A DNA stretch of 64,000 nt from Herpetosiphon geysericola (GTDB lineage: Bacteria; Chloroflexota; Chloroflexia; Chloroflexales; Herpetosiphonaceae): positions 186,001 to 250,000 of the forward strand of contig NZ_LGKP01000025.1 in assembly GCF_001306135.1 (NCBI RefSeq), in the 5' to 3' direction. Shown piece after piece: positions 1 through 64,000 of the stretch. How positions within the stretch are numbered: the stretch's first letter is position 1; each line of letters opens with the position of its first letter. The position numbers were made by a program, and so were the translations under genes. Below the pieces are notes generated by a model, which saw nothing but the letters and a program-made list of their open reading frames with translations, did no database searches and had not been told where the DNA came from.

Positions 1-103
1 GATACTTGCCAGCAAATGGAACCGAGGGCTTGGCGCGTTTTTCGGATAGCACGCTTAAGCGTGTCCCCTCACCGCCAGCCATAATCATCGCGACTACGCG
101 CAT
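1..103 (-). CDS. glgC: Glucose-1-phosphate adenylyltransferase, N-terminal part (truncated by window edge)
   Basis: Only the first 34 residues are inside the window; the gene runs leftwards off the edge. The start reads [20 protein letters not shown] followed by [14 protein letters not shown], the nucleotide-binding GGxGTRL loop and the [12 protein letters not shown] block of bacterial ADP-glucose pyrophosphorylases. The enzyme makes ADP-glucose from glucose-1-phosphate and ATP for glycogen synthesis in the cytoplasm. The ATG is preceded by a full AGGAGG at 108-113, which fixes the start. A divergent DinB gene begins at 266. A generic nucleotidyltransferase is possible, but the VPFAGKY sequence favours GlgC. 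Confidence 0.88.
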
Positions 104-136
104 AGAACCTCCTTTGGTACCGGGGATTCGCGCACC

Positions 137-142
137 ATTATA
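137..142 (-). promoter_or_regulatory. Candidate -10 element for glgC
   Basis: A perfect TATAAT on the minus strand lies about 35 bases upstream of the glgC ATG in the glgC/DinB divergent gap. I see no convincing -35 hexamer at 16-18 bases, so this is a weak call resting on the hexamer and its position. Confidence 0.35.
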
Positions 143-265
143 CTCAATTTCGCCTGTCCTCACGCCAAAATCAAGCAACGCATTTCAGCCAAATTATCTA
201 GCCCCAAAACTGGCAGAGTTTGCTATGCTTAGGAGTATTGATTGGTGTGTTACGAGGAAACCCCT

Positions 266-763
266 ATGAGCAATCACGATCAATTAGCATTAGTGCGCCA
301 AAAGCATATCGAACTGATGCGATTGACCCTCGATACGCTGGGCCATGTGCTCAGCAACGTCAGCCAAGATCAAGCCACTAGCTTGCGCGATGGCCCCGAC
401 GGCTGGACTGTGGTCGAAGTGCTGTGCCATTTACGCGATTACGACCAGATTTTTCTCGAACGAGCGCTGATGATGCGCGATCAGGATTTTCCGTTGTTGC
501 CAAGCTACGATCACGAAGCTATGGCGATCGAGCGCAACTACAACGGCAACGATCTCGGTACCGTCTACGCAGCCTTGCAGGAATCACGCCCCCGCTTTAT
601 CGCCTTTTTCCAAGCGCTCACCCCTGAACAATGGGCCAAAGCTGGCACGCACCCAGAACGCGGCTACTTTTCGCTCACCGATGCAGCCATGCAAGTTGGC
701 ATTCACGATGTGATTCACCTTGAACAAATCAGCCGGATTTTATTGCAAGCAAAGGGGCAATAG
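266..763 (+). CDS. DinB-family four-helix protein (first of tandem pair)
   Basis: 165 residues, a typical length for the DinB/YfiT fold. The helix containing GWTVVEVLCHLRDYDQIF and the C-terminal HDVIHLEQI helix supply the histidines that usually bind a divalent metal in this superfamily. Family members include thiol-dependent transferases and stress-induced proteins, so the substrate is unknown. The ATG at 266 was chosen over one at 242 because GAGGAAA lies a suitable distance upstream. The next gene, two bases after the stop, is a close paralogue, so the two are almost certainly co-transcribed. Cytoplasmic location is inferred from the absence of a signal peptide. Confidence 0.85.
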   Translation: MSNHDQLALVRQKHIELMRLTLDTLGHVLSNVSQDQATSLRDGPDGWTVVEVLCHLRDYDQIFLERALMMRDQDFPLLPSYDHEAMAIERNYNGNDLGTVYAALQESRPRFIAFFQALTPEQWAKAGTHPERGYFSLTDAAMQVGIHDVIHLEQISRILLQAKGQ

Positions 764-765
764 CC

Positions 766-1257
766 ATGTCTGATTCCAGTTTAATTAATTCGATGTTGCG
801 CTGGCATGTGCCACTGATGAGCCGCACGCTCGAAACTTTGGGTCATATTTTGGCTCGCGTTAGCCAACAACAAGCCACAACCTTGCGCGATGGCGCTGCT
901 GGCTGGACGGTGCTCGAAGTTGTCTGCCATTTGCGCGATTACGACCAGATTTTTCAAGAGCGTGCGACCAGCATCATTGAGCAAGATAATCCGCTGTTTC
1001 AAAGCTACAGCCCTGATGAACTGGCTCGCGAGCGCAACTATAACGCCAGCGATTTACACGCCGTCTATGCTGAATTATGTGTTTCGCGCACCCGCTACGT
1101 GGAGTTTTTCCAAAGCCTCAACCCTGATCAATGGCAACGCCAAGGAACCCACGCCAAGCTGGGCGCATTCTCACTGGCCGATGCCTTGATGCAGGTAACT
1201 GGCCACGATTTGATTCACTTGGAGCAAATTACGCGGATTTTGTTGCAAGCTGAATAG
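766..1257 (+). CDS. DinB-family four-helix protein (second of tandem pair)
   Basis: 163 residues, co-linear with the preceding gene along its whole length: both share TLxxLGHxLxxVSQ, LRDGxxGWTVxEVxCHLRDYDQIF and HDxIHLEQIxRILLQA. It begins two bases after the previous stop. The pattern is a recent tandem duplication. The conserved metal-site histidines (CHLRDYD, the HDLIHLEQ helix) are intact in both copies, so neither looks decayed. The function is unknown beyond the fold; the pair could form a heterodimer, since DinB proteins commonly dimerise, but that is inference. Confidence 0.85.
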   Translation: MSDSSLINSMLRWHVPLMSRTLETLGHILARVSQQQATTLRDGAAGWTVLEVVCHLRDYDQIFQERATSIIEQDNPLFQSYSPDELARERNYNASDLHAVYAELCVSRTRYVEFFQSLNPDQWQRQGTHAKLGAFSLADALMQVTGHDLIHLEQITRILLQAE

Positions 1258-1528
1258 CGCACGAGGGATCAGGGGCCAGGCGTTAGAGATCAGGTGACAG
1301 CAACCACGAAGATCACGAAGAACATGAAGTTTTGATCCACGAAGGACACGAAGATGATAAGGCTCTAGGCTGTTGTCCCAGAACGACCAACCGATCCCCA
1401 GCCCCTGACTTCAGACCCCTCGTCCAAAAACCCCTGCGTCTCCCGCCTTGAGGCGGGACGGAAGGGTGGTGATCACACCCAATTATGTGAAAAAACCACC
1501 CTTTTAACTTTTAAGCAATCACTTACCG
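1258..1528. repeat. Intergenic repeat patch with CACGAAG words and a 46-bp repeat copy
   Basis: No gene is visible. CCACGAAG/CACGAAG units occur at 1304-1329 and 1336-1353, then a GATCCCCAGCCCCTGAC word near 1394. Positions 1431-1476 are a 46-bp element whose exact reverse complement lies at 58280-58325; it contains the hairpin CCCGCC-TTGA-GGCGGG. The patch lies between the convergent DinB pair and the ArsA gene. Confidence 0.8.
1431..1476 (+). repeat. 46-bp interspersed repeat, copy A
   Basis: By eye it matches, base for base, the reverse complement of 58280-58325. It holds a 6-bp GC-rich stem (CCCGCC/GGCGGG) with a TTGA loop. The match stops abruptly on both sides. It looks like a small non-coding mobile or REP-like element; two copies are not enough to assign a family. 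Confidence 0.85.
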
Positions 1529-2704
1529 CTAGGCAGTTTCAAGCGGCGCTGGCGCACCAAATTGCACCACCAACTCGCCATTACGAAACACCGCGCGCAA
1601 GGCTGGCCGATCAGCCAACATCGTCGGCAAAATCATCTCGCGGCGGAAATTGCCAATTTCAATAAACAGCTGATCGCCACGTTTGGTCATATTAACTTTA
1701 TTAACTTCGACGTGGGGCAAGGGCAAGCGTAATTCATATTGATCGCCTTGCTTAGTAATGTCCATGGTTTTGCCCACGTAAAAAACATCAAGCGGATTGC
1801 GATCGCCAAACAACGCTGCGCCCACATCAGCCAAATCATCAAGGCCTTTAATTTCACGCGAGTACATTGGCGCTTCCCAAATTGGCAACGGCGTGAAAAT
1901 ATCGTGCACTTGAGCGCGATAGCTGGCCTGCACTTCTTGCATTTGCTCAATAAAACTATGGCCACGCACATCGCTTGGCATGACCCGATTGAGCACCACG
2001 CCATCGACCGGATAGCCATACAAGGCCAAGTAGGTGGCTGCGCGCTGGGCCTCTTTGATGACCATGCGCTCTGGGTTGACTACCAAGCGATAGGAACTAA
2101 TCTTGGGATCGGCCAAGGTTGCGCGGAGCGCTTCGACCTGTTCAACAAAGCGTGGCAAGGTGTCGAACATATCCGAGGCTGGCACCAAAGCCCGAATCAA
2201 GGGCTTGGCCACTTTCATGGTGCTGGTTTCCCATTGCATCACCCGCGAAGCATACCAGGTGAAGGTTTCGGGCATGGTCAGCAAGCGCACGGTTTCGCCA
2301 GTTGGCGCTGCATCAACAATGACTGCATCGTAGTTGCCTTCTTTGGCCTGCTTGCGAATATGCAACAAGCTGACAACTTCTTCCATGCCTGGAATCACGG
2401 CTAATTCTTCGGCGGCAACTTCGTTTACACCCTTGCGCTTGAGCAAATTGGAAACAAAGCCTTGCAACTCGCCCCAGTGTTGGCGCACTTCTTCGAGCAC
2501 ATTAATTTCTTGCGCCCAGAGGTTATCGCTCAGTTGGGTTGGGTTAGCACCAACTTGGCAATCGAGGGCATCGGCCAAGGAGTGGGCCACATCGGTGCTG
2601 ACGACCAAGGTTCGATAGCCCATGCGCGCTGCCCGCACGGCGGTTGCTGCTGCGGTTGTGGTTTTGCCAACGCCACCCTTGCCAAGATATAAAATCAAAC
2701 GCAT
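1529..2704 (-). CDS. ArsA/GET3-family ATPase with C-terminal HSP20-like domain
   Basis: 391 residues from the ATG at 2704, which follows AAGGAA at good spacing. It opens with MRLILYLGKGGVGKTT, the deviant Walker A of ArsA/Get3 P-loop ATPases, followed by the switch region VVSTDVAHSLADAL and the A-loop VDAAPTGETVRLL. The last ~70 residues (ELRLPLPHVEVNKVN to the end) match the small HSP20-like domain found at the C-terminus of many bacterial ArsA-like proteins. It is a single ATPase half, unlike duplicated E. coli ArsA, and no arsB, arsC or arsR is adjacent. A role in arsenite export is therefore doubtful; a Get3-like targeting or maturation chaperone is an equal possibility. Confidence 0.88.
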   Translation of the reverse strand: MRLILYLGKGGVGKTTTAAATAVRAARMGYRTLVVSTDVAHSLADALDCQVGANPTQLSDNLWAQEINVLEEVRQHWGELQGFVSNLLKRKGVNEVAAEELAVIPGMEEVVSLLHIRKQAKEGNYDAVIVDAAPTGETVRLLTMPETFTWYASRVMQWETSTMKVAKPLIRALVPASDMFDTLPRFVEQVEALRATLADPKISSYRLVVNPERMVIKEAQRAATYLALYGYPVDGVVLNRVMPSDVRGHSFIEQMQEVQASYRAQVHDIFTPLPIWEAPMYSREIKGLDDLADVGAALFGDRNPLDVFYVGKTMDITKQGDQYELRLPLPHVEVNKVNMTKRGDQLFIEIGNFRREMILPTMLADRPALRAVFRNGELVVQFGAPAPLETA

Positions 2705-2848
2705 TGTATGTTCCTTTCGCTGCATTGCGAGAATAGATGAATCGCTCGCTGCACTGCTACATTGGACGTTATGGTCAACTGGGTAGTTGCAGCCTCATGG
2801 TATTATCGCATATCGTTACTACGCAAAGAGGCTGGGTTGGGTTTTGGA

Positions 2849-3271
2849 TTAAACCCACAGCACTGCCGCACCAATTGCTGCATAACGCAACGCTTTGCCA
2901 AGCGTAATCCACGCCATACTTGGCAACCATGGCAGATCCAAGGCCCCAGCCACGCCCACCAAGACATCGCCAATCACTGGCAACCACGCCAAAATCAAGG
3001 CTGGCGTGCCCCAACGCCCAAGCCAACGCTCAGCCCGTTGCATGCGCTCAGCAATTTTGCGATTGCGCTGATCGATGACTGTCCGTGCTCGTTGCCCAAG
3101 CCAAAAGGTCGTAGCCGAGCCAAGCACATTGCCCAACGTAGCAATAAATAACGGCAACCATAACGATTCAGCATGAACGACCATTGCGGCCAAGGCTGCC
3201 TCTGAACCAAGAGGCAAGACTGTTGCCGCCAAAAAACTAACCCCAAATAAACTTAAATACAACCAAATCAT
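2849..3271 (-). CDS. YqaA/DedA-like small membrane protein
   Basis: 140 residues. The ATG at 3271 overlaps the stop of the upstream flippase gene by one base (TAATG), which indicates translational coupling and excludes a longer reading that would run antisense into that gene. It has hydrophobic segments at about 1-25, 35-55 and 85-135. PLGSEAALAAM near the N-terminus, GNVLGSATTFWLG and WGTPALILAWLPVIGD in the middle, and a GALDLPWLPSMAWITLGKALRY ending resemble the YqaA subgroup of SNARE-associated (VTT) proteins. That family is linked to undecaprenyl-phosphate or lipid recycling, which fits its coupling to a MurJ-type flippase, although direct function is unproven. Confidence 0.8.
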   Translation of the reverse strand: MIWLYLSLFGVSFLAATVLPLGSEAALAAMVVHAESLWLPLFIATLGNVLGSATTFWLGQRARTVIDQRNRKIAERMQRAERWLGRWGTPALILAWLPVIGDVLVGVAGALDLPWLPSMAWITLGKALRYAAIGAAVLWV

Positions 3272-4767
3272 TAAATTTTTCCTTGTTGCCAACGCTGCCA
3301 GAGCACGCCAATTTCCGCATTTCGGCCCAAGGCCAAAATCAGGATAAAGCCAAGCAAACCGACCAGCGAGGCACTCGATAAACTCAGTAATAAGCTGCTG
3401 GTGCTGGTTGGTTGCCATGCCCGCATCACCAGCCATGCCGCCACGCCAGCCAAGCAGCTGGCAAGGCCAACCTGCCAAGTAAAACGCCAATTCAAGCGCA
3501 TTGGTTGCTGCACAGTTTTTTGAGCCAACCAAGCCAAGGCCAAAGTTTCGGCCCATAATGAAACGGTTGTGGCCCAACCAAGCCCAGCCAAGCCCCAGCG
3601 CCGCCACCACAAGGCCAAGCCAATTTGCAGCAACGCGCCCAGCACCCGCATCACGCTGGGCCAGCGCGTATCGCCCATTGCATAGCTGAAACGAATTAAC
3701 AAACTGCTGAGCGCTAAGGCTGGCAAACCAGGCAAAGCCGCCCACAAGGCTGTGCTGGTCATCTGCACCGATTGTTGGTCGAATGCACCGCGTTGCAGCA
3801 ACAAGGCCACAATCTGCTGGCACAAGACCATGCCCAACACCATTAGCGGCACAGTTAGCAGCAGTGACCAACGCCAACAACGAGCCAACCAAGCTTGCAA
3901 AGCCTGATAATTACGTTCCAACACCAAGCTCGTCAAAATGGGAAACAGCACCCGCCCAAGCACTTGCGGCAACAAAATAATCGGTACTTCGACAATTCGC
4001 CGCGCATAGGTTTGGGCCGCAACTGCGCCAGCGCCAACCGTCGAAGCAATTGCATTCTCAATCACGCTAATCAAATGCACCGACACCAGCGAGGTTAATA
4101 ATAATGGATAAGCATGCTGCAAAACCGTGGTTAATCGCGCTCCCCGCCAGCGCCAGCTTGGCAACCACGGCACATCTGCTTGCAACAAGGGAATTAATCG
4201 CAACACCGCGCCAACCACCAAGCCCCAGGCCAAGCCATAGACGCTGCCTGTTGCCAACAAGGCAATTACTGGCACCAATTTCAACATCAAATCGGCCAAG
4301 GCTGGGCGCGTAAATTGCTCAAAGGCTTGATACCAAGCGCCGAGCACCGCCGAAAAACACATTACCGGAAAGGCCAACAAGCCAATCCGAATAATTTTAG
4401 CGGTCATCAGCAAGGTTGGTTGGTCGAAGCCAGGCCCAAATAAGCGTGCTAATTGCGCGGCGTAAAGCCAGCCCAAGCAGGTTAATGGCACTGCCGCCAA
4501 GCCAACCAAGCCCAAACTGGCGCGCAATGTGCGTGGGCTAGCAGCGCGATCATGCAAAATCATCGGCACTAAGCTTGGGCCAGCAATATCGCCCAACAAA
4601 AAGCCCATCAGCAACACAACCGCCGCACCAGCCAAATAGGCATCAGCGGTGGTGCTCGTGCCAAAAAAGTGGGCTAAAGCAAGCTTTTCAGCAAAACCTA
4701 GCATTTTATAAGCAGCAGTAGCAGCGATCAACATCAGTGAGGTTCGAACGATGGTTGCAGGCTTCAT
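3271..4767 (-). CDS. MurJ/MviN-family lipid-linked flippase
   Basis: 498 residues with about fourteen hydrophobic helices. The N-terminus TIVRTSLMLIAATAAYKMLG plus FGTSTTADAYLAG matches the start of MurJ/MviN proteins (R..aDAf..A), as does GDTRWPS in the second half. The family flips lipid II or other polyprenyl-linked glycans across the cytoplasmic membrane. The start at 4767 has an upstream promoter region shared with the divergent gene at 4807. The operon continues into the YqaA-like gene. The neighbouring phosphoglycosyl transferase and PglD-like acetyltransferase suggest the substrate could be an exported glycan rather than lipid II; the sequence alone cannot decide. Confidence 0.82.
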   Translation of the reverse strand: MKPATIVRTSLMLIAATAAYKMLGFAEKLALAHFFGTSTTADAYLAGAAVVLLMGFLLGDIAGPSLVPMILHDRAASPRTLRASLGLVGLAAVPLTCLGWLYAAQLARLFGPGFDQPTLLMTAKIIRIGLLAFPVMCFSAVLGAWYQAFEQFTRPALADLMLKLVPVIALLATGSVYGLAWGLVVGAVLRLIPLLQADVPWLPSWRWRGARLTTVLQHAYPLLLTSLVSVHLISVIENAIASTVGAGAVAAQTYARRIVEVPIILLPQVLGRVLFPILTSLVLERNYQALQAWLARCWRWSLLLTVPLMVLGMVLCQQIVALLLQRGAFDQQSVQMTSTALWAALPGLPALALSSLLIRFSYAMGDTRWPSVMRVLGALLQIGLALWWRRWGLAGLGWATTVSLWAETLALAWLAQKTVQQPMRLNWRFTWQVGLASCLAGVAAWLVMRAWQPTSTSSLLLSLSSASLVGLLGFILILALGRNAEIGVLWQRWQQGKI

Positions 4768-4793
4768 AGATACTCATTTAATCAAATTGCTCG

Positions 4794-4799
4794 TATAAT
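4794..4799 (+). promoter_or_regulatory. -10 element giving a probable leaderless mRNA
   Basis: A perfect TATAAT ends 7 bases before the ATG at 4807, so transcription would start at or next to the A of the start codon. No Shine-Dalgarno sequence is present. The -35 region (TACTCA at the expected spacing) is poor. A leaderless transcript is inferred from geometry. Confidence 0.5.
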
Positions 4800-4806
4800 T
4801 GACATT

Positions 4807-5304
4807 ATGCAACACCAAACCGAACAATTAAGCGATGGGCAACGCCTCAATGCGGCCCAAATTTGGGCATTTTTAGCCAAAGTCTCGGTCGGACGCTTGG
4901 CAACCCACGATCATGCCCGTAATCAAAGCAATCTCGCGCCGCTGTTTTTTGTCTGCGAAGCGCCGCATATTTATTTTGCAACTCAGCCAGGCCATAAGCT
5001 TAATTTGTTGCGCCGCTATCCACAAGGGGTTGGTTTGCAAGCAGATGCCTTTGAGCCAACTGGCTCAACCAGCGTTTTTGTGTGGGGCCGTTACCGCGAT
5101 GTGCCACTTGGCGCAGAATATGCCCATGCCATTCGCTTGCTAGCCTTCAAATATGGTACTGGCTTCTGGCAACAAATTCTCGATCAAGCAACTAAGGCAT
5201 TGAAAGCTGGGCCACGTGCAGTCATCAACACGATTAGCCAAGCAACCACTGGCTGTATTCAGATCGAACGCATCGGCGGGCGGCACTGGGAGCATGGCCT
5301 ATGA
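4807..5304 (+). CDS. Pyridoxamine 5'-phosphate oxidase-like FMN-binding split-barrel protein
   Basis: 165 residues. LSVGRLATHDHARNQSNLAPLFFV-like strands near 25-55 and IYFATQPGHKLNLLRRYP at about 57-75 are the split-barrel pattern of the PPOX/pyridoxamine-phosphate-oxidase-like superfamily (VGRLAT, the parallel strands, and a K-x-x-N/L loop). Members bind FMN, F420 or heme and act as oxidoreductases or heme-degrading enzymes, so the substrate is open. It has no Shine-Dalgarno and is probably read from a leaderless message. The stop overlaps the next start in ATGATG, coupling it to a second barrel-like protein. Confidence 0.78.
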   Translation: MQHQTEQLSDGQRLNAAQIWAFLAKVSVGRLATHDHARNQSNLAPLFFVCEAPHIYFATQPGHKLNLLRRYPQGVGLQADAFEPTGSTSVFVWGRYRDVPLGAEYAHAIRLLAFKYGTGFWQQILDQATKALKAGPRAVINTISQATTGCIQIERIGGRHWEHGL

Positions 5305-5708
5305 TGCGTATTTTAGCGCCAGCAGAAGCTTTGGCCTTGCTCGATGAACTGCAAGTGCTGCGCATTGCTGGCTTTGACCAAGCGCGCGCGGCAAGTTATG
5401 CAGTTCCCTTGGCTTTTGTGCGCCACGATCAAACCTTGTTGATTGCGGTGCGTGCAGCAGGCCGCTTGGCGCAACTGTTGCAACAACAACCCACTGGTTG
5501 GTGCATCGAAGCTGATAAAATCAACCCCGATTGGACGTTTCGCTCAGTTGTGGCCGAAGCCAGCGCCAAGCCCTTGGCCGATGGCAGCCTTGCGCTGGTG
5601 GCCTTGGCCGAACGCTATGGCCGCAATTGGCCGCAATGGCGACCAAACGCCCCAATCCAAGCCTTTTCATTAGAGCTAGCGGCGATCCAAGGCCGCCATA
5701 AAAGCTAA
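5301..5708 (+). CDS. Second PPOX-like split-barrel protein (divergent, short)
   Basis: 135 residues starting in the ATGATG that contains the previous stop; the start could be 5301 or 5304. Visible are EALALLDELQVLRIAGFD, then SYAVPLAFVRHDQTLLIAV, R-A-A-G-R-LAQLLQQQP and TFRSVVAEASAKPL, in the order seen in small FMN-barrel proteins. It is shorter and more diverged than its neighbour. The tight coupling suggests the two make a complex or a functional pair. Assignment is by fold pattern only; no catalytic residues can be read. Confidence 0.6.
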   Translation: MMRILAPAEALALLDELQVLRIAGFDQARAASYAVPLAFVRHDQTLLIAVRAAGRLAQLLQQQPTGWCIEADKINPDWTFRSVVAEASAKPLADGSLALVALAERYGRNWPQWRPNAPIQAFSLELAAIQGRHKS

Positions 5709-5717
5709 GGAGCGCCG

Positions 5718-6158
5718 ATGATCACCGTGACCCGCGAACGCCAGCTACGCCGCCCAATCAGCGAATTATGGCAATTGTTGACCAATCCGCATAATTTACC
5801 GCGAATTTTGCCACGGATTGCGCGAGTTGACGTGAGCGAGCCAACCAGCGATGCACAGCCACTCACTGCCTATTTCGATTTTGGCGCATACCTTGGCACA
5901 CAGGCGGCCCAAGGCACATTTAGCACCATTGAGCAACAATCGATTCGCTTTGAAGCTGAACAACCCTTGCCGATTGTGGCCCATTGGCAACTTCAGCCCC
6001 AAGCCAATAGCACCAAAGTTCATGCCAGCCTAAGCTTTGATCTCAAGCCAATTTTAGGCCCAATCGCCAAAGTTGTGCCGATCAGCTTGGTTAAAAGTGA
6101 AATTAGCCGTGAGCTAGAGCAAGCCTTGCGCCGCATCGAACGCTTGGCATTGAGCTAA
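5718..6158 (+). CDS. SRPBCC/START-like ligand-binding protein
   Basis: 146 residues. The N-terminus MITVTRERQLRRPISELWQLLTNPHNLPRILPRI and the alternating strand pattern ending in a long C-terminal helix (VKSEISRELEQALRRIERLAL) are typical of the SRPBCC (polyketide cyclase/Bet v1-like) fold, which binds hydrophobic ligands. An AAGGAG-like site sits 9 bases before the ATG. It follows the FMN-barrel genes by 9 bases and precedes the sugar transferase by 9 bases, so all are probably one transcript. The ligand cannot be predicted. Confidence 0.72.
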   Translation: MITVTRERQLRRPISELWQLLTNPHNLPRILPRIARVDVSEPTSDAQPLTAYFDFGAYLGTQAAQGTFSTIEQQSIRFEAEQPLPIVAHWQLQPQANSTKVHASLSFDLKPILGPIAKVVPISLVKSEISRELEQALRRIERLALS

Positions 6159-6167
6159 AGGAACGCT

Positions 6168-6776
6168 ATGCAAGCAACGCCACTTGCTCCAAGTAAACGC
6201 TGGTTTGATCTGATTGTGGCTGGATTGGGGCTATTGCTGCTTAGCCCATTGTTGCTGCTGATCGCTGGCGCAATTAAATTGACTTCGCGTGGCCCAATTT
6301 TCTATAATCGCCCCCGAGTTGGGCTGGCTGGGCGTGAATTTCCTTTCTATAAATTTCGCACCATGGTGGTTAATGCAGAACGCCAAGGCTTAGGTATCGA
6401 AATCGCCCATAATGATCAGCGCATTACCCGCGTTGGCCAATGGCTGCGGCGTTGGAGCTTCGACGAATTGCCCCAATTATTGAATGTACTACGCGGTGAG
6501 ATGAGCTTAATCGGCCCGCGCCCCAGCTTGCCTGAACAAGTAGCGCGCTATACGCCCGCACAGCGCCAACGCCTCGCGGTTCGGCCAGGTATTACTGGCT
6601 GGGCGCAAGTTAATGGTCGCAACGATATCACTTGGGAAGCCCGAATTGAGCTTGATTGTTGGTATATTGCGCATTGGAGTTGGCGGCTCGATCTGCTGAT
6701 TCTCTGGCGCACAATCGGCGCAATCGTGCGGCCTGTTGGCATTTATGGTCGCGATGGCGTGGCCAAAGATTTGTGA
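6168..6776 (+). CDS. Monotopic phosphoglycosyl transferase (bacterial sugar transferase)
   Basis: 202 residues, the compact PglC-like form without the extra N-terminal domain of WbaP/WcaJ. The order is KRWFDLIVAGLGLLLLSPLL (re-entrant membrane helix), GPIFYNRPRVG, FYKFRTM, the catalytic Asp-Glu pair in SFDELPQLLNVLRGEMSLIG, PRP, then GITGWAQVNGRN. These enzymes transfer a phospho-sugar from UDP-sugar to undecaprenyl phosphate at the cytoplasmic membrane face, starting a glycan for surface polysaccharide or glycoprotein. The next gene is a PglD-like acetyltransferase; together they resemble the PglC/PglD pair of the Campylobacter N-glycosylation pathway, but the sugar is unknown. Confidence 0.92.
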   Translation: MQATPLAPSKRWFDLIVAGLGLLLLSPLLLLIAGAIKLTSRGPIFYNRPRVGLAGREFPFYKFRTMVVNAERQGLGIEIAHNDQRITRVGQWLRRWSFDELPQLLNVLRGEMSLIGPRPSLPEQVARYTPAQRQRLAVRPGITGWAQVNGRNDITWEARIELDCWYIAHWSWRLDLLILWRTIGAIVRPVGIYGRDGVAKDL

Positions 6777-6784
6777 GGCAAATA

Positions 6785-7417
6785 ATGCGCCCAGTGATTA
6801 TCGTTGGCACTGGCGGCCATGCTCGCGAAGTTGCCGAAATTGTGCAGGCCCAACATGCGGCAGGCCAAGGCGGCCCATTGCATGGCATGCTGACCGATGA
6901 TCAAACTCAACATGGCACAACCAGCCTTGGGATTCAAATTTTAGGCCCAATTGCTTGGTTGACCAGCCGTTTAAGCCAATTTAGCGTCATTATCGCGATT
7001 GGTGATAATGCCACCCGCCAGCGAATTGCCCACCAATTTGGCTCAGAGTTGCACGCTGCTAGTGCAATCTCGCCGTATGCAATCATCTCGCCGCATGCCA
7101 CAATTGGCGCAGGTGCAATGCTTTTTCCCAACGCGGTTGTTGGCCCTTTAGCCAGCATTGGCCCCCATAGCATTATGAATGTTGGCGCCAGCGTCAGCCA
7201 CGATAGCACTGTTGGCGCATTTTCCAATCTCAACCCAGGCTCGCATGTAGCAGGCAATTGCCAGCTTGGCGAAGGTGTTGCGCTCGGTATGGGCGCGAAT
7301 GTTATCCAAGGCCGCAGCATTGGCGCGTGGACGGTGGTGGGGGCAGGAGCAGTGGTTATTCGCGATCTGCCAAGCCAGGTCAAGGCAGTTGGCGTGCCAA
7401 CTCGTTTGTTAATCTGA
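6785..7417 (+). CDS. NeuD/PglD-family sugar O/N-acetyltransferase
   Basis: 210 residues from the ATG at 6785, preceded by GAGG. The N-terminal Rossmann-like domain starts MRPVIIVGTGGHAREVAEIV, the signature of NeuD/PglD proteins. From about residue 100 there are left-handed beta-helix hexapeptides (ISPHATIGAGAMLFPNAVVG, GAFSNLNPGSHVAGNCQLGE), ending with GAGAVVIRDLPSQVKAVGVP. The family uses acetyl-CoA to acetylate UDP-linked amino sugars. Nine bases after the phosphoglycosyl transferase, it probably modifies the sugar that enzyme loads. The true product may be an N- or O-acetyl sugar. Confidence 0.88.
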   Translation: MRPVIIVGTGGHAREVAEIVQAQHAAGQGGPLHGMLTDDQTQHGTTSLGIQILGPIAWLTSRLSQFSVIIAIGDNATRQRIAHQFGSELHAASAISPYAIISPHATIGAGAMLFPNAVVGPLASIGPHSIMNVGASVSHDSTVGAFSNLNPGSHVAGNCQLGEGVALGMGANVIQGRSIGAWTVVGAGAVVIRDLPSQVKAVGVPTRLLI

Positions 7418-7842
7418 TCCACGAAGGACACGAAGGGCACGAAGGACGGAAACCGCGAAGAGCGCGAAGAACGCGAAGGTTTCGTTTTTGCCACAGATTG
7501 ACTCAGATTAGCTCAGATGATTGTTCCCATAGCCACACATCCTCTGCTGCAATGTGTTTAATGTTTAGCCACTGAACCTCCGACCCCTGGCCCCTAGACC
7601 CCGACCCCCATTTTTATTTTTGACTTCTGCCTTTTGATTTTAGCCCTTCATCCCTCATTCTTCACCTTCATCCTTTCTGTTAGCCAATAGCCCAAAGCCC
7701 AAAAGATAGGAGCATTGGCGCTTGCTAAATTTCACGAATAGTACGATTATGTGTAGAATAGAACCTTGCCCCCAGCCTGTGGGTTGACCAGAGAAGCGAA
7801 GGCTGTAATCAATTATTGACGATTTTGCCTGTGGGGGTTGCG
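7418..7842. repeat. Intergenic repeat patch (CACGAAG, CAGATT and CATCC words)
   Basis: No gene seen. From the stop of the acetyltransferase come TCCACGAAGGACACGAAG, GGCACGAAGGACGG and then CCGCGAAG/GCGCGAAG/ACGCGAAG units up to about 7479. At 7491 there is a GCCACAGATTGACTCAGATT word, at 7566 a GACCCCTGGCCCCTAGACCC word, and at 7648 TTCATCCCTCATTC. All these words recur in other intergenic regions of the window. The last ~100 bases, upstream of 7843, look unique and presumably carry the next gene's promoter. Confidence 0.7.
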
Positions 7843-9045
7843 ATGGCAACTCAGAAAAAATTGCTCGCTTCACGGGCTCAAATAGCCTTAGTTAAAATGA
7901 GCGAACAATCTGTGCAACAACGAATTACCGGCACGCTTGCCGACGAAATTGGCGAGCGGCCTGCAACCTCAACTGCCGAAGCGCGCGCCTCAGCAGTTAT
8001 TGCGGCCCAAATGCGCCAAGTTGGCCTCGAAGTTGGGGTGCAAACCTTCTCGGCTGCTGCTGCTCCCAGCGCGGGCTTAGGCCTGCTGGCTGGGGTGGGG
8101 TTGGTGGCGCTTGGCTTGGGCTGGTGGTTGCCCTATCCTTCAATTGCCTTGATGGTATTGCTGCTGTTGCTCGCTGTGCGCGAACTGCATGGCCCGCCAG
8201 TTTTGGCCAGTTTATTGCGCCAACGCCCCAGCCAAAATGTGATTGGCACTCGGGCTGCCACTCGTACTCCCCGCGCACGGATTGTGCTGTTGTGCCACCT
8301 TGATTCGCCGCGCATGCTTTCGCCCAGTCGTGCTAGTTGGCTGCGAGTTTGGCTGCTGAGTATCCCTTTTGGTTTCAGTTTGGGCTTAGTCGCGCTTGGG
8401 ATTGCTATTTTCCTGCCTGCTTGGCACAGTGTGTTATTAATTCCTGGCTTGTTGCTCTTGGTATGTTTGCTGGTTGTGCTACGCCGCGAATCGCGGGCAG
8501 AATGGACTGTTGGCGCTGTTGATGCTGCCGCCGTCGGAACCGCAATTGCACTCGCCGCCGATTGGCCCCAACGCGATGATGTTGAGTTGTGGGTTGTGGC
8601 CCTCGGTGCGGGAGCCGCCGCAGGCTCTGGCATTCAAGCTCTACTCAACAGCTATCCCTTTCCCAAAGAAGAAACGTGGTTCATCAATTTGCCATGGCTT
8701 GGGCGCGGCAATTTGACGATTGTGGCTGGCGAAGGCTTGTGGCGCGAGCGTAAGCCCGATCAGCAACTAGCCAAGATGTTCCACGAACTGCAATCCGCCA
8801 GCGCGCCGCTCATTCGCTCGGCTTATCGCGGCGAACGGCTTGATAGCGCTCGCCTTTTGGCCTTGGGCTATCATGCCATCAGTGTGGTTGGGCTTAAATC
8901 TGATGGCACGGCAGCGGGCTTCCGCCAGCCAGATGACGAAACCCGCTTGCTTTCTGTGCCCCAAATGGAATTGGCTTTGCGCGTGTTGCGGCGCGTGCTC
9001 GATCGTTTTGCTCGCAATCAAAGCAACGAGCCGCAACGGCCCTAA
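7843..9045 (+). CDS. Membrane-embedded M28 peptidase-like protein, probably inactive
   Basis: 400 residues. After an amphipathic start there are two hydrophobic pairs (about 75-115 and 165-210) inserted into a peptidase-like fold. The M28 pattern can be followed: LLCHLDSP (H-x-D, residues ~150), GAVDAAAVGTA (metal Asp, ~226; usually DNxSG), then ALGAGAAAGSGIQ where family members have the catalytic Glu-Glu, and FRQPDDETR where the last metal His is expected. The Glu pair and the last His are absent, so a working di-zinc site is unlikely. The ATG at 7843 with GGGGG upstream was preferred to a TTG at 7816. No operon partner. It may be a peptide-binding pseudoenzyme. Confidence 0.6.
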   Translation: MATQKKLLASRAQIALVKMSEQSVQQRITGTLADEIGERPATSTAEARASAVIAAQMRQVGLEVGVQTFSAAAAPSAGLGLLAGVGLVALGLGWWLPYPSIALMVLLLLLAVRELHGPPVLASLLRQRPSQNVIGTRAATRTPRARIVLLCHLDSPRMLSPSRASWLRVWLLSIPFGFSLGLVALGIAIFLPAWHSVLLIPGLLLLVCLLVVLRRESRAEWTVGAVDAAAVGTAIALAADWPQRDDVELWVVALGAGAAAGSGIQALLNSYPFPKEETWFINLPWLGRGNLTIVAGEGLWRERKPDQQLAKMFHELQSASAPLIRSAYRGERLDSARLLALGYHAISVVGLKSDGTAAGFRQPDDETRLLSVPQMELALRVLRRVLDRFARNQSNEPQRP

Positions 9046-9057
9046 CCCTGTTTGCAA

Positions 9058-10509
9058 TTAGGCAAAACGCTGCTTCAAGCCTGGCGCAAACCGAAACAGC
9101 GTTAGATCCAACACCAACATAAACAACAGCGATGCACCAACCAACGGAAAGGCTAAACTCGCTAACGCCACCAGCAACAGCACAGGCTTCCAATGTGGGA
9201 AATTCGCTGGTAAATTTGGCGCACCCAAGCGCCCAGCAGGTCGGCGCTTCCACCACAACACCACGCCCGAAACCGAAAGCAGCAACACGGTCAACGCGCC
9301 AAATAAGGCCAAAAGTTGGTTGGGCAAGCCAAAATATTTGCCTTCGTGCAGCGAAATCCCCATACTGACTGCTTTGGGAACCAAGGCATAATCACGCCAA
9401 CGAATATCAGCCAAAATTGCCCCGCTATATTGATCGACGTGAATTGTGGCTTCGTCAGCAGGATCGTTGGCGACCGCTGCGATGGTGTACACGCCTTTTG
9501 CGCTGCTTGGTGGCGTAACCGTAAAGCTGGCAATCACGCCCCGCGCTTTGGCCACCGCAATCACCGAATCCAGTGTAACTGGCGTGGCAGCTTGCGGCCC
9601 TTCGCTGGCGCTGCTTGGCACTGGTGCACTGGTTCCGTTGCCGCGATGCTCAGCATGATCGCTATTCGATTGCGGCAATGGCGCTTGCTCAACCGCCCAT
9701 GGCACAACTTTATCGGTCGTAGTGTTGAGGCTGCCAGTTAAGGCTGTCGATTCCGGAATATTGCTCCACAGCTGGTTGGGGTATTTGCTCGAAATATTGG
9801 CAAAGTTTTCGCCCCAATAGCCCGTCCAAGGCAAGCCCGTAATCAGCAAAAACAACACAATCAACGAGGCGTACATGCCTGGTACAGCGTGCAAATCGCG
9901 CCAGAAAATACGTTTATTTTTGCTGCGCAAACGAGGCAACCATGTGCCCCAAATGCCGCTTTTCGAGCGTGGCCACCAGAGGTAAATGCCCGAAAGCGTA
10001 AGCAAAATCGCCCAGCAGGCAGCCAATTCAATAATTCGATCGCCAACTGTGCCAATTAGCAACTCGCCGTGCAATTTCAAAGCAACCGTTTGCAAGTTCC
10101 AATCTTCATCGCGCTCACCAAGCACTTGGCTGGTATAAGGATTGACAAAAACCGTCAGGTTGCGCCCATCGCTGGTACTCATGCTTATTTCAGTACTGCG
10201 ATCATGGGCATCGCTTGGGCGAATTTTGCCAACACTAGCCGCAGGATAGGCAGCTTGGGCCGCAGCAACTTGGCTGGTGTAGCTTTGGGCCGAGCCGCTG
10301 GTATGGACAACGTTCATCAAATCGCCATACATCAACCGATCAAGTTGCGGCTTGAACAGATAAATGCTGCCAGTTACCGCCAACACAATCATCAAGGGCA
10401 CAACAAATAGACCTGCATAAAAGTGCCAACGCCAAATTGCCCGATAAAAAACCGACTGTGCCCGCCGTTCGTCGCTGGTTATGCCATCGTTGGTAGTTGT
10501 AATTGTCAT
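9058..10509 (-). CDS. PepSY-associated transmembrane protein
   Basis: 483 residues. The N-terminus FYRAIWRWHFYAGLFVVPLMIVLAVTGSIYLF is the hallmark of PepSY_TM proteins, with further helices around 165-190, 215-240, 400-420 and 445-475. KLHGELLIG, GIYLWWPRS, RIFWRDLHAVPGMYAS and ISLHEGKYFGLPNQLLALFG are the conserved blocks of this family, which has histidine pairs suited to heme binding and is often tied to siderophore or sulfite/ferric reduction. A Ser/Thr/Pro-rich insertion sits near 265-305. The ATG has GAGG upstream. It lies downstream of a cytochrome c gene on the same strand, supporting an electron-transfer role; the substrate is unknown. Confidence 0.88.
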   Translation of the reverse strand: MTITTTNDGITSDERRAQSVFYRAIWRWHFYAGLFVVPLMIVLAVTGSIYLFKPQLDRLMYGDLMNVVHTSGSAQSYTSQVAAAQAAYPAASVGKIRPSDAHDRSTEISMSTSDGRNLTVFVNPYTSQVLGERDEDWNLQTVALKLHGELLIGTVGDRIIELAACWAILLTLSGIYLWWPRSKSGIWGTWLPRLRSKNKRIFWRDLHAVPGMYASLIVLFLLITGLPWTGYWGENFANISSKYPNQLWSNIPESTALTGSLNTTTDKVVPWAVEQAPLPQSNSDHAEHRGNGTSAPVPSSASEGPQAATPVTLDSVIAVAKARGVIASFTVTPPSSAKGVYTIAAVANDPADEATIHVDQYSGAILADIRWRDYALVPKAVSMGISLHEGKYFGLPNQLLALFGALTVLLLSVSGVVLWWKRRPAGRLGAPNLPANFPHWKPVLLLVALASLAFPLVGASLLFMLVLDLTLFRFAPGLKQRFA

Positions 10510-10622
10510 TTAAAAACCTCGTTCGTTCTGCAAGAAGGATGGAGTTGCTACGCTTATCCCAATTACTGCTGCACCAAAGCCGTGACGTGCAACGTGAGAT
10601 AAACGCAGCAACTAGCTCGGAT

Positions 10623-11090
10623 TTACTGCAAACTTAATAAATAGGCCACTACGTCATCGACCTGTTGGGGTGTAAGCGCATCGTCATAGCCCGCAAACAT
10701 CAAGCCTTGGGCAAAGCCATCGACCACATAACTATTGGGATCGACAATTGAGCTGTGTAAATAGGCGTTGGCGGTTTGGCCTGCAACCCGCGTTGCGGCA
10801 CGCTGGCTAATTCCGGCCAGATTTGGCCCGACGGTTTGCGGTTTGGCGGCATCGACCACATGGCAACTCAGGCAGGGTGGCGCACCAGCAATCGCGGTCG
10901 TGCCATCGAAAATTGCCTTGCCAGCAGCAGCGTCGCCAGTGCTTGCAGCAGTATTGCCAGCTCCAGGAACCGTCGTTGGAACGCCAGTAAAGCGCCCTAT
11001 ATTGCTATCGGTTGTGGCTGAACCACAGGCGGCCAAGCCCACAAGCGCCAATCCAGCAATGGCAGAGCGCAAACGCAAAACAATTGGCAT
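10623..11090 (-). CDS. Lipoprotein class I cytochrome c
   Basis: 155 residues. A signal peptide ends in a lipobox (GLALVGLAAC, Cys22), so the mature protein should be membrane-anchored outside the cell. After a Gly/Thr/Ala-rich linker the heme motif CLSCH occurs around residue 92-96, and GLMFAGYDDALT gives the probable axial Met, followed by the final helix QQVDDVVAYLLSL. This is a mono-heme cytochrome c domain of about 85 residues. It sits 113 bases upstream of the PepSY gene and 82 bases downstream of a small membrane protein, all on the minus strand. It is a likely electron carrier at the outer face of the membrane. Confidence 0.93.
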   Translation of the reverse strand: MPIVLRLRSAIAGLALVGLAACGSATTDSNIGRFTGVPTTVPGAGNTAASTGDAAAGKAIFDGTTAIAGAPPCLSCHVVDAAKPQTVGPNLAGISQRAATRVAGQTANAYLHSSIVDPNSYVVDGFAQGLMFAGYDDALTPQQVDDVVAYLLSLQ

Positions 11091-11172
11091 TGGAGAAAAC
11101 TCCCAAACTCAAACATTCTCAGCGTAAAGCCACGCTGAGATCACAAAGGCGTATTTGTGGATTGAGTTGGGT

Positions 11173-11562
11173 TTAACGGGGAGGGGGTGTGGTTAATCGC
11201 TGTTGATACGAAATTAAGGGGTGTTGAATCAGCCAATTTACCCGCCGCAAGCTGCGCAAGCCAAACCCAAGGCTTGGCCAAAAACCAAGCAGCGCAAACA
11301 TTGCCACCAAACCGCTGCCCATGCCATTTGAGGCTAGGCCGCTCGGGGTTCCATTGGGCAATGAATCTGCTTGGTTCATCAGTTCGCAGACAAACATGCT
11401 TGCTGGCTGAGCCTCAGCATTTAACAGCATTGGTTGGTGTTGTAGCCAACAATGAATCACACAGCCCAATGGACACACCAAAGCCAGCTGAACAACCATT
11501 GCCCAACCAAAAAGTGTGCGCCATGTAAGCATTTTGGATTGTTGCTGGAGCCATCCAAGCAT
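11173..11562 (-). CDS. Small membrane protein upstream of cytochrome c (unknown)
   Basis: 129 residues; I do not recognise the family. It has a membrane segment at about 13-37 with three Cys and a His (PLGCVIHCWLQHQP), an extracytoplasmic stretch with another Cys and several Met (MFVCELMNQADS), a second membrane segment at about 80-100, and a basic tail. The Cys/His/Met pattern around the first helix could bind copper or heme, as in small periplasmic metal proteins, but this is speculation. Its place at the head of the cytochrome c/PepSY run suggests a shared process. Start choice is uncertain because the upstream GGCGGA is a weak ribosome site. Confidence 0.6.
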   Translation of the reverse strand: MLGWLQQQSKMLTWRTLFGWAMVVQLALVCPLGCVIHCWLQHQPMLLNAEAQPASMFVCELMNQADSLPNGTPSGLASNGMGSGLVAMFALLGFWPSLGFGLRSLRRVNWLIQHPLISYQQRLTTPPPR

Positions 11563-11729
11563 ACTGGGTTGTTTCCGCCTGCTATTGCCGCTGAACTGCG
11601 CGTTATCTTAACACAGTTTCAGTTTGCTGCGATCAGGCATTAACTTGATTGTGCTCCCTCTCAGGGCGGATGTGGGCTGAGCCACAAGTTGGTATGCTCG
11701 CCATCTTTACCATTGCAGGAGTTTCAATT

Positions 11730-12188
11730 ATGCAAAATCCAACCCTTGGGCAGATTCGCCCCTATACAGCAGCCGATTGGGCTGTCGTTAGCCAAATTCA
11801 CGATGCAGCCCGCCCCGACGAACTGCGCGGCGCGTGCGACCCACGAGCATTTATCCCGCTTGCAGACGATCAAGTCTCGCTCAGCGATTTTGAGCAATCA
11901 CAAAAATTTGTCATCAGCATTGATGATCAGGTGGTGGGCTTTGTTGGGATTAATGGCAAATATCTTGGCTGGTTGTATATCGCGCCAAGCCATTATGGCC
12001 GTGGCTTGGGCGGCCAATTGCTCAATTTTGCCCTTGAGCAGATTGGGGCTGGCGCTTGGACGATTGCCCTTGCTGAAAACCGCCGAGCCGTTGAACTCTA
12101 TCAACGGGCTGGCTTTATCAGCAGCAAAACCTTTGAAAGCGATAATGCTGGCTATCCTTGCACCTGTGCCCGTTTAGAGCGCGCCTAG
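11730..12188 (+). CDS. GNAT-family N-acetyltransferase
   Basis: 152 residues from the ATG at 11730, preceded by GCAGGAG. The GNAT fold is visible: IRPYTAADWAVVSQIHDAA at the N-terminus, the central strand VVGFVGINGKYLGWLYI, the acetyl-CoA loop HYGRGLGGQLLNFAL (Q/R-x-x-G-x-G/A) near residue 90, and the closing ENRRAVELYQRAGF block. It transfers an acetyl group from acetyl-CoA to an unknown amine; RimI-like protein acetylation or small-molecule acetylation are both possible. It stands alone before fmt, separated by a hairpin. Confidence 0.85.
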   Translation: MQNPTLGQIRPYTAADWAVVSQIHDAARPDELRGACDPRAFIPLADDQVSLSDFEQSQKFVISIDDQVVGFVGINGKYLGWLYIAPSHYGRGLGGQLLNFALEQIGAGAWTIALAENRRAVELYQRAGFISSKTFESDNAGYPCTCARLERA

Positions 12189-12197
12189 CTGCTTTCG

Positions 12198-12234
12198 ATT
12201 TTCCAGCAAGCACGGTATCATGCGTGCTGGAAAA
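12198..12234 (+). terminator. Imperfect hairpin between GNAT gene and fmt
   Basis: TTTTCCAGCAAGCACG pairs with CGTGCTGGAAAA around a GTATCATG loop, leaving an AGCA bulge. It follows the GNAT stop by about ten bases. No strong U-tract follows, so it may be an attenuator or only a weak terminator. Confidence 0.35.
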
Positions 12235-12258
12235 CTTTCTCAGTCTGAGGTATCGCCA

Positions 12259-13179
12259 ATGCGAATTTTATATTTAGGCACGCCCGAAATTGCGGTTGCG
12301 CCACTTGAGTTATTGCACGCCAGCGGCCATGAGATTGTCGGTGTCGTGACCCAACCAGATCGACCTGCTGGGCGCAAAAATGTGCTCACCGCGCCGCCAG
12401 TCAAACTTGCCGCCGAACGGCTTGGGATTCCGGTGTTTCAGCCAGAAACCCTCAAAGATCCAGCGGCGGTCGAGCGCTTGCAGGCTTTTGCGCCAGAAGT
12501 TGGGGTTGTTGCGGCCTATGGCGAGATTTTGCGCAAAAATGTTTTACAAATTCCCGCCTTGGGTTATTTGAATATTCACCCATCGATTTTGCCGCTCTAC
12601 CGTGGGCCAGCACCAATTACGGGGGCAATTTTGGCAGGCGATGATTTAGTTGGCGTGTCGATCATCAAGCTCACTGCCAAAATGGATGCTGGGCCAATCT
12701 TGGGTCAAGTGGTCATGCCCTTGGCCAAGGATGCGCGGGCTGGTGAATGGACGGCCCAACTGATGCGCCAAGGTGGCGAGTTGCTCGCTCAGCTCTTGCC
12801 AGCCTATACTGCTGGTCAAATTCAAGCCCAAATTCAAGATGATAGCCAAGCAACCTACACCCAAATGATTAGCAAAAACGATGGCTTGATCGATTGGAGT
12901 TTGCCAGCAATTGTGATCGAACGCATGACCCGCGCCTATGATCCATGGCCTGGAACTGCGGTAAAACTCAACGATCAGCCATTTAAAATTCTGCGATCCA
13001 AAGCGCATAGTAGTTGGAGCGGCAACGCTCAGCCAGGCACGCTGATTGAACAAGAAGGCCAAATTTTAGTCGCGACGGGCAGCGGCGCACTCGAATTGCT
13101 TGAAGTTCAGCCAGCAGGCAAACGCCCAATGGCCGCCAGCGATTGGCGACGCGGAGCCAAAGATCTAGAACGCTTGTAA
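12259..13179 (+). CDS. fmt: Methionyl-tRNA formyltransferase
   Basis: 306 residues, the usual size. MRILYLGTPEIAVAPLELL is the canonical start, followed by GVVTQPDRPAGRK, the formyl-THF site with catalytic Asn-His in LGYLNIHPSILPLYRGPAPI, and the SIIKLTAKMDAGPIL block with the catalytic Asp. The C-terminal ~100 residues (AYDPWPGTAV to the end) form the OB-like tRNA-binding domain. It formylates initiator Met-tRNA in the cytoplasm. The ATG at 12259 with GAGG upstream was chosen over an earlier in-frame ATG at 12220 that lies inside the hairpin. It is not next to def, unlike many genomes. Confidence 0.96.
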   Translation: MRILYLGTPEIAVAPLELLHASGHEIVGVVTQPDRPAGRKNVLTAPPVKLAAERLGIPVFQPETLKDPAAVERLQAFAPEVGVVAAYGEILRKNVLQIPALGYLNIHPSILPLYRGPAPITGAILAGDDLVGVSIIKLTAKMDAGPILGQVVMPLAKDARAGEWTAQLMRQGGELLAQLLPAYTAGQIQAQIQDDSQATYTQMISKNDGLIDWSLPAIVIERMTRAYDPWPGTAVKLNDQPFKILRSKAHSSWSGNAQPGTLIEQEGQILVATGSGALELLEVQPAGKRPMAASDWRRGAKDLERL

Positions 13180-13194
13180 AGGCTGGGAATCGGT

Positions 13195-13230
13195 GGTTGG
13201 GGATTGGGAAGTTAAAACCGATCCCCAACC
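13195..13230. terminator. Hairpin between convergent fmt and hutH
   Basis: A 10-bp perfect inverted repeat, GGTTGGGGAT at 13195-13204 and ATCCCCAACC at 13221-13230, lies between the converging stops of fmt and hutH. It has no long U-tract; the GATCCCCA word also recurs in other intergenic patches, so it may be a repeat rather than a dedicated terminator. Confidence 0.4.
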
Positions 13231-13338
13231 CTAACGACCATGGTCTGCTCCCCTTGCCTGTCTTCAGTGAGCGAGAGGTTGGAATAAAGGAACTTTAGAA
13301 CCGATCCCCAGTCCCCGATCCCCAATAGCCGATTCCTA

Positions 13339-14925
13339 TTACTCTGCCAAAGCCAAGTTGCCAGCAACAATCAACTGCTTCAAGCGCTCGATATGTGGAT
13401 ACATTACGGTATCTTCGGCCAAAAATGGCACAACCTGCCGAATTGCCTGCTGCGCCAACGCCGTGCCTTGCCCAAGCTGCAAATGCTGATGCTTTTGCCA
13501 ACGTAAATCAATCGCTTGGGCAGCACACAACGCTTCGCAAGCCAAAATGCCCACCACGTTATCGTGCATCTCAACCGCTTGACGGGCGGCGGTCGGCCCC
13601 ATGCTGACGTGATCTTCTTGATTGCCCGAGGTGGGAATCGTATCGGCAGCAGCGGGATGCACCAGCACTTTATTTTCACTCGCCAACGCCACAGCCGTAT
13701 ATTGAATCAACATCATGCCCGAGTGCAAGCCGCCTTGCTCGGTTAAAAATGGCGGCAGCAAATTTCCATTCAAGCCTGCATCAACCAAGCGCGCCGTGCG
13801 GCGCTCGCTAATGTTGCCCAGCTCGCTCAAGGCCACTTTAAGAAAATCCATCGCCAAGGCCAATGGCTCGCCATGGAAGTTACCGCCCGAAATCGCCTCG
13901 TATTCGCCAGCAAGCTGCTCAGGATCAACCGGCACAATTAAGGGATTATCGGTGGCGCTGTTGAGTTCGATTTCGGTGGCCCAGCGCCCATAACAGGCTG
14001 CATCGCGAATTGCGCCATGCACTTGGGGTACGCAACGCAACGAGTAGGCATCTTGCACTTTATGTGGCCCATACAGCGCCGGATCAGCTTCGCCGTTGGG
14101 ATACACAAAGCTGCTGCCCTGCAACAGGTGGCGAATACTGCGCGCGCTATCGATTTGGCGCGGATGCGGACGAATCGCATGCAGCCGTTGATCAAAGGCC
14201 GAGGGTAAGGCCGCCAAGGCTTCCATCGACAAGGCGGCGATAGTTTCTGCAGTGCGACACAATTGCTCTGCATCGTAAATTGCTAAGGCTGCCAGCCCGC
14301 TCAACAAGGCGGTGCCATTGGTCAAGGCGAGGCCTTCTTTGGCCTCTAAAACCAAAGGTTTTTGATTCAAGCGGGCCAAAACTTCGGCTCCGCTCATGCG
14401 TTGACCATAGACTGGCGATTGGCCAGCCTCAACCGCCTCGCCCAAACCAAGCAAAATCAAGCTGGCATGCGCAAGCGGCGCAAGATCGCCACTGGCACCA
14501 AGCGAGCCTTGGCAGGGAATAATTGGCAATATATCGGCGTTGAGCAGATCGAGCAGGGCTTGGGCAACCAAGGGGCGAATGCCCGAAAAGCCTTTGGCCA
14601 AGGTATTGACCCGCACAATCAACATTGCCCGCACTTGGTCGCGGCGCAATGGTGTGCCTGTGCCAGTGGCATGGCTCATAATAATATTGCGTTGCAATTC
14701 GCGCACATGGTCGCTATCAATCGTGCGATTCTGAAAATGGCCAAAGCCCGTGGTGATGCCATAGACCACCTGACCTTCGGCCACAAAGCGCTCGACAGCA
14801 GCGCGCGAATAGTGCATTCGTTCAATTGCTTCAGGAGCTAATTCAACCTTAATTGCTGGATTCCGAGCGGCAGCCACCAAACCATCGACAGTTAACTGCT
14901 CGCCATTGAGCACTAAACGTTCCAC
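13339..14925 (-). CDS. hutH: Histidine ammonia-lyase
   Basis: 528 residues, slightly longer than the usual ~510. VVYGITTGFGHFQ (active-site Tyr loop), the Ala-Ser-Gly that forms the MIO cofactor in GSLGASGDLAPLAH, and SMGPTAARQAVEM with VSEN-like helices are all present. It removes ammonia from histidine to give urocanate, first step of the hut pathway, in the cytoplasm. No hutU, hutI or hutG neighbour is present. The start is GTG at 14925 with GAGGTAG upstream. Tyrosine or phenylalanine ammonia-lyases share this fold, but the overall match to HutH is best. A 30-residue surplus is probably at the C-terminus. Confidence 0.93.
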   Translation of the reverse strand: MERLVLNGEQLTVDGLVAAARNPAIKVELAPEAIERMHYSRAAVERFVAEGQVVYGITTGFGHFQNRTIDSDHVRELQRNIIMSHATGTGTPLRRDQVRAMLIVRVNTLAKGFSGIRPLVAQALLDLLNADILPIIPCQGSLGASGDLAPLAHASLILLGLGEAVEAGQSPVYGQRMSGAEVLARLNQKPLVLEAKEGLALTNGTALLSGLAALAIYDAEQLCRTAETIAALSMEALAALPSAFDQRLHAIRPHPRQIDSARSIRHLLQGSSFVYPNGEADPALYGPHKVQDAYSLRCVPQVHGAIRDAACYGRWATEIELNSATDNPLIVPVDPEQLAGEYEAISGGNFHGEPLALAMDFLKVALSELGNISERRTARLVDAGLNGNLLPPFLTEQGGLHSGMMLIQYTAVALASENKVLVHPAAADTIPTSGNQEDHVSMGPTAARQAVEMHDNVVGILACEALCAAQAIDLRWQKHQHLQLGQGTALAQQAIRQVVPFLAEDTVMYPHIERLKQLIVAGNLALAE

Positions 14926-15053
14926 AATGCTACCTCGCTAGCTTAATTCGCTTTCGGCGTTAGTATACCAGCCGCCAGCAATGGTTCCTGCTTGCGAATC
15001 GAGTGTAGGTGCGAGATGCTATGGCACATTCAGCTTGGATTTAGGTTTATCTG

Positions 15054-15590
15054 CTACTCACACACAGGGCCATTGGTTGTTGATTTTGGTTCGATGGTTG
15101 CCAATAAATCCAACAACGCCTGTGGATCGCCAAGTTGGTATTGACCCTGCAAATCGATTGGCCAATTGGGCGTTGATAGATTGTTAAACGCAGCGGTGGC
15201 TTGAACAGGATCAAGATTAAGCGCAATCAGACGGGTATCTGCTGGCTGATCAAGGCTGTTGGTCTCGAAGATGAGCAAGGTTGCTTCGCTGGCACTGATC
15301 GGAGTTGTGCTTTGGGGCATAAGCATCGTATCGACAAACTGCTGAATAAAGGCTTGATCACGAATCGTAATACAACTTTGCGTGGTAGGGTTATGCCATT
15401 CAATTTCGAGCGCTTCGCGCAAGTTGCTCACGCGCAGAAATTCTTCTAAAGTTGTTGGCTCAACAACTTCGCCTGGCGCAAATGGGCTTGCTTCGGGTAT
15501 GTTGGTAGGTAGCTGGGTTGAATCACAGCCAAAAAAGAGCAAACTAAATAACAAGCATCCCAATCCACGTTGATAGAACAAACGAGACAT
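15054..15590 (-). CDS. Secreted lipoprotein, unknown function
   Basis: 178 residues with a clear lipoprotein signal (LLFSLLFFGC, Cys22). The mature part has no recognised domain; it begins with a Pro/Glu-rich linker, then an alpha/beta-looking region with two widely spaced cysteines (TQSCITIRD near 73 and the C-terminal VCE). The ATG at 15590 has AAGGA upstream. It is probably monocistronic; a TTGACA promoter on this strand lies about 240 bases upstream at 15831-15859. The role outside the membrane is unknown. Confidence 0.75.
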   Translation of the reverse strand: MSRLFYQRGLGCLLFSLLFFGCDSTQLPTNIPEASPFAPGEVVEPTTLEEFLRVSNLREALEIEWHNPTTQSCITIRDQAFIQQFVDTMLMPQSTTPISASEATLLIFETNSLDQPADTRLIALNLDPVQATAAFNNLSTPNWPIDLQGQYQLGDPQALLDLLATIEPKSTTNGPVCE

Positions 15591-15996
15591 AACGAATCCT
15601 TCTTGGAAATTAAAATACTTGCAATATTATTGTTCACTTGATCAAGCATAGATAGTACTGAGCAATGAAGGTTAATCAATGCTTATTATTTATCGCTAGC
15701 TAAAATAAAATTCTAAATCAATTGTAGATTTAAGTGCTACATAACCTATTGCTGGAAATTAAGCAAAGAGGATGTGGAATGGAGTATGTTGGGAGTGAAG
15801 TGTGGTAATTGATGATCTTTCTCGAAAAAGAGAATAGCAAAAAAAACTATACCTGTCAAGCAATATCCACATCGCAGATCTGCTTGAATTGGTATAATCG
15901 ATATATTCTAAAGCATTGAAGAAAAATTAAGCCTAGGAGAAATAAATAAAAACCTGCGTCACTCTCTCTTCTCAGGAGCTACGAGCCAACGCAGAT
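15591..15996. other. AT-rich intergenic region with a minus-strand promoter
   Basis: Between the lipoprotein start and the regulator's stop there is no reading frame worth calling. The region is noticeably AT-rich compared with neighbours. Apart from the promoter-like element at 15831-15859, I see no repeat words and no strong hairpin. It could hold a small RNA or a long leader. Confidence 0.5.
15831..15859 (-). promoter_or_regulatory. Sigma70-like promoter on minus strand
   Basis: A perfect TTGACA, a 17-base spacer containing an eight-T run, then TATTCT. The first downstream gene is the lipoprotein about 240 bases away, so the product could be a long leader or a small RNA. Confidence 0.5.
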
Positions 15997-16374
15997 TTAG
16001 ATTGTGAGCATGGTATGGAAGTGGGCACGATAGGGTGCATAGCTGGCTAGCTCACGCACATAATCGCATACTTCGCTGCGCAAAATCGGGTCGTTGTAGG
16101 TTTGGATTAACAGCTCCAAGGCATTGACCACATACGCCCGCGGTTGATAGTGGTAACACGATGACTTGCCTTCACCGGCGATGGAAAGAATCCCTGCTTC
16201 ACTGAGCTCTTTGAGCGCGCGCTCAATGCTCCATATATCACGCCCGAGCTGGCGGGCGATGTGAGCAGCCGTGCCTTGATTGACTGTTCGTTGTGCAAAT
16301 AGTATGACACAATGCAGCTTTTCGGGAGTATCGATCGCTTGCTCAAGCAACATATAAACGCTTGAAGAGATCAT
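15997..16374 (-). CDS. Winged-helix transcriptional regulator
   Basis: 125 residues. The central part GTAAHIARQLGRDIWSIERALKELSEAGILSIAGEGKSSCYHYQ fits a winged helix: helix-turn-helix (AAHIARQLGRDIWSIERALKEL) followed by a beta wing with the basic/polar tip GKSSCYHY. The C-terminal third is helical and may dimerise or sense a ligand. The ATG at 16374 was chosen because AAGGAGG precedes it; an upstream in-frame start at 16428 lacks one. It is downstream of gyrA's terminator, on its own promoter. The target genes cannot be read from the sequence. Confidence 0.75.
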   Translation of the reverse strand: MISSSVYMLLEQAIDTPEKLHCVILFAQRTVNQGTAAHIARQLGRDIWSIERALKELSEAGILSIAGEGKSSCYHYQPRAYVVNALELLIQTYNDPILRSEVCDYVRELASYAPYRAHFHTMLTI

Positions 16375-16575
16375 GCTCGCCTCCTTGCAATCCTCTTTGA
16401 CTGCGCGGAAAAGAGACCCCGCTATCATGGCGGTTCACAGGCTCCTCGGCCTGTTGGTGTATCTTCCGTTCCTTCGCTTTCTGGGTCAATAGGTCAGCCG
16501 ACAGCGGACAGTGGTGATGGTAAGTAGATGGGATATAGAGGTGGAAAATTGCTGGTATTATGTTATGTCTCCCCG

Positions 16576-16584
16576 ATTATATCA
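16576..16584 (-). promoter_or_regulatory. Extended -10 promoter for the winged-helix gene
   Basis: TGATATAAT on the minus strand: a perfect TATAAT preceded by TGn, the extended -10 form that tolerates a poor -35. No good -35 hexamer is seen. It would give a leader of about 195 bases. Confidence 0.45.
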
Positions 16585-16664
16585 CAGTTTCCATGAATAG
16601 CTAGATTAAAACAGGGTAAAAAAAGTGTGATCTAGGTATATAGCTGAATTTGAGTTTAACCCGC

Positions 16665-16701
16665 AAAAACCCGTTGCACATCAGGCATGCAACGGGTTTT
16701 T
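16665..16701 (-). terminator. Rho-independent terminator of gyrA
   Basis: A 14-bp perfect inverted repeat (AAAAACCCGTTGCA / TGCAACGGGTTTTT) around a nine-base loop, 24 bases beyond the gyrA stop. It carries U-tracts in both directions, so it can also act bidirectionally. Confidence 0.9.
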
Positions 16702-16724
16702 CGCAAATGAATTGCTTAAAAAGC

Positions 16725-19208
16725 TTAAGCAGTGAGGGTTACTGTGCCGGGGCTATCGTTGGCATCCGAATCGTCGCTTTTGTCGTCAACTGGAGTTTCA
16801 GCCGAGACTGCGGCAACTGTATCTTTCTTATCAAGATTGATTACATTAACGCCTTGGGTTGATCGCCCATATTTGGAGATCTTATCAGCACGGGTGCGCA
16901 TCACTACGCCATTGCGCGTAATTGTGGTAACAATATCGCTATCAGTCAGCACTAATGCGGCGGCAATAATATCGCCTGGCTTAAGCCGCATGGTAATTAC
17001 CCCTTGGGTTGCCCGCCCCTTGACTGGATATTCTTCAAGGTCGGTACGCTTGCCCATACCATGTGAGGTAATCACCAGAAGTTGTGAATCTGGTCGAACC
17101 AAATCCATCCCCACCACTTGATCTTTGGCCGACATTTTGATCCCAATCACGCCACTGGCTGGCCGACCCATCGGGCGTACTTCGTCTTGGCCGAAGCGGA
17201 TGGTTTGACCATGTTGGGTTGTCATCAAAATATCTTCATCGCCATTGCTGGTTTTGACCCAGCGTAGTTCATCGCCAGCATCAAGCCCAATCGCAATCAG
17301 CCCATTCGAACGCACCGAGCTATATTCGCTCAATTTGGTACGCTTGATTCGGCCTTTGACGGTGGTCATCACCAAATATTCGCCATCGTCGAAATCGGGA
17401 ACGGCGATTAATGATGTGACCAATTCGCCTGGCTCTAGCGAGATCAAGTTGACCAACGGCAGGCCTTTGGCCGTGCGGCTGGCATCGGGTACTTCGTGTA
17501 CTTTGAGTTGATAGACTTTCCCACGGTTGGTAAAGAACAGTAAGTCGTTCAGCGTATTACACATCAAGAGATGTGCCACCACATCATCTTCTTTGGTGGT
17601 CATGCCTTTAATGCCCCGCCCACCGCGATTTTGCACCCGATAGGTATCGCCAGGCAGTTTCTTGATGTAGCCGCGATCGGTCACCGTTACCAACACATTC
17701 ATGTCGGGAATCAGGTCTTCGGTGCTGATATCGCCAGTTGCATCGGCAATAATTCGCGAGCGGCGCACATCGCCATATTTTTCCTTCAGCTCGGCCACAT
17801 CATCTTTGATGATGCTGAAAACCCGTTCTGGCTTGGACAAAATATCTTCGAAATCGGCGATTGAGCGCAACACTTCTTTATATTCATCCTCGATCTTTTT
17901 GCGTTCGAGGCCAGCCAAACGCCGCAATTGCATTTCCAAAATCGCTTGCGATTGCAATTCGCTGAGTTTGAAGTTTTTCATCAAGTTGCTGCGCGCTGTT
18001 TCCGCAGTGCGGCTAGCGCGAATCGTCGCAATCACTTCGTCAAGCTGATCAAGCGCAATCTTCAAGCCTTCGAGAATGTGCGCCCGTGCTTTGGCTTTGG
18101 CCAAATCAAACTCAGTGCGTCGGCGAATAACGATTTGGCGATGCTCGATATATTCTTGCAGTGCTTTTTTGAGCGAAAGCGTGCGTGGCTGCTTGCCATC
18201 TTCGACCAAGGCCAACATATTGGCGCCGAAGGTCGTTTGCATACTGGTGTATTTGAAGAGATGATTGAGCACCTTTTTGGGCTGGGCATCTTGCTTCAAA
18301 ATAATCACCATTCGAATCCCAGAGCGGTCGGATTCGTCGCGCACGTCGCGAATGCCTTCGATCCGTTTATCCTTGACCAACTCGGCAATCCGTTCGATCA
18401 AGCGTGATTTATTGACCTGATAGGGCAATTCGGTCACGACGATATGATACGCACCACGGGCAGCTTCTTCGATATGGGCTTTGGCACGAATGAGAATTCG
18501 GCCACGGCCACTGGTGTAAGCACTAACAATCCCTTCAGTGCCCAAAATCGAGCCGCCGGTTGGGAAGTCGGGGCCAGGAATGAACTTAATCAAATCTTCA
18601 ACCGTCGCATCGGGATTATCGACCAAGTAGCTAATGCCATCGCAAATCTCGCCGAGGTTATGCGGCGGAATATTGGTGGCCATGCCGACTGCAATCCCCG
18701 ATGAGCCATTGAGCAGCAAATTGGGCAAGCGGGCTGGCAACACCAGCGGTTCTTGATAACCACCATCAAAGTTGGGGCCAAAATTCACCGTGTCGCGGTC
18801 GATGTCGCGCAACAATTCTTCGGCAATTTCCTTGAGTCGCGCCTCAGTATATCGGTAGGCGGCAGCTGCGTCGCCATCGACACTGCCGAAGTTGCCTTGG
18901 CCATCGACCAGCGGATAGCGCATATTCCATGGTTGGGCGAGCCGCACGAGCGCATCGTACACCGAAGAATCGCCGTGAGGGTGATACTTCTTGAGCACTT
19001 CGCCGACAACACCTGCACATTTGGAATAGCGAACGTTGTGCAACAGCCCTTCGCGGAACATTGCATATAAAATCCGCCGTTGCACTGGTTTGAGGCCATC
19101 GCGAGCATCAGGTAACGCCCGCGAGACAATCACACTCATTGCATAATCGAGATAGGCAGTGCGCATCTCATCGACAATTGCAACTGGCTTGACAATCCCT
19201 ATTTCCAT
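16725..19208 (-). CDS. gyrA: DNA gyrase subunit A
   Basis: 827 residues. The order is typical: [21 protein letters not shown] at 13-33, [35 protein letters not shown] (quinolone region), and [12 protein letters not shown] containing the catalytic Tyr. The C-terminal half has the six-bladed beta-pinwheel repeats (e.g. [20 protein letters not shown]) and a GyrA-box-like [12 protein letters not shown], which favours GyrA over ParC. The last ~25 residues are acidic. It cuts and reseals DNA with GyrB to introduce negative supercoils. The ATG has AAGGGAT upstream; a promoter at 19259-19287 and terminator at 16665-16701 make it a single-gene unit; gyrB is not nearby. Confidence 0.96.
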
Positions 19209-19258
19209 GAATTTTATCCCTTACGTAAGCGCTAAATCCCTAAAGTTAATCTCCTTGT

Positions 19259-19287
19259 ATTATACCGTTAAATAGCCATAATGTCGA
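19259..19287 (-). promoter_or_regulatory. Sigma70-like promoter of gyrA
   Basis: TCGACA (5/6 to TTGACA), 17-base spacer, perfect TATAAT, about 50 bases before the gyrA ATG. It is in the divergent gap with the gene at 19373. Confidence 0.75.
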
Positions 19288-19372
19288 ATATTTTTAGCAC
19301 AAATATGCTATATTTCGTTAATCTGCTCAGCAATCAGCAGATCGTTGCTATACTAGGCTGAACAAGCAAACA

Positions 19373-20224
19373 ATGGCTGAGGCCAAGAAATTGAGCGCTA
19401 TGCTAGCACTGTTTTTATTCGAACAACACGACAGCGTTTTGCGGCGGGCGGAGCTTGCGCAAGTGCTTGAACAAGCAGACCACATGCGCCAAGCCTTGCG
19501 TTTACAGGGCTATACGGCGCTTGGTCCAGCGCTGCAAACTTGGAATCCAGCAGCCCAGCGCATGCTCTATCAGCCGATTGCCCATGTGTTTGATCCGAAG
19601 TTAAGCGCCGAATATAGCGTGCAACAAATCGAGGCCCGCTTGGTGGCTGAAATCTGGCTGACGCTTGATGCTCAGCAACGCTACAACCTTGCAGGCATCT
19701 ATGATCAATTGAGCGAGCAAGGCTTGGAGCCATTGAGTGCACCGTTGATTCCAGTCTTGCCGTTGGTTGGGGTCGAGCCTCGGGTGCAGGCCTATATTCC
19801 GGTCGTGCCGCTAGGGGCGCGGGCGTTATGGCCACGTCATAGCTGGTGGGTGCGCAAGCTTGGCTGGCAACGGCCTGTGCCTGAGCTTGGTCAACAATTG
19901 ACCTGGCGCGATCAATGGCAGCATACATGGCCACCTTTTTTACGTTTACAATTGGCCGCAATCATCAGCATTTTGCTCTTGAGCATGCCTTGGGCTTTGG
20001 TTCAATGGTGGCTGGGGGCTGAGCCACAGGTGCTTTTTTTGCAAAGCGTTGCGATCTTCACAGCCCTGCGTTGGTTTGGTATCATTGGAAGCATGCTATT
20101 GGGAGTGGTGATTTGGCGCCAGCGCCGCAGTGCAATTCAGGCATGGAACCGTTTTTGGGCAACGACCCCAACACCACCCCTCTTGATCATTGAGCTAGAG
20201 TCGGAGAAACAGCGTGAGCAATGA
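19373..20224 (+). CDS. Unknown membrane protein, first of paralogous pair
   Basis: 283 residues, no family recognised. It has a soluble N-terminal ~185 residues (helical start, then a strand-rich part with YIPVVPLGARALWPR), two membrane helices at about 195-215 and 228-250, and a short basic cytoplasmic-looking tail with AWNRFWATTPTPPLL. The next gene, overlapping by 11 bases, has the same layout and ends with NWNRFWQQRPTPPELL, so the two are diverged paralogues and probably partners. TATACT at 19349-19354 may be its -10. No catalytic motif is seen; a membrane-attached sensor or scaffold is a guess. Confidence 0.72.
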   Translation: MAEAKKLSAMLALFLFEQHDSVLRRAELAQVLEQADHMRQALRLQGYTALGPALQTWNPAAQRMLYQPIAHVFDPKLSAEYSVQQIEARLVAEIWLTLDAQQRYNLAGIYDQLSEQGLEPLSAPLIPVLPLVGVEPRVQAYIPVVPLGARALWPRHSWWVRKLGWQRPVPELGQQLTWRDQWQHTWPPFLRLQLAAIISILLLSMPWALVQWWLGAEPQVLFLQSVAIFTALRWFGIIGSMLLGVVIWRQRRSAIQAWNRFWATTPTPPLLIIELESEKQREQ

Positions 20225-21101
20225 CTTTCCCATCGAACACCTAATTGCCCAACATCTGCCTGAGGCGATGGCGCTCCAACTGCATGTTTTGCCAGCCCAC
20301 CAAGAGCTGATTGCCCCGCTGCCAACAGGCTATGTTGGGCCAGTTATGGCCGCAGCAGAACAGTGGCTCAAAGTCCATGGCTATCGTACCTTGGGGCCAT
20401 GGATGATTGCCTGGGGTCCAACCGGCCAGCCCCAATTACGCCGCCCAGTTAGTGGCGCACTCAAGGCAATTCGCGAAAAAGATTTTCAAACGGTTGAAGT
20501 GCCAGAGCAATTGCTTTTGGCGGTGCCATTCGTTGGCTGGCCGGTCTTGCCGCATAATTTTACCCAACCAGTTAATAGCGTTGGGCTGAATATTATGGGG
20601 TCGCCCATGTTGCTTGCCTTGACCGATTCACCGCCAACCATGGCTTGGGTTCCGGTCGTGCCACGTGGCACAAATACCCTTTTTTCCATTGAGCGCAGCA
20701 AAATTGGCCTCTTGCCAACCCATCCCAAACCAGGCAAGCAAATGCCGATGCTTGATGCATGGCTCCGAGCAAGCTATACCCTAGGCCGATTTTTGACGAT
20801 CCTCGTGATTGGCTTTGCCTTTTTGATGTCGGTTAGCGTGATTTTTTCCCTGCTGATTGGCGACATCGACCTTGGCTCCGTTCAATCGCAGTCATTTGTT
20901 ATTGCGTTTCAATCTGGCATCCTCGCGATCTTAGGAAGCCAATTTATTATTATTTCGCTCTTGATCATCTTTGCGATCATTGGTGCCTATAAAATGAATG
21001 CGATTGCCAATTGGAACCGTTTTTGGCAGCAACGCCCAACCCCACCAGAGCTGCTGCTTGGCAGTCGCGGCGATGGCAAAGTTGGCACCTGGTTGGGCTA
21101 A
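20214..21101 (+). CDS. Unknown membrane protein, second of paralogous pair
   Basis: 295 residues from a GTG at 20214 with GGAG upstream, overlapping the previous gene by 11 bases. It shows the same order as its partner: an N-terminal helical region with QWLKVHGYRTLGPWMIAWGP (compare LRLQGYTALGPALQTWNP in the first), a strand-rich part with WVPVVPRGTNTLFSIER (compare YIPVVPLGARALWPR), two membrane helices at about 190-215 and 230-255, and the tail NWNRFWQQRPTPPELL. Shared position-specific motifs show common descent. The function is unknown; tight coupling suggests a two-subunit membrane complex. Confidence 0.74.
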   Translation: MSNDFPIEHLIAQHLPEAMALQLHVLPAHQELIAPLPTGYVGPVMAAAEQWLKVHGYRTLGPWMIAWGPTGQPQLRRPVSGALKAIREKDFQTVEVPEQLLLAVPFVGWPVLPHNFTQPVNSVGLNIMGSPMLLALTDSPPTMAWVPVVPRGTNTLFSIERSKIGLLPTHPKPGKQMPMLDAWLRASYTLGRFLTILVIGFAFLMSVSVIFSLLIGDIDLGSVQSQSFVIAFQSGILAILGSQFIIISLLIIFAIIGAYKMNAIANWNRFWQQRPTPPELLLGSRGDGKVGTWLG

Positions 21102-21102
21102 A

Positions 21103-21678
21103 TTACCAACCCCAATCATCGCGGCGGCGTTTGCGGCGCCGCTTGCGCCATGGCATTAACAGCGAGCGGTGGTAAGGCTCGCGGCCCTCAATCAGCCAAT
21201 CGGCAATTGAATGCACCGCGCCACCAGTAATGAAGCCAATCAAGCCATAGATAATTAATTGGCGATCGCTATACCAAAGCTGTTTGAGGTCGGCAATAAA
21301 GGCAGTGCTGATGGTGGCAGTATCAACTGGTGTAAAACTATTAATCAGGGTCATGCCCAGATAAAACGAAAGCCAGACCATCACCAAGAAATAGGCTAAC
21401 CGAAAGAGTGGGCCAAACACCAAGCTATGCGAAATTCCGGCGCGATGCGGCACCAGCTCGCGATAGGGCCACCAAATAAAGCGCAGTGGCCCCCAGCGGT
21501 TATACGGTTCTGAGGCCAAATCGAGGTCGGGCGAGAAGGCCATGCCAGAGACCATATGGGTTCCGGCCCAAACAAAAGCCGCTAATAAATCACTGTTTGG
21601 TACCAACCGCCAAATCACTGGAATTCCAACAATGCCCGTAAAAACTGTTAGCATATCATGGGTTTTACCATCAGGCAT
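21103..21678 (-). CDS. DUF2227-type metal-binding membrane protein
   Basis: 191 residues. It starts MPDGKTHDMLT, the signature of the DUF2227 family, and continues with GMAFSPDLDL, PYRELVPHRAGISHSLVFGP and HSIADWLIEG; the conserved His/Asp residues (THD, SPDLDL, PHR..SHS, HSIAD) are placed like those of metal-dependent membrane hydrolases. There are four hydrophobic segments and a strikingly basic end (WRKRRRKRRRDDWGW). It converges on the preceding gene with one base between stops. Biochemical function is not established for the family. Confidence 0.78.
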   Translation of the reverse strand: MPDGKTHDMLTVFTGIVGIPVIWRLVPNSDLLAAFVWAGTHMVSGMAFSPDLDLASEPYNRWGPLRFIWWPYRELVPHRAGISHSLVFGPLFRLAYFLVMVWLSFYLGMTLINSFTPVDTATISTAFIADLKQLWYSDRQLIIYGLIGFITGGAVHSIADWLIEGREPYHRSLLMPWRKRRRKRRRDDWGW

Positions 21679-21758
21679 TGGGCAACGCTCCTAGAAATAG
21701 CAGAATGGATAGTTCAGCTGTGCTATTATCTTTGATCGTTGGGTGCAATGCAAGCAGG

Positions 21759-22178
21759 TTAGGCAGGTTTTTTGGCTGGGGGCTTGTTCAAAACCAGTTC
21801 ATCAACTGAATAGGGGCCGCCGCCATTTAAGCCAATGACTAGACAAACCGTGAGCAAGACTAAATCGTATTCCATGCCCTCTGCATAATAAAAAAATTTG
21901 CCCCAATGAACCTTAATCGCCCCAAGCATGACACAACCAAGCAATAAAGCCGCCCACCGACTATACACCCCGACCGTTAATGCCAAGCCACCCAAAAATT
22001 CGATAGTTGCAACCAACCACGCCAAAACAGCTGGAATTGGTAACTGATATTGGTTGCCAAAGGTTGCGGCAATCTCACCAATCATTGTCACCTTCGACCA
22101 GCCATGAATCACGAACACAATGCCGACAACGACTCGTAATAGCGTCCAAGCGATAGCACTCAGTTGTGCGCTTTTCAT
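21759..22178 (-). CDS. DoxX-family membrane protein
   Basis: 139 residues with four membrane helices. LLRVVVGIVFVIHGWSKV at the N-terminus, AWLVATIEFLGGLALTVGVYSRWAA in the middle and YDLVLLTVCLVIGLNGGGPYSVDELV near the end are the conserved blocks of DoxX/SURF4-like proteins. Family members act in thiosulfate:quinone oxidation, oxidative stress or unknown membrane roles. AAGGAG precedes the ATG. It shares no operon with the DUF2227 gene beyond the 80-base gap; the lysine-proline tail is unremarkable. Confidence 0.9.
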   Translation of the reverse strand: MKSAQLSAIAWTLLRVVVGIVFVIHGWSKVTMIGEIAATFGNQYQLPIPAVLAWLVATIEFLGGLALTVGVYSRWAALLLGCVMLGAIKVHWGKFFYYAEGMEYDLVLLTVCLVIGLNGGGPYSVDELVLNKPPAKKPA

Positions 22179-22290
22179 CGCGAACTCCTTGCGACAAATC
22201 GTAGTAAATGCCGCTATGATACACGCTAATAGGCTTTTTGTGTGCTACACTAGAGGCAGCGACGCCAAAAATCTCCCCAAAGAAAGCAGT

Positions 22291-22319
22291 TTGACAGGCC
22301 GTGTGTAATCAACTACAAT
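22291..22319 (+). promoter_or_regulatory. Sigma70 promoter of the ffh-rpsP-khpA-rimM operon
   Basis: Consensus TTGACA at 22291-22296, a 17-base spacer, then TACAAT at 22314-22319, about 80 bases before the ffh start. It is among the best promoter matches seen in the window. Confidence 0.8.
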
Positions 22320-22401
22320 GCGACAAAATGCTGACAGGAAACTTTCCGCGCTAGGGCGTGCCGAGTTTCTGCCAGTTTTTTCTGTTGCGGTGAGGTGTAT
22401 G

Positions 22402-23751
22402 ATGTTTGAGAATCTATCCGACCGCTTAACCGATGTTTTCAACCGGTTGGGCAGCAAAGGCCGCCTAACTGAATCTGATGTTGATGCGGGCTTGCGCGAA
22501 GTGCGCTTGGCCTTGTTGGAAGCAGATGTTAACTTCAAAGTCGTCAAAGATTTTGTGGCGCGGGTCCGCGAACAAGCGATTGGCGAAGAAGTCACCAAGA
22601 GTTTGACTCCTGGTCAACAAGTGATCAAAATCGTTCACGACGAATTGGTGCACTTGCTTGGTGATGCCAATGTGCCAATCAATGAATCGAAAAACCGCGA
22701 GCAGCCGACGATTGTGATGTTGGTCGGGTTACAAGGTGCTGGTAAAACAACCATGGCCGCCAAATTGGCGCTGTATATGCGCAAAAAAGGTAAAACGCCA
22801 TTGTTGGTTGCCGCCGACATCTACCGACCAGCCGCAATTAAGCAGTTGGAAACGCTCGGCAAGCAATTGAATATTCCGGTTTTTAGCGAAGGTACCGAGG
22901 TTGCGCCACCTGATATTGCTGAGCACGCTTTGCGCCAAGCTCGGATCAATGGCAACAACTTTGTGATCGTCGATACCGCCGGACGCTTGCAGATCGACGA
23001 ACGCTTGATGGGTGAGTTACAACAAGTCGTCGAGCGGATCGGGCCAACCGAAATTATGTTGGTCGTCGATGCCATGATCGGTCAAGAATCGGTCAAAGTT
23101 GCCGAGGCCTTCCACGCCAAAGTGCCATTGACTGGTTTGATTATGACCAAAATCGATGGCGATGCCCGTGGTGGGGCCGCGCTCTCGATGCGCGAAGTTA
23201 CTGGGGTGCCAATCAAGTTCCTTGGGACGGGCGAAAAAACCGATGCCATCGAACCATTCCACCCCGATCGCTTAGCCCAACGAATTTTGGGCATGGGCGA
23301 CGTGATGACTTTGATCGAGCGCGCCGAGCAAGTGTACGACAAAGACGAAGCCAAGAAAATGCAAAAGAAGATGCGCAAAGGCACCTTCGACTTTGAAGAT
23401 TTCCTTGGCGCTATGAATTCGATGCGTAAACTTGGCCCATTACAACAAATCTTGGGCATGATTCCTGGGATTGGCAAACAACTGCGCCAAATGAAAGACC
23501 TTGACGAAGCGCTTGATGATCGCGAGATGAAACGAATCGAAGCGATTATTCAATCGATGACTATCAAAGAGCGCCGCAACCCCGACTTGCTGAAAGATCC
23601 TAGCCGCAAACGCCGGATCTCAGTTGGCAGCGGTACGCGGATCGAAGATGTCAACGCCTTGGTCAAACAGTTCCGTGAAATGCAACGCATGATGAAACGC
23701 TTCGGCAAAGGCGGCCAAAACCCGCGCGACCTGATGCGCATGTTCAAATAA
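22402..23751 (+). CDS. ffh: Signal recognition particle protein Ffh
   Basis: 449 residues. The N domain starts MFENLSDRLTDVFNRL; the GTPase G domain has LVGLQGAGKTTMAAKLA (G1), AADIYRPAAIKQL, DTAGRLQID (G3) and TKIDGDARGG (G4); the Met-rich M domain follows from about residue 300 (MNSMRKLGPLQQILGMIPG, RISVGSGT) and binds SRP RNA and signal peptides. It targets nascent membrane proteins to FtsY, encoded at 58635. Two adjacent ATGs occur at 22399 and 22402; the second has better spacing to GAGGTG. First gene of a conserved ffh-rpsP-khpA-rimM order. Confidence 0.97.
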   Translation: MFENLSDRLTDVFNRLGSKGRLTESDVDAGLREVRLALLEADVNFKVVKDFVARVREQAIGEEVTKSLTPGQQVIKIVHDELVHLLGDANVPINESKNREQPTIVMLVGLQGAGKTTMAAKLALYMRKKGKTPLLVAADIYRPAAIKQLETLGKQLNIPVFSEGTEVAPPDIAEHALRQARINGNNFVIVDTAGRLQIDERLMGELQQVVERIGPTEIMLVVDAMIGQESVKVAEAFHAKVPLTGLIMTKIDGDARGGAALSMREVTGVPIKFLGTGEKTDAIEPFHPDRLAQRILGMGDVMTLIERAEQVYDKDEAKKMQKKMRKGTFDFEDFLGAMNSMRKLGPLQQILGMIPGIGKQLRQMKDLDEALDDREMKRIEAIIQSMTIKERRNPDLLKDPSRKRRISVGSGTRIEDVNALVKQFREMQRMMKRFGKGGQNPRDLMRMFK

Positions 23752-23851
23752 TTATTCAGAGAACAGAGAGCATAGAGCATAGAACAGCATATGTTTATGG
23801 CCTATAAAGTATGTTCTCGCTTTACTTTTCACTTTTGGAGGAAACACTCGA

Positions 23852-24430
23852 ATGGTTCGTATTCGTCTTCGCCGGATGGGCATGAAGCACAAGCCCGCAT
23901 ATCGTGTTGTTATTGCAGATTCGCATGCGCCACGCGATGGCAAGTTTATTGAAACGATTGGCCACTACAATCCCCAAGCCCAACCAAAAGTTGTGTTTAT
24001 CAAGGAAGATCGCGCTCGCTACTGGCTGAGCGTTGGTGCCCAACCATCAGATACCGTAGTGCGCTTGTTGAAAAACTTGGGTGTGGTTGATGCTGAAGGC
24101 AAATTGATCGGCGAAGCTCCAGCTAAGGTTGAAGCTCCAGTCAAGAAGGCTAAGAAAGCTGTAACCAAAGCCGCTGCTGCACCAGCCGCCGCCGTTGCTG
24201 CTCCTGTCAAGGCCGCAGCCGAAGCTGGCGAATTTGCTGGCAGCGTGCGCCCATTGGCCGATGGTAGCGCCCCAGAAGGCTATGCCATCAAAGGCAACCA
24301 AAACTCAATGTTGTACCACGTTCCTGGGAGCCGCTACTACAATTCAACCGTGGCTGAATTGTGGTTCGACACCGTGGAAAGTGCCGAAGCCGCTGGCTTC
24401 CGCGCTCCTGGTCAAAAAAGCGCTGAGTAA
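23852..24430 (+). CDS. rpsP: Ribosomal protein bS16 with C-terminal extra domain
   Basis: 192 residues, about twice the usual 80-100. Residues 1-85 are canonical S16 ([50 protein letters not shown]). A Lys/Ala/Pro/Val-rich linker (about 95-132) joins a C-terminal module with [20 protein letters not shown], then [19 protein letters not shown]. That IKGN..YHVPGS.YY..T..E.WF.T...A.AAGFR pattern resembles a small domain found at the end of some secreted nucleases and other proteins; its role on a ribosome is unknown. TTTGGAGGAA precedes the ATG. It assembles into the 30S subunit. Confidence 0.94.
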
Positions 24431-24491
24431 GCTCGCAAATCGGGTGTGAGGCACTGGCTTCACACCCATTTCTATGCGCAAGGATGCAGCT

Positions 24492-24719
24492 ATGGAAGAT
24501 TTATTGAACTACATCGTCGAAGGCTTGATCGATACCGACGACATTAAAATTAGCAAACGCACTGGTCACCACAGCATTACCCTCGATCTGCGCATTCCCC
24601 AAAGCGAAGCAGGGAAAGTCATCGGGCGCAATGGGCGCGTGGTCAAAGCCATTCGCGACGTATTGGGCATCGTTGGCGCTCGCCAAAACAAACGGGTCCA
24701 CCTAGAGGTTAATTCGTGA
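24492..24719 (+). CDS. khpA: KhpA-type KH-domain RNA-binding protein
   Basis: 75 residues, as expected for KhpA/Ylq[21 protein letters not shown] is the family start, and the KH signature is [20 protein letters not shown] (GxxG loop GRNG). The ATG at 24492 was preferred to one at 24474 because AAGGA precedes it and family members start here. It binds RNA, with KhpB in other bacteria, and influences cell elongation and division genes. Its last bases overlap the GTG of rimM (GTGA). Confidence 0.92.
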
Positions 24720-25240
24720 CAGCTCGAAATATTGATGATTTCTTGTTAGTTGGCCGCATTTCTGCGGCATTTGGCGTGCGCGGCGAGTTAAAAATCTCGA
24801 TGATCTCATCGCACCCAGAACATATTCAAAAGCTCAAACACTTGTTTGTTGGCGACCTCTCAAAACCGTTCACGATTGGCCGCTTGCACCAACACAAAGG
24901 CAGCCTGTATTTGTTGCGGCTTGCCGAAGTTGATAGCCGCGAGGCTGCCGAAGCAATGCAAGGCCTCGAAGTCTATATTCATCGCAGCGATGCAGCGCCT
25001 TTGGCCAATGATGAATATTTCTTGCACGATTTGGTTGGCTTGCAGGTGCAAACCGAGGCTGGCGAGGTGATTGGCCAAGCAGCCGAAATTATTGAAACTG
25101 GTGCAAATGATGTTTTAGTGGTGCGCAAATTAGGCCAAGCAGATATTTTGGTGCCAATGGTGCGCGCGGTCGTTCGCTCGATTGATATTGCTGGTGGCAC
25201 GATTACCGTAACCTCGCTGGCCGATATTGTGCCCGAATAA
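24716..25240 (+). CDS. rimM: Ribosome maturation factor RimM
   Basis: 174 residues. The N-terminal barrel has [19 protein letters not shown], the usual G-x-x-x-G-xRGE/WvKV region, followed by [20 protein letters not shown]. After the linker the PRC-barrel begins at about 95 ([22 protein letters not shown]) and continues with [26 protein letters not shown]. It binds S19 and helps mature the 30S head. The start is GTG at 24716, overlapping the khpA stop by four bases. trmD, commonly next in this operon, is absent here. Confidence 0.95.
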
Positions 25241-25267
25241 TTACCCCAAATATTCCACCAATCTGAA

Positions 25268-25296
25268 TTGACAGCGGCTCATTGCACTGCTACGAT
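25268..25296 (+). promoter_or_regulatory. Sigma70-like promoter of the L,D-transpeptidase gene
   Basis: Perfect TTGACA at 25268-25273, 17-base spacer, TACGAT at 25291-25296, 50 bases before the ATG. Confidence 0.7.
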
Positions 25297-25346
25297 GAAG
25301 CCGCAACGTACTTTTAAGCCTCAGGCAGCACGCGGAGAATACAGCT

Positions 25347-26459
25347 ATGCGGCGGATCATTTGGTTGAGCCTCGTTCTTGGTTTATGTTTTTGGGCCTTT
25401 CGCACTTCCCAAGCAGTGACCCCTGCCCTCACCGATACTTATGGGTTTGCTTCGTTTTGGCAAATCAACGGCGGCGAGCAGATTTTTGGCCAACCAATTA
25501 CCGATCCCCTCGAGCAAGATACGCTGATTGTGCAATATTTCGAAAACGCGCGCTTTGAATATGATCCGCAAACTGATAGTGTTGGCTTGGGCTTGGTTGG
25601 CCGCGAACGCACCCAATGGCGCGATTTCGGCCCACAACCACGGCTCGCTGGCGCAAGCCTGCGCCCAGAAGGCTCCAACTACGATCTCGCTGGCAGTTTC
25701 CGCAGGTTTTGGGAAACCAATGGCGGGGTCGAAATTTTTGGCCTGCCCATTAGTCCAGCCCAATTCGAAGCCCGCCCAACTGGTCGTTTCAAAGTGCAAT
25801 ACTTTGAACGCGCCTTGTTGATCGAGCATCCCTTGTTGGCAGGCACGCCCGAAGAAATTGAGCTAGCACCGCTTGGCCAAGAAGTTGCTGCCGCTCGGGG
25901 CTTGATCGAAGGTATGAGCTACGAGCAACCCTATTTATTTGAATTTGATCCCGTCGCGCCAGCTCCGGTGCAAACTGCTGCCCCGCAACCAGTTGCCGAG
26001 CCAACCCAAGTGCCACCAACCGCTGCGCCTGCTCAACCAACCAATGAGCCAGTGCCAACTGCCACGCCCAAGCCTGCCAACCCCAACCTTGGCAAGCGCA
26101 TCGAAGTCGATATTAGCAAACAATGGCTGTATGCCTACGAAAATGGCACAATCGTGTTTGATGCGCCAGTTGCCACGGGCAAAGATGGCTTTAACACGCC
26201 AACTGGCAGCTATGAAATTTATGCCAAAGTGCCGTTGCAAACCATGCGTGGCTCGCTTGGCGGCGAAACCTGGGTTGTGCCGAATGTGCCACATGCCATG
26301 TATTTCAATGGTAGCGTTGCCCTCCACGGCACCTATTGGCACGATTTATTTGGCAGTGGCACTCGGATTAGCCATGGCTGTGTTAACTTACCGCTCGATG
26401 CTGCCGCTTGGCTCTACGATTGGGCAAGCGTGGGTACAACCGTCCAAGTTTATTATTAG
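25347..26459 (+). CDS. Secreted L,D-transpeptidase (YkuD) with two FW-NGG repeats
   Basis: 370 residues. A signal peptide (about 1-23) is followed by two copies of a ~75-residue repeat: FASFWQINGGEQIFGQPI...VQYFENARFEYDP and FRRFWETNGGVEIFGLPIS...VQYFERALLIEHP. A Pro/Thr/Ala-rich spacer (about 205-245) leads to the YkuD domain (IEVDISKQWLYAYENG, FNTPTGSYEIYAK, VALHGTYWHDLFG, and the catalytic ISHGCVNLP). It makes 3-3 peptidoglycan crosslinks or attaches proteins to the wall outside the cell. The repeats recall LGFP-type wall-binding repeats. GGAG precedes the ATG. Confidence 0.92.
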   Translation: MRRIIWLSLVLGLCFWAFRTSQAVTPALTDTYGFASFWQINGGEQIFGQPITDPLEQDTLIVQYFENARFEYDPQTDSVGLGLVGRERTQWRDFGPQPRLAGASLRPEGSNYDLAGSFRRFWETNGGVEIFGLPISPAQFEARPTGRFKVQYFERALLIEHPLLAGTPEEIELAPLGQEVAAARGLIEGMSYEQPYLFEFDPVAPAPVQTAAPQPVAEPTQVPPTAAPAQPTNEPVPTATPKPANPNLGKRIEVDISKQWLYAYENGTIVFDAPVATGKDGFNTPTGSYEIYAKVPLQTMRGSLGGETWVVPNVPHAMYFNGSVALHGTYWHDLFGSGTRISHGCVNLPLDAAAWLYDWASVGTTVQVYY

Positions 26460-26503
26460 CAAAACCTAAAATAGCATGCTAGGCGTTGTCGAGGAGAACT
26501 GTA

Positions 26504-28012
26504 ATGACCCAACATGTCGGGATTATTGACCTTGGCTCCAACACCGCTCGCATGATTGTGGTGCAATATCAGCCGCATCATTCCTTCAAATTGGTTGAAG
26601 AAGTGAAGGAAAATGTGCGGCTGGCGCATAATGTTGGCCCCGATAATCAACTGCAAGCCCAACCTATTGCCAAAGCGCTTGAAACTTTGCGCATGTTTGG
26701 CAATTTCTGCCGCGCCATGGGCGTGAATGAGGTTGTGGCGGTGGCAACCAGCGCCGTCCGCGATGCCGCCAATCAAACCAGCTTTTTAGCTCAAGTTAAA
26801 GAAGAAACCGGCCTCGATTTACGGGTGCTCAGCGGCGATGAAGAAGCCTACTACAGCTACCTTGGTATGATCAATACGCTTGGTGTAAGCAATGGCTTTA
26901 TGTTTGATATCGGCGGCGGCAGCGTCGAATTGGCCTTGGTGCGCGGGCGCGGGCTAGCCAATACCACATCGTTGCCACTTGGCACAGTGCGTCTGACCGA
27001 GCAAATTTTGCGCAGCGACACTCCCAGCAAAGCAGAACTCAAAGCCCTCGACCGCCACGTCGATGAAGCCTTGGCAGGGTTGGATTGGTTTCGCCCCCAA
27101 GGTAGTAAATTGCCATTAATTGGGGTTGGCGGCACGGTGCGCAACCTCGCCAAGCTTGAGCAACGAGCGCAGCGCTATCCACTTGATATTGTTCATGGCT
27201 ACACGATGTCGCTGCAACGAGTCGACGAATGGGCCAGCCGTTTGAGCAAGCTCAATCGTAACGAGCGCGAGCAACTCGAAGGGCTGAATAATGATCGCGC
27301 CGATGTGATTACCGCTGGCGTGCTGCTCATTCAAGCTTTGATGCAGCGCTGTGGCGCTGATAGCTTGTGGATTTGTGGCCATGGCTTGCGTGATGGCATT
27401 TTCTACGAGCATTTTTTGCGTGGCTCACAGCCACCCCTGCTGAGCGATGTGCGCCAATTTTCGGTGGCAAATTTAGCCCGCATTTATGGCTATAACGTGC
27501 TGCATGTGGCCAAAGTCCGCGAATTAAGCCTGTCATTGTTTGATCAGCTACAAAGTTTGCATGGCTATGGCGCGTGGGAGCGCGAATTGCTCGAAGCAAC
27601 AAGCATGGTGCATGATATTGGCGTGGCGGTCAATTTCTACGATCATCATAAACATGGCCTGTATTTGATTCTAAACTCGATGTTGAATGGCTATACCCAT
27701 CGCGAAATGGCCATGATTGGGCTATTAACGAGGCATCATCGCAAAGGTGGAGTAACCGATGCTGGGTTAGGCGGCGTATTGGCCGAGGGCGATCTTGAGC
27801 GGCTGGGCAAATTAAGTGCGCTCTTACGAATTGCCGAATATCTTGAGCGCTCCAAGAGCCAAGTGGTTCAGGGCGTGGATTGCAAAATCGAGAAGCAGCA
27901 GGTGCGAATTAGCGTGCAAGCGGTTGGCGATGCCTCGATTGAAATTTGGGATGCAAACCGCAAGACCAATTTATTTCGCAAAGCCTATGGGGTTGAAGTG
28001 GTGATTGAATAG
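26504..28012 (+). CDS. Ppx/GppA exopolyphosphatase family protein with HD domain
   Basis: 502 residues from the ATG at 26504 with GAGGAG upstream. Residues 1-300 are the actin-like Ppx/GppA phosphatase domain: GIIDLGSNTARMIVV, ATSAVRDAAN, LSGDEEAYYSYLG and FDIGGGSVELALV. The rest is an HD-type helical domain, with MVHDIGVAVNFYDHHKHGLY and RHHRKGG. It degrades polyphosphate or pppGpp in the cytoplasm; which one cannot be told. It could carry both activities, as GppA-type proteins do. The stop lies inside the left arm of the hairpin at 28011-28042. Confidence 0.92.
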   Translation: MTQHVGIIDLGSNTARMIVVQYQPHHSFKLVEEVKENVRLAHNVGPDNQLQAQPIAKALETLRMFGNFCRAMGVNEVVAVATSAVRDAANQTSFLAQVKEETGLDLRVLSGDEEAYYSYLGMINTLGVSNGFMFDIGGGSVELALVRGRGLANTTSLPLGTVRLTEQILRSDTPSKAELKALDRHVDEALAGLDWFRPQGSKLPLIGVGGTVRNLAKLEQRAQRYPLDIVHGYTMSLQRVDEWASRLSKLNRNEREQLEGLNNDRADVITAGVLLIQALMQRCGADSLWICGHGLRDGIFYEHFLRGSQPPLLSDVRQFSVANLARIYGYNVLHVAKVRELSLSLFDQLQSLHGYGAWERELLEATSMVHDIGVAVNFYDHHKHGLYLILNSMLNGYTHREMAMIGLLTRHHRKGGVTDAGLGGVLAEGDLERLGKLSALLRIAEYLERSKSQVVQGVDCKIEKQQVRISVQAVGDASIEIWDANRKTNLFRKAYGVEVVIE

Positions 28013-28042
28013 CCCTAGCAATAAGCGTGCATTGCTAGGGCT
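28011..28042. terminator. Bidirectional hairpin between ppx/gppA and DUF192
   Basis: A perfect 12-bp inverted repeat (AGCCCTAGCAAT / ATTGCTAGGGCT) with an eight-base loop begins inside the upstream gene's TAG stop and ends six bases before the converging stop. There is no clear U-tract, so the termination role rests on position and stem strength. Confidence 0.6.
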
Positions 28043-28047
28043 ATGCG

Positions 28048-28410
28048 CTAGAAAATAGCAGGAATAACTGCTAATTGATCGCCGAGTTGGGTCTGCGATT
28101 GTTGAATAACCCCAACCGGCAATTCGAGGGTATAGCGGGCTTTGGCAGCGCCAGCAAATGGTCGCCAGGGCTTGAAGTTCTCGCGCAGCCCGACCACCTG
28201 ATGTTGGCGATCAACAAAAATCACATCGATGGCAAAGCGCATAAAGAACATATGAATATTGTTGTTGGGATACAGAATTAAGCCAGTGTTGGCTGGCAAA
28301 TTCTTACGCCCCATCAAGCCCATGCCACGGCTCAAAAAGCTATTCGCAAACTCAGCGTATTCCACCAAGTTGCTATTACGAGTTAGATTGCGAATGGCGT
28401 GTTGCGACAC
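28048..28410 (-). CDS. DUF192 family protein at the end of the Tad operon
   Basis: 120 residues matching the DUF192 family: ANSFLSRGMGLMGRKNL, NNNIHMFFMRFAIDVIFVD and KARYTLELPVGVI, with the hydrophobic IHMFFMR core strand. The family is small, all-beta and of unknown biochemical role, often extracytoplasmic. Here no signal peptide is seen. The GTG start at 28410 overlaps the tadC stop by one base (TAGTG), so translation is coupled to the Tad secretion gene. That placement suggests a link with pilus or surface protein assembly, but this is inference. Confidence 0.85.
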   Translation of the reverse strand: MSQHAIRNLTRNSNLVEYAEFANSFLSRGMGLMGRKNLPANTGLILYPNNNIHMFFMRFAIDVIFVDRQHQVVGLRENFKPWRPFAGAAKARYTLELPVGVIQQSQTQLGDQLAVIPAIF

Positions 28411-29315
28411 TAGAGACCACCACCAAGCAAACGTGGCACTGCTGGCCCCAAGATAACCACAAACATTGAAGGGAAGATCAAGAATACCAACGGAAAGAGC
28501 ATTTTAATTGGTGCTTTTTGAGCTTCTTCTTCGGCACGTTGGCGACGGCGCAAGCGCAATTGGTCGGATTGAATTTTGAGCATTTTACCCATGCTCACCC
28601 CAAGTTGGTCTGCTTGAATCACCGCCGAAACAAACGAGGTCAAGTCATCAACCCCCGTCCGAACCGTCATGGCGCGGAAGGCTTCGTGGCGTTGGGTGCC
28701 TAAGCGAATGTCGGAAAGCGCGCGGCGAAATTCGCGACATAGCTCGTTATCCCATTTTTCAGCAACTCGCTGGAGTGCAGCATCGAAGCCCAAACCAGCG
28801 GTAACGCTAATTGAAAGCAAATCGAGCGCATCGGGCAAGGCTTTGAGAATGGTTTTTTGGCGCTTTTTGATTTGACGACCAAGCCATGAGGCTGGTAGCA
28901 AAAAGCCTAATGCGCCGCCGACTCCCGACCATTGAATTGTGCTGAGCGTATCAGCCTTGGCCAACATACAGACCACGAAGATAATCCCAAACAAGGCGAG
29001 AGCTAGAAAAATCCGCATCCCGGTAAACATTGCTGGGGTCAGATTACCAGGGTTGCCTGCGAGCATTAAGTTCGTTCGCAGTTTATCGTTACCCTTACCA
29101 GATTGACCAAGCTTTACAAAAACACCGTTCAGCATAGGCGTGACAATCCGTTGCATAAAGGGCAACTGCAACTCCAGATCTTCAAGATTCATGGAGCGTT
29201 CAGTAAATTGAGCAAGTCGGCTTGAAACAGTATCAGTTTGGCGGCGCTGGTTGAGCACCATAAACCCAACTGCACAGATGATTACCAGAATAACTAAGCC
29301 AATAATTAAGGCCAT
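28410..29315 (-). CDS. tadC: TadC-like type II secretion F-domain membrane protein
   Basis: 301 residues. A membrane helix at 1-20 and two near 100-145 precede the F-domain (GRQIKKRQKTILKALPDALDLL, SVTAGLGFDAALQRVAEKW), which ends with ESRIQADQLGVSMGKMLK-like cytoplasmic helices and a C-terminal helix (FPLVFLIFPSMFVVILGPA). The order matches TadC, the second inner-membrane platform protein of Flp/Tad pili. It pairs with TadB, 14 bases upstream. GGGAG precedes the ATG. Confidence 0.92.
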   Translation of the reverse strand: MALIIGLVILVIICAVGFMVLNQRRQTDTVSSRLAQFTERSMNLEDLELQLPFMQRIVTPMLNGVFVKLGQSGKGNDKLRTNLMLAGNPGNLTPAMFTGMRIFLALALFGIIFVVCMLAKADTLSTIQWSGVGGALGFLLPASWLGRQIKKRQKTILKALPDALDLLSISVTAGLGFDAALQRVAEKWDNELCREFRRALSDIRLGTQRHEAFRAMTVRTGVDDLTSFVSAVIQADQLGVSMGKMLKIQSDQLRLRRRQRAEEEAQKAPIKMLFPLVFLIFPSMFVVILGPAVPRLLGGGL

Positions 29316-29329
29316 AGCAAGCTCCCGCT

Positions 29330-30319
29330 TTAGACTTCAATATTAACAATGCTTTTGATCGCAAAGAAACCTGCAATCATCATCATTGCGCTACAGACTG
29401 GCATACAGCACCAGTTCTCTGGTGGCAGCCCAATTGACATCAATGGGGCCATATAATCAGGGTTAAGCATGGTAATAATAATTGCAATCGAAATTGGCAA
29501 CAACGTAACCACATAGCCTGAATAGCGAGCCTGTGAGGTAAGCACCCGAATTTGGCCTTTGATCCGGACCCGTTCACGAATTGTGTGGGCAATCGTATCG
29601 AGGATCTCAGCCAAGTTACCCCCAACCTCAGCTTGAATATTGATTGCCGAAACCATCAAATCAAGGTCATCGCTGGGAACCCGGCGCAGAAGGTTATTCA
29701 TGCCATCTTCGAGTGAGAGGCCTAAACCGACCTCTTGCACCACCCGTCGAAACTCAACTGAGATTGGTGGTGGCGCTTCGCGCGAGACCAAATCCATCGA
29801 CTGGAGCAGACTATAGCCAGAGCGTAGCGAGTTGGCCAACAAACCAACCGTATCGCCTAATTGATTGTTAAAGGCTTTGAGCCGTGAAGCTTGCTTAAAG
29901 CTCACAACTTTATCGGGAACGATAAAGCCGATGATTGCGCCAACCACCCCACAAGCCACAACTGCCAAGAAATTGGCCCGGCCAAGGAACACCCCAAACA
30001 AAGCAAACAGAATCACCGAGGCGAATTTCATCATAATGAATTCGGTCACGGTGAGCTTAAGGTCAGCTTGGGCTAAATCGCGGGCCAAATCTGAGCCTTT
30101 TTGGCCGCGGTTGACCATCGAATCAACTCTGCTTGCCAAGGCACTCATGCCGCGTTCGTTGGTATCGTTTTGGTTGCGGCTGCGCTCGGCAAAGGTTGCG
30201 AGTCGGCCATCAACTGAATTGGCTTTTGTTTCCCTTAGTTTGCGATAGATAACGGCCCCAGCCACAAAGAGGACGATCGCAATTAGGGCGGGAATACTCC
30301 ATGGTGGTAAATTTTCCAT
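29330..30319 (-). CDS. tadB: TadB-like type II secretion F-domain membrane protein
   Basis: 329 residues with helices at about 8-25, 100-145, 255-280 and 300-325. The F-domain is in the second half: SFKQASRLKAFNNQLGDTV, LLANSLRSGYSLLQSMDLVS and AEVGGNLAEILDTIAHTIRER. It is the first platform protein of the Tad secretion ATPase complex, which moves Flp pilin subunits across the membrane. AAAGGAAC precedes the ATG and 32 bases separate it from cpaF. The end contains a Cys-Cys-Met run (ENWCCMPVCSAMMM) that is unusual for the family. Confidence 0.92.
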   Translation of the reverse strand: MENLPPWSIPALIAIVLFVAGAVIYRKLRETKANSVDGRLATFAERSRNQNDTNERGMSALASRVDSMVNRGQKGSDLARDLAQADLKLTVTEFIMMKFASVILFALFGVFLGRANFLAVVACGVVGAIIGFIVPDKVVSFKQASRLKAFNNQLGDTVGLLANSLRSGYSLLQSMDLVSREAPPPISVEFRRVVQEVGLGLSLEDGMNNLLRRVPSDDLDLMVSAINIQAEVGGNLAEILDTIAHTIRERVRIKGQIRVLTSQARYSGYVVTLLPISIAIIITMLNPDYMAPLMSIGLPPENWCCMPVCSAMMMIAGFFAIKSIVNIEV

Positions 30320-30351
30320 GGCCCTAGTTCCTTTCTAGCGAGTAATGCCGG

Positions 30352-31755
30352 TTAGTAAAAGCGCTCTGAACTATTGCCAAAGACGTTGGGTGGTAGGTAA
30401 ATATTCAAGGCTTCAAAGCGATCGAGGAAGCGTGGGCGAACGCCAGTTGGCCTTAACGACCCTACAATCTTACCACGTTCATCGAGACCAGTTTGCTCAA
30501 AGACAAAAATATCTTGGAGCACCACCAGATCGCCTTCCATGCCCGTTACTTCCGAAATAGCCATAACCCGCCGCGAACCATCTTTAAGCCGCGCTTGTTG
30601 CACAATCAACTCAATTGCCGAAGCAACCTGTTCGCGAATAGCTTTCAGCGGCAAGTCCATCCCCGACATCAAACACATGGTTTCGATACGCGCAATTGCG
30701 TCACGGGGCGTATTGGCGTGCAAGGTCGTCATTGAACCTTCGTGGCCAGTGTTCATTGCTTGCAACATTGCCAAGGTCTCACCGCCGCGACATTCGCCGA
30801 CGATAATCCGCTCAGGCCGCATCCGCAAGCAGTTGATAATCAAATCGTTGATTGAGATTTCGCCCTTGCCTTCAATATTGGCAGTGCGCGATTCGAGCGA
30901 GATAACGTGATCTTGCTGAAGTTGCAATTCGGCAGCGTTTTCAACCGTAATCAAGCGCTCGTCTTCAGGGATAAACGAAGAAAGCACGTTTAACAAGGTT
31001 GTTTTGCCCGAACCGGTACCCCCAGAGACCACAACATTAATCCGAGCGCGCACACTTGCCGAAAGAAAATCCATCATCTCACGGCTAATCGCGCCAAACC
31101 GCACAAGGTCGTCGGGCCCAAGCGGTTTTTTGGAGAATTTACGAATGGTAATAACTGGCCCAATCAAGGAAATTGGCCGAATAACGGCGTTAACCCGCGA
31201 GCCATCTTTGAGCCGAGCATCGACCATGGGCGAGCTTTCGTCGACCCGCCGCCCAAGCGGCGCAACAATCCGATACAAAACCCGCATCGCATGTTCATCA
31301 TCGATGAAGGTTGTGCCCGAAAGCGTCAGCTTGCCCCGTTGTTCGATGTAGATCTTATTTGGCCCGTTGACCATAATTTCCGAAATGCTATCGTCTTTGA
31401 GCAGTGAATCGAGCGGCCCCAAGCCAACGATATCCGACATTAACGATTCGACCAGTTGGAGGCGTTCAACCCGACTAAGCACGATATTTTCACTATCGAG
31501 AACGGCGCTTAAAAGATCTTCGACTGTTTGGCGGATTTTAGTTTCATTCGTGCTGTTGACATCACGAACTTCTTCGGTCAAGCGGCGCTGGACCCGATGG
31601 CGAACGTCAAGCAGGCGATCGTGAGAAGAAACTGCAGCAGAGCGCGGAATAGCTCCATCAGGGCGTGTGGCAGCAGCACTTGGTTGTGCTGCTGCTGTAG
31701 GTTCGGAAGCCGAGGATGGGGACGTATTTCCTGCAATACGCTTTAGGAGCGACAT
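30352..31755 (-). CDS. cpaF: CpaF/TadA secretion ATPase
   Basis: 467 residues. A Ser/Ala/Pro-rich head (1-40) leads to the N-terminal domain (VEDLLSAVLDSENIVLSRVE, DSISEIMVNGPNKIYIEQRG), then the ATPase core: VVSGGTGSGKTTLLNVLSSF (Walker A), ERLITVENAAELQL (Asp-box-like), CLRMRPERIIVGECRGGE (Walker B) and AMNTGHEGSMTTLHANTP. These are the standard type II/IV secretion ATPase boxes, in the CpaF/TadA subgroup. It powers assembly or retraction of Tad pili at the cytoplasmic membrane. GGAGGG precedes the ATG; 18 bases from the cpaE-like gene. Confidence 0.95.
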   Translation of the reverse strand: MSLLKRIAGNTSPSSASEPTAAAQPSAAATRPDGAIPRSAAVSSHDRLLDVRHRVQRRLTEEVRDVNSTNETKIRQTVEDLLSAVLDSENIVLSRVERLQLVESLMSDIVGLGPLDSLLKDDSISEIMVNGPNKIYIEQRGKLTLSGTTFIDDEHAMRVLYRIVAPLGRRVDESSPMVDARLKDGSRVNAVIRPISLIGPVITIRKFSKKPLGPDDLVRFGAISREMMDFLSASVRARINVVVSGGTGSGKTTLLNVLSSFIPEDERLITVENAAELQLQQDHVISLESRTANIEGKGEISINDLIINCLRMRPERIIVGECRGGETLAMLQAMNTGHEGSMTTLHANTPRDAIARIETMCLMSGMDLPLKAIREQVASAIELIVQQARLKDGSRRVMAISEVTGMEGDLVVLQDIFVFEQTGLDERGKIVGSLRPTGVRPRFLDRFEALNIYLPPNVFGNSSERFY

Positions 31756-31773
31756 AAGCCACCCTCCATGCGT

Positions 31774-33027
31774 CTAACGTTTGGTTAATCGAGCGAAGAG
31801 ACCCTTGGGTTCTTCTTTTTTCGGTTGCTGTGGACGGGCGCCTTCGCGACTTGTGCGGGTTGTGCCTGAGATTAGATAGGCAAGGTTGGCAACATCAATT
31901 GAAATTTGATGGCGTGGTTGATCGATAATTAATGGCACCCCGCGGTTAATCGCGTTGACCATTTCAAAGGGTGCGTTGCCAATTTGGGCCGCAACCTTGT
32001 GTTGAATATTCGCCTCGACTTGATCAACCCGAATGCCAAATTTCGCATCAGCTTTGTTCAAGACCAAGACCAGTTTTTCGTCGTTGTAGCCAAGCAACTC
32101 GGCAACTTCCAGAAACTGGCGAATATTCTTAATCGATGAGAGTTCCATCGTCATCAGCAAGACAATCCGATGGGCTGCATCAAGCACGGCCATGGTTTGG
32201 TCTTGAAATGATGATTGGGTGTCGACGACCACATAATCGTATTCGCGGCGCAAGGCCTCGAGCACTGTTCGCACATGATCAGCGGTCACCAACTCGCCCA
32301 TTTGTGGGTTTGCAGGCGCCAACAGAATCTTAATTTGCGAAGCGTGGGTAGTCATCACATCATTCATCAAATCTTTATCAAGATCATCAATCCGTGAGGT
32401 GAGATCGTTGATCGTTTTGTTGCTATTGATGTTGAACATCACCGCAATATCGCCAAACAGCAAACTTGCGTCAACCAAACAAATTTTACGGTTACCAGGC
32501 AACAGCTTTAGGGCAACCGCTAAGTTGGCAGCGATTGCACTTTTGCCGGTGCCGCCTTTGGGGCTATAGACAGCAATAATTTGACCGGTTGATTGATCAG
32601 ATTCCTCGACCTGTTGGGCCGCGACCACAAAGCGGCGTTGGGTTTGTTGTAAACGATAAACTTCGCGGATACTGCCAGCAAGTTCATCGCCGCCAACAGG
32701 CTTGGTAAGAAACTGACGCGCACCAGCCAACATTGCACGGCGCAGGTAATCGGTTTCGCCTTGCACGCTCATCATAATAACTTGCGTGTTTGGCACCTGC
32801 GCCATGATGGCCTCAGTTGCTGCAATGCCATCCATATCGGGCATGTTAATGTCCATCAAGACAACATCGGGTTGAATTTGCTTGGCCTGCGTCACGGCCT
32901 CGCGCCCTGTTGCCGCTTTGCCAACAACTTGCATATCCTTCTCAAAAAACAATAATTTTTCGAGGTTATCACGAGTATCTGCAATATCGTCAACAATTAG
33001 TACGCGAATTTTATCGGACTCAGCCAT
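31774..33027 (-). CDS. cpaE: CpaE-like protein: response-regulator receiver fused to ParA/MinD ATPase
   Basis: 417 residues. Residues 6-125 are a receiver domain with VLIVDDIADTRDNL, the phosphorylatable Asp in DVVLMDINMPDMDG (about 57), and the Lys of FLTKPVGG. From about 150 comes a MinD/ParA-like ATPase with AVYSPKGGTGKSAIAANLA (deviant Walker A), VDASLLFGDIA and DYVVVDTQSSFQD. In Caulobacter CpaE localises the pilus machine; here the intact receiver suggests phospho-signal control of localisation. No histidine kinase is adjacent. AAGGAG precedes the ATG. Confidence 0.92.
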   Translation of the reverse strand: MAESDKIRVLIVDDIADTRDNLEKLLFFEKDMQVVGKAATGREAVTQAKQIQPDVVLMDINMPDMDGIAATEAIMAQVPNTQVIMMSVQGETDYLRRAMLAGARQFLTKPVGGDELAGSIREVYRLQQTQRRFVVAAQQVEESDQSTGQIIAVYSPKGGTGKSAIAANLAVALKLLPGNRKICLVDASLLFGDIAVMFNINSNKTINDLTSRIDDLDKDLMNDVMTTHASQIKILLAPANPQMGELVTADHVRTVLEALRREYDYVVVDTQSSFQDQTMAVLDAAHRIVLLMTMELSSIKNIRQFLEVAELLGYNDEKLVLVLNKADAKFGIRVDQVEANIQHKVAAQIGNAPFEMVNAINRGVPLIIDQPRHQISIDVANLAYLISGTTRTSREGARPQQPKKEEPKGLFARLTKR

Positions 33028-33046
33028 GCAATTCTCCTTGGTTGTA

Positions 33047-34126
33047 TTAAGGCGTTTGAGTTGGCACTGCTGTTGGCAATGGTTGTTGTTGTGGTGCGTT
33101 AGGTAATGGGAATGGAATCACAACTGGTGGTTGTTGTGGTGGCTGTGGTGGTGCAGGTGCATCCAACAGTTTCACAATCATGTTTGGTTGGGCATAGACT
33201 TGTGGTACGCCATATAAGCGCATCAATAAGTCCATCGTGACCCCAGTTGTGACAATTTGATCATCTTGATCATCAGCGCGCCGCACGACTACATTTAGTG
33301 TACTACCAGTTTTAGCTTTTGTATATTCCAAAAGCTCAACTTGTTGTGCCGTTAAGGCTACCACAATTTGCCATTGCGAGCCTTGGTTGAAGACTGGCTC
33401 TGGAGTTGGTTGTTGTTCAACTGGAGTACCATCAATCACAACCTCAACCGTTGGTTGGGCTGGCGCCGGAGCCGCACCAGTTTGTTGGCCATCAGGCGAA
33501 ACCAGTGGTGGAGCCACAACTTTTAATACCCGAACGTTCTGGGCAAGCATGTGCGTGCTGATGTCAAGATATTTTTCATCAACTAGGGTAATGCCTTGCT
33601 CGGTAACGCCAGTAAAGCGCAAGTATGGTTGCTCAAGGCTGTAGCTGCCAACAATATCAACGCTGTTGCCTTCAGCAACAATCCCACCAATATCGCTGAC
33701 AAATAAGTTATAAGCTTTGGGCGATTCGGCACCTGGTTCTGGGGTTGGTAGTTTTTCGGCAATCCCTGCGTTACGGAAGGCCGATTTTTTGATCCGCTCG
33801 CCACCAAGAATGCTGGTGGTCGTTACCTTGCCTTGAATCGCACTGAAAAATTCTGTTTCAAGCACATCATCGGGGGTAACTTCGGTGGGCTGAACTTCAA
33901 CAACATTAAAATATTGCTCAAGATCGCTGCCAATTAACTTGTTAGCATCAATATCCGTCGCCGCTTCTAAAACCCGAACGTTGGGAATAGGCAAAGCGGT
34001 TGGCTCAAGTGAAGGATCACCTGGTTGGTTGGTCTGTTGCTTGGTTAGATACACATAACCACCAGCAAGAGCTGCAATCAAAACAACGACGGCAATAATC
34101 ATGCCCAGAGCTGAGTTTTGGCGCAT
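33047..34126 (-). CDS. cpaB: CpaB/RcpC-like pilus assembly protein (SAF domain)
   Basis: 359 residues. One membrane anchor (GMIIAVVVLIAALAGGYVYLT) is followed by an SAF-type domain (VLEAATDIDANKLIGSDLEQYF, GKVTTTSILGGERI, FVSDIGGIVAEGNSVDIVGS) as in Flp pilus CpaB. A Pro/Gln/Ala linker and a second beta domain follow, and the end is Pro/Gln rich (APPQPPQQPPVVIPFPLPNA). In diderms CpaB sits near the secretin; here no secretin gene is present, so it may bind peptidoglycan or the pilus base in a monoderm-like envelope. First gene of the operon; GGAGGACG upstream of the ATG. Confidence 0.88.
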   Translation of the reverse strand: MRQNSALGMIIAVVVLIAALAGGYVYLTKQQTNQPGDPSLEPTALPIPNVRVLEAATDIDANKLIGSDLEQYFNVVEVQPTEVTPDDVLETEFFSAIQGKVTTTSILGGERIKKSAFRNAGIAEKLPTPEPGAESPKAYNLFVSDIGGIVAEGNSVDIVGSYSLEQPYLRFTGVTEQGITLVDEKYLDISTHMLAQNVRVLKVVAPPLVSPDGQQTGAAPAPAQPTVEVVIDGTPVEQQPTPEPVFNQGSQWQIVVALTAQQVELLEYTKAKTGSTLNVVVRRADDQDDQIVTTGVTMDLLMRLYGVPQVYAQPNMIVKLLDAPAPPQPPQQPPVVIPFPLPNAPQQQPLPTAVPTQTP

Positions 34127-34202
34127 AAAAATACGTCCTCCGAAACAATATTGGGAGCTCGTGAGGCAAGCGTGCCCCCGTTTTATGGTGAGGTTCGCGG
34201 CT

Positions 34203-34208
34203 ATTATA
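34203..34208 (-). promoter_or_regulatory. Candidate -10 of the Tad operon
   Basis: A perfect TATAAT lies about 77 bases upstream of the cpaB ATG. I find no good -35 at the correct distance, so the promoter could depend on an activator or another sigma factor. Confidence 0.4.
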
Positions 34209-34321
34209 CACGATCGATCAACTGTCCATCACAGCTTTGCAATCAGATCAAGCACTCAAATGATTAAAGAGCGGTTAAATAATGAACCAGCATTACCAAT
34301 GCTGGTTCATCAATCAGAAGC

Positions 34322-35461
34322 TTATTTGGCAATCTCACGCGAAATGACCAAGCGCTGAATTTCGCTGGTGCCTTCGTAGATTTCGGTAATCTTGGCATCG
34401 CGGAAGTAGCGCTCAACTGGATATTCTTTCGAGTAGCCATTCGAACCAAAGATTTGCACAGCTTTGGTGGCAGTCCACATGGCAGTTTCTGAGGCATTGA
34501 CTTTGGCCATCGCCGCCGCCGCAATGTAGTTTTCACCTTGATCTTTGAGCCAAGCAGCATGATAGGTCAACATGCGTGCTGCTTTGATTCTGGTCGCCAT
34601 ATCAGCCAAGGTAAAACCCACCGCTTGGAAGTTGATAATCGATTGGCCAAATTGCTCGCGGACTTTGGCATACTCCAAGGCTGCTTCATAGGCACCTTGG
34701 GCGATCCCCAAGGCCTGCGAGGCAATCCCAATCCGCCCACCATTCAAAATGGTCATGGCGATTTTGAAGCCTTCGCCTGGCTGGCCAAGCATACGGCTTT
34801 TATGCACTCGTAACTCGTCATACGACATTTGGGCCGATTGGGCTGAGCGAATGCCCAATTTATCTTCCACTTTGAGCACCGAAACCCCAGGCTCGCTGGT
34901 GTCGACTAAAAAGGCACTGATACCTTTAACGCCTTTTTCTGGCGCAGTCATGGCCATCAACAAAATGGTGTTGGCCTTCGAGCCATTAGTAACCCAGTTT
35001 TTGGTGCCAGTAATGACATAATAATCGCCATCTTCAACCGCCCGAGTTTTTTGAGCTGCTGCATCCGAGCCAGCGCCAGGCTCCGAGAGCGAGAACGCCC
35101 CAAGCTGTTGGCCGCTGGCCAATGGGGTCAGAATCTCGCGCTTTTGTTCTTCAGTGCCAAATTTTTCAATCCCAGCACACACCAGCGAATTATTGACCGA
35201 GGCAATGACCCCAACTGAGGCATCGACCCGCGAAAGTTCCTCGATCATAATTGCATAGGAGATGTAATCGAGGCCCGCCCCACCATAGGCTTCATCGATT
35301 GCAACGCCCATAAAGCCCAACTTGCCCATCTTCTGTACAATGTCGGTCGGCCAAATTTTATGCTCATCACGCTCAGCAACCGTTGGGCGAATTTCACCTT
35401 CGGCAAATTCGCGAGCTGCCTTGCGCATAAATTCCTGATCTTCCGAGAGCTTGAAATCCAC
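34322..35461 (-). CDS. Acyl-CoA dehydrogenase
   Basis: 379 residues, the standard size. FMRKAAREFAEGEIRP at the start, then GAFSLSEPGAGSDAAAQKT (substrate and FAD binding), YVITGTKNWVTNG, and the catalytic Glu in KITEIYEGTSEIQRLVISR. It oxidises acyl-CoA to enoyl-CoA, passing electrons to ETF; the sequence looks short-chain (butyryl/isovaleryl-like) but chain length is not certain. The start is GTG at 35461 with GGAGGAA upstream. It is the last gene of a run with a LuxC-like reductase 35 bases upstream, suggesting fatty-acyl metabolism. Confidence 0.95.
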   Translation of the reverse strand: MDFKLSEDQEFMRKAAREFAEGEIRPTVAERDEHKIWPTDIVQKMGKLGFMGVAIDEAYGGAGLDYISYAIMIEELSRVDASVGVIASVNNSLVCAGIEKFGTEEQKREILTPLASGQQLGAFSLSEPGAGSDAAAQKTRAVEDGDYYVITGTKNWVTNGSKANTILLMAMTAPEKGVKGISAFLVDTSEPGVSVLKVEDKLGIRSAQSAQMSYDELRVHKSRMLGQPGEGFKIAMTILNGGRIGIASQALGIAQGAYEAALEYAKVREQFGQSIINFQAVGFTLADMATRIKAARMLTYHAAWLKDQGENYIAAAAMAKVNASETAMWTATKAVQIFGSNGYSKEYPVERYFRDAKITEIYEGTSEIQRLVISREIAK

Positions 35462-35496
35462 GTTGATTCCTCCAAATGTGTCGAATTACTGCTTAA

Positions 35497-36891
35497 TTAT
35501 AGGTGAAGATGGCTGGATCGTTCTACATCGACCCAGCGGACTAAACTGCGTAATGGGTCGCGTCCATCGTGATGCCACGCTGCCTGCGGAAAGGCCTGTT
35601 GCCCAGCATGACAAATTCGCACGACGCCAAGGAGCGCCAGCGCTTCGGCCAATTCGGCCCGCTGCTCAGAACTACATACCAGCGTAGCACTTTGCAGATG
35701 CTGACGCAATGGGCTTACTCGCTGCGCAAGCTCCGCGAAATCGGCTACTGGCATAAGCTTGATCAGCCGCCCAGTCGTTGTTGGCAAGTTTTCGCCTTGA
35801 TCAACTACCACCAGCCATGGCTGCTCAGGCTGGCTCAAAAGCTGAATTGGTTGGCCGCTCAGCGCTTGCCACTCATATTCATCAGCACTCCGCCGCGTTG
35901 CAGCCAGCATTGCGCTACTCGCCGGATAACGCTGGCTGAGATCGGCCATGGCTTGGTTCAATAGCGCTGCAAGCTGGCTCAATTGGGCAGCACTTGGTGC
36001 TTCAATAAACAATGCTTGCGGCGAGACACAGCCTTGTTGCTCAAGCATCACACTATCTGCCGCCAAGTTAGCGGCAATTTCAGCCAAATTTGGTGCAGCA
36101 AGCATGCGCTGGCTAAGATAACCAAATGAGTAGCGCGAGCCATAATCTAGCCAACGAATATGAGCGGGGCTACGCTGCCGCACCGCCGCAATCGCTTGAT
36201 CACTGGCATTGGCAATAATTGCCTCAGCAGTGGCCAAAATTGGCGTTTCGAGCGCTTGCTCACCGCCGCTCCACCAAAGCACCGCAATACTTTCAGCAAG
36301 CTCTGGCAATTGTTCGATCAGGCTGCTGGCAAATGCTGCTGCCCATAATGGCTCGCCGCGCGCTACTTTTAGCAGGCTTGGCGACTTGACCAACAGGGCA
36401 TCGATTAAGCTTTGAATCGCAACTCCAGGTACATTGCCAGCGCAAATATGCCAGGTTAGGCGTGGCCCAAGCACGCGACTTTCGCCAACCACGCTTGGCC
36501 GCCAGCCATCAAGCAGCAACGGATCGCCAAATTGCTCATTGAGCCGTTGCCAAAGCTGCGGCGCTCGCCAATCGGCCAGCATGCGGTCAAGCACAGCATT
36601 CAACATAGCTTGGTTATAGCCATTAATCTGGGGCAGTTGATTCAGTAATTGCACTCGTGGCGCATAATCTGGCGCAAACCATTGCGTTGCTGCCCGATCA
36701 ATCGCCGCAACAATTCGAGCGATTGGCAGTCGTTGCATGGTTGTGGCACTAGCGCGCAAACGCTCGGCGAGGTGCAACATTTGGGCGGGACTTGGCGCAA
36801 GAATTGGCACATGCAACGAGCCAAATTGCTGGCTAGCTTGGGGCCAAGCAAGCGTTGGCGGCAAGCACCAAGTTGGCAATTCAACGCTCAT
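35497..36891 (-). CDS. LuxC-like fatty acyl-CoA reductase
   Basis: 464 residues. The family blocks are WRPSVVGESRVLGPRLTWHI, CAGNVPGVAIQSLIDALLVK, SLLKVARGEPLW and SVMLEQQGCVSPQALFIEA with the catalytic Cys of the acyl-enzyme. LuxC proteins reduce long-chain acyl-CoA to aldehyde with NADPH, in luminous bacteria to make the luciferase aldehyde; many non-luminous bacteria have relatives of unknown purpose. No luciferase or LuxD/E is nearby. Its ATG overlaps the upstream gene by 11 bases. It is coupled to an acyl-CoA dehydrogenase downstream. Confidence 0.82.
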   Translation of the reverse strand: MSVELPTWCLPPTLAWPQASQQFGSLHVPILAPSPAQMLHLAERLRASATTMQRLPIARIVAAIDRAATQWFAPDYAPRVQLLNQLPQINGYNQAMLNAVLDRMLADWRAPQLWQRLNEQFGDPLLLDGWRPSVVGESRVLGPRLTWHICAGNVPGVAIQSLIDALLVKSPSLLKVARGEPLWAAAFASSLIEQLPELAESIAVLWWSGGEQALETPILATAEAIIANASDQAIAAVRQRSPAHIRWLDYGSRYSFGYLSQRMLAAPNLAEIAANLAADSVMLEQQGCVSPQALFIEAPSAAQLSQLAALLNQAMADLSQRYPASSAMLAATRRSADEYEWQALSGQPIQLLSQPEQPWLVVVDQGENLPTTTGRLIKLMPVADFAELAQRVSPLRQHLQSATLVCSSEQRAELAEALALLGVVRICHAGQQAFPQAAWHHDGRDPLRSLVRWVDVERSSHLHL

Positions 36892-37447
36892 TGGTTAATG
36901 CAGCCATACATGCTTCGCGAATCGCCCATGCTTTGGTGAGGCTTAGGCCTTGGCTGGTAGCCCATTTCAACAGAAAATTGCGATGGACTGTGCGTTTGTA
37001 ATCGCCAATTTGAGCGGGCGTAATTTGTTGTTCTTCAAAAAATTGCAAAATTGGCTCGGCGTTCGCAGAACGAGTTACATCGATATTCCAACGGCCATAG
37101 CGCAAAAAACAATGAGCTTCGGGAATCGCGCTGAGTTTATTTGACTCTAAGGTTGCGCCAACCCCGGGCGTATTCTTACCATCCATCAAATAAATGCCAA
37201 AATACAAATTAATTGGCAGCGCCAATTCGCGGGCCAACTCGGCCAAGAAGGCATGTTTGGTGCTGCTCGTGCCCCGTTTTTCGCTAACCACCAAGCGCCA
37301 ATCGAGCGGGTTGGTGTTACGGCCAAAGGGCAGAGTCGCAATCCAGCGGGCAACTGCTTGATAATGTTCTAATCCTTGGGAGATTAGGCTCGCGCTTATT
37401 GGCAAATCGCCATCGAGCGGCACATCAGGCAAGCGTCCAACAATCAT
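36881..37447 (-). CDS. Transglutaminase-like protein with Ser in place of catalytic Cys
   Basis: 188 residues; not confidently assigned. The middle resembles a transglutaminase/papain-like core: KRGTSSTKHAFLAELARE (the catalytic position G-x-C would be Ser61), PEAHCFLRYGRWNIDVTRS (His112, Asp123). The catalytic Cys is replaced by Ser while His and Asp are kept. The stop overlaps LuxC by 11 bases and the ATG overlaps the ogt stop by four (ATGA). Either an inactive fold or a serine-based variant is possible. A Trp/Arg-rich tail (LLKWATSQGLSLTKAW) completes it. Confidence 0.55.
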   Translation of the reverse strand: MIVGRLPDVPLDGDLPISASLISQGLEHYQAVARWIATLPFGRNTNPLDWRLVVSEKRGTSSTKHAFLAELARELALPINLYFGIYLMDGKNTPGVGATLESNKLSAIPEAHCFLRYGRWNIDVTRSANAEPILQFFEEQQITPAQIGDYKRTVHRNFLLKWATSQGLSLTKAWAIREACMAALTNER

Positions 37448-37980
37448 GACATCATCTCCATAGAATATTTGGCAGTAACCGGAATTGCTTCACGCGCGAG
37501 CAGTTGTTGTTGGCGGCTGCGGCCCCAACGATAGTAGCCAAGTCCATGCGGCGAACTTTTTAGCCGATGACAAGGAATAATCAAGGCCAAAGGATTGCTG
37601 CGCAGCGCTTGATTAATTGCATACGCTGCATGGTAGGGCCGTGGCAATAGCTCAGCCAATTGTTGATACGACCATTGTTGGCCATAGGGAATTTGGATTA
37701 ACTGTTGCCAAATTGCTTGCTGTTGCGCCGAGCCTTGCCAGGCAATCGGCACGCTAAATTGGCTACGCTGGCCAGCACAATAGGCTTGATATTGTTCAAC
37801 CGCCTGTTCAAGCATGGGATTTGAGCGATAGATCAGCAAGCAATCGGGGTAGGCTTCGGTTACTTCAGCCAACAACTCGCTATCGTCGTCGCCAAAACTG
37901 GCCAACAACAAGCCTTCGGGCGCTGCTGCGAGGAGCAAACGCCCAAATGGAGTAGTTTGAATACAGTAATCGATCGCCAT
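37444..37980 (-). CDS. ogt: Methylated-DNA--protein-cysteine S-methyltransferase
   Basis: 178 residues. The N-terminal domain (YCIQTTPFGRLLLAAAPEGLLLASF) precedes the DNA-binding active-site domain with IPYGQQWSYQQLAELL, ALRSNPLALIIPCHR (catalytic Cys in PCHR) and GLGYYRWGRSRQQQLLARE. It repairs O6-methylguanine and O4-methylthymine by suicide transfer of the methyl group. The ATG is 5 bases after the stop of the glycoside hydrolase, so it is read from that message; the ribosome site is weak. Its presence between a glycosidase and fatty-acyl genes is unusual. Confidence 0.93.
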   Translation of the reverse strand: MAIDYCIQTTPFGRLLLAAAPEGLLLASFGDDDSELLAEVTEAYPDCLLIYRSNPMLEQAVEQYQAYCAGQRSQFSVPIAWQGSAQQQAIWQQLIQIPYGQQWSYQQLAELLPRPYHAAYAINQALRSNPLALIIPCHRLKSSPHGLGYYRWGRSRQQQLLAREAIPVTAKYSMEMMS

Positions 37981-37985
37981 AGCTG

Positions 37986-39743
37986 CTATTTTCTAACCAG
38001 TGGCAAATAGACAGGTTCAAGTTGATTTACGACCCGCAGCGTTACTTGAACCGTGCGTGAAATGCCATTATTGCCATTAACCCGAAATTGATAGGTATAG
38101 GTTCCGCTGCTTAGGCTACCAACTTGTGCCCTGATCGTCAAATTAGTTGTGCCAACGAGGCTGCCGCTGCTTGGCGTAACGCTCAGGCCAGCAGAGATAT
38201 TGCTAATTGTCCAATTGAGCGCAGTTTCGCTATCGCCGTTGCTCAGCGGAATAAGCGCCGCTGCCTCGCCGCCACCAACTTCAGCCAACAAATTCAGCGA
38301 TGGCTGAATATTAATACTCGCAGGCGTTTTTTGCACAATAAAAATTGGATCGTTGGTAAGCACAATGCTGGCGGTTGTACCATTAATTGTTGGCGAAAAT
38401 GTTTGGTTATTGCGAGTGCGGAAAATCCACTGTTTGCCAGCAGTCAGCGGAAATTGAATCGCGGTATTCGCCCCAGGCGTCCAGAGCACATCAATCTCGG
38501 TGCTGCCACGGCTATAGCGATAGGCATACACCCCACCAGTGTTATTGCCATTGCCAACATAGGAGTGGGTATGCACGCCAGCGCGTGTCCCCAGTGGTGT
38601 GGCGGTGGTCAAAAGATAGGCCATGGTTTGAAACGCAGTATAAGCAGATTTCGGCGTGTAATTATTATTCGCCAAATTACCAAGCAACTCTGAGCCGCTG
38701 AAAGGATGGCCGCCATTGAAAGCATCTTCTAGTTGCAGCCAATTAATATGTTGCACGCCCATTTGTTGGGCAATCACAAAACTGCGAATCAGGTAGCGAG
38801 CTTGATTTTCGGCACTTACCACGGGGCAACTAGCCGAGCCAGGGCTGGTGCACCAGCCAATCTCAGTAATCCAAATTGGGGCGTTGGGGCGGCCAAGATC
38901 ATTGCTCAGCCAATTGCGCGAGTTGAGCAAACGGCCTTCTAAAGTGACGGTTGCAAACGTGCCAATCGAATCGGGAGCGATGGTTGGCATATAGGGGTGA
39001 ATCCCCAGCACATCGAAGCTATTTTTGGCCGCAGGCACTTGACGAAACGCGCCATTATTGCCATTCAGAAACTCAAGCCCATCGCTAAAACCATCGAACA
39101 CATAGACCCCGCCAGCCACTACAATCGCGGTTGGGTCAGCTTGCTTAATTGCATTATATGAAGCGACCAAAATTTCGCCATAGCGGCGGCGGCGCAAGGC
39201 CTCGTTATTATTGATTGAACTCCATGTTTCGAGAAAGTTCGGCTCGTTCCAAATTTGCCAAGCGGCGATGCGCGGTGAGCCTGGAGCATCGTTAATTCCA
39301 TCGCCATCGTAGCGTTCGACCATCCAAGCTGCAAACTCTGCATACTGCGCAGGATCGCTTGGTGGACACCAATAGTTATTGTTGCCAGCGCACGAAGTTT
39401 CGCGCGCCCAAGCTGGCGTGGTCAGGAGCATGCCAATAATGCCAAGGTTGGCATCGGCGACAGTTTTGATGCGGCTATCGTAGCTGGTGCGAAAATTACC
39501 ATTGCTTGGCTCGATTTCGGCCCATGGTAATTCTTCAAGCGACCAATTGGCCCCCGCTTGGGCCATCTTTTGGGCTAGCAGCGGCACATTATCGCCAGTG
39601 GTGATGCGCTCGTTTTTGGTGAGGTAGCCGTTAATGCCCCACGGCGTGATCACGCTTGGCTGCGCGGTCGGAGCATCGGGAGTAGCAGGCGCAGGGGTAA
39701 CAAACCCAAATAAAAATACAAGCACTAAACCTAATTTACGCAA
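37986..39743 (-). CDS. Secreted clan-A glycoside hydrolase (GH39/GH5-like) with BACON-like domain
   Basis: 585 residues from a TTG at 39743, with GAGG seven bases upstream. A signal peptide (MRKLGLVLVFLFGFVTPAPA) leads to a TIM-barrel: GANWSLEELPWAEIEPSNG, the acid/base Glu in AWQIWNEPNF and the nucleophile Glu in IWITEIGWCTS. The catalytic region ends near residue 360; a beta domain follows, then a BACON-like Ig module (LNWTISNISAGLSVTPSSGS, GTYTYQFRVNG). The protein ends VYLPLVRK, an ending I associate with secreted Chloroflexota proteins. Substrate unknown; xylosidase, glucanase or cellulase activities all fit. Confidence 0.85.
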   Translation of the reverse strand: MRKLGLVLVFLFGFVTPAPATPDAPTAQPSVITPWGINGYLTKNERITTGDNVPLLAQKMAQAGANWSLEELPWAEIEPSNGNFRTSYDSRIKTVADANLGIIGMLLTTPAWARETSCAGNNNYWCPPSDPAQYAEFAAWMVERYDGDGINDAPGSPRIAAWQIWNEPNFLETWSSINNNEALRRRRYGEILVASYNAIKQADPTAIVVAGGVYVFDGFSDGLEFLNGNNGAFRQVPAAKNSFDVLGIHPYMPTIAPDSIGTFATVTLEGRLLNSRNWLSNDLGRPNAPIWITEIGWCTSPGSASCPVVSAENQARYLIRSFVIAQQMGVQHINWLQLEDAFNGGHPFSGSELLGNLANNNYTPKSAYTAFQTMAYLLTTATPLGTRAGVHTHSYVGNGNNTGGVYAYRYSRGSTEIDVLWTPGANTAIQFPLTAGKQWIFRTRNNQTFSPTINGTTASIVLTNDPIFIVQKTPASINIQPSLNLLAEVGGGEAAALIPLSNGDSETALNWTISNISAGLSVTPSSGSLVGTTNLTIRAQVGSLSSGTYTYQFRVNGNNGISRTVQVTLRVVNQLEPVYLPLVRK

Positions 39744-39802
39744 ATTAACAACCTCGTGCACAAAAAAAATCAACTGTGTACATTATACACAGTTGATCGA
39801 GT

Positions 39803-39888
39803 TGGTGCCGAAGGTGGGAGTCGAACCCACATGAGGTCGCCCTCAATGGTTTTTGAGACCATCGCGTCTGCCATTCCGCCACTTCGGC
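39803..39888 (-). tRNA. tRNA-Leu (CAA)
   Basis: 86 bases on the minus strand including an encoded CCA. The acceptor stem GCCGAAG/CTTCGGC, the D-arm GGCAGACGC, an anticodon loop CTCAAAA reading CAA, a long variable arm, and GGTTCGACTCCC in the T-arm are visible. The long variable arm fits a class II Leu tRNA reading UUG. Confidence 0.95.
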
Positions 39889-39905
39889 TTCTTGATGTTG
39901 TTAAC

Positions 39906-39982
<77 letters not shown>

Positions 39983-40349
39983 TCAAGTTCTTTGGCTCTC
40001 AGTCACGACAGCCGCATTAGATTACCACGAAAGCTGATCCTTGTCAAATTGGAGGATCGGGGGCTAGAAGAATACACTTTTGATCCACGAAGAGCACAAA
40101 GCGCACGAAGGACGAAACCGCGAAGATCACGAAGATCGCGAAGGACATAGAACATAGAACAGAGAGCATAGGAATTTAACCACGAAGCGGATGTGGCTAT
40201 GGGCTTTTGGCTATCGGAATTTCATCCCTCATAATTCATTTCTCATCCTTTTGTTTTAGCCACAGATTAAGATGATTATTCTGCTATGCTATTGGTTAAT
40301 CATAGATATTCAAGCTTAGCGTTTTCTATGCGCTCATTTAGAGGTATGG
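39983..40349. repeat. Repeat island, left part
   Basis: No gene. CACGAAG/CGCGAAG words run from about 40085 to 40143 and recur at 40178. GACATAGAACATAGAACAG sits at 40143, a TTCATCCCTCATAATTCATT word at 40221, and GCCACAGATTAAGATGATT near 40258. The promoter of the gene at 40350 probably lies in the last ~80 bases, where TATGCTATTGG is seen. Confidence 0.75.
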
Positions 40350-40715
40350 ATGAGCTATCACGTGCCCAATAATCCCCGAGGTACTACCCGAATCAGAAAG
40401 ATTATTCTGGTTGTTTACCTATGTTTATGTATAATCTCAATACCAATAATTTTCTTTAGTTATCAAACATCGAAAATTATTGATGATTTTTATGTTGGAG
40501 CAAACTCAAATGCTGTTGATATTAGCTGGCAGATTTTCAGTCTAGGTGGTCTGGTTGGTTTAGCCTTAGCAGCATTTTTCTGGTCAGGCTCAATTAAACG
40601 CAAGTGGTCGGAATCGAAACGCAAATATAATCTGATATTCTTTTTACACCTAGTAAGTTTAAGTTGTCTAACTCTGAGTATCTGGAATTTGCTCTATCTT
40701 AGTATCTTTTTTTAA
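40350..40715 (+). CDS. Small three-helix membrane protein, unknown
   Basis: 121 residues, no recognised family. Hydrophobic helices lie at about 18-40, 60-82 and 95-120; the N-terminal end (MSYHVPNNPRGTTRIRK) is basic and the loop between helices two and three has many Lys/Arg (SIKRKWSESKRK). The gene is AT-richer than its neighbours and is isolated inside a repeat island, so it may have arrived by transfer. GAGGTATGG precedes the ATG. I cannot suggest a function. Confidence 0.6.
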   Translation: MSYHVPNNPRGTTRIRKIILVVYLCLCIISIPIIFFSYQTSKIIDDFYVGANSNAVDISWQIFSLGGLVGLALAAFFWSGSIKRKWSESKRKYNLIFFLHLVSLSCLTLSIWNLLYLSIFF

Positions 40716-40890
40716 CCGCGAAGGACAGATTTTTTGGCCACGAATTCCACGAAGAATGGTTTAGCCACAGATTGACACAGATTATTTGGATTGAATTCCC
40801 AAAAGCCCATAGCCATAAACATTTTTAGCCACTAAATCCACGAATTGCACAAATAATGTTCCGATAGCCTAGAGCCAACAGCCATCTGTT

Positions 40891-40914
40891 CTCTGCGCCG
40901 CTGCGTTAAAAATC
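40891..40914 (+). repeat. 24-bp direct repeat, copy 1 (copy 2 at 41096-41119)
   Basis: CTCTGCGCCGCTGCGTTAAA followed by AATC occurs identically at 41096-41119, about 205 bases downstream, each time in front of unrelated sequence. Confidence 0.85.
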
Positions 40915-41195
40915 CACAAAGATTACTTTTAGTCACGAATTCCACGAATTGCACGAATGATTATTTTTAGCCACAGATTGCACAGATTATTTTGATGATG
41001 TTTGTACTTGCCCATAGCCCCAGCCATCATTATTTTCCTGCTGACTTCTGACTTTTGTTTTCATCCCTCATAATTCATCCTTCATCCTTCGGTTCCTCTG
41101 CGCCGCTGCGTTAAAAATCTCGCCCCTGAATCCTGAATCCCAGCCCCTCTGTTCTATGCTCTATGTTCTATGTTCTACTTGCCCCATCCCCATGG

Positions 41196-41201
41196 TACAA
41201 T
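41196..41201 (+). promoter_or_regulatory. Candidate -10 upstream of queD
   Basis: TACAAT about 60 bases before queD; no good -35 at 16-18 bases. Transcription would begin just before the hairpin at 41210. Confidence 0.35.
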
Positions 41202-41209
41202 AGCCATGT

Positions 41210-41235
41210 GCGTCAATCGTTGGCGCTTTTTTTGC
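41210..41235 (+). terminator. Hairpin plus U-tract in front of queD
   Basis: GCGTCAA, a TCG loop and TTGGCGC form a seven-pair stem (one G-U) followed directly by seven T. It looks like a Rho-independent terminator about 25 bases before the queD ATG. With no gene directly upstream to terminate, an attenuator of queDE is a possibility. Confidence 0.6.
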
Positions 41236-41260
41236 CATTTAAACACCTAGTAGATCTTTT

Positions 41261-41662
41261 ATGCACGCGATTCTAACCAAACAATTTCGCTTTGAAGCAG
41301 CCCATCAACTTCCCAACCATCGCGGCAAATGTGCGCGGCTCCATGGCCATTCCTATTTGCTTGAGGTCAGCGTGCGTGGGCCGATTCAGCCTGCCCGTGG
41401 CCAAAGCGACGATGGCATGGTGATCGATTTAGAACAGATTAAAGAGGTGGTCAACGAAATTCTGATTGCCCGCGTTGATCACTATAATCTCAACGATGTG
41501 TTAAGCGTGCCAAGCACCGCCGAAAATATCATTCATTGGATGTGGGATGAGCTTGAACAGCAAGCGCCAGAATTTGGCGCGCTGCTGTGGCGCATGCGCC
41601 TGTGGGAAACCGCCAGCGGCTACGTCGAAATTAGCCGCGCCGAACGCGAGGCCCAGCCATGA
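41261..41662 (+). CDS. queD: 6-carboxy-5,6,7,8-tetrahydropterin synthase
   Basis: 133 residues. FRFEAAHQLPNHRGKCARLHGHSYLLEV carries the zinc His residues (AAHQL, HGHSY) and the catalytic Cys in GKCARLHGH; DGMVIDLEQIKEVVN, DHYNLNDV and STAENIIHWMWDEL follow, and the Glu of ARVDHYNLND/SGYVEISRAERE completes the set. It turns 7,8-dihydroneopterin triphosphate into carboxytetrahydropterin, the second step of queuosine and 7-deazaguanine synthesis. The stop overlaps the next gene's ATG (ATGA). A hairpin-U tract lies upstream. Confidence 0.93.
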   Translation: MHAILTKQFRFEAAHQLPNHRGKCARLHGHSYLLEVSVRGPIQPARGQSDDGMVIDLEQIKEVVNEILIARVDHYNLNDVLSVPSTAENIIHWMWDELEQQAPEFGALLWRMRLWETASGYVEISRAEREAQP

Positions 41663-42351
41663 ATGTGATGGAAGTCTATCGCTCGGTTCAAGGCGAAGGC
41701 ACCTTGATGGGCGTGCCAACCACCTTTGTCCGCTTTTTTGCCTGCAATTTGCGCTGTAGCTGGTGTGATACCAAATATTCGTGGAGCGTCAAAGAGGGCG
41801 GCAAATGGGAAAATTTGCCAATTGCCACGCTGGCCCAACGCATCGCCGAGCAAGGCGCACGCCACGTTGTGCTAACTGGTGGCGAGCCAATGTTGCAACG
41901 CGAATTGCCTGCGCTCGCCCAAACCTTGCGTGCAGCAGGCCATCACCTAACTGTCGAAACTAACAGCACTATCTTCCGCCCCGAACTGATCGAGCAGATC
42001 AATCTTTGGAGCTTATCGCCAAAATTGGCTGGAGCTAACACTGGCATGTTGCGGCTCGAACCGCTACGCCAATTTATGCAATTGCCAGCAGAACGCCAAC
42101 AATGGAAATTTGTCATCACTGGCGAGAGCGATTTAGCCCAACTGCATCAATTTGTTGGCGAACATCAAGCGTTTACCGAGGCCCAATTGCCAATTATTTG
42201 GCAGCCAGAAGGCCGTTGGGCTGAGCGCGATTATAGCCACGCCCTCGAATGGCTGGCCGAACGCGCCCAATTACCCGAATGGCGCGCCTTCAACGTGCGT
42301 GTGCTGCCTCAAATGCATGTGCTGATCTGGGGCCAAAAACGGCTTGTCTAA
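41659..42351 (+). CDS. queE: 7-carboxy-7-deazaguanine synthase (radical SAM)
   Basis: 230 residues. The start MNVMEVYRSVQGEGTLMGVP is the QueE signature, and the radical-SAM cluster CX3CX2C reads FACNLRCSWCDTKYSW. GGEPMLQ, VETNSTIF and the closing FNVRVLPQMHVLIWGQ block are typical. It converts the QueD product to 7-carboxy-7-deazaguanine using SAM and a 4Fe-4S cluster. Its ATG overlaps the queD stop by four bases. queC and queF are not seen in the window. Confidence 0.95.
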   Translation: MNVMEVYRSVQGEGTLMGVPTTFVRFFACNLRCSWCDTKYSWSVKEGGKWENLPIATLAQRIAEQGARHVVLTGGEPMLQRELPALAQTLRAAGHHLTVETNSTIFRPELIEQINLWSLSPKLAGANTGMLRLEPLRQFMQLPAERQQWKFVITGESDLAQLHQFVGEHQAFTEAQLPIIWQPEGRWAERDYSHALEWLAERAQLPEWRAFNVRVLPQMHVLIWGQKRLV

Positions 42352-42372
42352 GTTCTTCCAAGGGAGTTGTCT

Positions 42373-44001
42373 GTGGCAATACGATTGCTAAGCCAGCCAA
42401 CAGTTTCAGTTAACGGTTGGATTGGAGTAGGCTTATTTAGCGTGGGTCTGATTGGCTTATTGGGCTTGACCTTGGCAGCAATTCGCCGTTGGAGCAAGCC
42501 GCGCCAAGCTACTGATGATCATTTAAGCACCATTGGCCGCAATGCCAGCATTCCCTTTGCCCTGCAACTGACCAGTCGCATGCTCGATTTGGTCTTTGCG
42601 ATGATTCTGTATCGCTTTTTGGCGATTGAAACCGTGGGAGCCTACGACTTTGCGGCGGTGATCGTCGTAAGTTATTTTGGCACGATTGCCGATTGGGGCT
42701 TAACTGTCCTCGCAACCCACGAGATCGTGCGCCAACCAAGCCAAGCCCCCCAAACCTTTCGCACCACCCTTTGGCTACGCTTGCGCTTTGCAGTTCTAGC
42801 GCTGCCCATCGCCGTCGTTTTTGTGCTGATTTATAACGGCTTAGCAGAAGCCAAAATCACAGCGGTTGGCCTGACACGCGAACAAATGACGGTTGTGGCA
42901 ATTTTGATGCTGACCTTGTTTCCAGCAGCAATTTCGGCCAGCGTCACTGCTTGGCTACAAGGCCACGAGCGCTTGGTCGCTGCGGCGGTCGTTAATTTGC
43001 TGACCAATATTGGTAGCGCTGCTTTTCGCTTAATTGGCTTGGTTTTGGGTTTTGGCATTATTGGGATTGCCAGTGGAGCCTTGGCTGGAGCGATGCTCAG
43101 CGCCCTGTTATTTTGGCTGGCGATGCGCCGTTTCTTTCCTGATGTGGCTTGGCGTGGCCCAACCTTACCAGCCAAACCGCTGCTCAAAGAAGGCTATCCG
43201 CTGTTGCTCAACAGTTTGTTGATGACGATCTTTTTTCGTTTTGATACGATTTTGTTGAGTGCCTTTCATGGGTTTGTCGTTACGGCAACCTATGGCGTGG
43301 CCTACAAACTGATTAATTTTACTCAAATTGTGCCGCCAATCGTGGTCAATGCAATTTTTCCCACCTTAATTCGGCGTTCTGGCGATGATCGAGCTGGTAT
43401 GAGCCGCGCCTATGCTGGCACCTTGCGCATGTTACTTAATTTGGCTTTTGGCATTGCCATCATTGCAACAATTGTGGCCGTGCCGCTCACCACATGGCTC
43501 GCCGATAAACCTGAATATTTGCCAGGTAGCGTCTATGCCTTGATGATTACGATTTGGTATTTGCCATGCAGCTATCTGAATGGTCTGACGCAGTATGTCA
43601 TCATTGCCTTGGGTAAGAAGCAAGCAATTACCAAGGCCTTTGGCTTGACCGCAGTGGTCAATTTGGGCTTGAATATCTGGCTCATTCCACGTTATAGCTA
43701 TTTTGCTGCTGCCACAATCACCATTATTTCTGAGCTGGTGTTGTTTGTGCCGCTGTGGTTGGTATTGCGCCGCGAGAAAATTAGGCTTAATTTGGCTGGG
43801 CTGCTGTGGCGGCCTGCGCTTTCGGCCCTCATGGCAGGTGGAGTTGGCTGGTTATTGCTAGCAATCAATGTCTATTTAGCTGGCTTGGTAACCGGATTAA
43901 TCTATGCTGCTGGCTTATGGTTTAGTGGCAGCATTGGCCAAACCGAACGCGAGCTAGCAGCGCGTATGCTCAAAAAATTACGCCCCCAAGCATCAAATTA
44001 A
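42373..44001 (+). CDS. Oligosaccharide flippase (Wzx/PST family)
   Basis: 542 residues with about fourteen helices after a short N-terminal membrane segment (WIGVGLFSVGLIGLLGLTL). SIPFALQLTSRMLDLVFAM, VIVVSYFGTIADWGLTVLAT and GYPLLLNSLLMTIFFRFDTIL are the start and mid repeats of polysaccharide transport flippases. It moves undecaprenyl-linked oligosaccharides across the membrane. The GTG at 42373 with AGGGAG upstream was preferred to a TTG six bases earlier. It follows queE by 21 bases but is functionally unrelated; the flippase at 3271 is a different family. Confidence 0.87.
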   Translation: MAIRLLSQPTVSVNGWIGVGLFSVGLIGLLGLTLAAIRRWSKPRQATDDHLSTIGRNASIPFALQLTSRMLDLVFAMILYRFLAIETVGAYDFAAVIVVSYFGTIADWGLTVLATHEIVRQPSQAPQTFRTTLWLRLRFAVLALPIAVVFVLIYNGLAEAKITAVGLTREQMTVVAILMLTLFPAAISASVTAWLQGHERLVAAAVVNLLTNIGSAAFRLIGLVLGFGIIGIASGALAGAMLSALLFWLAMRRFFPDVAWRGPTLPAKPLLKEGYPLLLNSLLMTIFFRFDTILLSAFHGFVVTATYGVAYKLINFTQIVPPIVVNAIFPTLIRRSGDDRAGMSRAYAGTLRMLLNLAFGIAIIATIVAVPLTTWLADKPEYLPGSVYALMITIWYLPCSYLNGLTQYVIIALGKKQAITKAFGLTAVVNLGLNIWLIPRYSYFAAATITIISELVLFVPLWLVLRREKIRLNLAGLLWRPALSALMAGGVGWLLLAINVYLAGLVTGLIYAAGLWFSGSIGQTERELAARMLKKLRPQASN

Positions 44002-44151
44002 TCCACAGAACAACTATTAGGGAGCAGGTAGGTGGAACCGCGAAGGCAGGGAGTACTTATATATTGAGGAAACAGAGAAAGCTCAAACACTCCACAATGT
44101 GAGATTTAGGGAGTGCAGGGTGGTGATAACGCATTACGGTATTTATCAGGC

Positions 44152-45522
44152 CTACAACGGCAACATTCGTTTGCGCATTGCCCGCCGCCGATCAATATTC
44201 CACGCCAAGCCAAGCCCAACCAAGACAATCAGTCCAATGCCAACAATTTTTAGCCGCAGATTGAGCGATTTGAGCAATTCCTCTGCTTGGCTGCGGCCAT
44301 TACTATCGCCAAGTTGGCTAAATAAATTGGCAGCTTGCTCAATATTCTTGCGGGCGGCAACAATCCGAATGCCGTTCAAATCGCGGCGGGCGGTTTCGAG
44401 CAACTGTTGTGCTTTTAAGCCTTGTTCGGCGCGTTGCAAATAATCGTTGAGCACTTTTTGGCGCTCAATTTGGGCCAAATCGGCAAACAACGGCAAGGCT
44501 TGCTCAATTGAAGTTTTGGCTTCTGCATAGCGGCCTTCCAACAGCGCTACTCGCGCGGCGGCAGCTGCATCTTCAGCTTGCACACCTTTGCGCGCCTGTT
44601 CGCGCAAGGCCGCAATCGCTGGATCATCCTTGATTGTCAGGGCAGTTTCGGCGGCAGCCAAGGCTTCGCTATATTGGCCAGCGGCGATTGCCGTTTCTAT
44701 GCTTGCTTGATCAAAGGCCACACTGGGAGCCTGTTTCCAGCCACCATCAATCCAGGTTGGCAATTGGGCCATCCATTCGCTTTCGAGGCTTTCGGCACTG
44801 AGGCTATAGGCTTGGCTAAGCGCTGAACGATAGCCACTGGCTGTGCGCAAGGCCTCTAAGAAAGCCAAAAATCGCGCCATGCCATAGCGCTGAATCAAAA
44901 ACGAAACCATCGACCAACTTTGCGGATAGCCCAAGGCCGGATTATCGTAGACCGCACCAGCACTATCTAAAGTTCGCCATGGCGCTAGTTGGTTATTTTC
45001 AAGTGCTTGCTTGAGCAAGGCAATTTTGTAGCCACTTTGGCTGGTCGGCACTTCTACATACTGAGCGATGCCCTCTTGCCACATGGTGCTTAAACGGCCA
45101 TCAGAAAGCTCAGCAGCAATAATATGCATCAATTCATGGCGCACATTGTTGCGCAATTCCTCATCGCTCATGCCAATGGTTTGTTGGACTGCAATGCTAA
45201 TTTCGCGCCGCCCAGTGTGGGCATGAGCCACAATGCCTTCAAGGTAGCGCGCCGCCGGATTAACCTGTTGATAGAGTTCTTTGGTGGGGTAGATTCGTAA
45301 GGTCAGTGGTGGCGCAGGCCGATAGCCAATCACCGCCGTCACTTCCTCGTAAATTGGGTCGCTATAGCCAGCGTAGCGTTCGGCCTCGGCTTCGCTACCT
45401 TGAGGATACAAAATTGAAATATAGCTGGTTTTGCGTTCAAGCCATTGAGGAGGGTCGGTTTGGGCAAACGCAGGCCGTGGCCAAACCAGCAGGATTAAGA
45501 GTAAACACAACAATCGGCGCAT
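44152..45522 (-). CDS. Secreted MA-family metallopeptidase-like protein with membrane anchor
   Basis: 456 residues. Signal peptide (LLCLLLILLVWPRPAFAQ), then a peptidase fold with the zinc motif NNVRHELMHIIAAEL (HExxH) at about 127-141 and the third ligand Glu in STMWQEGIAQYVEVP. From about residue 270 there is a helical, TPR-like stalk (EALAAAETALTIKDDPAIAALRE and similar), and a C-terminal membrane helix (VGIGLIVLVGLGLAWNI) followed by a basic tail. It probably hydrolyses peptides outside the membrane. Two downstream small membrane proteins on the same strand begin about 70 bases beyond its upstream end. Confidence 0.8.
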   Translation of the reverse strand: MRRLLCLLLILLVWPRPAFAQTDPPQWLERKTSYISILYPQGSEAEAERYAGYSDPIYEEVTAVIGYRPAPPLTLRIYPTKELYQQVNPAARYLEGIVAHAHTGRREISIAVQQTIGMSDEELRNNVRHELMHIIAAELSDGRLSTMWQEGIAQYVEVPTSQSGYKIALLKQALENNQLAPWRTLDSAGAVYDNPALGYPQSWSMVSFLIQRYGMARFLAFLEALRTASGYRSALSQAYSLSAESLESEWMAQLPTWIDGGWKQAPSVAFDQASIETAIAAGQYSEALAAAETALTIKDDPAIAALREQARKGVQAEDAAAAARVALLEGRYAEAKTSIEQALPLFADLAQIERQKVLNDYLQRAEQGLKAQQLLETARRDLNGIRIVAARKNIEQAANLFSQLGDSNGRSQAEELLKSLNLRLKIVGIGLIVLVGLGLAWNIDRRRAMRKRMLPL

Positions 45523-45594
45523 CGGTAGATCCCTTTCCTATGCGCCAATTGTACCATGGCTCAACTTAGCGTTACCACGAACCGCTTGAATCGA

Positions 45595-45951
45595 TTATGG
45601 ACTATCACTTGAAAATGGTTCAAGCTCAAAAAAATCTGGATCAATCGGATTATGCAAGACGTTTGGTAGACGAACTGCTGGATCTTGATAGGTGTTGTAG
45701 CGCCAACCTGATTTTTTGCGTGGAATTGTTGGATCGTGCGCGCGCCGCGGCTGTAAGCGAGCTTGCAATGAGCGCGGGCGAAAAAAGATGATCCAGAGCA
45801 CATAACTCGACAAGAGCAATGCTGGAACCGTCACAATTGTCAAAAGCAGATTCAGCGCCGTCAAGGGCAAGATTAATTGCAGCATAACCAAACTTAATGA
45901 GCCAAGCCACACGATTACGGTTGGTTTATGCGGAGCAAGTTTTTGCAACAT
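45595..45951 (-). CDS. Small membrane protein, last of a four-gene cluster
   Basis: 118 residues; not recognised. Two adjacent hydrophobic stretches (VIVWLGSLSLVMLQLILPLT and LLLTIVTVPALLLSSYVLWII) form two helices at about 12-30 and 35-58; the rest is a soluble tail with a basic patch (RPRSLQARLQPRRAHDP) and an acidic end (LEPFSSDSP). The ATG at 45951 has AAAGGA upstream and lies 14 bases after the stop of the preceding gene. No conserved active site is seen. Operon membership is the main evidence it is real. Confidence 0.65.
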   Translation of the reverse strand: MLQKLAPHKPTVIVWLGSLSLVMLQLILPLTALNLLLTIVTVPALLLSSYVLWIIFFRPRSLQARLQPRRAHDPTIPRKKSGWRYNTYQDPAVRLPNVLHNPIDPDFFELEPFSSDSP

Positions 45952-45965
45952 CACAATCAATCCTT

Positions 45966-46409
45966 TTACCATGAACCGCTTGAATCGCCGCTGTAGCTAT
46001 CTGAGCTAGATGAACTGCTGCTCGAATCGCTCGACCATGAGCCGCCCGAATCGCCGCTCGATGAGCCGCTATCAAAGCTCGCAGAACTGCCCGAATCGTT
46101 ATTCGCCCATGAGCCGCTATCAAAGCTTGAGCTACTGTCGTTCGACCAACCAGAATTATGGTTCGAATCCAGCGACTGGCCGATATACATTCCAGTTGCC
46201 ACATCAACGCCTGGATGTGAATGATCAGAATGATGGTGATTGTGATGCCGAAACGCTGGATTATTGTAATGTTGATGGCGGCGTTGTCCATTTGAGCGAT
46301 ATTGTGAAGTATCGCCTTTTACGATCTTGATAATGGTCGATAGCATAGCCAAAATCGCAAACCCAATGATGAATATGGGGATAAACGTGCCCATAGCTGA
46401 AAGATGCAT
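45966..46409 (-). CDS. Single-helix membrane protein with Ser/Asp-rich tail
   Basis: 147 residues from the ATG at 46409 (AAGGGAGAAG upstream). The N-terminal helix is GTFIPIFIIGFAILAMLSTII, followed by a His/Asn-rich stretch (HNHHHSDHSHPG) and a very Ser/Asp/Gly-rich tail ending SYSGDSSGSW. The neighbour at 46433 ends with an almost identical GSWSSDSSSSS...GDSSGSW, so the tails are shared. Similar Gly/Ser tails ending in SW occur in TPM-type membrane proteins, but no such domain is visible here. Surface exposure is likely; function unknown. Confidence 0.7.
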   Translation of the reverse strand: MHLSAMGTFIPIFIIGFAILAMLSTIIKIVKGDTSQYRSNGQRRHQHYNNPAFRHHNHHHSDHSHPGVDVATGMYIGQSLDSNHNSGWSNDSSSSFDSGSWANNDSGSSASFDSGSSSGDSGGSWSSDSSSSSSSSDSYSGDSSGSW

Positions 46410-46432
46410 AACTTCTCCCTTACTAGCTTGTT

Positions 46433-46747
46433 TTACCACGAGCCGCTTGAATCACCGCTGCTGCTATCGGATGAACTGCTCGAATCGCTTGACCACGAGC
46501 CACCAGAATCGCCGCTATAACTATCGGAACTCCAGGTTGAATCGCTGCTGGAGCTAGAACCCCAATAACTATCGGAATCGTTGCTAGCGCCATAGATATA
46601 GCCAGTGCTGCCGTAGCTCGTGCCATGCGAATTGGTCTGATTGGGCAGGCCATAACGCTTTTTGATTGCAACGAAAAACAAGAAGCCGATGAATAATAGA
46701 GGAATACAGCAGCAAAATCCTCCATCAAGTTGAAACGAAAAATTCAT
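46433..46747 (-). CDS. Small membrane protein with Cys-rich head and Ser/Asp tail
   Basis: 104 residues from an ATG with GAGGAG upstream. The start MNFSFQLDGGFCCCIPLLFI has three adjacent Cys at the membrane border, then a helix to about 30, a Tyr/Ser-rich part (GYIYGASNDSDSYWGSSSSS) and the tail GDSGGSWSSDSSSSS...GDSSGSW. The tail mirrors that of the gene at 45966. The Cys trio may bind metal, form disulfides or be acylated; this is a guess. Confidence 0.7.
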   Translation of the reverse strand: MNFSFQLDGGFCCCIPLLFIGFLFFVAIKKRYGLPNQTNSHGTSYGSTGYIYGASNDSDSYWGSSSSSDSTWSSDSYSGDSGGSWSSDSSSSSDSSSGDSSGSW

Positions 46748-46790
46748 AGCGTGCTCCTCTCACGAAGCTTTAAACATCATTGGCTAGGTT

Positions 46791-47078
46791 CTAATCGTCG
46801 TCATCGTCATCGTAATCATCATCGTGATCGTGGCGACGGCCATAGTAGTGCTTTTTCTTATATTTTGGCCGATAGTGGTTGTAATCGTGGGATTGATAAT
46901 AGTGATCGTTTGAGCGATAGGAATGCTTCGAGCCTTTGAAGCGGTAGGCAAATTGGTTATATAAGCCTTTGAGATTGCGTGTGGGTAAGAATTTTTTGGC
47001 AACCAAGGCCACGATTACCAAGCCGACGATCAGCACAACGGCACAAAGTACCAATCCAAGTAGCAGAACTTTGATCAT
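46791..47078 (-). CDS. Small membrane protein with Tyr/His-rich and poly-Asp tail
   Basis: 95 residues, first of the four-gene cluster. One helix (VLLLGLVLCAVVLIVGLVIVALVA) is followed by NLKGLYNQFAYRFKGSKHSY, a Tyr/His/Arg-rich run (YYQSHDYNHYRPKYKKKHYY) and a poly-acidic end (HDHDDDYDDDDDD). The tail is strongly charged in blocks. AAGGAG precedes the ATG. The acidic Asp/His end could bind cations. No known family. Confidence 0.7.
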   Translation of the reverse strand: MIKVLLLGLVLCAVVLIVGLVIVALVAKKFLPTRNLKGLYNQFAYRFKGSKHSYRSNDHYYQSHDYNHYRPKYKKKHYYGRRHDHDDDYDDDDDD

Positions 47079-47176
47079 GTCACACTCCTTTGTTGGTGTG
47101 GCTCTCGTGGTTCTGTACGCTGGTTTGGCCTAAACGTTACAAACAGCTTGGGCTAGCTACGTTGAAGGCTTGAGGA

Positions 47177-47287
47177 TGCGGCAATGACCAATTCAATTAA
47201 TTAGCCATTGCCAATGCGAAAGTGCCGCAACTCTTTCTCTATCAACTCTTGCGGCAATGACCAATTCAATTAATTAGCCATTGCCAA
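47177..47287 (+). repeat. Two 38-bp direct repeats with hairpin potential
   Basis: Identical 38-base units at 47177-47214 and 47250-47287 (73-base period). Each has GGCAATG and CATTGCC arms around an AATTCAATTAATTA core. They lie between the small-membrane cluster and the downstream end of the ArgS-like gene. Confidence 0.85.
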
Positions 47288-47298
47288 CTAAGGGGAAC

Positions 47299-49029
47299 TT
47301 ACATCCGTTCAGGAGCGGCAATCGAGAGCAAGCCCAAACCATTGCGCAAGGCTTGCGCAGTGGCGGCAACCAATTGGCCACGGGCAGCACGCAACGCCAA
47401 GGTTTCGGCCTTCAAAACCGGGCAAGCATCATAGAAAATTGCAAAGGCTTTGGCGGTAGCATACAGCCAATCGGCTACCACAGACGGCGCATAACGGTCA
47501 GCAGCATCAACAATCACTTGCGGCAAGCGCGCTAGCTCTTTCAACAAGGCTTGCTCGGCAGGGTGGGTTAGCTCGCGGCCATTGTAATTTTGCGGCAAGC
47601 GCCCGAAATCGCGTAAAATCGAGCAGCAGCGGGCATGCATATATTGAATGTAGGCGGCGCTATTGCCATCAAAGGCTAACATGCGATCCCAATCGACGAC
47701 CACATCGTGGGCAGGGTCGTGCTGCAAGTTGTGATAGATGACCGCGCCAACCCCAACTTGTTCAGCAACCTCGTTGAGCCATTCGCTGGTAAAGGCGGTT
47801 TTGGCTTCGATAGCTTTTTGTTTGAGTAAGGTTTTGGCCCGCGCACACGCTTCATCCAACAATGGCTCCAAGTAGATCGTGGTGCTAAAGCGTGGGTGAG
47901 GATTCGCCCGCCCCTCCGGCCCTAAAATCATGCCGCAGGCTACGTGGGCCAAATCGGCTTTGGTGTAGCCCAAGGTTTTGCTGATGGTAAAGGCTTGGCG
48001 AAAATGCAATTCTTGAGCTTGCTTAACCACATAAATAATTTTACTTGGTTGGTAGAGCGCTTCGCGATATTTAATTGCCGCAATATCGCGGGTAATGTAG
48101 AGCGTGCTGCCATCGGAGCGATTGAGCAACAAGGTTGGCAAAGCCTTGCCCTGTTCATCGAGCAAATCTTTGACGATTGCCACATGGCTATCGAGCTGGG
48201 CAATTTGGTAGTGCAAGGCTTCTTTGATCACAACTTGGGCTTCGCGCGCATAGAAACTTTCGCAATGTTGCACATCAAAGGCCACACCCAAGCGCCGATA
48301 ATTGGCTTGGTTGGCGTTTAAACTCAAATCGACCAATTGTTGCAATAAGCTAATTGCTTGAGGATCGCCGCTGGCCAGTTTGCTTGCCCAGGCTTGGGCC
48401 AAATCGTGCACTTGATCATCTGCTTGATATTGCTGAGCTTGTTGCTCCAACGAGGCCAACATGCTTTCGCCATTGCCATTGCGATGCTGAAAATGCTGCA
48501 TTGCGGCCAGCGAAATGCCCAATTGGGGATCATAATCGCCCCAGTGGTTCATACGAATCACTTGGTAGCCAAGCGAACGATAGATATTAACAATCGCTTG
48601 GCCGATCATGGTCGAACGCACATGGTCGACGCGCATGCGTTTGGCAATGTTGGGCGATGAATAATCAACTACCACTGCTTGTTGCTGGCCGCGATTGCTA
48701 CGGCCATAGCCAGCTTTACCTTGGCTAATATCGTGCAAGACCGATTGGGCAAAGGTTATTGGGTTGAGCGAAAAGTTGACATACGCGCCCAAGGCCGTGG
48801 CTTTTAGGACGAGGCTCTCGTGGCTAAATTTAAGCGCATTTGCTAGGGTCTGAGCAAATTGGGCTGGATTACTTCCGCGTATTTTGGCAGCCCGAAAACA
48901 TGGCAAGGCAAGGTCAGCCTGCACGCCCGTGGCTTTGGGAGCGACTAAATCGATCAAATCGGCAGTTATTAACGTGGTGTCAAGCAATGCATCACGAATG
49001 GCTTGCTCAAAACGAGCAAAAGTGTCCAT
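47299..49029 (-). CDS. Degenerate arginyl-tRNA synthetase paralogue (HIGH and KMSKS lost)
   Basis: 576 residues from the ATG at 49029 (GGAG upstream). It aligns along its length with the canonical argS at 50454 and ends in the same LLSIAAPERM. The class I HIGH motif, HVGH in the other copy, is RVDH here (residues 133-136), and the KMSKS-equivalent STRKGN is replaced by PHPRFST. The Rossmann, anticodon-binding and tRNA-core parts look intact (e.g. VGVGAVIYHNLQHDP, VDWDRMLAFDGNSAAYIQY). Without these motifs arginine activation is doubtful, but the reading frame is free of stops, which argues for a retained, non-canonical role. Confidence 0.85.
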   Translation of the reverse strand: MDTFARFEQAIRDALLDTTLITADLIDLVAPKATGVQADLALPCFRAAKIRGSNPAQFAQTLANALKFSHESLVLKATALGAYVNFSLNPITFAQSVLHDISQGKAGYGRSNRGQQQAVVVDYSSPNIAKRMRVDHVRSTMIGQAIVNIYRSLGYQVIRMNHWGDYDPQLGISLAAMQHFQHRNGNGESMLASLEQQAQQYQADDQVHDLAQAWASKLASGDPQAISLLQQLVDLSLNANQANYRRLGVAFDVQHCESFYAREAQVVIKEALHYQIAQLDSHVAIVKDLLDEQGKALPTLLLNRSDGSTLYITRDIAAIKYREALYQPSKIIYVVKQAQELHFRQAFTISKTLGYTKADLAHVACGMILGPEGRANPHPRFSTTIYLEPLLDEACARAKTLLKQKAIEAKTAFTSEWLNEVAEQVGVGAVIYHNLQHDPAHDVVVDWDRMLAFDGNSAAYIQYMHARCCSILRDFGRLPQNYNGRELTHPAEQALLKELARLPQVIVDAADRYAPSVVADWLYATAKAFAIFYDACPVLKAETLALRAARGQLVAATAQALRNGLGLLSIAAPERM

Positions 49030-49429
49030 CTCAGGCTCCAAATCAGACTAGCAAATGTTGGTCGTATCGACGTTATATCCTAACATAATGTCAGCAATTC
49101 GTAAGTCCTAAATTGGTCGGGCGCAAGACGGATTTATAGAAGGATGAAGGATGAATTATGAAGGATGAAGAACATAGAACATAAAGCATAGAACATAACC
49201 AGGCTCAATCTCTAGTAAAAAAACTTAACCTTCGTGCTCTTTGTGTCCTTCGTAGATCAATTTGTAACGCAGAGGCGCAGAGTTTTTTAACCACGAAGCG
49301 CACGAAGAGCGAGTAACGTTGAACTTGAGCAATTTTCCCCAAGCACAATAGCCAATAGCCAACGCCAAAAGCCAAGAGCTTCAGCCTTCGTGATCTTCGC
49401 GTTTCCAATTCTTCGTGGTTTTAACCGAT
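49030..49429. repeat. Intergenic repeat patch between ArgS-like gene and methyltransferase
   Basis: No gene. An AGGATGAAGGATGAATTATG word lies at 49141, AACATAGAACATAAAGCATAG at 49170, CTTCGTGCTC/CTTCGTAG words near 49230, the first 49-bp direct repeat at 49279-49327, and CTTCGTGATCTTCGCG at 49387. The CACGAAG words occur here on both strands. Confidence 0.75.
49279..49327 (+). repeat. 49-bp direct repeat, copy 1
   Basis: The 49 bases from AGAGTTTTTTAACCACGAAG to GTAACGTTGAACTTG recur exactly at 50313-50361. The two copies bracket the methyltransferase gene. The repeat contains the CCACGAAGCGCACGAAG word. Confidence 0.85.
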
Positions 49430-50221
49430 TTAGCGAATGCCAATGCAAACTTGGTAGCTGAAATACCAGGCAATTGGCTGTGGGCCAATCAGATCGTGGG
49501 CCGCTTGTTTAAGCCGATCAAAGCCAAGCTCTTGCTCGGTTAGAGTGCCATTTTTGAGATGATAGTGATAGCCGCTGCTCAGAATTAGGTCGATAAAGCG
49601 TTGCGCATCGCCATATTCGCAATGATGCAGCGTTAGTTCTAGTGTATGTTGAAAAAGGCCACTTGCCTGCATCCGTTGTCGATGCTGCTTATCCCAGCCT
49701 GGATGGTCTGCTGGGGTGGCGCGACGTTCAATTAGTTGTTCAAAACGCTGAGCGACCTGCTGAAAAATCTGATCGAGTTCCCAATGAATCGTTGGCGGCC
49801 AATGATAGTCGTAGGCAGCAAACACGCCGCCGGGTCGCAAAATACGGGCAATTTCTGCCAGCGTTGAGTTTGGTTCCATCCAATGTAGGGCTTGAGCACA
49901 AGTCACAATATCGGCACTACTCGAATCCAAACTTGTTTGATGGCCAAATCCAGCCCGATAGCTGATGCAGGAATCGGCTGCTAGCTTGCTGATAGCCACG
50001 TTGCGCATATCAGCACTCGGCTCGATCCCAATCACCCGCTCAGCACGTTCAGCCCAGATTGTGGTTGAGCGACCAGTTCCACAGCCCAAATCCACGACCA
50101 ATGCAGGTTTTGGCGTATGGCTGAGCTGTGTCAAAAGATCGACAAGGACAGAGGGTGCTGTTGGGCGAGCTTGATCATAACGGCTCGCTTCATCAACCCA
50201 GACTACGCTCGAATCAGTCAT
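49430..50221 (-). CDS. SAM-dependent class I methyltransferase
   Basis: 263 residues. Motif I is LVVDLGCGTGRSTTIWAE, with GIEPSADMRNVA for the acidic ribose contact, TCAQALHWMEP and LRPGGVFAAYDYHWP following. This is the UbiE/Methyltransf_11 type acting on small molecules; the substrate is unknown. The second half (about 150-263) is a variable helical substrate domain. GAGGG precedes the ATG. It lies between the two argS genes, flanked by 49-bp direct repeats, and may have been inserted there. Confidence 0.9.
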   Translation of the reverse strand: MTDSSVVWVDEASRYDQARPTAPSVLVDLLTQLSHTPKPALVVDLGCGTGRSTTIWAERAERVIGIEPSADMRNVAISKLAADSCISYRAGFGHQTSLDSSSADIVTCAQALHWMEPNSTLAEIARILRPGGVFAAYDYHWPPTIHWELDQIFQQVAQRFEQLIERRATPADHPGWDKQHRQRMQASGLFQHTLELTLHHCEYGDAQRFIDLILSSGYHYHLKNGTLTEQELGFDRLKQAAHDLIGPQPIAWYFSYQVCIGIR

Positions 50222-50312
50222 TGAAAGCCCTCTTTGAACATTGATCCACGAAGCGCGATTGGCTTTGGTCTATTCGCTAAGTTCCCATTGCATCAGGCCC
50301 GATTTTTAAAGT

Positions 50313-50361
50313 AGAGTTTTTTAACCACGAAGCGCACGAAGAGCGAGTAACGTTGAACTTG
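50313..50361 (+). repeat. 49-bp direct repeat, copy 2
   Basis: Exact copy of 49279-49327. Its CCACGAAGCGCACGAAG (50325-50341) is also the reverse complement of 50431-50447, giving a 17-bp inverted repeat downstream of the canonical argS. Confidence 0.85.
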
Positions 50362-50453
50362 GGCTATTTCACCCAATCTCCGATAGCCTCACACCTTCGC
50401 GTTCTTCGCGGTTTCAATTCTTCGTGTCCTTCGTGCGCTTCGTGGATCGGTTT

Positions 50454-52229
50454 TTACATCCGTTCGGGAGCGGCGATTGAGAGCAAGCTTAGGCCGTTGC
50501 GTAAGGCTTGGGCCGTTGCTGCTACCAAATGGCCGCGCGCAACCCGCAATTCTGGCGTTTCGGCTTTGAGCACCGAACATGCATCGTAGAAAGCCGAGAA
50601 AGCGCGAGCAGTGGCGTAGAGCCAATCGGCGACCACGAATGGGGCATAGCGTGCAGCCGCTTCTTCAATAATTTGCGGCAAACGGGCCAACTCTTTGAGC
50701 AAACCTGTTTCAGCAGGGTGGCTCAGCAAGCTGCCATCGTAACTGGCGGGCAATTCGCCAAAATCGCGCAAAATCGAGCAGCAGCGGGCATGCATATATT
50801 GCAAATAGGGCGAACTATTGCCCTCAAAAGCCAACATCCGATCCCAATCGACGGTGATATTGCGCTTGGTATCTTGGTACAAATCGTTGTACATCACCGC
50901 GCCAACGCCAACTTGCTCGGCAACATGATCGATCAAATCGGCGGTAAGTTGGGTTTTACCTTCGCTCATTTTTTGCTCAATCAGCGCTTTGGCCCGATTG
51001 CGCGCTTCATCAAGCAAGGTTTCGAGGTAAATCATATTGCCCTTGCGGGTGGAAAGTGGCTGGCCCTGCGCATCAAACACCGTGCCAAACGAAATATGAA
51101 TTAATTCGGCATCGGTATAGCCCAAGGCTTTGCTAATGGCAAAAGTTTGGCGAAAATGCAATTCTTGGGGCTGGCCAACAATATAAATCATTGCATCGGG
51201 ATTATAGGTTTGCTCACGATATTTGATTGTGGCAATGTCGCGGGTAATGTAGAGCGTGCCACCATCTGAACGCTGAATCAAAAAGGTTGGTAATTTTTTG
51301 CCGCGATGATCGGGCAAATCTTTGACAATAATTGCTTTGCCATCACGCTCAGCAAGCTCACTCTCGCCTGCATCGCTGATGATTTCTCCTAGCATATCTT
51401 TGTAAAAGCTTTCGCCATGTTGCACATCGAAGTGCACGCCCAAGCGATCATAATTGGGCTGATTGGCGGTTTTGGTTAGATCAACCATCCATTGCCATAG
51501 CTCAAGCGCTTGAGGATCGCCTTGTTCCAATTTGAGCGACCAAGCGCGGGCTTCATCGTCTAAATCAACCTCAGCATCGGGATCGAAATCAGCATCATCG
51601 GGATTTGCACCCTTCATCAACAAGTTGTAGCGTTTGTATTGCTCTTCGATTGCGGCCAAAACGGCTTCGCCTTCGCCTTCGGGCTTGCCAAAACGAATCG
51701 TTGCGGCAATATTAACCCCGAATTGCTTGCCGTAATCGCCCAAGTGATTATCGCGAATCACTTCGTAGCCAAGCCGTTGATAGAGATTGGCAATTGCTTG
51801 GCCGATGATAGTTGAGCGAATATGGCCAACGTGCATACGCTTGGCAATGTTGGGCGATGAATATTCGACAATCACTTTGCGTTGATTGCCTTTGCTGCTG
51901 CTGCCATAGGTTGTGCCGCCAGCCTGAACATCGGCCAAGACTGCTTTGGCAAAAGCTTGGGGGTTGAGATTGAAATTAACATATGGGCCAGAAACCGTTG
52001 CGCTAGCCACCAAACTATCGGGAGCAAATTGCAGCGCGGCGACTAATTCTTGGGCAACTTGAGCCGGATTGCTGCCGCGACTTTTAGCAGCCCGAAAACA
52101 TGGCAAGGCTAAATCGGCCTGCACGCCAGCAGCTTTGGGAGCGCCTAAATCAATATCGGCGGCGTTAATTAAATTGGTGGCAAGCAAGGCCTCGCGAATG
52201 GCTTGCTCGAAGCGAGCAAAGGTATACAT
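50454..52229 (-). CDS. argS: Arginyl-tRNA synthetase (canonical copy)
   Basis: 591 residues. The HIGH motif is HVGH in KRMHVGHIRSTIIGQAIA (133-136), and the KMSKS loop equivalent is STRKGN in GQPLSTRKGNMIYLE. RDNHLGDYGKQFG, TLYITRDIATIKYRE and the DALR-type anticodon domain (AYLQYMHARCCSILRDFG) follow. It attaches arginine to tRNA-Arg using ATP. GGAG is 8-9 bases before the ATG; TATACT at 52263-52268 may be the -10. It is on the same strand as, and homologous to, the degenerate copy at 47299, so the latter is presumably the derived duplicate. Confidence 0.96.
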   Translation of the reverse strand: MYTFARFEQAIREALLATNLINAADIDLGAPKAAGVQADLALPCFRAAKSRGSNPAQVAQELVAALQFAPDSLVASATVSGPYVNFNLNPQAFAKAVLADVQAGGTTYGSSSKGNQRKVIVEYSSPNIAKRMHVGHIRSTIIGQAIANLYQRLGYEVIRDNHLGDYGKQFGVNIAATIRFGKPEGEGEAVLAAIEEQYKRYNLLMKGANPDDADFDPDAEVDLDDEARAWSLKLEQGDPQALELWQWMVDLTKTANQPNYDRLGVHFDVQHGESFYKDMLGEIISDAGESELAERDGKAIIVKDLPDHRGKKLPTFLIQRSDGGTLYITRDIATIKYREQTYNPDAMIYIVGQPQELHFRQTFAISKALGYTDAELIHISFGTVFDAQGQPLSTRKGNMIYLETLLDEARNRAKALIEQKMSEGKTQLTADLIDHVAEQVGVGAVMYNDLYQDTKRNITVDWDRMLAFEGNSSPYLQYMHARCCSILRDFGELPASYDGSLLSHPAETGLLKELARLPQIIEEAAARYAPFVVADWLYATARAFSAFYDACSVLKAETPELRVARGHLVAATAQALRNGLSLLSIAAPERM

Positions 52230-52294
52230 TTTTAAAACTCCAATTGGTTAATTGCTAGCGGCAGTATAGCCGAAAAGACCTATTTTAGCCGATC

Positions 52295-52323
52295 AAAAAG
52301 CACCCATCGGCGTCGATGAGTGC
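52295..52323 (-). terminator. Terminator after the dienelactone hydrolase gene
   Basis: On the minus strand GCACTCATCG, loop ACGC, CGATGGGTGC and then TTTTT: a ten-pair stem with one mismatch followed by a U-tract. It lies about 30 bases beyond the upstream gene's stop and separates it from argS. Confidence 0.8.
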
Positions 52324-52352
52324 GCGCAGAAAAAGCTGCTGGATGCTATCGA

Positions 52353-53327
52353 CTAGACCAAATATTGCTTAAACCAAGCCAGCGTTTCAGCCCACGCTGC
52401 TTGGGCAGCCTCTGCATTATACCGCTGACCAGTATCATTATGAAAAGCGTGATTCACCCCAGGATAGATTTCTTTGCGATAGACTTTATTATTTTGCTGC
52501 ATTGCTGCTTCAACATCAGCCACAGTGCTGGTAATGCGATCATCATCCTCGGCGTAAATCGCCAAGACTGGCGCATTGATTTTGGGAATTTCGCTGCTTG
52601 GAACTGGCGGGCCGTAGAATGGCACGGCAGCTTTTAATTCGGGCATGCCTGCTGCGACCAACCAGGTAACCCCGCCACCAAAGCAAAAACCAACCATGCC
52701 AACTTTGCTCGTATCAGCAAACGACTGGGTTTTGAGATAGTCGACACCAGCCTTAAAATCGGCCACATGGCGCTCTGGTGGCGCGCCGCTCAGCAAACCA
52801 GGCACGCTGTCGGCATCAGTAATGCTGGCCGTGCCACCTTCACGCGAAAGCAAATCGACTGCCAAGCCAACATAACCAGCCTTGGCGACGCGCCGCGCTA
52901 CATCTTGAATATGCAGCGTAAGCCCACGGTTTTCGTGGCAAACCAACACGACCGGAAACGGGCCAGCACCAACAGGCTGGGCCAAATAAGCCATTAATTG
53001 GCTATCGCCGCCAGCAAACTCGACCATTGCTGCTTTGACTGCTGGATCGTTTTCGGCAACGCTGTTGGGCACGCTTCCAGCGGCGCTGGCAGTGGTTGGG
53101 GTGGCTTCAAGCGCGGCTGCGGTGGTTGCGGTTGGGGCAGTGGTGGGGTTGGGCGCACTCGTCGCAGTTGCAGGCGTGGCGGGATCACCACAGGCAGCCA
53201 ATAATTGGGTTGCGACCACCAGCCCTGTAATGCCTGCGATCTTTTTCAAGGCCTGTCGCCGCGTCAGTAATCCTTCCTGATAATCTTCGACGAACTCATC
53301 AACCAAATACTGTTGTAAATGATTCAT
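52353..53327 (-). CDS. Dienelactone hydrolase-family lipoprotein
   Basis: 324 residues. The N-terminal part has a twin-arginine-like LTRRQALKKIAG and a lipobox (LLAAC, Cys46), so it is exported folded or partly folded and lipidated. A Thr/Ala/Pro spacer (about 50-85) leads to the alpha/beta-hydrolase: VVLVCHENRGLTLHIQD (Glu), GMVGFCFGGGVTWLVA (nucleophile Cys), YAEDDDRI (Asp) and PGVNHAFHND (His), the Cys-Asp-His triad of dienelactone hydrolases. The substrate outside the membrane is unknown. GAGGATG precedes the ATG. A terminator ends the transcript. Confidence 0.9.
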   Translation of the reverse strand: MNHLQQYLVDEFVEDYQEGLLTRRQALKKIAGITGLVVATQLLAACGDPATPATATSAPNPTTAPTATTAAALEATPTTASAAGSVPNSVAENDPAVKAAMVEFAGGDSQLMAYLAQPVGAGPFPVVLVCHENRGLTLHIQDVARRVAKAGYVGLAVDLLSREGGTASITDADSVPGLLSGAPPERHVADFKAGVDYLKTQSFADTSKVGMVGFCFGGGVTWLVAAGMPELKAAVPFYGPPVPSSEIPKINAPVLAIYAEDDDRITSTVADVEAAMQQNNKVYRKEIYPGVNHAFHNDTGQRYNAEAAQAAWAETLAWFKQYLV

Positions 53328-53454
53328 CGGGCATCCTCATACACTAAATGCTTGCCATATCTCAGTCTACGCTTGTTTTGGCCCCAACGGATGGCTCCAA
53401 AGATGAGGGTTTATTAATTTCATTTACTATTTTAAGCGTATGAGCGATGTGATT

Positions 53455-53483
53455 AAAGCAAAAGCTCCTCGGCTAGCGAGGAG
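53455..53483 (-). terminator. Terminator after the GSP17M-type gene
   Basis: Minus-strand CTCCTCG, short loop, CGAGGAG then CTTTTGCTTTAAT. Seven-pair stem with a T-rich tail about 35 bases past the stop at 53520. Confidence 0.7.
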
Positions 53484-53519
53484 ACGAAGAGCAGATGCCT
53501 GATTGGTATCAGCGCTTGA

Positions 53520-53999
53520 TTAAATTTGGAAGGTGTTGACAAGCTCGATATTGCGTTCGCGTAGCAATGTTTCGACTTCGCCTGCTTGGTCGGCATTATC
53601 GTTATCAATTGCCAAAATCGTTTCGCCATCCTTGAGAGCTTGCTCATACGAAGCGGCTAAATCGTTGCCAAGGCCAATTTGGCTGAACGCGCCAAGCACA
53701 CCGCCAGCTGCTGCGCCAGCAACGGTCGAACCAAGAATCCCTGCGCCTAAGGCCGGCCCGATGCCAGGAATTGCGAATGACATTAAGCCAGCTACAACCC
53801 CCACAACGCTACCAGCAGTTACACCAGCAGCCGCTCCTGCAGCTACATCAGTGCGATCTTTTTCGGCTTCGACGGTTTGTTCCGAGGCATACAACACCCC
53901 AATATCATCGGGCTTAACTTGGGATTGTTGTAATTGGGCCATCAGACCATCAAGCGCGGTGCGATCTGTCAAAATACCCATAACGCGATAGCGGGCCAT
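53520..53999 (-). CDS. General stress protein 17M-like protein with glycine-zipper
   Basis: 159 residues. ARYRVMGILTDRTALDGLMAQLQ and the closing DNADQAGEVETLLRERN frame a Gly/Ala-rich hydrophobic middle (GAAAGVTAGSVVGVVAGLMS, GPALGAGILGSTVAGAAAGG), as in YflT/GSP17M-type proteins. The Gly/Ala middle probably inserts in or packs against the membrane. It is linked to stress in Bacillus; the role here is inferred. AAGGAGAT precedes the ATG and its own terminator follows. Confidence 0.72.
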   Translation of the reverse strand: MARYRVMGILTDRTALDGLMAQLQQSQVKPDDIGVLYASEQTVEAEKDRTDVAAGAAAGVTAGSVVGVVAGLMSFAIPGIGPALGAGILGSTVAGAAAGGVLGAFSQIGLGNDLAASYEQALKDGETILAIDNDNADQAGEVETLLRERNIELVNTFQI

Positions 54000-54093
54000 G
54001 ATTCAATCTCCTTGTAGTAAAAGCTACGTTCGTTGTTGGCAAGGGCTATGCCATGGCTCAAATGAGCCTGCTTAAATTTGTTATCATGGGAGT

Positions 54094-55440
54094 ATGAAAC
54101 GTTGTTTATGCGCATGCTGGCTGCTTGTATTGCTTGCCAGCCAACCACAATCGGCTCAGGCTCACGCTCTTGATCAGCTTTTTCAAGATATGCGGGTGCA
54201 GGTTCAGCCAACCCAACTTGTGCTGACTGTTCACTTAATCGCTGGCCCATTAATTACGCCCCGCTTGTGGGAACAGCTCGATGCTGATAACTCGCACACG
54301 CTTGAGCAAGCAGAAATTGAGCGCTGGTGTACTGAATTTAATCGCAATTTGAAGCTGGGTTTTGATCAACAAACACTGCCATTAAGCCTTTACGAAATAA
54401 GCGAATTTCCGATTAATAAAGCCGATTTTATTGGCTCGAATGCAACAAATCTAACTTGGACAGCGCAGGCACCGCTTGGCTCAATCGCTCCAGGCGCACA
54501 TCAACTCAGCCTCAAATCTAACAATTACCACGATATTAGCGTGGTCGATTGGAGCAAAACGCGGGGTCGAGCTGGAATTGTGGCCCAAGAAGCTAGCAGC
54601 ATGGATTTGCATAGCGCGCAGTTTCCCATTAAATGGCCGAGCGCTTTTCGTAGCGATGGCGCAATTGCCTTGCCAAGCGCCGAACCAGCAGCCGTCCAAA
54701 CCCAACCAAGCTCAAGCCTTGTGGCGCGTTTGCAAACTGGTGATAACTCGTTTGGCTTAATCGCGGCGACGCTTGGGCTAGCCTTTGGCTTTGGGGCGGC
54801 CCATGCCTTGCAACCAGGCCATGGCAAAACCTTGGTTGCCGCCTATTTGGTCGGCAGTCGCGGCACGATTCGCCAAGCAACAATGCTTGGGGCCATCGTT
54901 ACCTTAACCCATACTGCCAGCGTTTTTGCGCTAGGTGGCTTGATGTTGCTGTTTAGTGCCTGGGTCACCCCGGAACGCTTTGTGCCAATCTTAACCTTGA
55001 TCTCTGGGATTTTAGTGGCTGGTTTGGGCATGCGAATGCTCTGGGAGCGGCTGCAAGCCCTGCGTTCTGGCAACCAAGGCCATTCCCATGGCGGGCTTTT
55101 TCATAGCCATGCAGATGGCGCAGCAGGCCATAGCCATGTGAGCAACCGCAAATTGTTGGGTTTGGGCATTTCGGGCGGTTTGGTGCCCTGCCCCGAAGCC
55201 TTGGTAATTATGATTGTGGCGGCAACGCTTGGCCGCATTGGCCTTGGCTTTGCCATGATTATTTCGTTTAGCGCAGGCTTGGCAGCAGTATTAATTGGGA
55301 TTGGGATTGTATTAGTGACGCTTGGCTCACGGCTGATCAAGCTGAGCCAGCCAGAAGCGCGTTGGGTGCGTTGGCTGCCAATTGTTAGCGCTGGCGTCGT
55401 GACATTGCTTGGGATTGGGCTTATGCTGCAAACATTCTAA
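54094..55440 (+). CDS. NicO/RcnA-like nickel-cobalt exporter with EF-hand-like domain
   Basis: 448 residues. Signal peptide (about 1-23), an extracytoplasmic domain of ~200 residues with an EF-hand-like LDADNSHTLEQAE near residue 69, then six membrane helices. The first helix pair has FGFGAAHALQPGHGKTLVAAY, the HAxxPGHGK motif of NicO/RcnA exporters. A cytoplasmic loop is His-rich (HSHGGLFHSHADGAAGHSH) and could buffer Ni or Co. The last helices follow GISGGLVPCPEALVIMI. GGGAG precedes the ATG. Probably exports Ni2+/Co2+. Confidence 0.85.
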   Translation: MKRCLCACWLLVLLASQPQSAQAHALDQLFQDMRVQVQPTQLVLTVHLIAGPLITPRLWEQLDADNSHTLEQAEIERWCTEFNRNLKLGFDQQTLPLSLYEISEFPINKADFIGSNATNLTWTAQAPLGSIAPGAHQLSLKSNNYHDISVVDWSKTRGRAGIVAQEASSMDLHSAQFPIKWPSAFRSDGAIALPSAEPAAVQTQPSSSLVARLQTGDNSFGLIAATLGLAFGFGAAHALQPGHGKTLVAAYLVGSRGTIRQATMLGAIVTLTHTASVFALGGLMLLFSAWVTPERFVPILTLISGILVAGLGMRMLWERLQALRSGNQGHSHGGLFHSHADGAAGHSHVSNRKLLGLGISGGLVPCPEALVIMIVAATLGRIGLGFAMIISFSAGLAAVLIGIGIVLVTLGSRLIKLSQPEARWVRWLPIVSAGVVTLLGIGLMLQTF

Positions 55441-55460
55441 ATTTCTAGCAGGAGCATTGT

Positions 55461-56315
55461 ATGGCGTTGATTGTTGTGGTTGGGGGAGCCGACACTGGGC
55501 GCGCTCCAATGGGTGCTGTCTTGTTGCGCCGTTTGTTGCTGGAAACGCACCCAACATGGCAAATTGAATCAGCAGGTGTTTTGGGCCACGATGGCGATAC
55601 TTGGCAACCAGAGGCCCGCATGGCCTTGGAGCACCTCAATGCCACGCCACCAGCTCACACCGCCCGCTCGCTCAGCCCAGCACTTGCAATGCAGGCTGAT
55701 TTGTTGTTGGCAGTTGATCGCGGGGTTGGGCGAGCTTTGGAGTTGCAATACCCCGATGGGCGTTGGCAAGTGCTGCCGGATTTGGCTGAATCGGCGCGCG
55801 AGGTGCTTGATCCGTTTCGGATGACCCTCGATGCGTGGCTGATCTATGGCCGTGAGCTTGAGCATCAATTGAAAGTTTCGTTAAGCAAAATTATTGCCTA
55901 TTGCCAAGGCGAAACGCTTGCACCAACCAGTGCTCCGACGAGCGTTGAACCAACTAACCAGCCGATTGCTGCCCCGGTGGAGCTTGGCTCCGAGGTGCAT
56001 CCGGCCTATCGGCGCTTGCATATTTTGGCTTTTGGCATCGCTGGCATTCCCGAAGTTGTCGATTGGGCCAAGGCGCGGAATAGTTTACGCGAGGCCATGC
56101 AAAGTTTTGCCAACCATCTCGCTGCCAGTGCTGGCCCAAGCGATTTGCGGCCTGCGGCGTTGGCGATGCTGGGCGGGGTTTTGGGCGCTGGCAGCGATCC
56201 AATCAGCAGCAATCAATTGGCAATTTTGCGCGAAATTGTTGGGCGAGTAGCCCAAACCATCGATCCCCAAGATTTGGCTGGGCTAGCAGGAGCAATCGGG
56301 CGGTGGCAGAGCTAA
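55461..56315 (+). CDS. Low-molecular-weight tyrosine phosphatase-like pseudoenzyme with C-terminal helical domain
   Basis: 284 residues. The first ~150 residues follow the LMW-PTP fold: IVVVGGADTGRAPMGAVLLR in place of vCxGNxCRSPMAEa, SAGVLGHDGDTWQPEA, AMQADLLLAVD and the DPF near residue 117 (general acid Asp in the VLDPF context). The catalytic Cys12-equivalent is Gly, the second Cys is Gly and the Ser of RSP is Ala, so phosphatase chemistry is impossible by the usual route. A Pro/Thr spacer (about 155-175) leads to a helical domain with no match. AGGAG is before the ATG. The stop overlaps the nuclease gene by 13 bases. Confidence 0.75.
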   Translation: MALIVVVGGADTGRAPMGAVLLRRLLLETHPTWQIESAGVLGHDGDTWQPEARMALEHLNATPPAHTARSLSPALAMQADLLLAVDRGVGRALELQYPDGRWQVLPDLAESAREVLDPFRMTLDAWLIYGRELEHQLKVSLSKIIAYCQGETLAPTSAPTSVEPTNQPIAAPVELGSEVHPAYRRLHILAFGIAGIPEVVDWAKARNSLREAMQSFANHLAASAGPSDLRPAALAMLGGVLGAGSDPISSNQLAILREIVGRVAQTIDPQDLAGLAGAIGRWQS

Positions 56316-57850
56316 TTCCGCTAACAATTAATGGCATCGATAGCCAAGCCAGCGTGCAGTTAAGCGCCACCAATTGGAATGAATGGGCAGTGGTCAATTT
56401 GGCGTGTCCTGCGCAAGCCAATGTGCGCCATGCTGCACTATCGATTGGCAGCGATAATCTGGGCGTGCCCAACGCTAGCCCATTCGATCCAACTTGGCGC
56501 TGGACGTGGCAGCCGCGTGGGCAGGCAGGCACAGTCTATGGCAGCTTGCAAATTGAGTGGGCCGATGGCTCGGTGCACCAGCAAGCATTTCAATTTGAAT
56601 TACAGCCGCATTTGCTTGATGTTGAATTGTGGCAAGCCTTATTGCACGATCTCAGCCAAGTAGCTCGCTCATTGGCGCTGCGGATTGGCAGCCCCAGTTT
56701 TGCCCAAGCGGTGATTGTGCCGCTGCTGCCGCATGATCCTAGCCCGTTTTTGGAAGCGCTGAATTTGATTAACCAAAGCAGCCAGCAATCCAGCCAGATT
56801 GTGCGCCAGTTGCAACGCCATGCCAAATCGACGCTCGATCAGCAGCAGCAAGCCACCGATTTGGGGGCGGCCCAGCAATTTAAGCTTGATCAATTGGCCC
56901 AGCCCAGCGCGAATTATCACGTGCTCGAACCCTATGGCCCGTTGCCAGCGCAAGTGCAGGCTGTGCATGCACGCGCCTCGTTCGATTTGCCTGAGCATCA
57001 GTGGTTGGTTGGCTTGATCGAACAAATTGAACGCCGTTTGCGTCAGTTGCGCCGCCTTGCCGCCGAGCAACGCCAAATTGATTTGAGTTCGTTGCAAACC
57101 ACAATCGAACAGCGGCTTATAAGCTTGCGCCAATTACGCCAAGCAGCGCCGTTAGCAGGCTTGAAAGCGCGCCAGCAGCCAGTCCAAAGCCAATTGATCA
57201 ATCGCGATCCGCGCTATCGGCCCATTCGCCAATTGGCCCGTAGCTTGCACGAACAACCCTTGCTGACCTTGGAAGTTGGCAGTTTGGCGCTGCCTTTGGC
57301 CGATGTGCCAAATTTATATGAACAATGGTGTGCCTTGCAGATCGCGCAGCTGCTGGCCCAATTTGGCACAGTTGAAGCCCAACAATTGCTCAACGAAGAT
57401 TCACAACGCGAACGCTGGGTGCTGGGGTTGAATCCGACTACGCCATTGTTGAGCGTGCGCATTGGCCAGCAGCTTTGGCATTTGCGCTATCAAGCCCGCT
57501 TCACTGCCCAACCTGATCGTGATGGGTTGTATAGCCTTGATCGGTATCTGCGGATTCCCGATTTGGTGCTGCAAACCACGACCACAAGCGGCCAACAGCT
57601 GTTGGTGCTTGATGCCAAATATCGGCGTGCGCCCGACCAGCGCGTGCCGCAAAGCGCGCTCGATGACGTGTATGCCTATCGCGGCAGCCTTGGCTATGCT
57701 GGGCAGCCATGTGTGCTCGCCGCTGCGGTGCTCTATCCGCAACAAACGAGCGAAGAATTTGGCCCGATTGCGGCGCTTGGCCTTACGCCAAAGAATAACG
57801 CTAGTTTATCGCGCTGGTTGGAGCATTGGCTCAATCAGCTTCAGCAATAA
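56303..57850 (+). CDS. DUF2357 / PD-(D/E)XK nuclease-like protein (McrC-related)
   Basis: 515 residues from a GTG at 56303, overlapping the previous gene by 13 bases. The N-terminal half is a beta-rich then helical DUF2357-like region (e.g. ELQPHLLDVELWQALLHDL). The C-terminal third has the nuclease core: YLRIPDLVLQTTTTSGQQ (Asp about 418) and LLVLDAKYRR (D-x-K about 437-439), followed by the helix SALDDVYAYRGSLGY. This arrangement is found in McrC-type subunits of McrBC-like restriction systems, which normally need an AAA+ GTPase partner; none is adjacent. Confidence 0.7.
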   Translation: MAELIPLTINGIDSQASVQLSATNWNEWAVVNLACPAQANVRHAALSIGSDNLGVPNASPFDPTWRWTWQPRGQAGTVYGSLQIEWADGSVHQQAFQFELQPHLLDVELWQALLHDLSQVARSLALRIGSPSFAQAVIVPLLPHDPSPFLEALNLINQSSQQSSQIVRQLQRHAKSTLDQQQQATDLGAAQQFKLDQLAQPSANYHVLEPYGPLPAQVQAVHARASFDLPEHQWLVGLIEQIERRLRQLRRLAAEQRQIDLSSLQTTIEQRLISLRQLRQAAPLAGLKARQQPVQSQLINRDPRYRPIRQLARSLHEQPLLTLEVGSLALPLADVPNLYEQWCALQIAQLLAQFGTVEAQQLLNEDSQRERWVLGLNPTTPLLSVRIGQQLWHLRYQARFTAQPDRDGLYSLDRYLRIPDLVLQTTTTSGQQLLVLDAKYRRAPDQRVPQSALDDVYAYRGSLGYAGQPCVLAAAVLYPQQTSEEFGPIAALGLTPKNNASLSRWLEHWLNQLQQ

Positions 57851-57861
57851 AGGAATTCATC

Positions 57862-58239
57862 ATGCCAGTTTATGAATATCTGTGTTCGCAATGCCAAGGA
57901 CGTTTTGCCCGCCTCGTGCGGGGTTTTAGCGATCCCAGCGATTTGCAATGCCCGCGTTGTGCGAGCAAAGCGGTCAGTCGGGCGATTTCACGGGTTGCGG
58001 TGGTACGCAGCGAAGATGCCCGTTTGGATGCAATGGCCGATTCGTCGATGTTCAATGATCTTGATGAAAACGACCCGCGCTCGGTTGCCCGTTGGGCCAA
58101 GAAAATGGGCCGCGAGCTTGGCGACGACCTCGGTGGCGATTGGAACGAAATGGTCGATCAGATGATCGATGAAGAAATGGGTGGCGATGGCGAGGGCAAA
58201 ACTGGCGGCGCTGCCAGCAACGATTTGGGCTGGGGCTAA
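57862..58239 (+). CDS. FmdB-family zinc-ribbon protein
   Basis: 125 residues from the ATG at 57862 with AAAGGAA upstream. MPVYEYLCSQCQGRFARLVR and LQCPRCASKAVSRAISR give the CxxC...CxxC zinc ribbon of the FmdB/CxxC_CXXC_SSSS family. An acidic-to-amphipathic tail (ENDPRSVARWAKKMGRELGD, MIDEEMGGDGEGKTGG) follows. Family members are small putative regulators. It comes 11 bases after the nuclease gene, possibly in the same transcript. Confidence 0.85.
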   Translation: MPVYEYLCSQCQGRFARLVRGFSDPSDLQCPRCASKAVSRAISRVAVVRSEDARLDAMADSSMFNDLDENDPRSVARWAKKMGRELGDDLGGDWNEMVDQMIDEEMGGDGEGKTGGAASNDLGWG

Positions 58240-58634
58240 TATTTGCTCATCCCTCCAAGGGTACGTTTACCAATCGCTCGTGATCACCACCCTTCCGTCC
58301 CGCCTCAAGGCGGGAGACGCAGGGGGCTTTAATCCCCCTGCACCCCCTCAAGGACAATTATCGAGCGGAAAGCGTCCACTGCTGAACCATAGGATTGGTG
58401 GTTCGCTGCACAACACGATTACAACCTCCCTATGAAAGATCGCCCGCATAACTCGATCGAAGGGGCTGGGGTGAGAGAACTTCTCAACTTATTGGCTTTT
58501 GGCAACGTCTAAATCGCCATGGCAACCTGTGCAAATTCCCCCTTCTGGGCTAAGCATGGTATTATTGCCTGAGGATTGGCGGCAGTGCATTGGGCAATGT
58601 TTCGCCTACAATTACATGACAAGTTAGGTGCTAT
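58240..58634. repeat. Intergenic region with 46-bp repeat copy B
   Basis: No gene is supported. The second copy of the 46-bp repeat lies inverted at 58280-58325, followed by GGGGG-CTTTAAT-CCCCC, a 5-bp hairpin. From 58500 on the sequence is unique and holds the ftsY promoter; TACAAT lies at about 58608-58613, without a good -35. Confidence 0.7.
58280..58325 (-). repeat. 46-bp interspersed repeat, copy B
   Basis: Exact reverse complement of 1431-1476, carrying the CCCGCC/GGCGGG stem. It lies downstream of the FmdB gene. Confidence 0.85.
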
Positions 58635-59600
58635 ATGTTTCGACGACTCTTCGGTGGTGAAGAACGCTCCGAACAAGAAATTAAACAAGAAGAAAAAAAG
58701 ATTGAACAAAGTGTTCAAAAGACCAAGAGTGGTTTTTTTGGTCGTATTACAGCCATGTTCCGCAGCGAAGATCCCATTACCGACGAGCTGTGGGATGAAC
58801 TAGAGGAACTGTTGATTGCTGGCGATGTTGGGGCCGAAAATGCCTTGAAAATCGTCGAGCGCGTGCGTGAACGCTGCGAAAAGAAGGGCTTGAAGTTTGC
58901 TAGCGAAGCCCGTTCGTTGCTCAAAAGCGAGTTGGTCAACCGCCTCGACGTTGATACGCCGCAATATTCCGAGCGCTCAACCAAGCCATATGTGATTTTG
59001 GTGGTTGGGGTCAATGGGGTTGGTAAAACAACCTTGATCGCCAAGTTGTCGAATCGCTACAAGGCCATGGGCAAAAATGTAATCCTGGCTGCTGCTGATA
59101 CCTTCCGCGCCGCCGCAATCGACCAACTACAACATTGGGCCGATCGGGTTGGCGTGCCAGTAATTAGCCAACAACCAGGTGCCGACCCGGGCGCAGTTGC
59201 CTACGATGCTACCCAAGCAACCTACAATCAACAAGCAGATGTGTTGATTATTGATACTGCTGGGCGTTTGCAAAGCAAGCACAACTTGATGAAAGAGCTT
59301 GAAAAAATTTCGAACGTGGTCAAAAAGCGCTGGCAATATGCGCCTCACGAGGTGCTGTTGGTGCTCGATGCGACAACAGGCCAAAATGGCTTGATTCAGG
59401 CTCGTGCCTTTACCCAAGCAGCCCAAGTGACCCACTTGGCGTTGACCAAGCTTGATGGCACAGCTAAGGGCGGCATCGCCTTCGCGATTGTCCAAGAAAT
59501 CGAGCGCCCAATCAAGTATATTGGCACTGGCGAAACGATCAACGATTTAGCCTTGTTCGATGGTGAATCATTCGTTAATGCGCTCTTCGAGGAGGAATAA
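58635..59600 (+). CDS. ftsY: Signal recognition particle receptor FtsY
   Basis: 321 residues. A short charged head ([20 protein letters not shown]) replaces the long acidic A domain. The NG domain has [40 protein letters not shown] (G1), [40 protein letters not shown] (G3) and [16 protein letters not shown] (G4). It receives Ffh-ribosome complexes at the membrane. AGGTG is before the ATG. It is followed after one base by a zinc-ribbon gene with a very strong ribosome site. Confidence 0.96.
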
Positions 59601-59601
59601 C

Positions 59602-59793
59602 ATGGCAAAATTGTTATGCCCCGCGTGTAAAAAAGCTCTCAAACTCAGCCCTGTAATGCGAGTTGGCGCCCAAGTTGGTTGTGTCAACTGCGATAACGTG
59701 CTCAAGGTCGTCAGCCGTAATCCCGATAAGATTGAGGTAGTTGCTGAATCAGCAACCCACAATGCTGATAGCAAACCAGAATCCTATGCCTAA
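59602..59793 (+). CDS. LysW-like zinc-ribbon small protein
   Basis: 63 residues. The GAGGAGG before the ATG at 59602 fixes the start. KLLCPACKKALKLSPVMR and GAQVGCVNCDNVLKVVSR give CxxC...CxxC, spaced as in LysW-type amino-group carrier proteins (CPxC...G..V.C..C...L.V). The C-terminal EDWGE-type glutamate end of LysW is missing; it ends ADSKPESYA. It therefore cannot act as a standard LysW carrier and may be a free zinc ribbon. It overlaps the next gene by 8 bases. Confidence 0.75.
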   Translation: MAKLLCPACKKALKLSPVMRVGAQVGCVNCDNVLKVVSRNPDKIEVVAESATHNADSKPESYA

Positions 59794-60313
59794 GTGGACA
59801 TTGACTCACATTCGTCAAATGATCCTGATCGGCCTGTTAGCGCCATTGCTAACAGGCTGTTTGCTGATGGCCGGGCGCAATGAGCAAGCGACGATTACCG
59901 CCGATCTTGGCTCGCAAAACATTGAGTTTGTGAGCAGCGATACCAACGGCGAAGCAGTGCTGCAAGCGCTCGATATTGGCACCCAGCCAATGTTGCTCGA
60001 TGTGACGTTTAACGCCAAGGTCGATAGCGGCGAGTTGGTGCTTGAGGTCTTGAGCGGCGAACAGGCCAATGTGGCCTTTACGTTGGTGGCTTCAGCAGAG
60101 GGCAGCAGCCAGCGCGGCATTGTGATGAGCAATGATGTTGGCGATTTGCAATATCGGGTGAAGTCGACAAACGCGCGGAATGGCAGCTATCGAATTAGCT
60201 ATCAGCCGCCACCAACACCGACCTTTACGCCAACGCCATCGCCAACCTGGACACCCACGCCAAGCGAAACGCCAACCGTGGAGCCAACAGCGGAGGTTAC
60301 AGCCACGCCATGA
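59786..60313 (+). CDS. Secreted lipoprotein with Thr-Pro tail
   Basis: 175 residues. Signal peptide with lipobox LLTGC, then a beta-rich domain (LDIGTQPMLLDVTFNAKVDS, LQYRVKSTNARNGSYRISYQ) of about 100 residues and a PTPTFTPTPSPTWTPTPS-like Thr/Pro/Ser tail. The tail resembles the wall- or surface-spanning stalks seen in many secreted proteins of this phylum. The start at 59786 overlaps the preceding stop by eight bases. A membrane protein follows with a 4-base ATGA overlap. Function unknown. Confidence 0.75.
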   Translation: MPKWTLTHIRQMILIGLLAPLLTGCLLMAGRNEQATITADLGSQNIEFVSSDTNGEAVLQALDIGTQPMLLDVTFNAKVDSGELVLEVLSGEQANVAFTLVASAEGSSQRGIVMSNDVGDLQYRVKSTNARNGSYRISYQPPPTPTFTPTPSPTWTPTPSETPTVEPTAEVTATP

Positions 60314-60714
60314 TCGCCAATTCACGAATTAGATTAATTGGTTTGGTGGCCTTGGGCGCGTTAATCGGCGCGATTGGGGCCTTTATGGCCTATCAAGCGC
60401 GGGCGCTTGCGCCCAGTCCTGAGCAACTTAAGCCCTATGTTTGGGCGGTAGTAGCCGTGCCGCTGGGCAGCTTTCTTGGCAGTTTGCTTGGTCAATGGCG
60501 CTTGTATCGGCCTTTTGCTGGCTGGTTGCTGCTGACCTATGTGCTCAGTTTGTTTGCTGCCGCCCGCCTCGAACGGATCTTTGTTGGCCAAGAGGCTGCC
60601 GTAGCCAATGGCCATGCGAGCTATTTAATTTTAGCGATTATCTTGCAAAGTTTCGGTGCATTGCTGGTAGCATGGCGGTTAAGCGCTGTTGCTCCTGCTG
60701 CGCCAACCACTTAG
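60310..60714 (+). CDS. Small four-helix membrane protein, unknown
   Basis: 134 residues, overlapping the lipoprotein stop by four bases (ATGA). Four hydrophobic helices are at about 8-28, 42-60, 68-85 and 105-125, with short loops. No motif is recognisable. It is the last gene of the ftsY-zinc ribbon-lipoprotein run; whether it works with the lipoprotein is a guess. Confidence 0.65.
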   Translation: MIANSRIRLIGLVALGALIGAIGAFMAYQARALAPSPEQLKPYVWAVVAVPLGSFLGSLLGQWRLYRPFAGWLLLTYVLSLFAAARLERIFVGQEAAVANGHASYLILAIILQSFGALLVAWRLSAVAPAAPTT

Positions 60715-60738
60715 TGCCCTAAGGAGGCGATGAATTTC

Positions 60739-61806
60739 ATGAAAGGTTTAGTTCTGAGTGGTGGTAAAGGCACACGCCTCCGCCCAATCACCTATACCAG
60801 CGCCAAGCAATTAGTGCCGGTTGCCAACAAGCCCGTGCTTTTTCGGGTTATCGAAGCCCTGCGCGATGCCAATATCGATGAAATTGGGATTGTGATTGGC
60901 GATACAGGCAATGAAGTGCGCAACGCTGTGGGCGATGGCTCGCGCTGGGGCGTAAAGATCGAATATATTCCCCAAGAAGCGCCGCTCGGTTTGGCTCATG
61001 CGGTCAAAATTAGCCGCCCGTTTATTGGCGACGATAAATTTGCGCTCTTTTTGGGCGATAACTGCATCGAGGGCGGAGTCAGTTCGTTGGTTTCTGGCTT
61101 TGCAACCGCCGATTACAATTCGCAAATTGTGCTCAAGCAAGTGGCAAATCCCCAACAATATGGCGTGGCAGAATTGCGTCACGATGGCTCGATTGAGCGC
61201 TTGACTGAAAAACCCCGCCAACCACGCTCAGACCTTGCTTTGGTCGGCATTTATATGTTCGACCAGCATATTTGGGAAGCGGTCGAGGCGATTAAGCCTT
61301 CGTGGCGCGGCGAGCTTGAAATTACTGATGCGATTCAATGGCTGATCGAACATAATTACCATGTTCATGCCCACATTCATCAAGGTTGGTGGATCGATAC
61401 CGGCAAGCGAGCTGATATGCTCGATGCCAATCGCTTGATCCTTGAAGAAATCACGCCGCATGTCTCGGGCTTTGTCGATCGCGATTCGCAATTGGTTGGC
61501 AAGGTGACGATTGAAAAAGGCGCGCAAATTATCAATAGCGTTATTCGCGGGCCAGCGATTATTGGCGAAGATACGCGAGTTGTAAACTCATACGTTGGAC
61601 CGTTTACCTCGATCTATCATCATTGTACGATTGAGGAAAGCGAAATTGAGCACTCGATTGTGTTGGAAAATAGCGAAATTATTCGCCTGCCCAACCGCAT
61701 CGAAGATAGCTTGATTGGGCGCAACGTCAAGCTGCATACCTCGCCAATGAAGCCCAAAGCCTACCGCCTCATGCTCGGCGATAACTCCGACGTGGGACTT
61801 TTGTAA
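60739..61806 (+). CDS. Glucose-1-phosphate thymidylyltransferase (long RmlA-type)
   Basis: 355 residues. MKGLVLSGGKGTRLRPITYT plus SAKQLVPVANKP is the nucleotide-binding start; GLAHAVKISRPFIGDDKFALFLGDNC (substrate), GIYMFDQHIWEAV and the RGELEITDAIQWLIE block follow, and a C-terminal left-handed beta-helix occupies about 255-345 (ITIEKGAQIINSVIRGPAII-like). The long form with the beta-helix resembles StrD/RmlA-type enzymes making dTDP-glucose or a related sugar nucleotide. The ATG at 60739 was preferred; one at 60730 is too close to AGGAGG. It supplies surface glycan precursors. Confidence 0.87.
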   Translation: MKGLVLSGGKGTRLRPITYTSAKQLVPVANKPVLFRVIEALRDANIDEIGIVIGDTGNEVRNAVGDGSRWGVKIEYIPQEAPLGLAHAVKISRPFIGDDKFALFLGDNCIEGGVSSLVSGFATADYNSQIVLKQVANPQQYGVAELRHDGSIERLTEKPRQPRSDLALVGIYMFDQHIWEAVEAIKPSWRGELEITDAIQWLIEHNYHVHAHIHQGWWIDTGKRADMLDANRLILEEITPHVSGFVDRDSQLVGKVTIEKGAQIINSVIRGPAIIGEDTRVVNSYVGPFTSIYHHCTIEESEIEHSIVLENSEIIRLPNRIEDSLIGRNVKLHTSPMKPKAYRLMLGDNSDVGLL

Positions 61807-62079
61807 AATCAAAAGGCAGAAGGCAAAATTAAATCAAACGGCAAGGGCAGAAGGCAAATGTGCATGATCTGCCCTAGGCTTATTCCATTTCAATTTATTG
61901 CATGTGCCTTTGGTTTTCAATGTTTACGCTCGATGATGAGCTAATGCTGTTAATGTTGACTTTAGTGACGATTTTTATTTTTATATTGATGCTCAAACGG
62001 TAATTTTGACTTTTGACTTCTTACTTTTGATGTTCAAATAGTGATTTTGACTTTTGACTTCTTACTTTTGACTTTAACT
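61807..62079. repeat. Intergenic region with 28-bp direct repeats
   Basis: No gene. ATTTTGACTTTTGACTTCTT plus ACTTTTGA occurs at 62003-62030 and identically at 62044-62071 (41-base period), and AAAAGGCAGAAGGCAAA words occur near 61812. The TPR gene starts just after the second copy. Confidence 0.75.
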
Positions 62080-63258
62080 ATGGCTGATAAATTCCGACAA
62101 GCAGAATTACATTATCGACGTGGATTATCACTTGAACATGCGGGACGCATTGCTGAGGCTGTTGAGGAATATCGACAGGCTTTGCAAGAAAACCCGCAGC
62201 TTCGGGCTGCGCATGTGGCTTTGGCAAAATATTATTTACGCAATGGATTAATGGCCAAAGCTGCCGATGCTTGGCATGCAGTTGTGGCTATCGAGCCAGA
62301 TTACGAAGGATTAACTAATTATTCCACGGTCTTAATCGAGCTAAAACAATATCACGAAGCGCGCCGCATTTTGCGCCTGTGCGTCGATCTGTTTCCGCTT
62401 GATACCTTTGTAACCTATGAATTGGCCTATATTGATTTTGCTGAGGGTTTATATCAACAAGCGCTTGATCAATTGCTCGATGTGCGGCCAATTTATAACG
62501 ATGAATGGGAATTTCACGAACTGATCGGGCGTTGCCAAATTAAGTTGCAGCTCTATGATGCAGCCTTGGCCAGCTTTGGCCGTGCCATTCTCTTGGTCGA
62601 GGATGATGAGCAGATCGAACAGTTGCAAGATTTGGGCAGCGTTGCCCGCCGCCATCAAGAATTTGCCATGGTCAGCAACGAGAAAGATGCTTGGTATGCA
62701 ACTCACGGGCTGATTTGTTTGGGCAGCAACATTGACGATGGCCTCAATATCAAGCCGCAAGCTGCATTTGCTTGGTCGTTCGAGGCAATTGCCACAACCT
62801 TGCAGCGCGCAGCAGCCTTGGCCGAAGGCCATATTTGGCGCTGCGACCAAGTGCTGGCGCTTGATAGCCAAAGCAAACCGCTGGCTCAAGCCCTCGCCAA
62901 GCTTTTGCAACGCCCATATATTCAAAAAATTAGCGACCCCGAAAAAAACACTTTGGTGGTGATGGCAGAATTTAACCAAAGCGCCATGCTTGAGGCAATC
63001 GCCGAGCAAATCGATGGGCCGCATTGCATTTTTGCCCTGAGCATGAGCAGCACCCCCGAATTGCTCGATGACGTCCCCGATTTGATTGGCTTACCGATTC
63101 AAAAGCCAAGCCTGCCATGGCCCAGCCAAGCAGCAGCGGTCGCAAACGCAAGCAAAGAACTGCTCGCGGCTCTCGCCCAAACCCAGCCAGAGCCAAATCG
63201 CGAACAGCAAGTTGAGTATTATCGCGAACACCACCGCCTGATTAGCCTGAACGACTAA
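62080..63258 (+). CDS. TPR-repeat protein
   Basis: 392 residues from the ATG at 62080 (no obvious ribosome site). TPR pairs are seen as FRQAELHYRRGLSLEHAG, AEAVEEYRQALQENPQLRAA, LAKYYLRNGLMAKAADAWHA and others to about residue 200. The second half (about 205-392) has no repeats and includes VVMAEFNQSAMLEAIAEQI and a C-terminal Gln/Glu-rich tail; it is not recognised. TPRs mediate protein binding, so it is probably an adaptor. It converges on the phosphatase gene with a 17-base overlap. Confidence 0.8.
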   Translation: MADKFRQAELHYRRGLSLEHAGRIAEAVEEYRQALQENPQLRAAHVALAKYYLRNGLMAKAADAWHAVVAIEPDYEGLTNYSTVLIELKQYHEARRILRLCVDLFPLDTFVTYELAYIDFAEGLYQQALDQLLDVRPIYNDEWEFHELIGRCQIKLQLYDAALASFGRAILLVEDDEQIEQLQDLGSVARRHQEFAMVSNEKDAWYATHGLICLGSNIDDGLNIKPQAAFAWSFEAIATTLQRAAALAEGHIWRCDQVLALDSQSKPLAQALAKLLQRPYIQKISDPEKNTLVVMAEFNQSAMLEAIAEQIDGPHCIFALSMSSTPELLDDVPDLIGLPIQKPSLPWPSQAAAVANASKELLAALAQTQPEPNREQQVEYYREHHRLISLND

Positions 63259-64000
63259 CCGTCAGCAAGGTTATATCGTCTGCTTGCTCGGCATCGCCCA
63301 CAAAGGCTTCAATCGCTTGCCAAACACATGTAAGCAAGGATTGAGCATCGTGGAAATCGCCAGTTTTGAGCACTTTGGTCAAGGCTGCATCATCAAAGAC
63401 CTCGCCCGCCAAATTAAAGGCCTCAGTCGCGCCATCAGTAAAGCCCAAGAAAAATTCATCGGCAGCAAGGATGGTGCTTTTGGCTTTATATGGCAGATCT
63501 TCCATAATCCCCAAGGGCAAGCCAGTGCCTTCCAAATAGCGCAAGGTGCGGCTGGTACGATTGATGATAATCGGCGGATTGTGGCCAGCGTTGACATAGG
63601 CCAATTCGCCAGTATGTGGGTCGAACGAGGCAAAAAATAGCGTTGTGAACATATTGCTTGCGCCGTGTTCACGCGAAATGTAGTTGTTGGTCACGTTGAT
63701 TGCGGCAATCAGCAAGGCCAACGAATCGGGAGCAATTTCAGGCCGCGCTGCTAAGGCTTGAGCATTTGAGTGCAATAACGAGCGGGTGAGCGCCACAAAG
63801 AGCGCTGCTGGCACACCCTTGCCACAAGCATCAGCAACCACCAAGCCAATTTTATCGCCACCAAGCTTGATCACATCGTAAAAATCGCCGCCAACCTCTA
63901 AAGCTCCTTGATTGAAGGCCACAATTTGCCAATTTTTCGGTTGGGGAATGCTTGGCGGCAAGAAAAAGCGCTGAATATCGCGGGCAATCGCCAACTCGCG
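63242..64000 (-). CDS. SpoIIE/PP2C-type serine phosphatase (5' truncated)
   Basis: About 252 residues; the reading frame continues past the right edge (RELAIARDIQRFF), so the start and any sensor domain are missing. The PPM/SpoIIE motifs are ALEVGGDFYDVIKLGGDKIG, VADACGKGVPAALFVA (metal Asp), AYVNAGHNPPI, GTGLPLGIME, FFLGFTDGATEA and AEQADDITLLTVS. It probably dephosphorylates an anti-anti-sigma factor or regulator, often linked to PAS/GAF/HAMP sensors upstream. The 17-base overlap with the TPR gene is convergent. Confidence 0.9.
   Translation of the reverse strand, partial: RELAIARDIQRFFLPPSIPQPKNWQIVAFNQGALEVGGDFYDVIKLGGDKIGLVVADACGKGVPAALFVALTRSLLHSNAQALAARPEIAPDSLALLIAAINVTNNYISREHGASNMFTTLFFASFDPHTGELAYVNAGHNPPIIINRTSRTLRYLEGTGLPLGIMEDLPYKAKSTILAADEFFLGFTDGATEAFNLAGEVFDDAALTKVLKTGDFHDAQSLLTCVWQAIEAFVGDAEQADDITLLTVSRSG

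What the first reader, a model, noticed from the sequence alone, without database searches (positions are those of the whole stretch)
47299..49029. ArgS paralogue that has lost both class I catalytic signatures
The gene aligns throughout with the canonical argS at 50454 and sits on the same strand a few kb away. HVGH is RVDH, and the KMSKS-equivalent STRKGN is PHPRFST, while the frame is open and the tRNA-binding and C-terminal parts are kept. A decaying pseudogene would be expected to carry stops or frameshifts. Known precedents for retained dead synthetases (HisZ, PoxA) suggest a regulatory, tRNA-binding or amino-acid-biosynthesis role.
Basis: partly seen in the sequence, partly recalled or inferred. 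Interest (0 to 1): 0.75.

Follow-up and report, generated by a model that had tools for sequence, protein, structure and literature searches.

The report
Conserved catalytically dead arginyl-tRNA synthetase copy
Every sequenced Herpetosiphon species examined keeps, besides its normal arginine-tRNA-charging enzyme, a second copy whose energy (ATP) site has been wrecked while its tRNA-binding parts and arginine pocket are preserved, which suggests that a dead enzyme was turned into a tRNA- or arginine-binding control protein.

Summary
An open 576-aa frame on the minus strand (49029-47299) is a full-length ArgS paralogue, 60-62% identical to the canonical ArgS at 52229-50454. HVGH reads RVDH and the STRKGN loop is gone. 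All six held genomes of the genus (Herpetosiphon aurantiacus, H. giganteus and H. llansteffanensis among them) have both genes; the three other genera of the family have only the canonical one. The copy is 89-99% identical between species with pairwise dN/dS of 0.02-0.09, about as low as argS itself, so it is not decaying. A tree places the duplication in the Herpetosiphon stem: one long burst of change, then constraint. The losses are targeted. Residues invariant in canonical ArgS are kept 12/12 in the tRNA D-loop domain and 41/44 in the anticodon domain, but only 79/120 in the catalytic domain (p=1.3e-5). Within that domain the ATP site is destroyed, but the five arginine-contacting positions remain. 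The best reading is a non-catalytic tRNA-Arg-binding, probably arginine-binding, regulator or partner protein, comparable with SLIMP, HisZ and DALRD3. The methyltransferase between the two genes is not an obligatory partner. Loss of arginylation and tRNA binding are inferred, not measured.

The parts
47299..49029 (-). ArgS paralogue, 576 aa (the finding); Add1 N-terminal domain, class I catalytic domain, DALR anticodon-binding domain
   Evidence: fold confirmed by AF2 model (pLDDT 87, pTM 0.88) and PDB matches to ArgRS
48622..48633 (-). RVDH (residues 133-136) in place of HVGH
   Evidence: invariant R, D and H in all six species; H and G invariant in 18 canonical ArgS
47878..47913 (-). KMSKS-equivalent loop (residues 373-384), lost and relaxed
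   Evidence: 7 of 12 positions vary between paralogues, local dN/dS about 1.3; no variation in argS; pLDDT<50 at 376-382
47302..47679 (-). DALR anticodon-binding domain (residues 451-576), including C-terminal APERM
   Evidence: 41 of 44 canonical invariants kept, the other three conservative (E->D, A->A/S, R->K)
48730..49029 (-). Add1 N-terminal D-loop-binding domain (residues 1-100), with Y83/N85 of the A20-recognising YVNF motif
   Evidence: 12 of 12 invariants kept; A20 role of the E. coli F82/N84 equivalents from PMC8975779
49030..49140 (-). conserved upstream segment, probable promoter and leader, with GGAG ribosome-binding site
   Evidence: nearly identical in six species, including two where the gene lies away from argS; single copy in the genome
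49430..50221 (-). class I SAM methyltransferase (Methyltransf_11) between the two argS copies
   Evidence: absent from the whole genome G004, which keeps the paralogue
50454..52229 (-). canonical argS, 591 aa, with HVGH and STRKGN

Best explanation
A tandem duplication of argS in the ancestor of Herpetosiphon produced a second ArgS that lost the ATP site (HIGH first His to Arg, Gly to Asp; FG to CG; GDYGKQ to GDYDPQ; KMSKS loop replaced). It kept the D-loop-binding domain, the anticodon-binding domain and the arginine-side-chain pocket. It therefore cannot make arginyl-adenylate, but it should still bind tRNA-Arg and probably free arginine. I propose that it works as a non-catalytic tRNA-Arg/arginine-binding regulator or partner subunit, in the manner of SLIMP or HisZ: the ligand state (uncharged tRNA-Arg and/or arginine) is passed on through contact with another protein, possibly the canonical ArgS. 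Shown: duplication, genus-wide retention, purifying selection, selective loss. Inferred: no arginylation, tRNA and arginine binding. Proposed only: the partner and the signalling step.
For: Both copies are present in 6/6 genus genomes, open in all. Pairwise dN/dS is 0.02-0.09, near that of argS at 0.02-0.06 (NG86). The paralogue clade is sister to Herpetosiphon argS (100/97) with stem length 0.95 versus 0.05 for argS; an outside placement gives p-AU 0.03-0.035. Canonical invariants kept: N-domain 12/12, anticodon domain 41/44, catalytic 79/120; Fisher p=1.3e-5. Changes of invariant catalytic residues include H133R, G135D, G167D, F365C and the STRKGN loop. Arginine-contact positions (yeast E148, N153, Y347, D351, Q375, placed by counting in the 1bs2 alignment) are D122, N127, Y311, D315, Q339; the E/D exchange is natural in other ArgS. 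Apart from the KMSKS loop, the catalytic domain is about as constrained as the RNA-binding domains. The conserved 110-bp leader travels with the gene. The best structural matches are arginine-bound ArgRS.
Against: No assay exists. The second His of HIGH and the Lys130 thought to compensate for a missing KMSKS lysine are kept, so some residual activity cannot be excluded. The list of arginine-contact residues is from memory of the yeast structure papers, which the library does not hold. Residues next to the pocket changed (L163W, K168P). No partner gene is linked by position in all species.
Confidence: 0.55

Rival explanations
1. Dead stabilising or modulating subunit of the canonical ArgS (heterodimer), without any arginine sensing.
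For: SLIMP, a dead SerRS paralogue, is the model: it keeps tRNA binding and works together with mitochondrial SerRS (PMC9437257). The gene pair is adjacent in G000, G002 and G005 and on abutting contig ends in G003.
Against: ArgRS is usually monomeric (general knowledge). The two genes are separated in G004 and G006. This does not explain why the arginine pocket is kept.
Confidence: 0.15
2. It still performs chemistry: either slow or conditional arginylation with an unusual ATP site, or a new reaction on arginine or Arg-tRNA that needs no ATP.
For: The catalytic domain is strongly constrained (dN/dS 0.066) and RVDH is itself fixed, as expected if the rebuilt site does something. Pocket residues, H136 and K130 are kept.
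Against: Gly to Asp in HIGH, loss of FG and loss of the KMSKS loop together should abolish adenylate formation. The former KMSKS loop evolves without constraint.
Confidence: 0.15
3. tRNA-Arg adapter for a tRNA methyltransferase, as DALRD3 is for METTL2, with the neighbouring methyltransferase as partner.
For: A SAM methyltransferase lies between the two copies in the arrangement seen in G000, G002, G005 and probably G003. DALRD3, a DALR-domain protein without catalytic motifs, directs METTL2 to tRNA-Arg (PMC7237682).
Against: G004 keeps the paralogue but has no such methyltransferase anywhere, and in G006 the two are unlinked. The enzyme is a general Methyltransf_11 type.
Confidence: 0.07
4. 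A decaying copy kept by chance.
For: The catalytic motifs are lost.
Against: Open in six species with dN/dS far below 1 at dS up to 0.9, and conserved leader.
Confidence: 0.02

Closest known systems
SLIMP (seryl-tRNA synthetase-like insect mitochondrial protein)
   Same: Paralogue of a synthetase that lacks aminoacylation, retains tRNA binding and is strictly kept (PMC9437257)
   Different: Class II SerRS, animal mitochondria; its partner SerRS is known, none is known here
HisZ
   Same: Bacterial synthetase paralogue without adenylation that responds to its amino acid for allosteric control (PMC9437257)
   Different: To my knowledge HisZ lost the anticodon-binding domain and does not depend on tRNA; here that domain is among the best kept parts. 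No enzyme partner such as HisG is identified
DALRD3
   Same: Protein with an ArgRS-type anticodon-binding domain and no catalytic motifs, binding tRNA-Arg (PMC7237682)
   Different: Vertebrate protein whose N-terminal part is unrelated to ArgRS; here all ArgRS domains are kept
NrtL (NF045898), ArgS-related anticodon-binding protein
   Same: Shares the C-terminal anticodon-binding part (69.7 bits)
   Different: Shorter (327 aa model); score far under the curated cut-off of 340; canonical ArgS scores higher
Archaeal LeuRS-I and LeuRS2
   Same: Duplicated synthetases that keep tRNA affinity and have lost or reduced aminoacylation (PMC9437257)
   Different: Different amino acid; LeuRS-I still makes the adenylate

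Membership tests
Functional arginyl-tRNA synthetase (TIGR00456 argS) | Homology over all domains above curated cut-off | tested here: met
   380 bits against cut-off 261.65, residues 9-576
Functional arginyl-tRNA synthetase (TIGR00456 argS) | HIGH signature (HxGH) | tested here: not met
   RVDH in all six species
Functional arginyl-tRNA synthetase (TIGR00456 argS) | KMSKS-equivalent loop as in relatives (STRKGN/STKKGN) | tested here: not met
   PHPRFST or SGARFST
Functional arginyl-tRNA synthetase (TIGR00456 argS) | Arginylation of tRNA-Arg | not testable with these tools
   needs protein
Non-catalytic synthetase paralogue (SLIMP/HisZ type) | Derived from a synthetase gene while a canonical copy remains | tested here: met
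Non-catalytic synthetase paralogue (SLIMP/HisZ type) | Catalytic residues lost under purifying selection | tested here: met
Non-catalytic synthetase paralogue (SLIMP/HisZ type) | tRNA- or amino-acid-binding residues kept | tested here: met
   sequence level only
Non-catalytic synthetase paralogue (SLIMP/HisZ type) | Absence of aminoacylation shown by assay | not testable with these tools
   needs protein
Non-catalytic synthetase paralogue (SLIMP/HisZ type) | Known protein partner or regulated enzyme | tested here: inconclusive
   no plausible partner gene is linked in all species
NrtL (NF045898) | Score above curated cut-off of 340 bits | tested here: not met
   69.7 bits
DALRD3-type tRNA methyltransferase adapter | Obligatory association with a methyltransferase | tested here: not met
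   neighbouring methyltransferase absent from G004; other methyltransferases not tested

The most novel reading that the evidence does not exclude
A full-length, ATP-site-dead ArgRS that uses the retained arginine pocket and tRNA-Arg-binding domains as a two-input sensor of arginine and (uncharged) tRNA-Arg, in a bacterial order where the ArgR repressor was not found in any of eight genomes searched.
Probability: 0.2. Interest if true: 0.8.

Novelty: new variant of a known kind. Interest (0 to 1): 0.52.

Why it matters
Non-catalytic synthetase paralogues are known for several amino acids, but a 2022 review of duplicated synthetases does not mention ArgRS. This one keeps all ArgRS domains and shows a clean separation: the ATP site is gone, the arginine pocket and tRNA-binding parts are kept. 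ArgRS needs tRNA to activate arginine, so a copy that can hold both but not react would be a natural sensor. The pair is conserved in cultured, sequenced species, so the idea is directly testable with purified proteins.

Tried and rejected
1) Pseudogene: rejected by open frames and dN/dS. 2) Neighbouring methyltransferase as obligatory partner: rejected, absent from G004 and unlinked in G006. 3) Horizontal acquisition of a divergent ArgS: the tree places the copy as sister to Herpetosiphon argS, and outside placements are disfavoured (p 0.03-0.035, not overwhelming). 4) T-box or other Rfam element at the locus: none found, although the genome has 8 T-box matches. 5) Replacement of a lost ArgR: ArgR was not found in any of eight genomes of the order, including those without the copy, so there is no correlation. 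6) argB number does not track the copy within the family: five TIGR00761 matches in the four Herpetosiphon genomes searched and also in G008, which lacks the copy. 7) Same motif elsewhere: a scan of about 85,000 genomes for A-K-x-M-R-V-D-H gave 66 places, of which only the Herpetosiphon ones are ArgS. 8) Another ArgS duplication in the phylum (G032) has both copies with intact motifs, so duplication alone does not give this pattern. 9) Plasmid-borne ArgS: the listed hits are all distant, at or under 34% identity. 10) Papers on an ArgRS pseudo-paralogue or NrtL: none found in the held library. 11) The simple consensus scan found no sigma-70-type promoter in the leader. 12) A first alignment mixed strands and was discarded; one search replaces it.

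Full report
Check of the observation. The window lies in a Herpetosiphon genome (G000, contig C1 186001-250000; genus named from the titles of its closest relatives). The frame 49029-47299 on the minus strand is open, 576 aa, and aligns end to end with the canonical ArgS encoded at 52229-50454 (60% identity, one 16-residue deletion). It hits the three Pfam domains of ArgS and the NCBIfam argS model. HVGH is RVDH, and the STRKGN loop is replaced by an unrelated stretch one residue longer. A methyltransferase gene between the two copies was not mentioned.

Distribution. All six genomes of the genus that are held carry both genes; one genome of each of three other genera of the family carries a single, canonical argS. 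Of 400 genomes across the phylum, only G032 shows a second full-length ArgS outside this genus, and both its copies have intact motifs. A scan of the GTDB genomes for the AKxMRVDH motif finds it in an ArgS context only in Herpetosiphon.

Age and selection. In a maximum-likelihood tree the paralogue clade is sister to Herpetosiphon argS (support 100/97), inside the family, on a branch of 0.95 changes per column against 0.05 for its sister. Long-branch attraction would tend to pull it outward, not inward; forced outside placements have p-AU 0.03-0.035. So the copy arose in the Herpetosiphon stem, changed fast, and then settled: between species it is 89-99% identical with dN/dS 0.02-0.09, close to argS itself. 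The 110 bp upstream are nearly identical in all six genomes, including G004 and G006 where the gene lies away from argS, while the sequence further upstream is unalike. The gene and its leader are therefore a unit under selection.

What was lost and what was kept. Of residues invariant in 18 canonical ArgS of the order, the copy keeps 12 of 12 in the N-terminal D-loop-binding domain, 41 of 44 in the anticodon-binding domain (the other three are E->D, A->A/S and R->K), but 79 of 120 in the catalytic domain (Fisher p=1.3e-5). The catalytic losses include H133R and G135D of HIGH, G167D next to the conserved GDY, F365C of the FG before the loop, and the loop itself. The loop drifts between the two paralogue subclades (7 of 12 positions, local dN/dS about 1.3), whereas RVDH is fixed. 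The positions that contact arginine in yeast ArgRS (E148, N153, Y347, D351, Q375; list from memory, positions counted in the 1bs2 alignment) correspond to D122, N127, Y311, D315 and Q339. All are retained or, for 122, show the natural E/D exchange. Y83 and N85, the equivalents of E. coli F82 and N84 that contact A20 of tRNA-Arg (PMC8975779), are retained. Outside the loop the catalytic domain is about as constrained as the RNA-binding domains, which argues against a protein in which only the anticodon domain matters.

Fold. An AlphaFold model from the window and locus proteins is confident (mean pLDDT 87, pTM 0.88), lowest in the former KMSKS loop. Its best structural matches are ArgRS, first the arginine-bound E. 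coli and Neisseria enzymes (Z 38, rmsd 3.0 over 550-558 residues). A shared fold shows no function.

Surroundings. The order argS - methyltransferase - paralogue is seen in G000, G002 and G005 and is compatible with contig ends in G003. In G006 the methyltransferase stays beside argS and the copy is elsewhere; in G004 the methyltransferase is missing from the genome. The idea of a DALRD3-like adapter for this methyltransferase (PMC7237682) is therefore unlikely. No Rfam element lies at the locus. ArgR was not found in any of eight genomes of the order searched.

Interpretation. The pattern fits a synthetase turned into a binding protein: unable to form the adenylate, still able to hold tRNA-Arg and probably arginine. 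SLIMP (dead SerRS paralogue, keeps tRNA binding) and HisZ (no adenylation, amino-acid-dependent regulation) are the closest working models (PMC9437257). Whether it senses arginine, uncharged tRNA or both, whether it acts on ArgS or on another protein, and whether some chemistry remains, cannot be told from sequence. The 2022 review of synthetase duplications never uses the name ArgRS in its main text, and no paper on such a protein was found, with the limit that only open-licence papers were searched.

Step status. Shown: duplication, retention, selection, selective loss, fold prediction. Follows from knowledge of class I synthetases: no adenylate formation. Inferred: tRNA and arginine binding. 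Proposed: regulation through a partner.

Noticed in passing
49030-49140 (-): The conserved leader of the paralogue contains two short inverted repeats (ACATTATGT and GTCG-ATA-CGAC) that could be operator sites; the segment is single copy in the genome.
   Followed up: partly
45598-46747 (-): Three small consecutive genes without Pfam matches; at least the two at 45966-46747 encode Ser/Gly-rich proteins ending in SGDSSGSW. Relatives lie downstream of the paralogue in G003, G004, G005 and G006, also where the upstream side was rearranged.
   Followed up: partly
47177-47214 and 47250-47287: Two identical 38-nt direct repeats, each with a GGCAATG...CATTGCC inverted repeat, just downstream of the paralogue's stop codon; no other copy of the 399-bp region was found in the genome.
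   Followed up: partly
49430-50221 (-): The intervening methyltransferase evolves faster than its neighbours (73-95% identity) and is missing from G004, so it looks like a dispensable gene caught between the two argS copies.
   Followed up: yes
G032 C84:1629-3332 and C144:7285-8985 (L147, L148): Another Chloroflexota genome with two ArgS genes, both with intact motifs, one with STRR and one with STKK in the loop.
   Followed up: partly
genome G000, 8 places: Eight T-box riboswitch matches (two over the gathering score) in this Herpetosiphon genome, none in the 44000-54500 stretch around argS.
   Followed up: no
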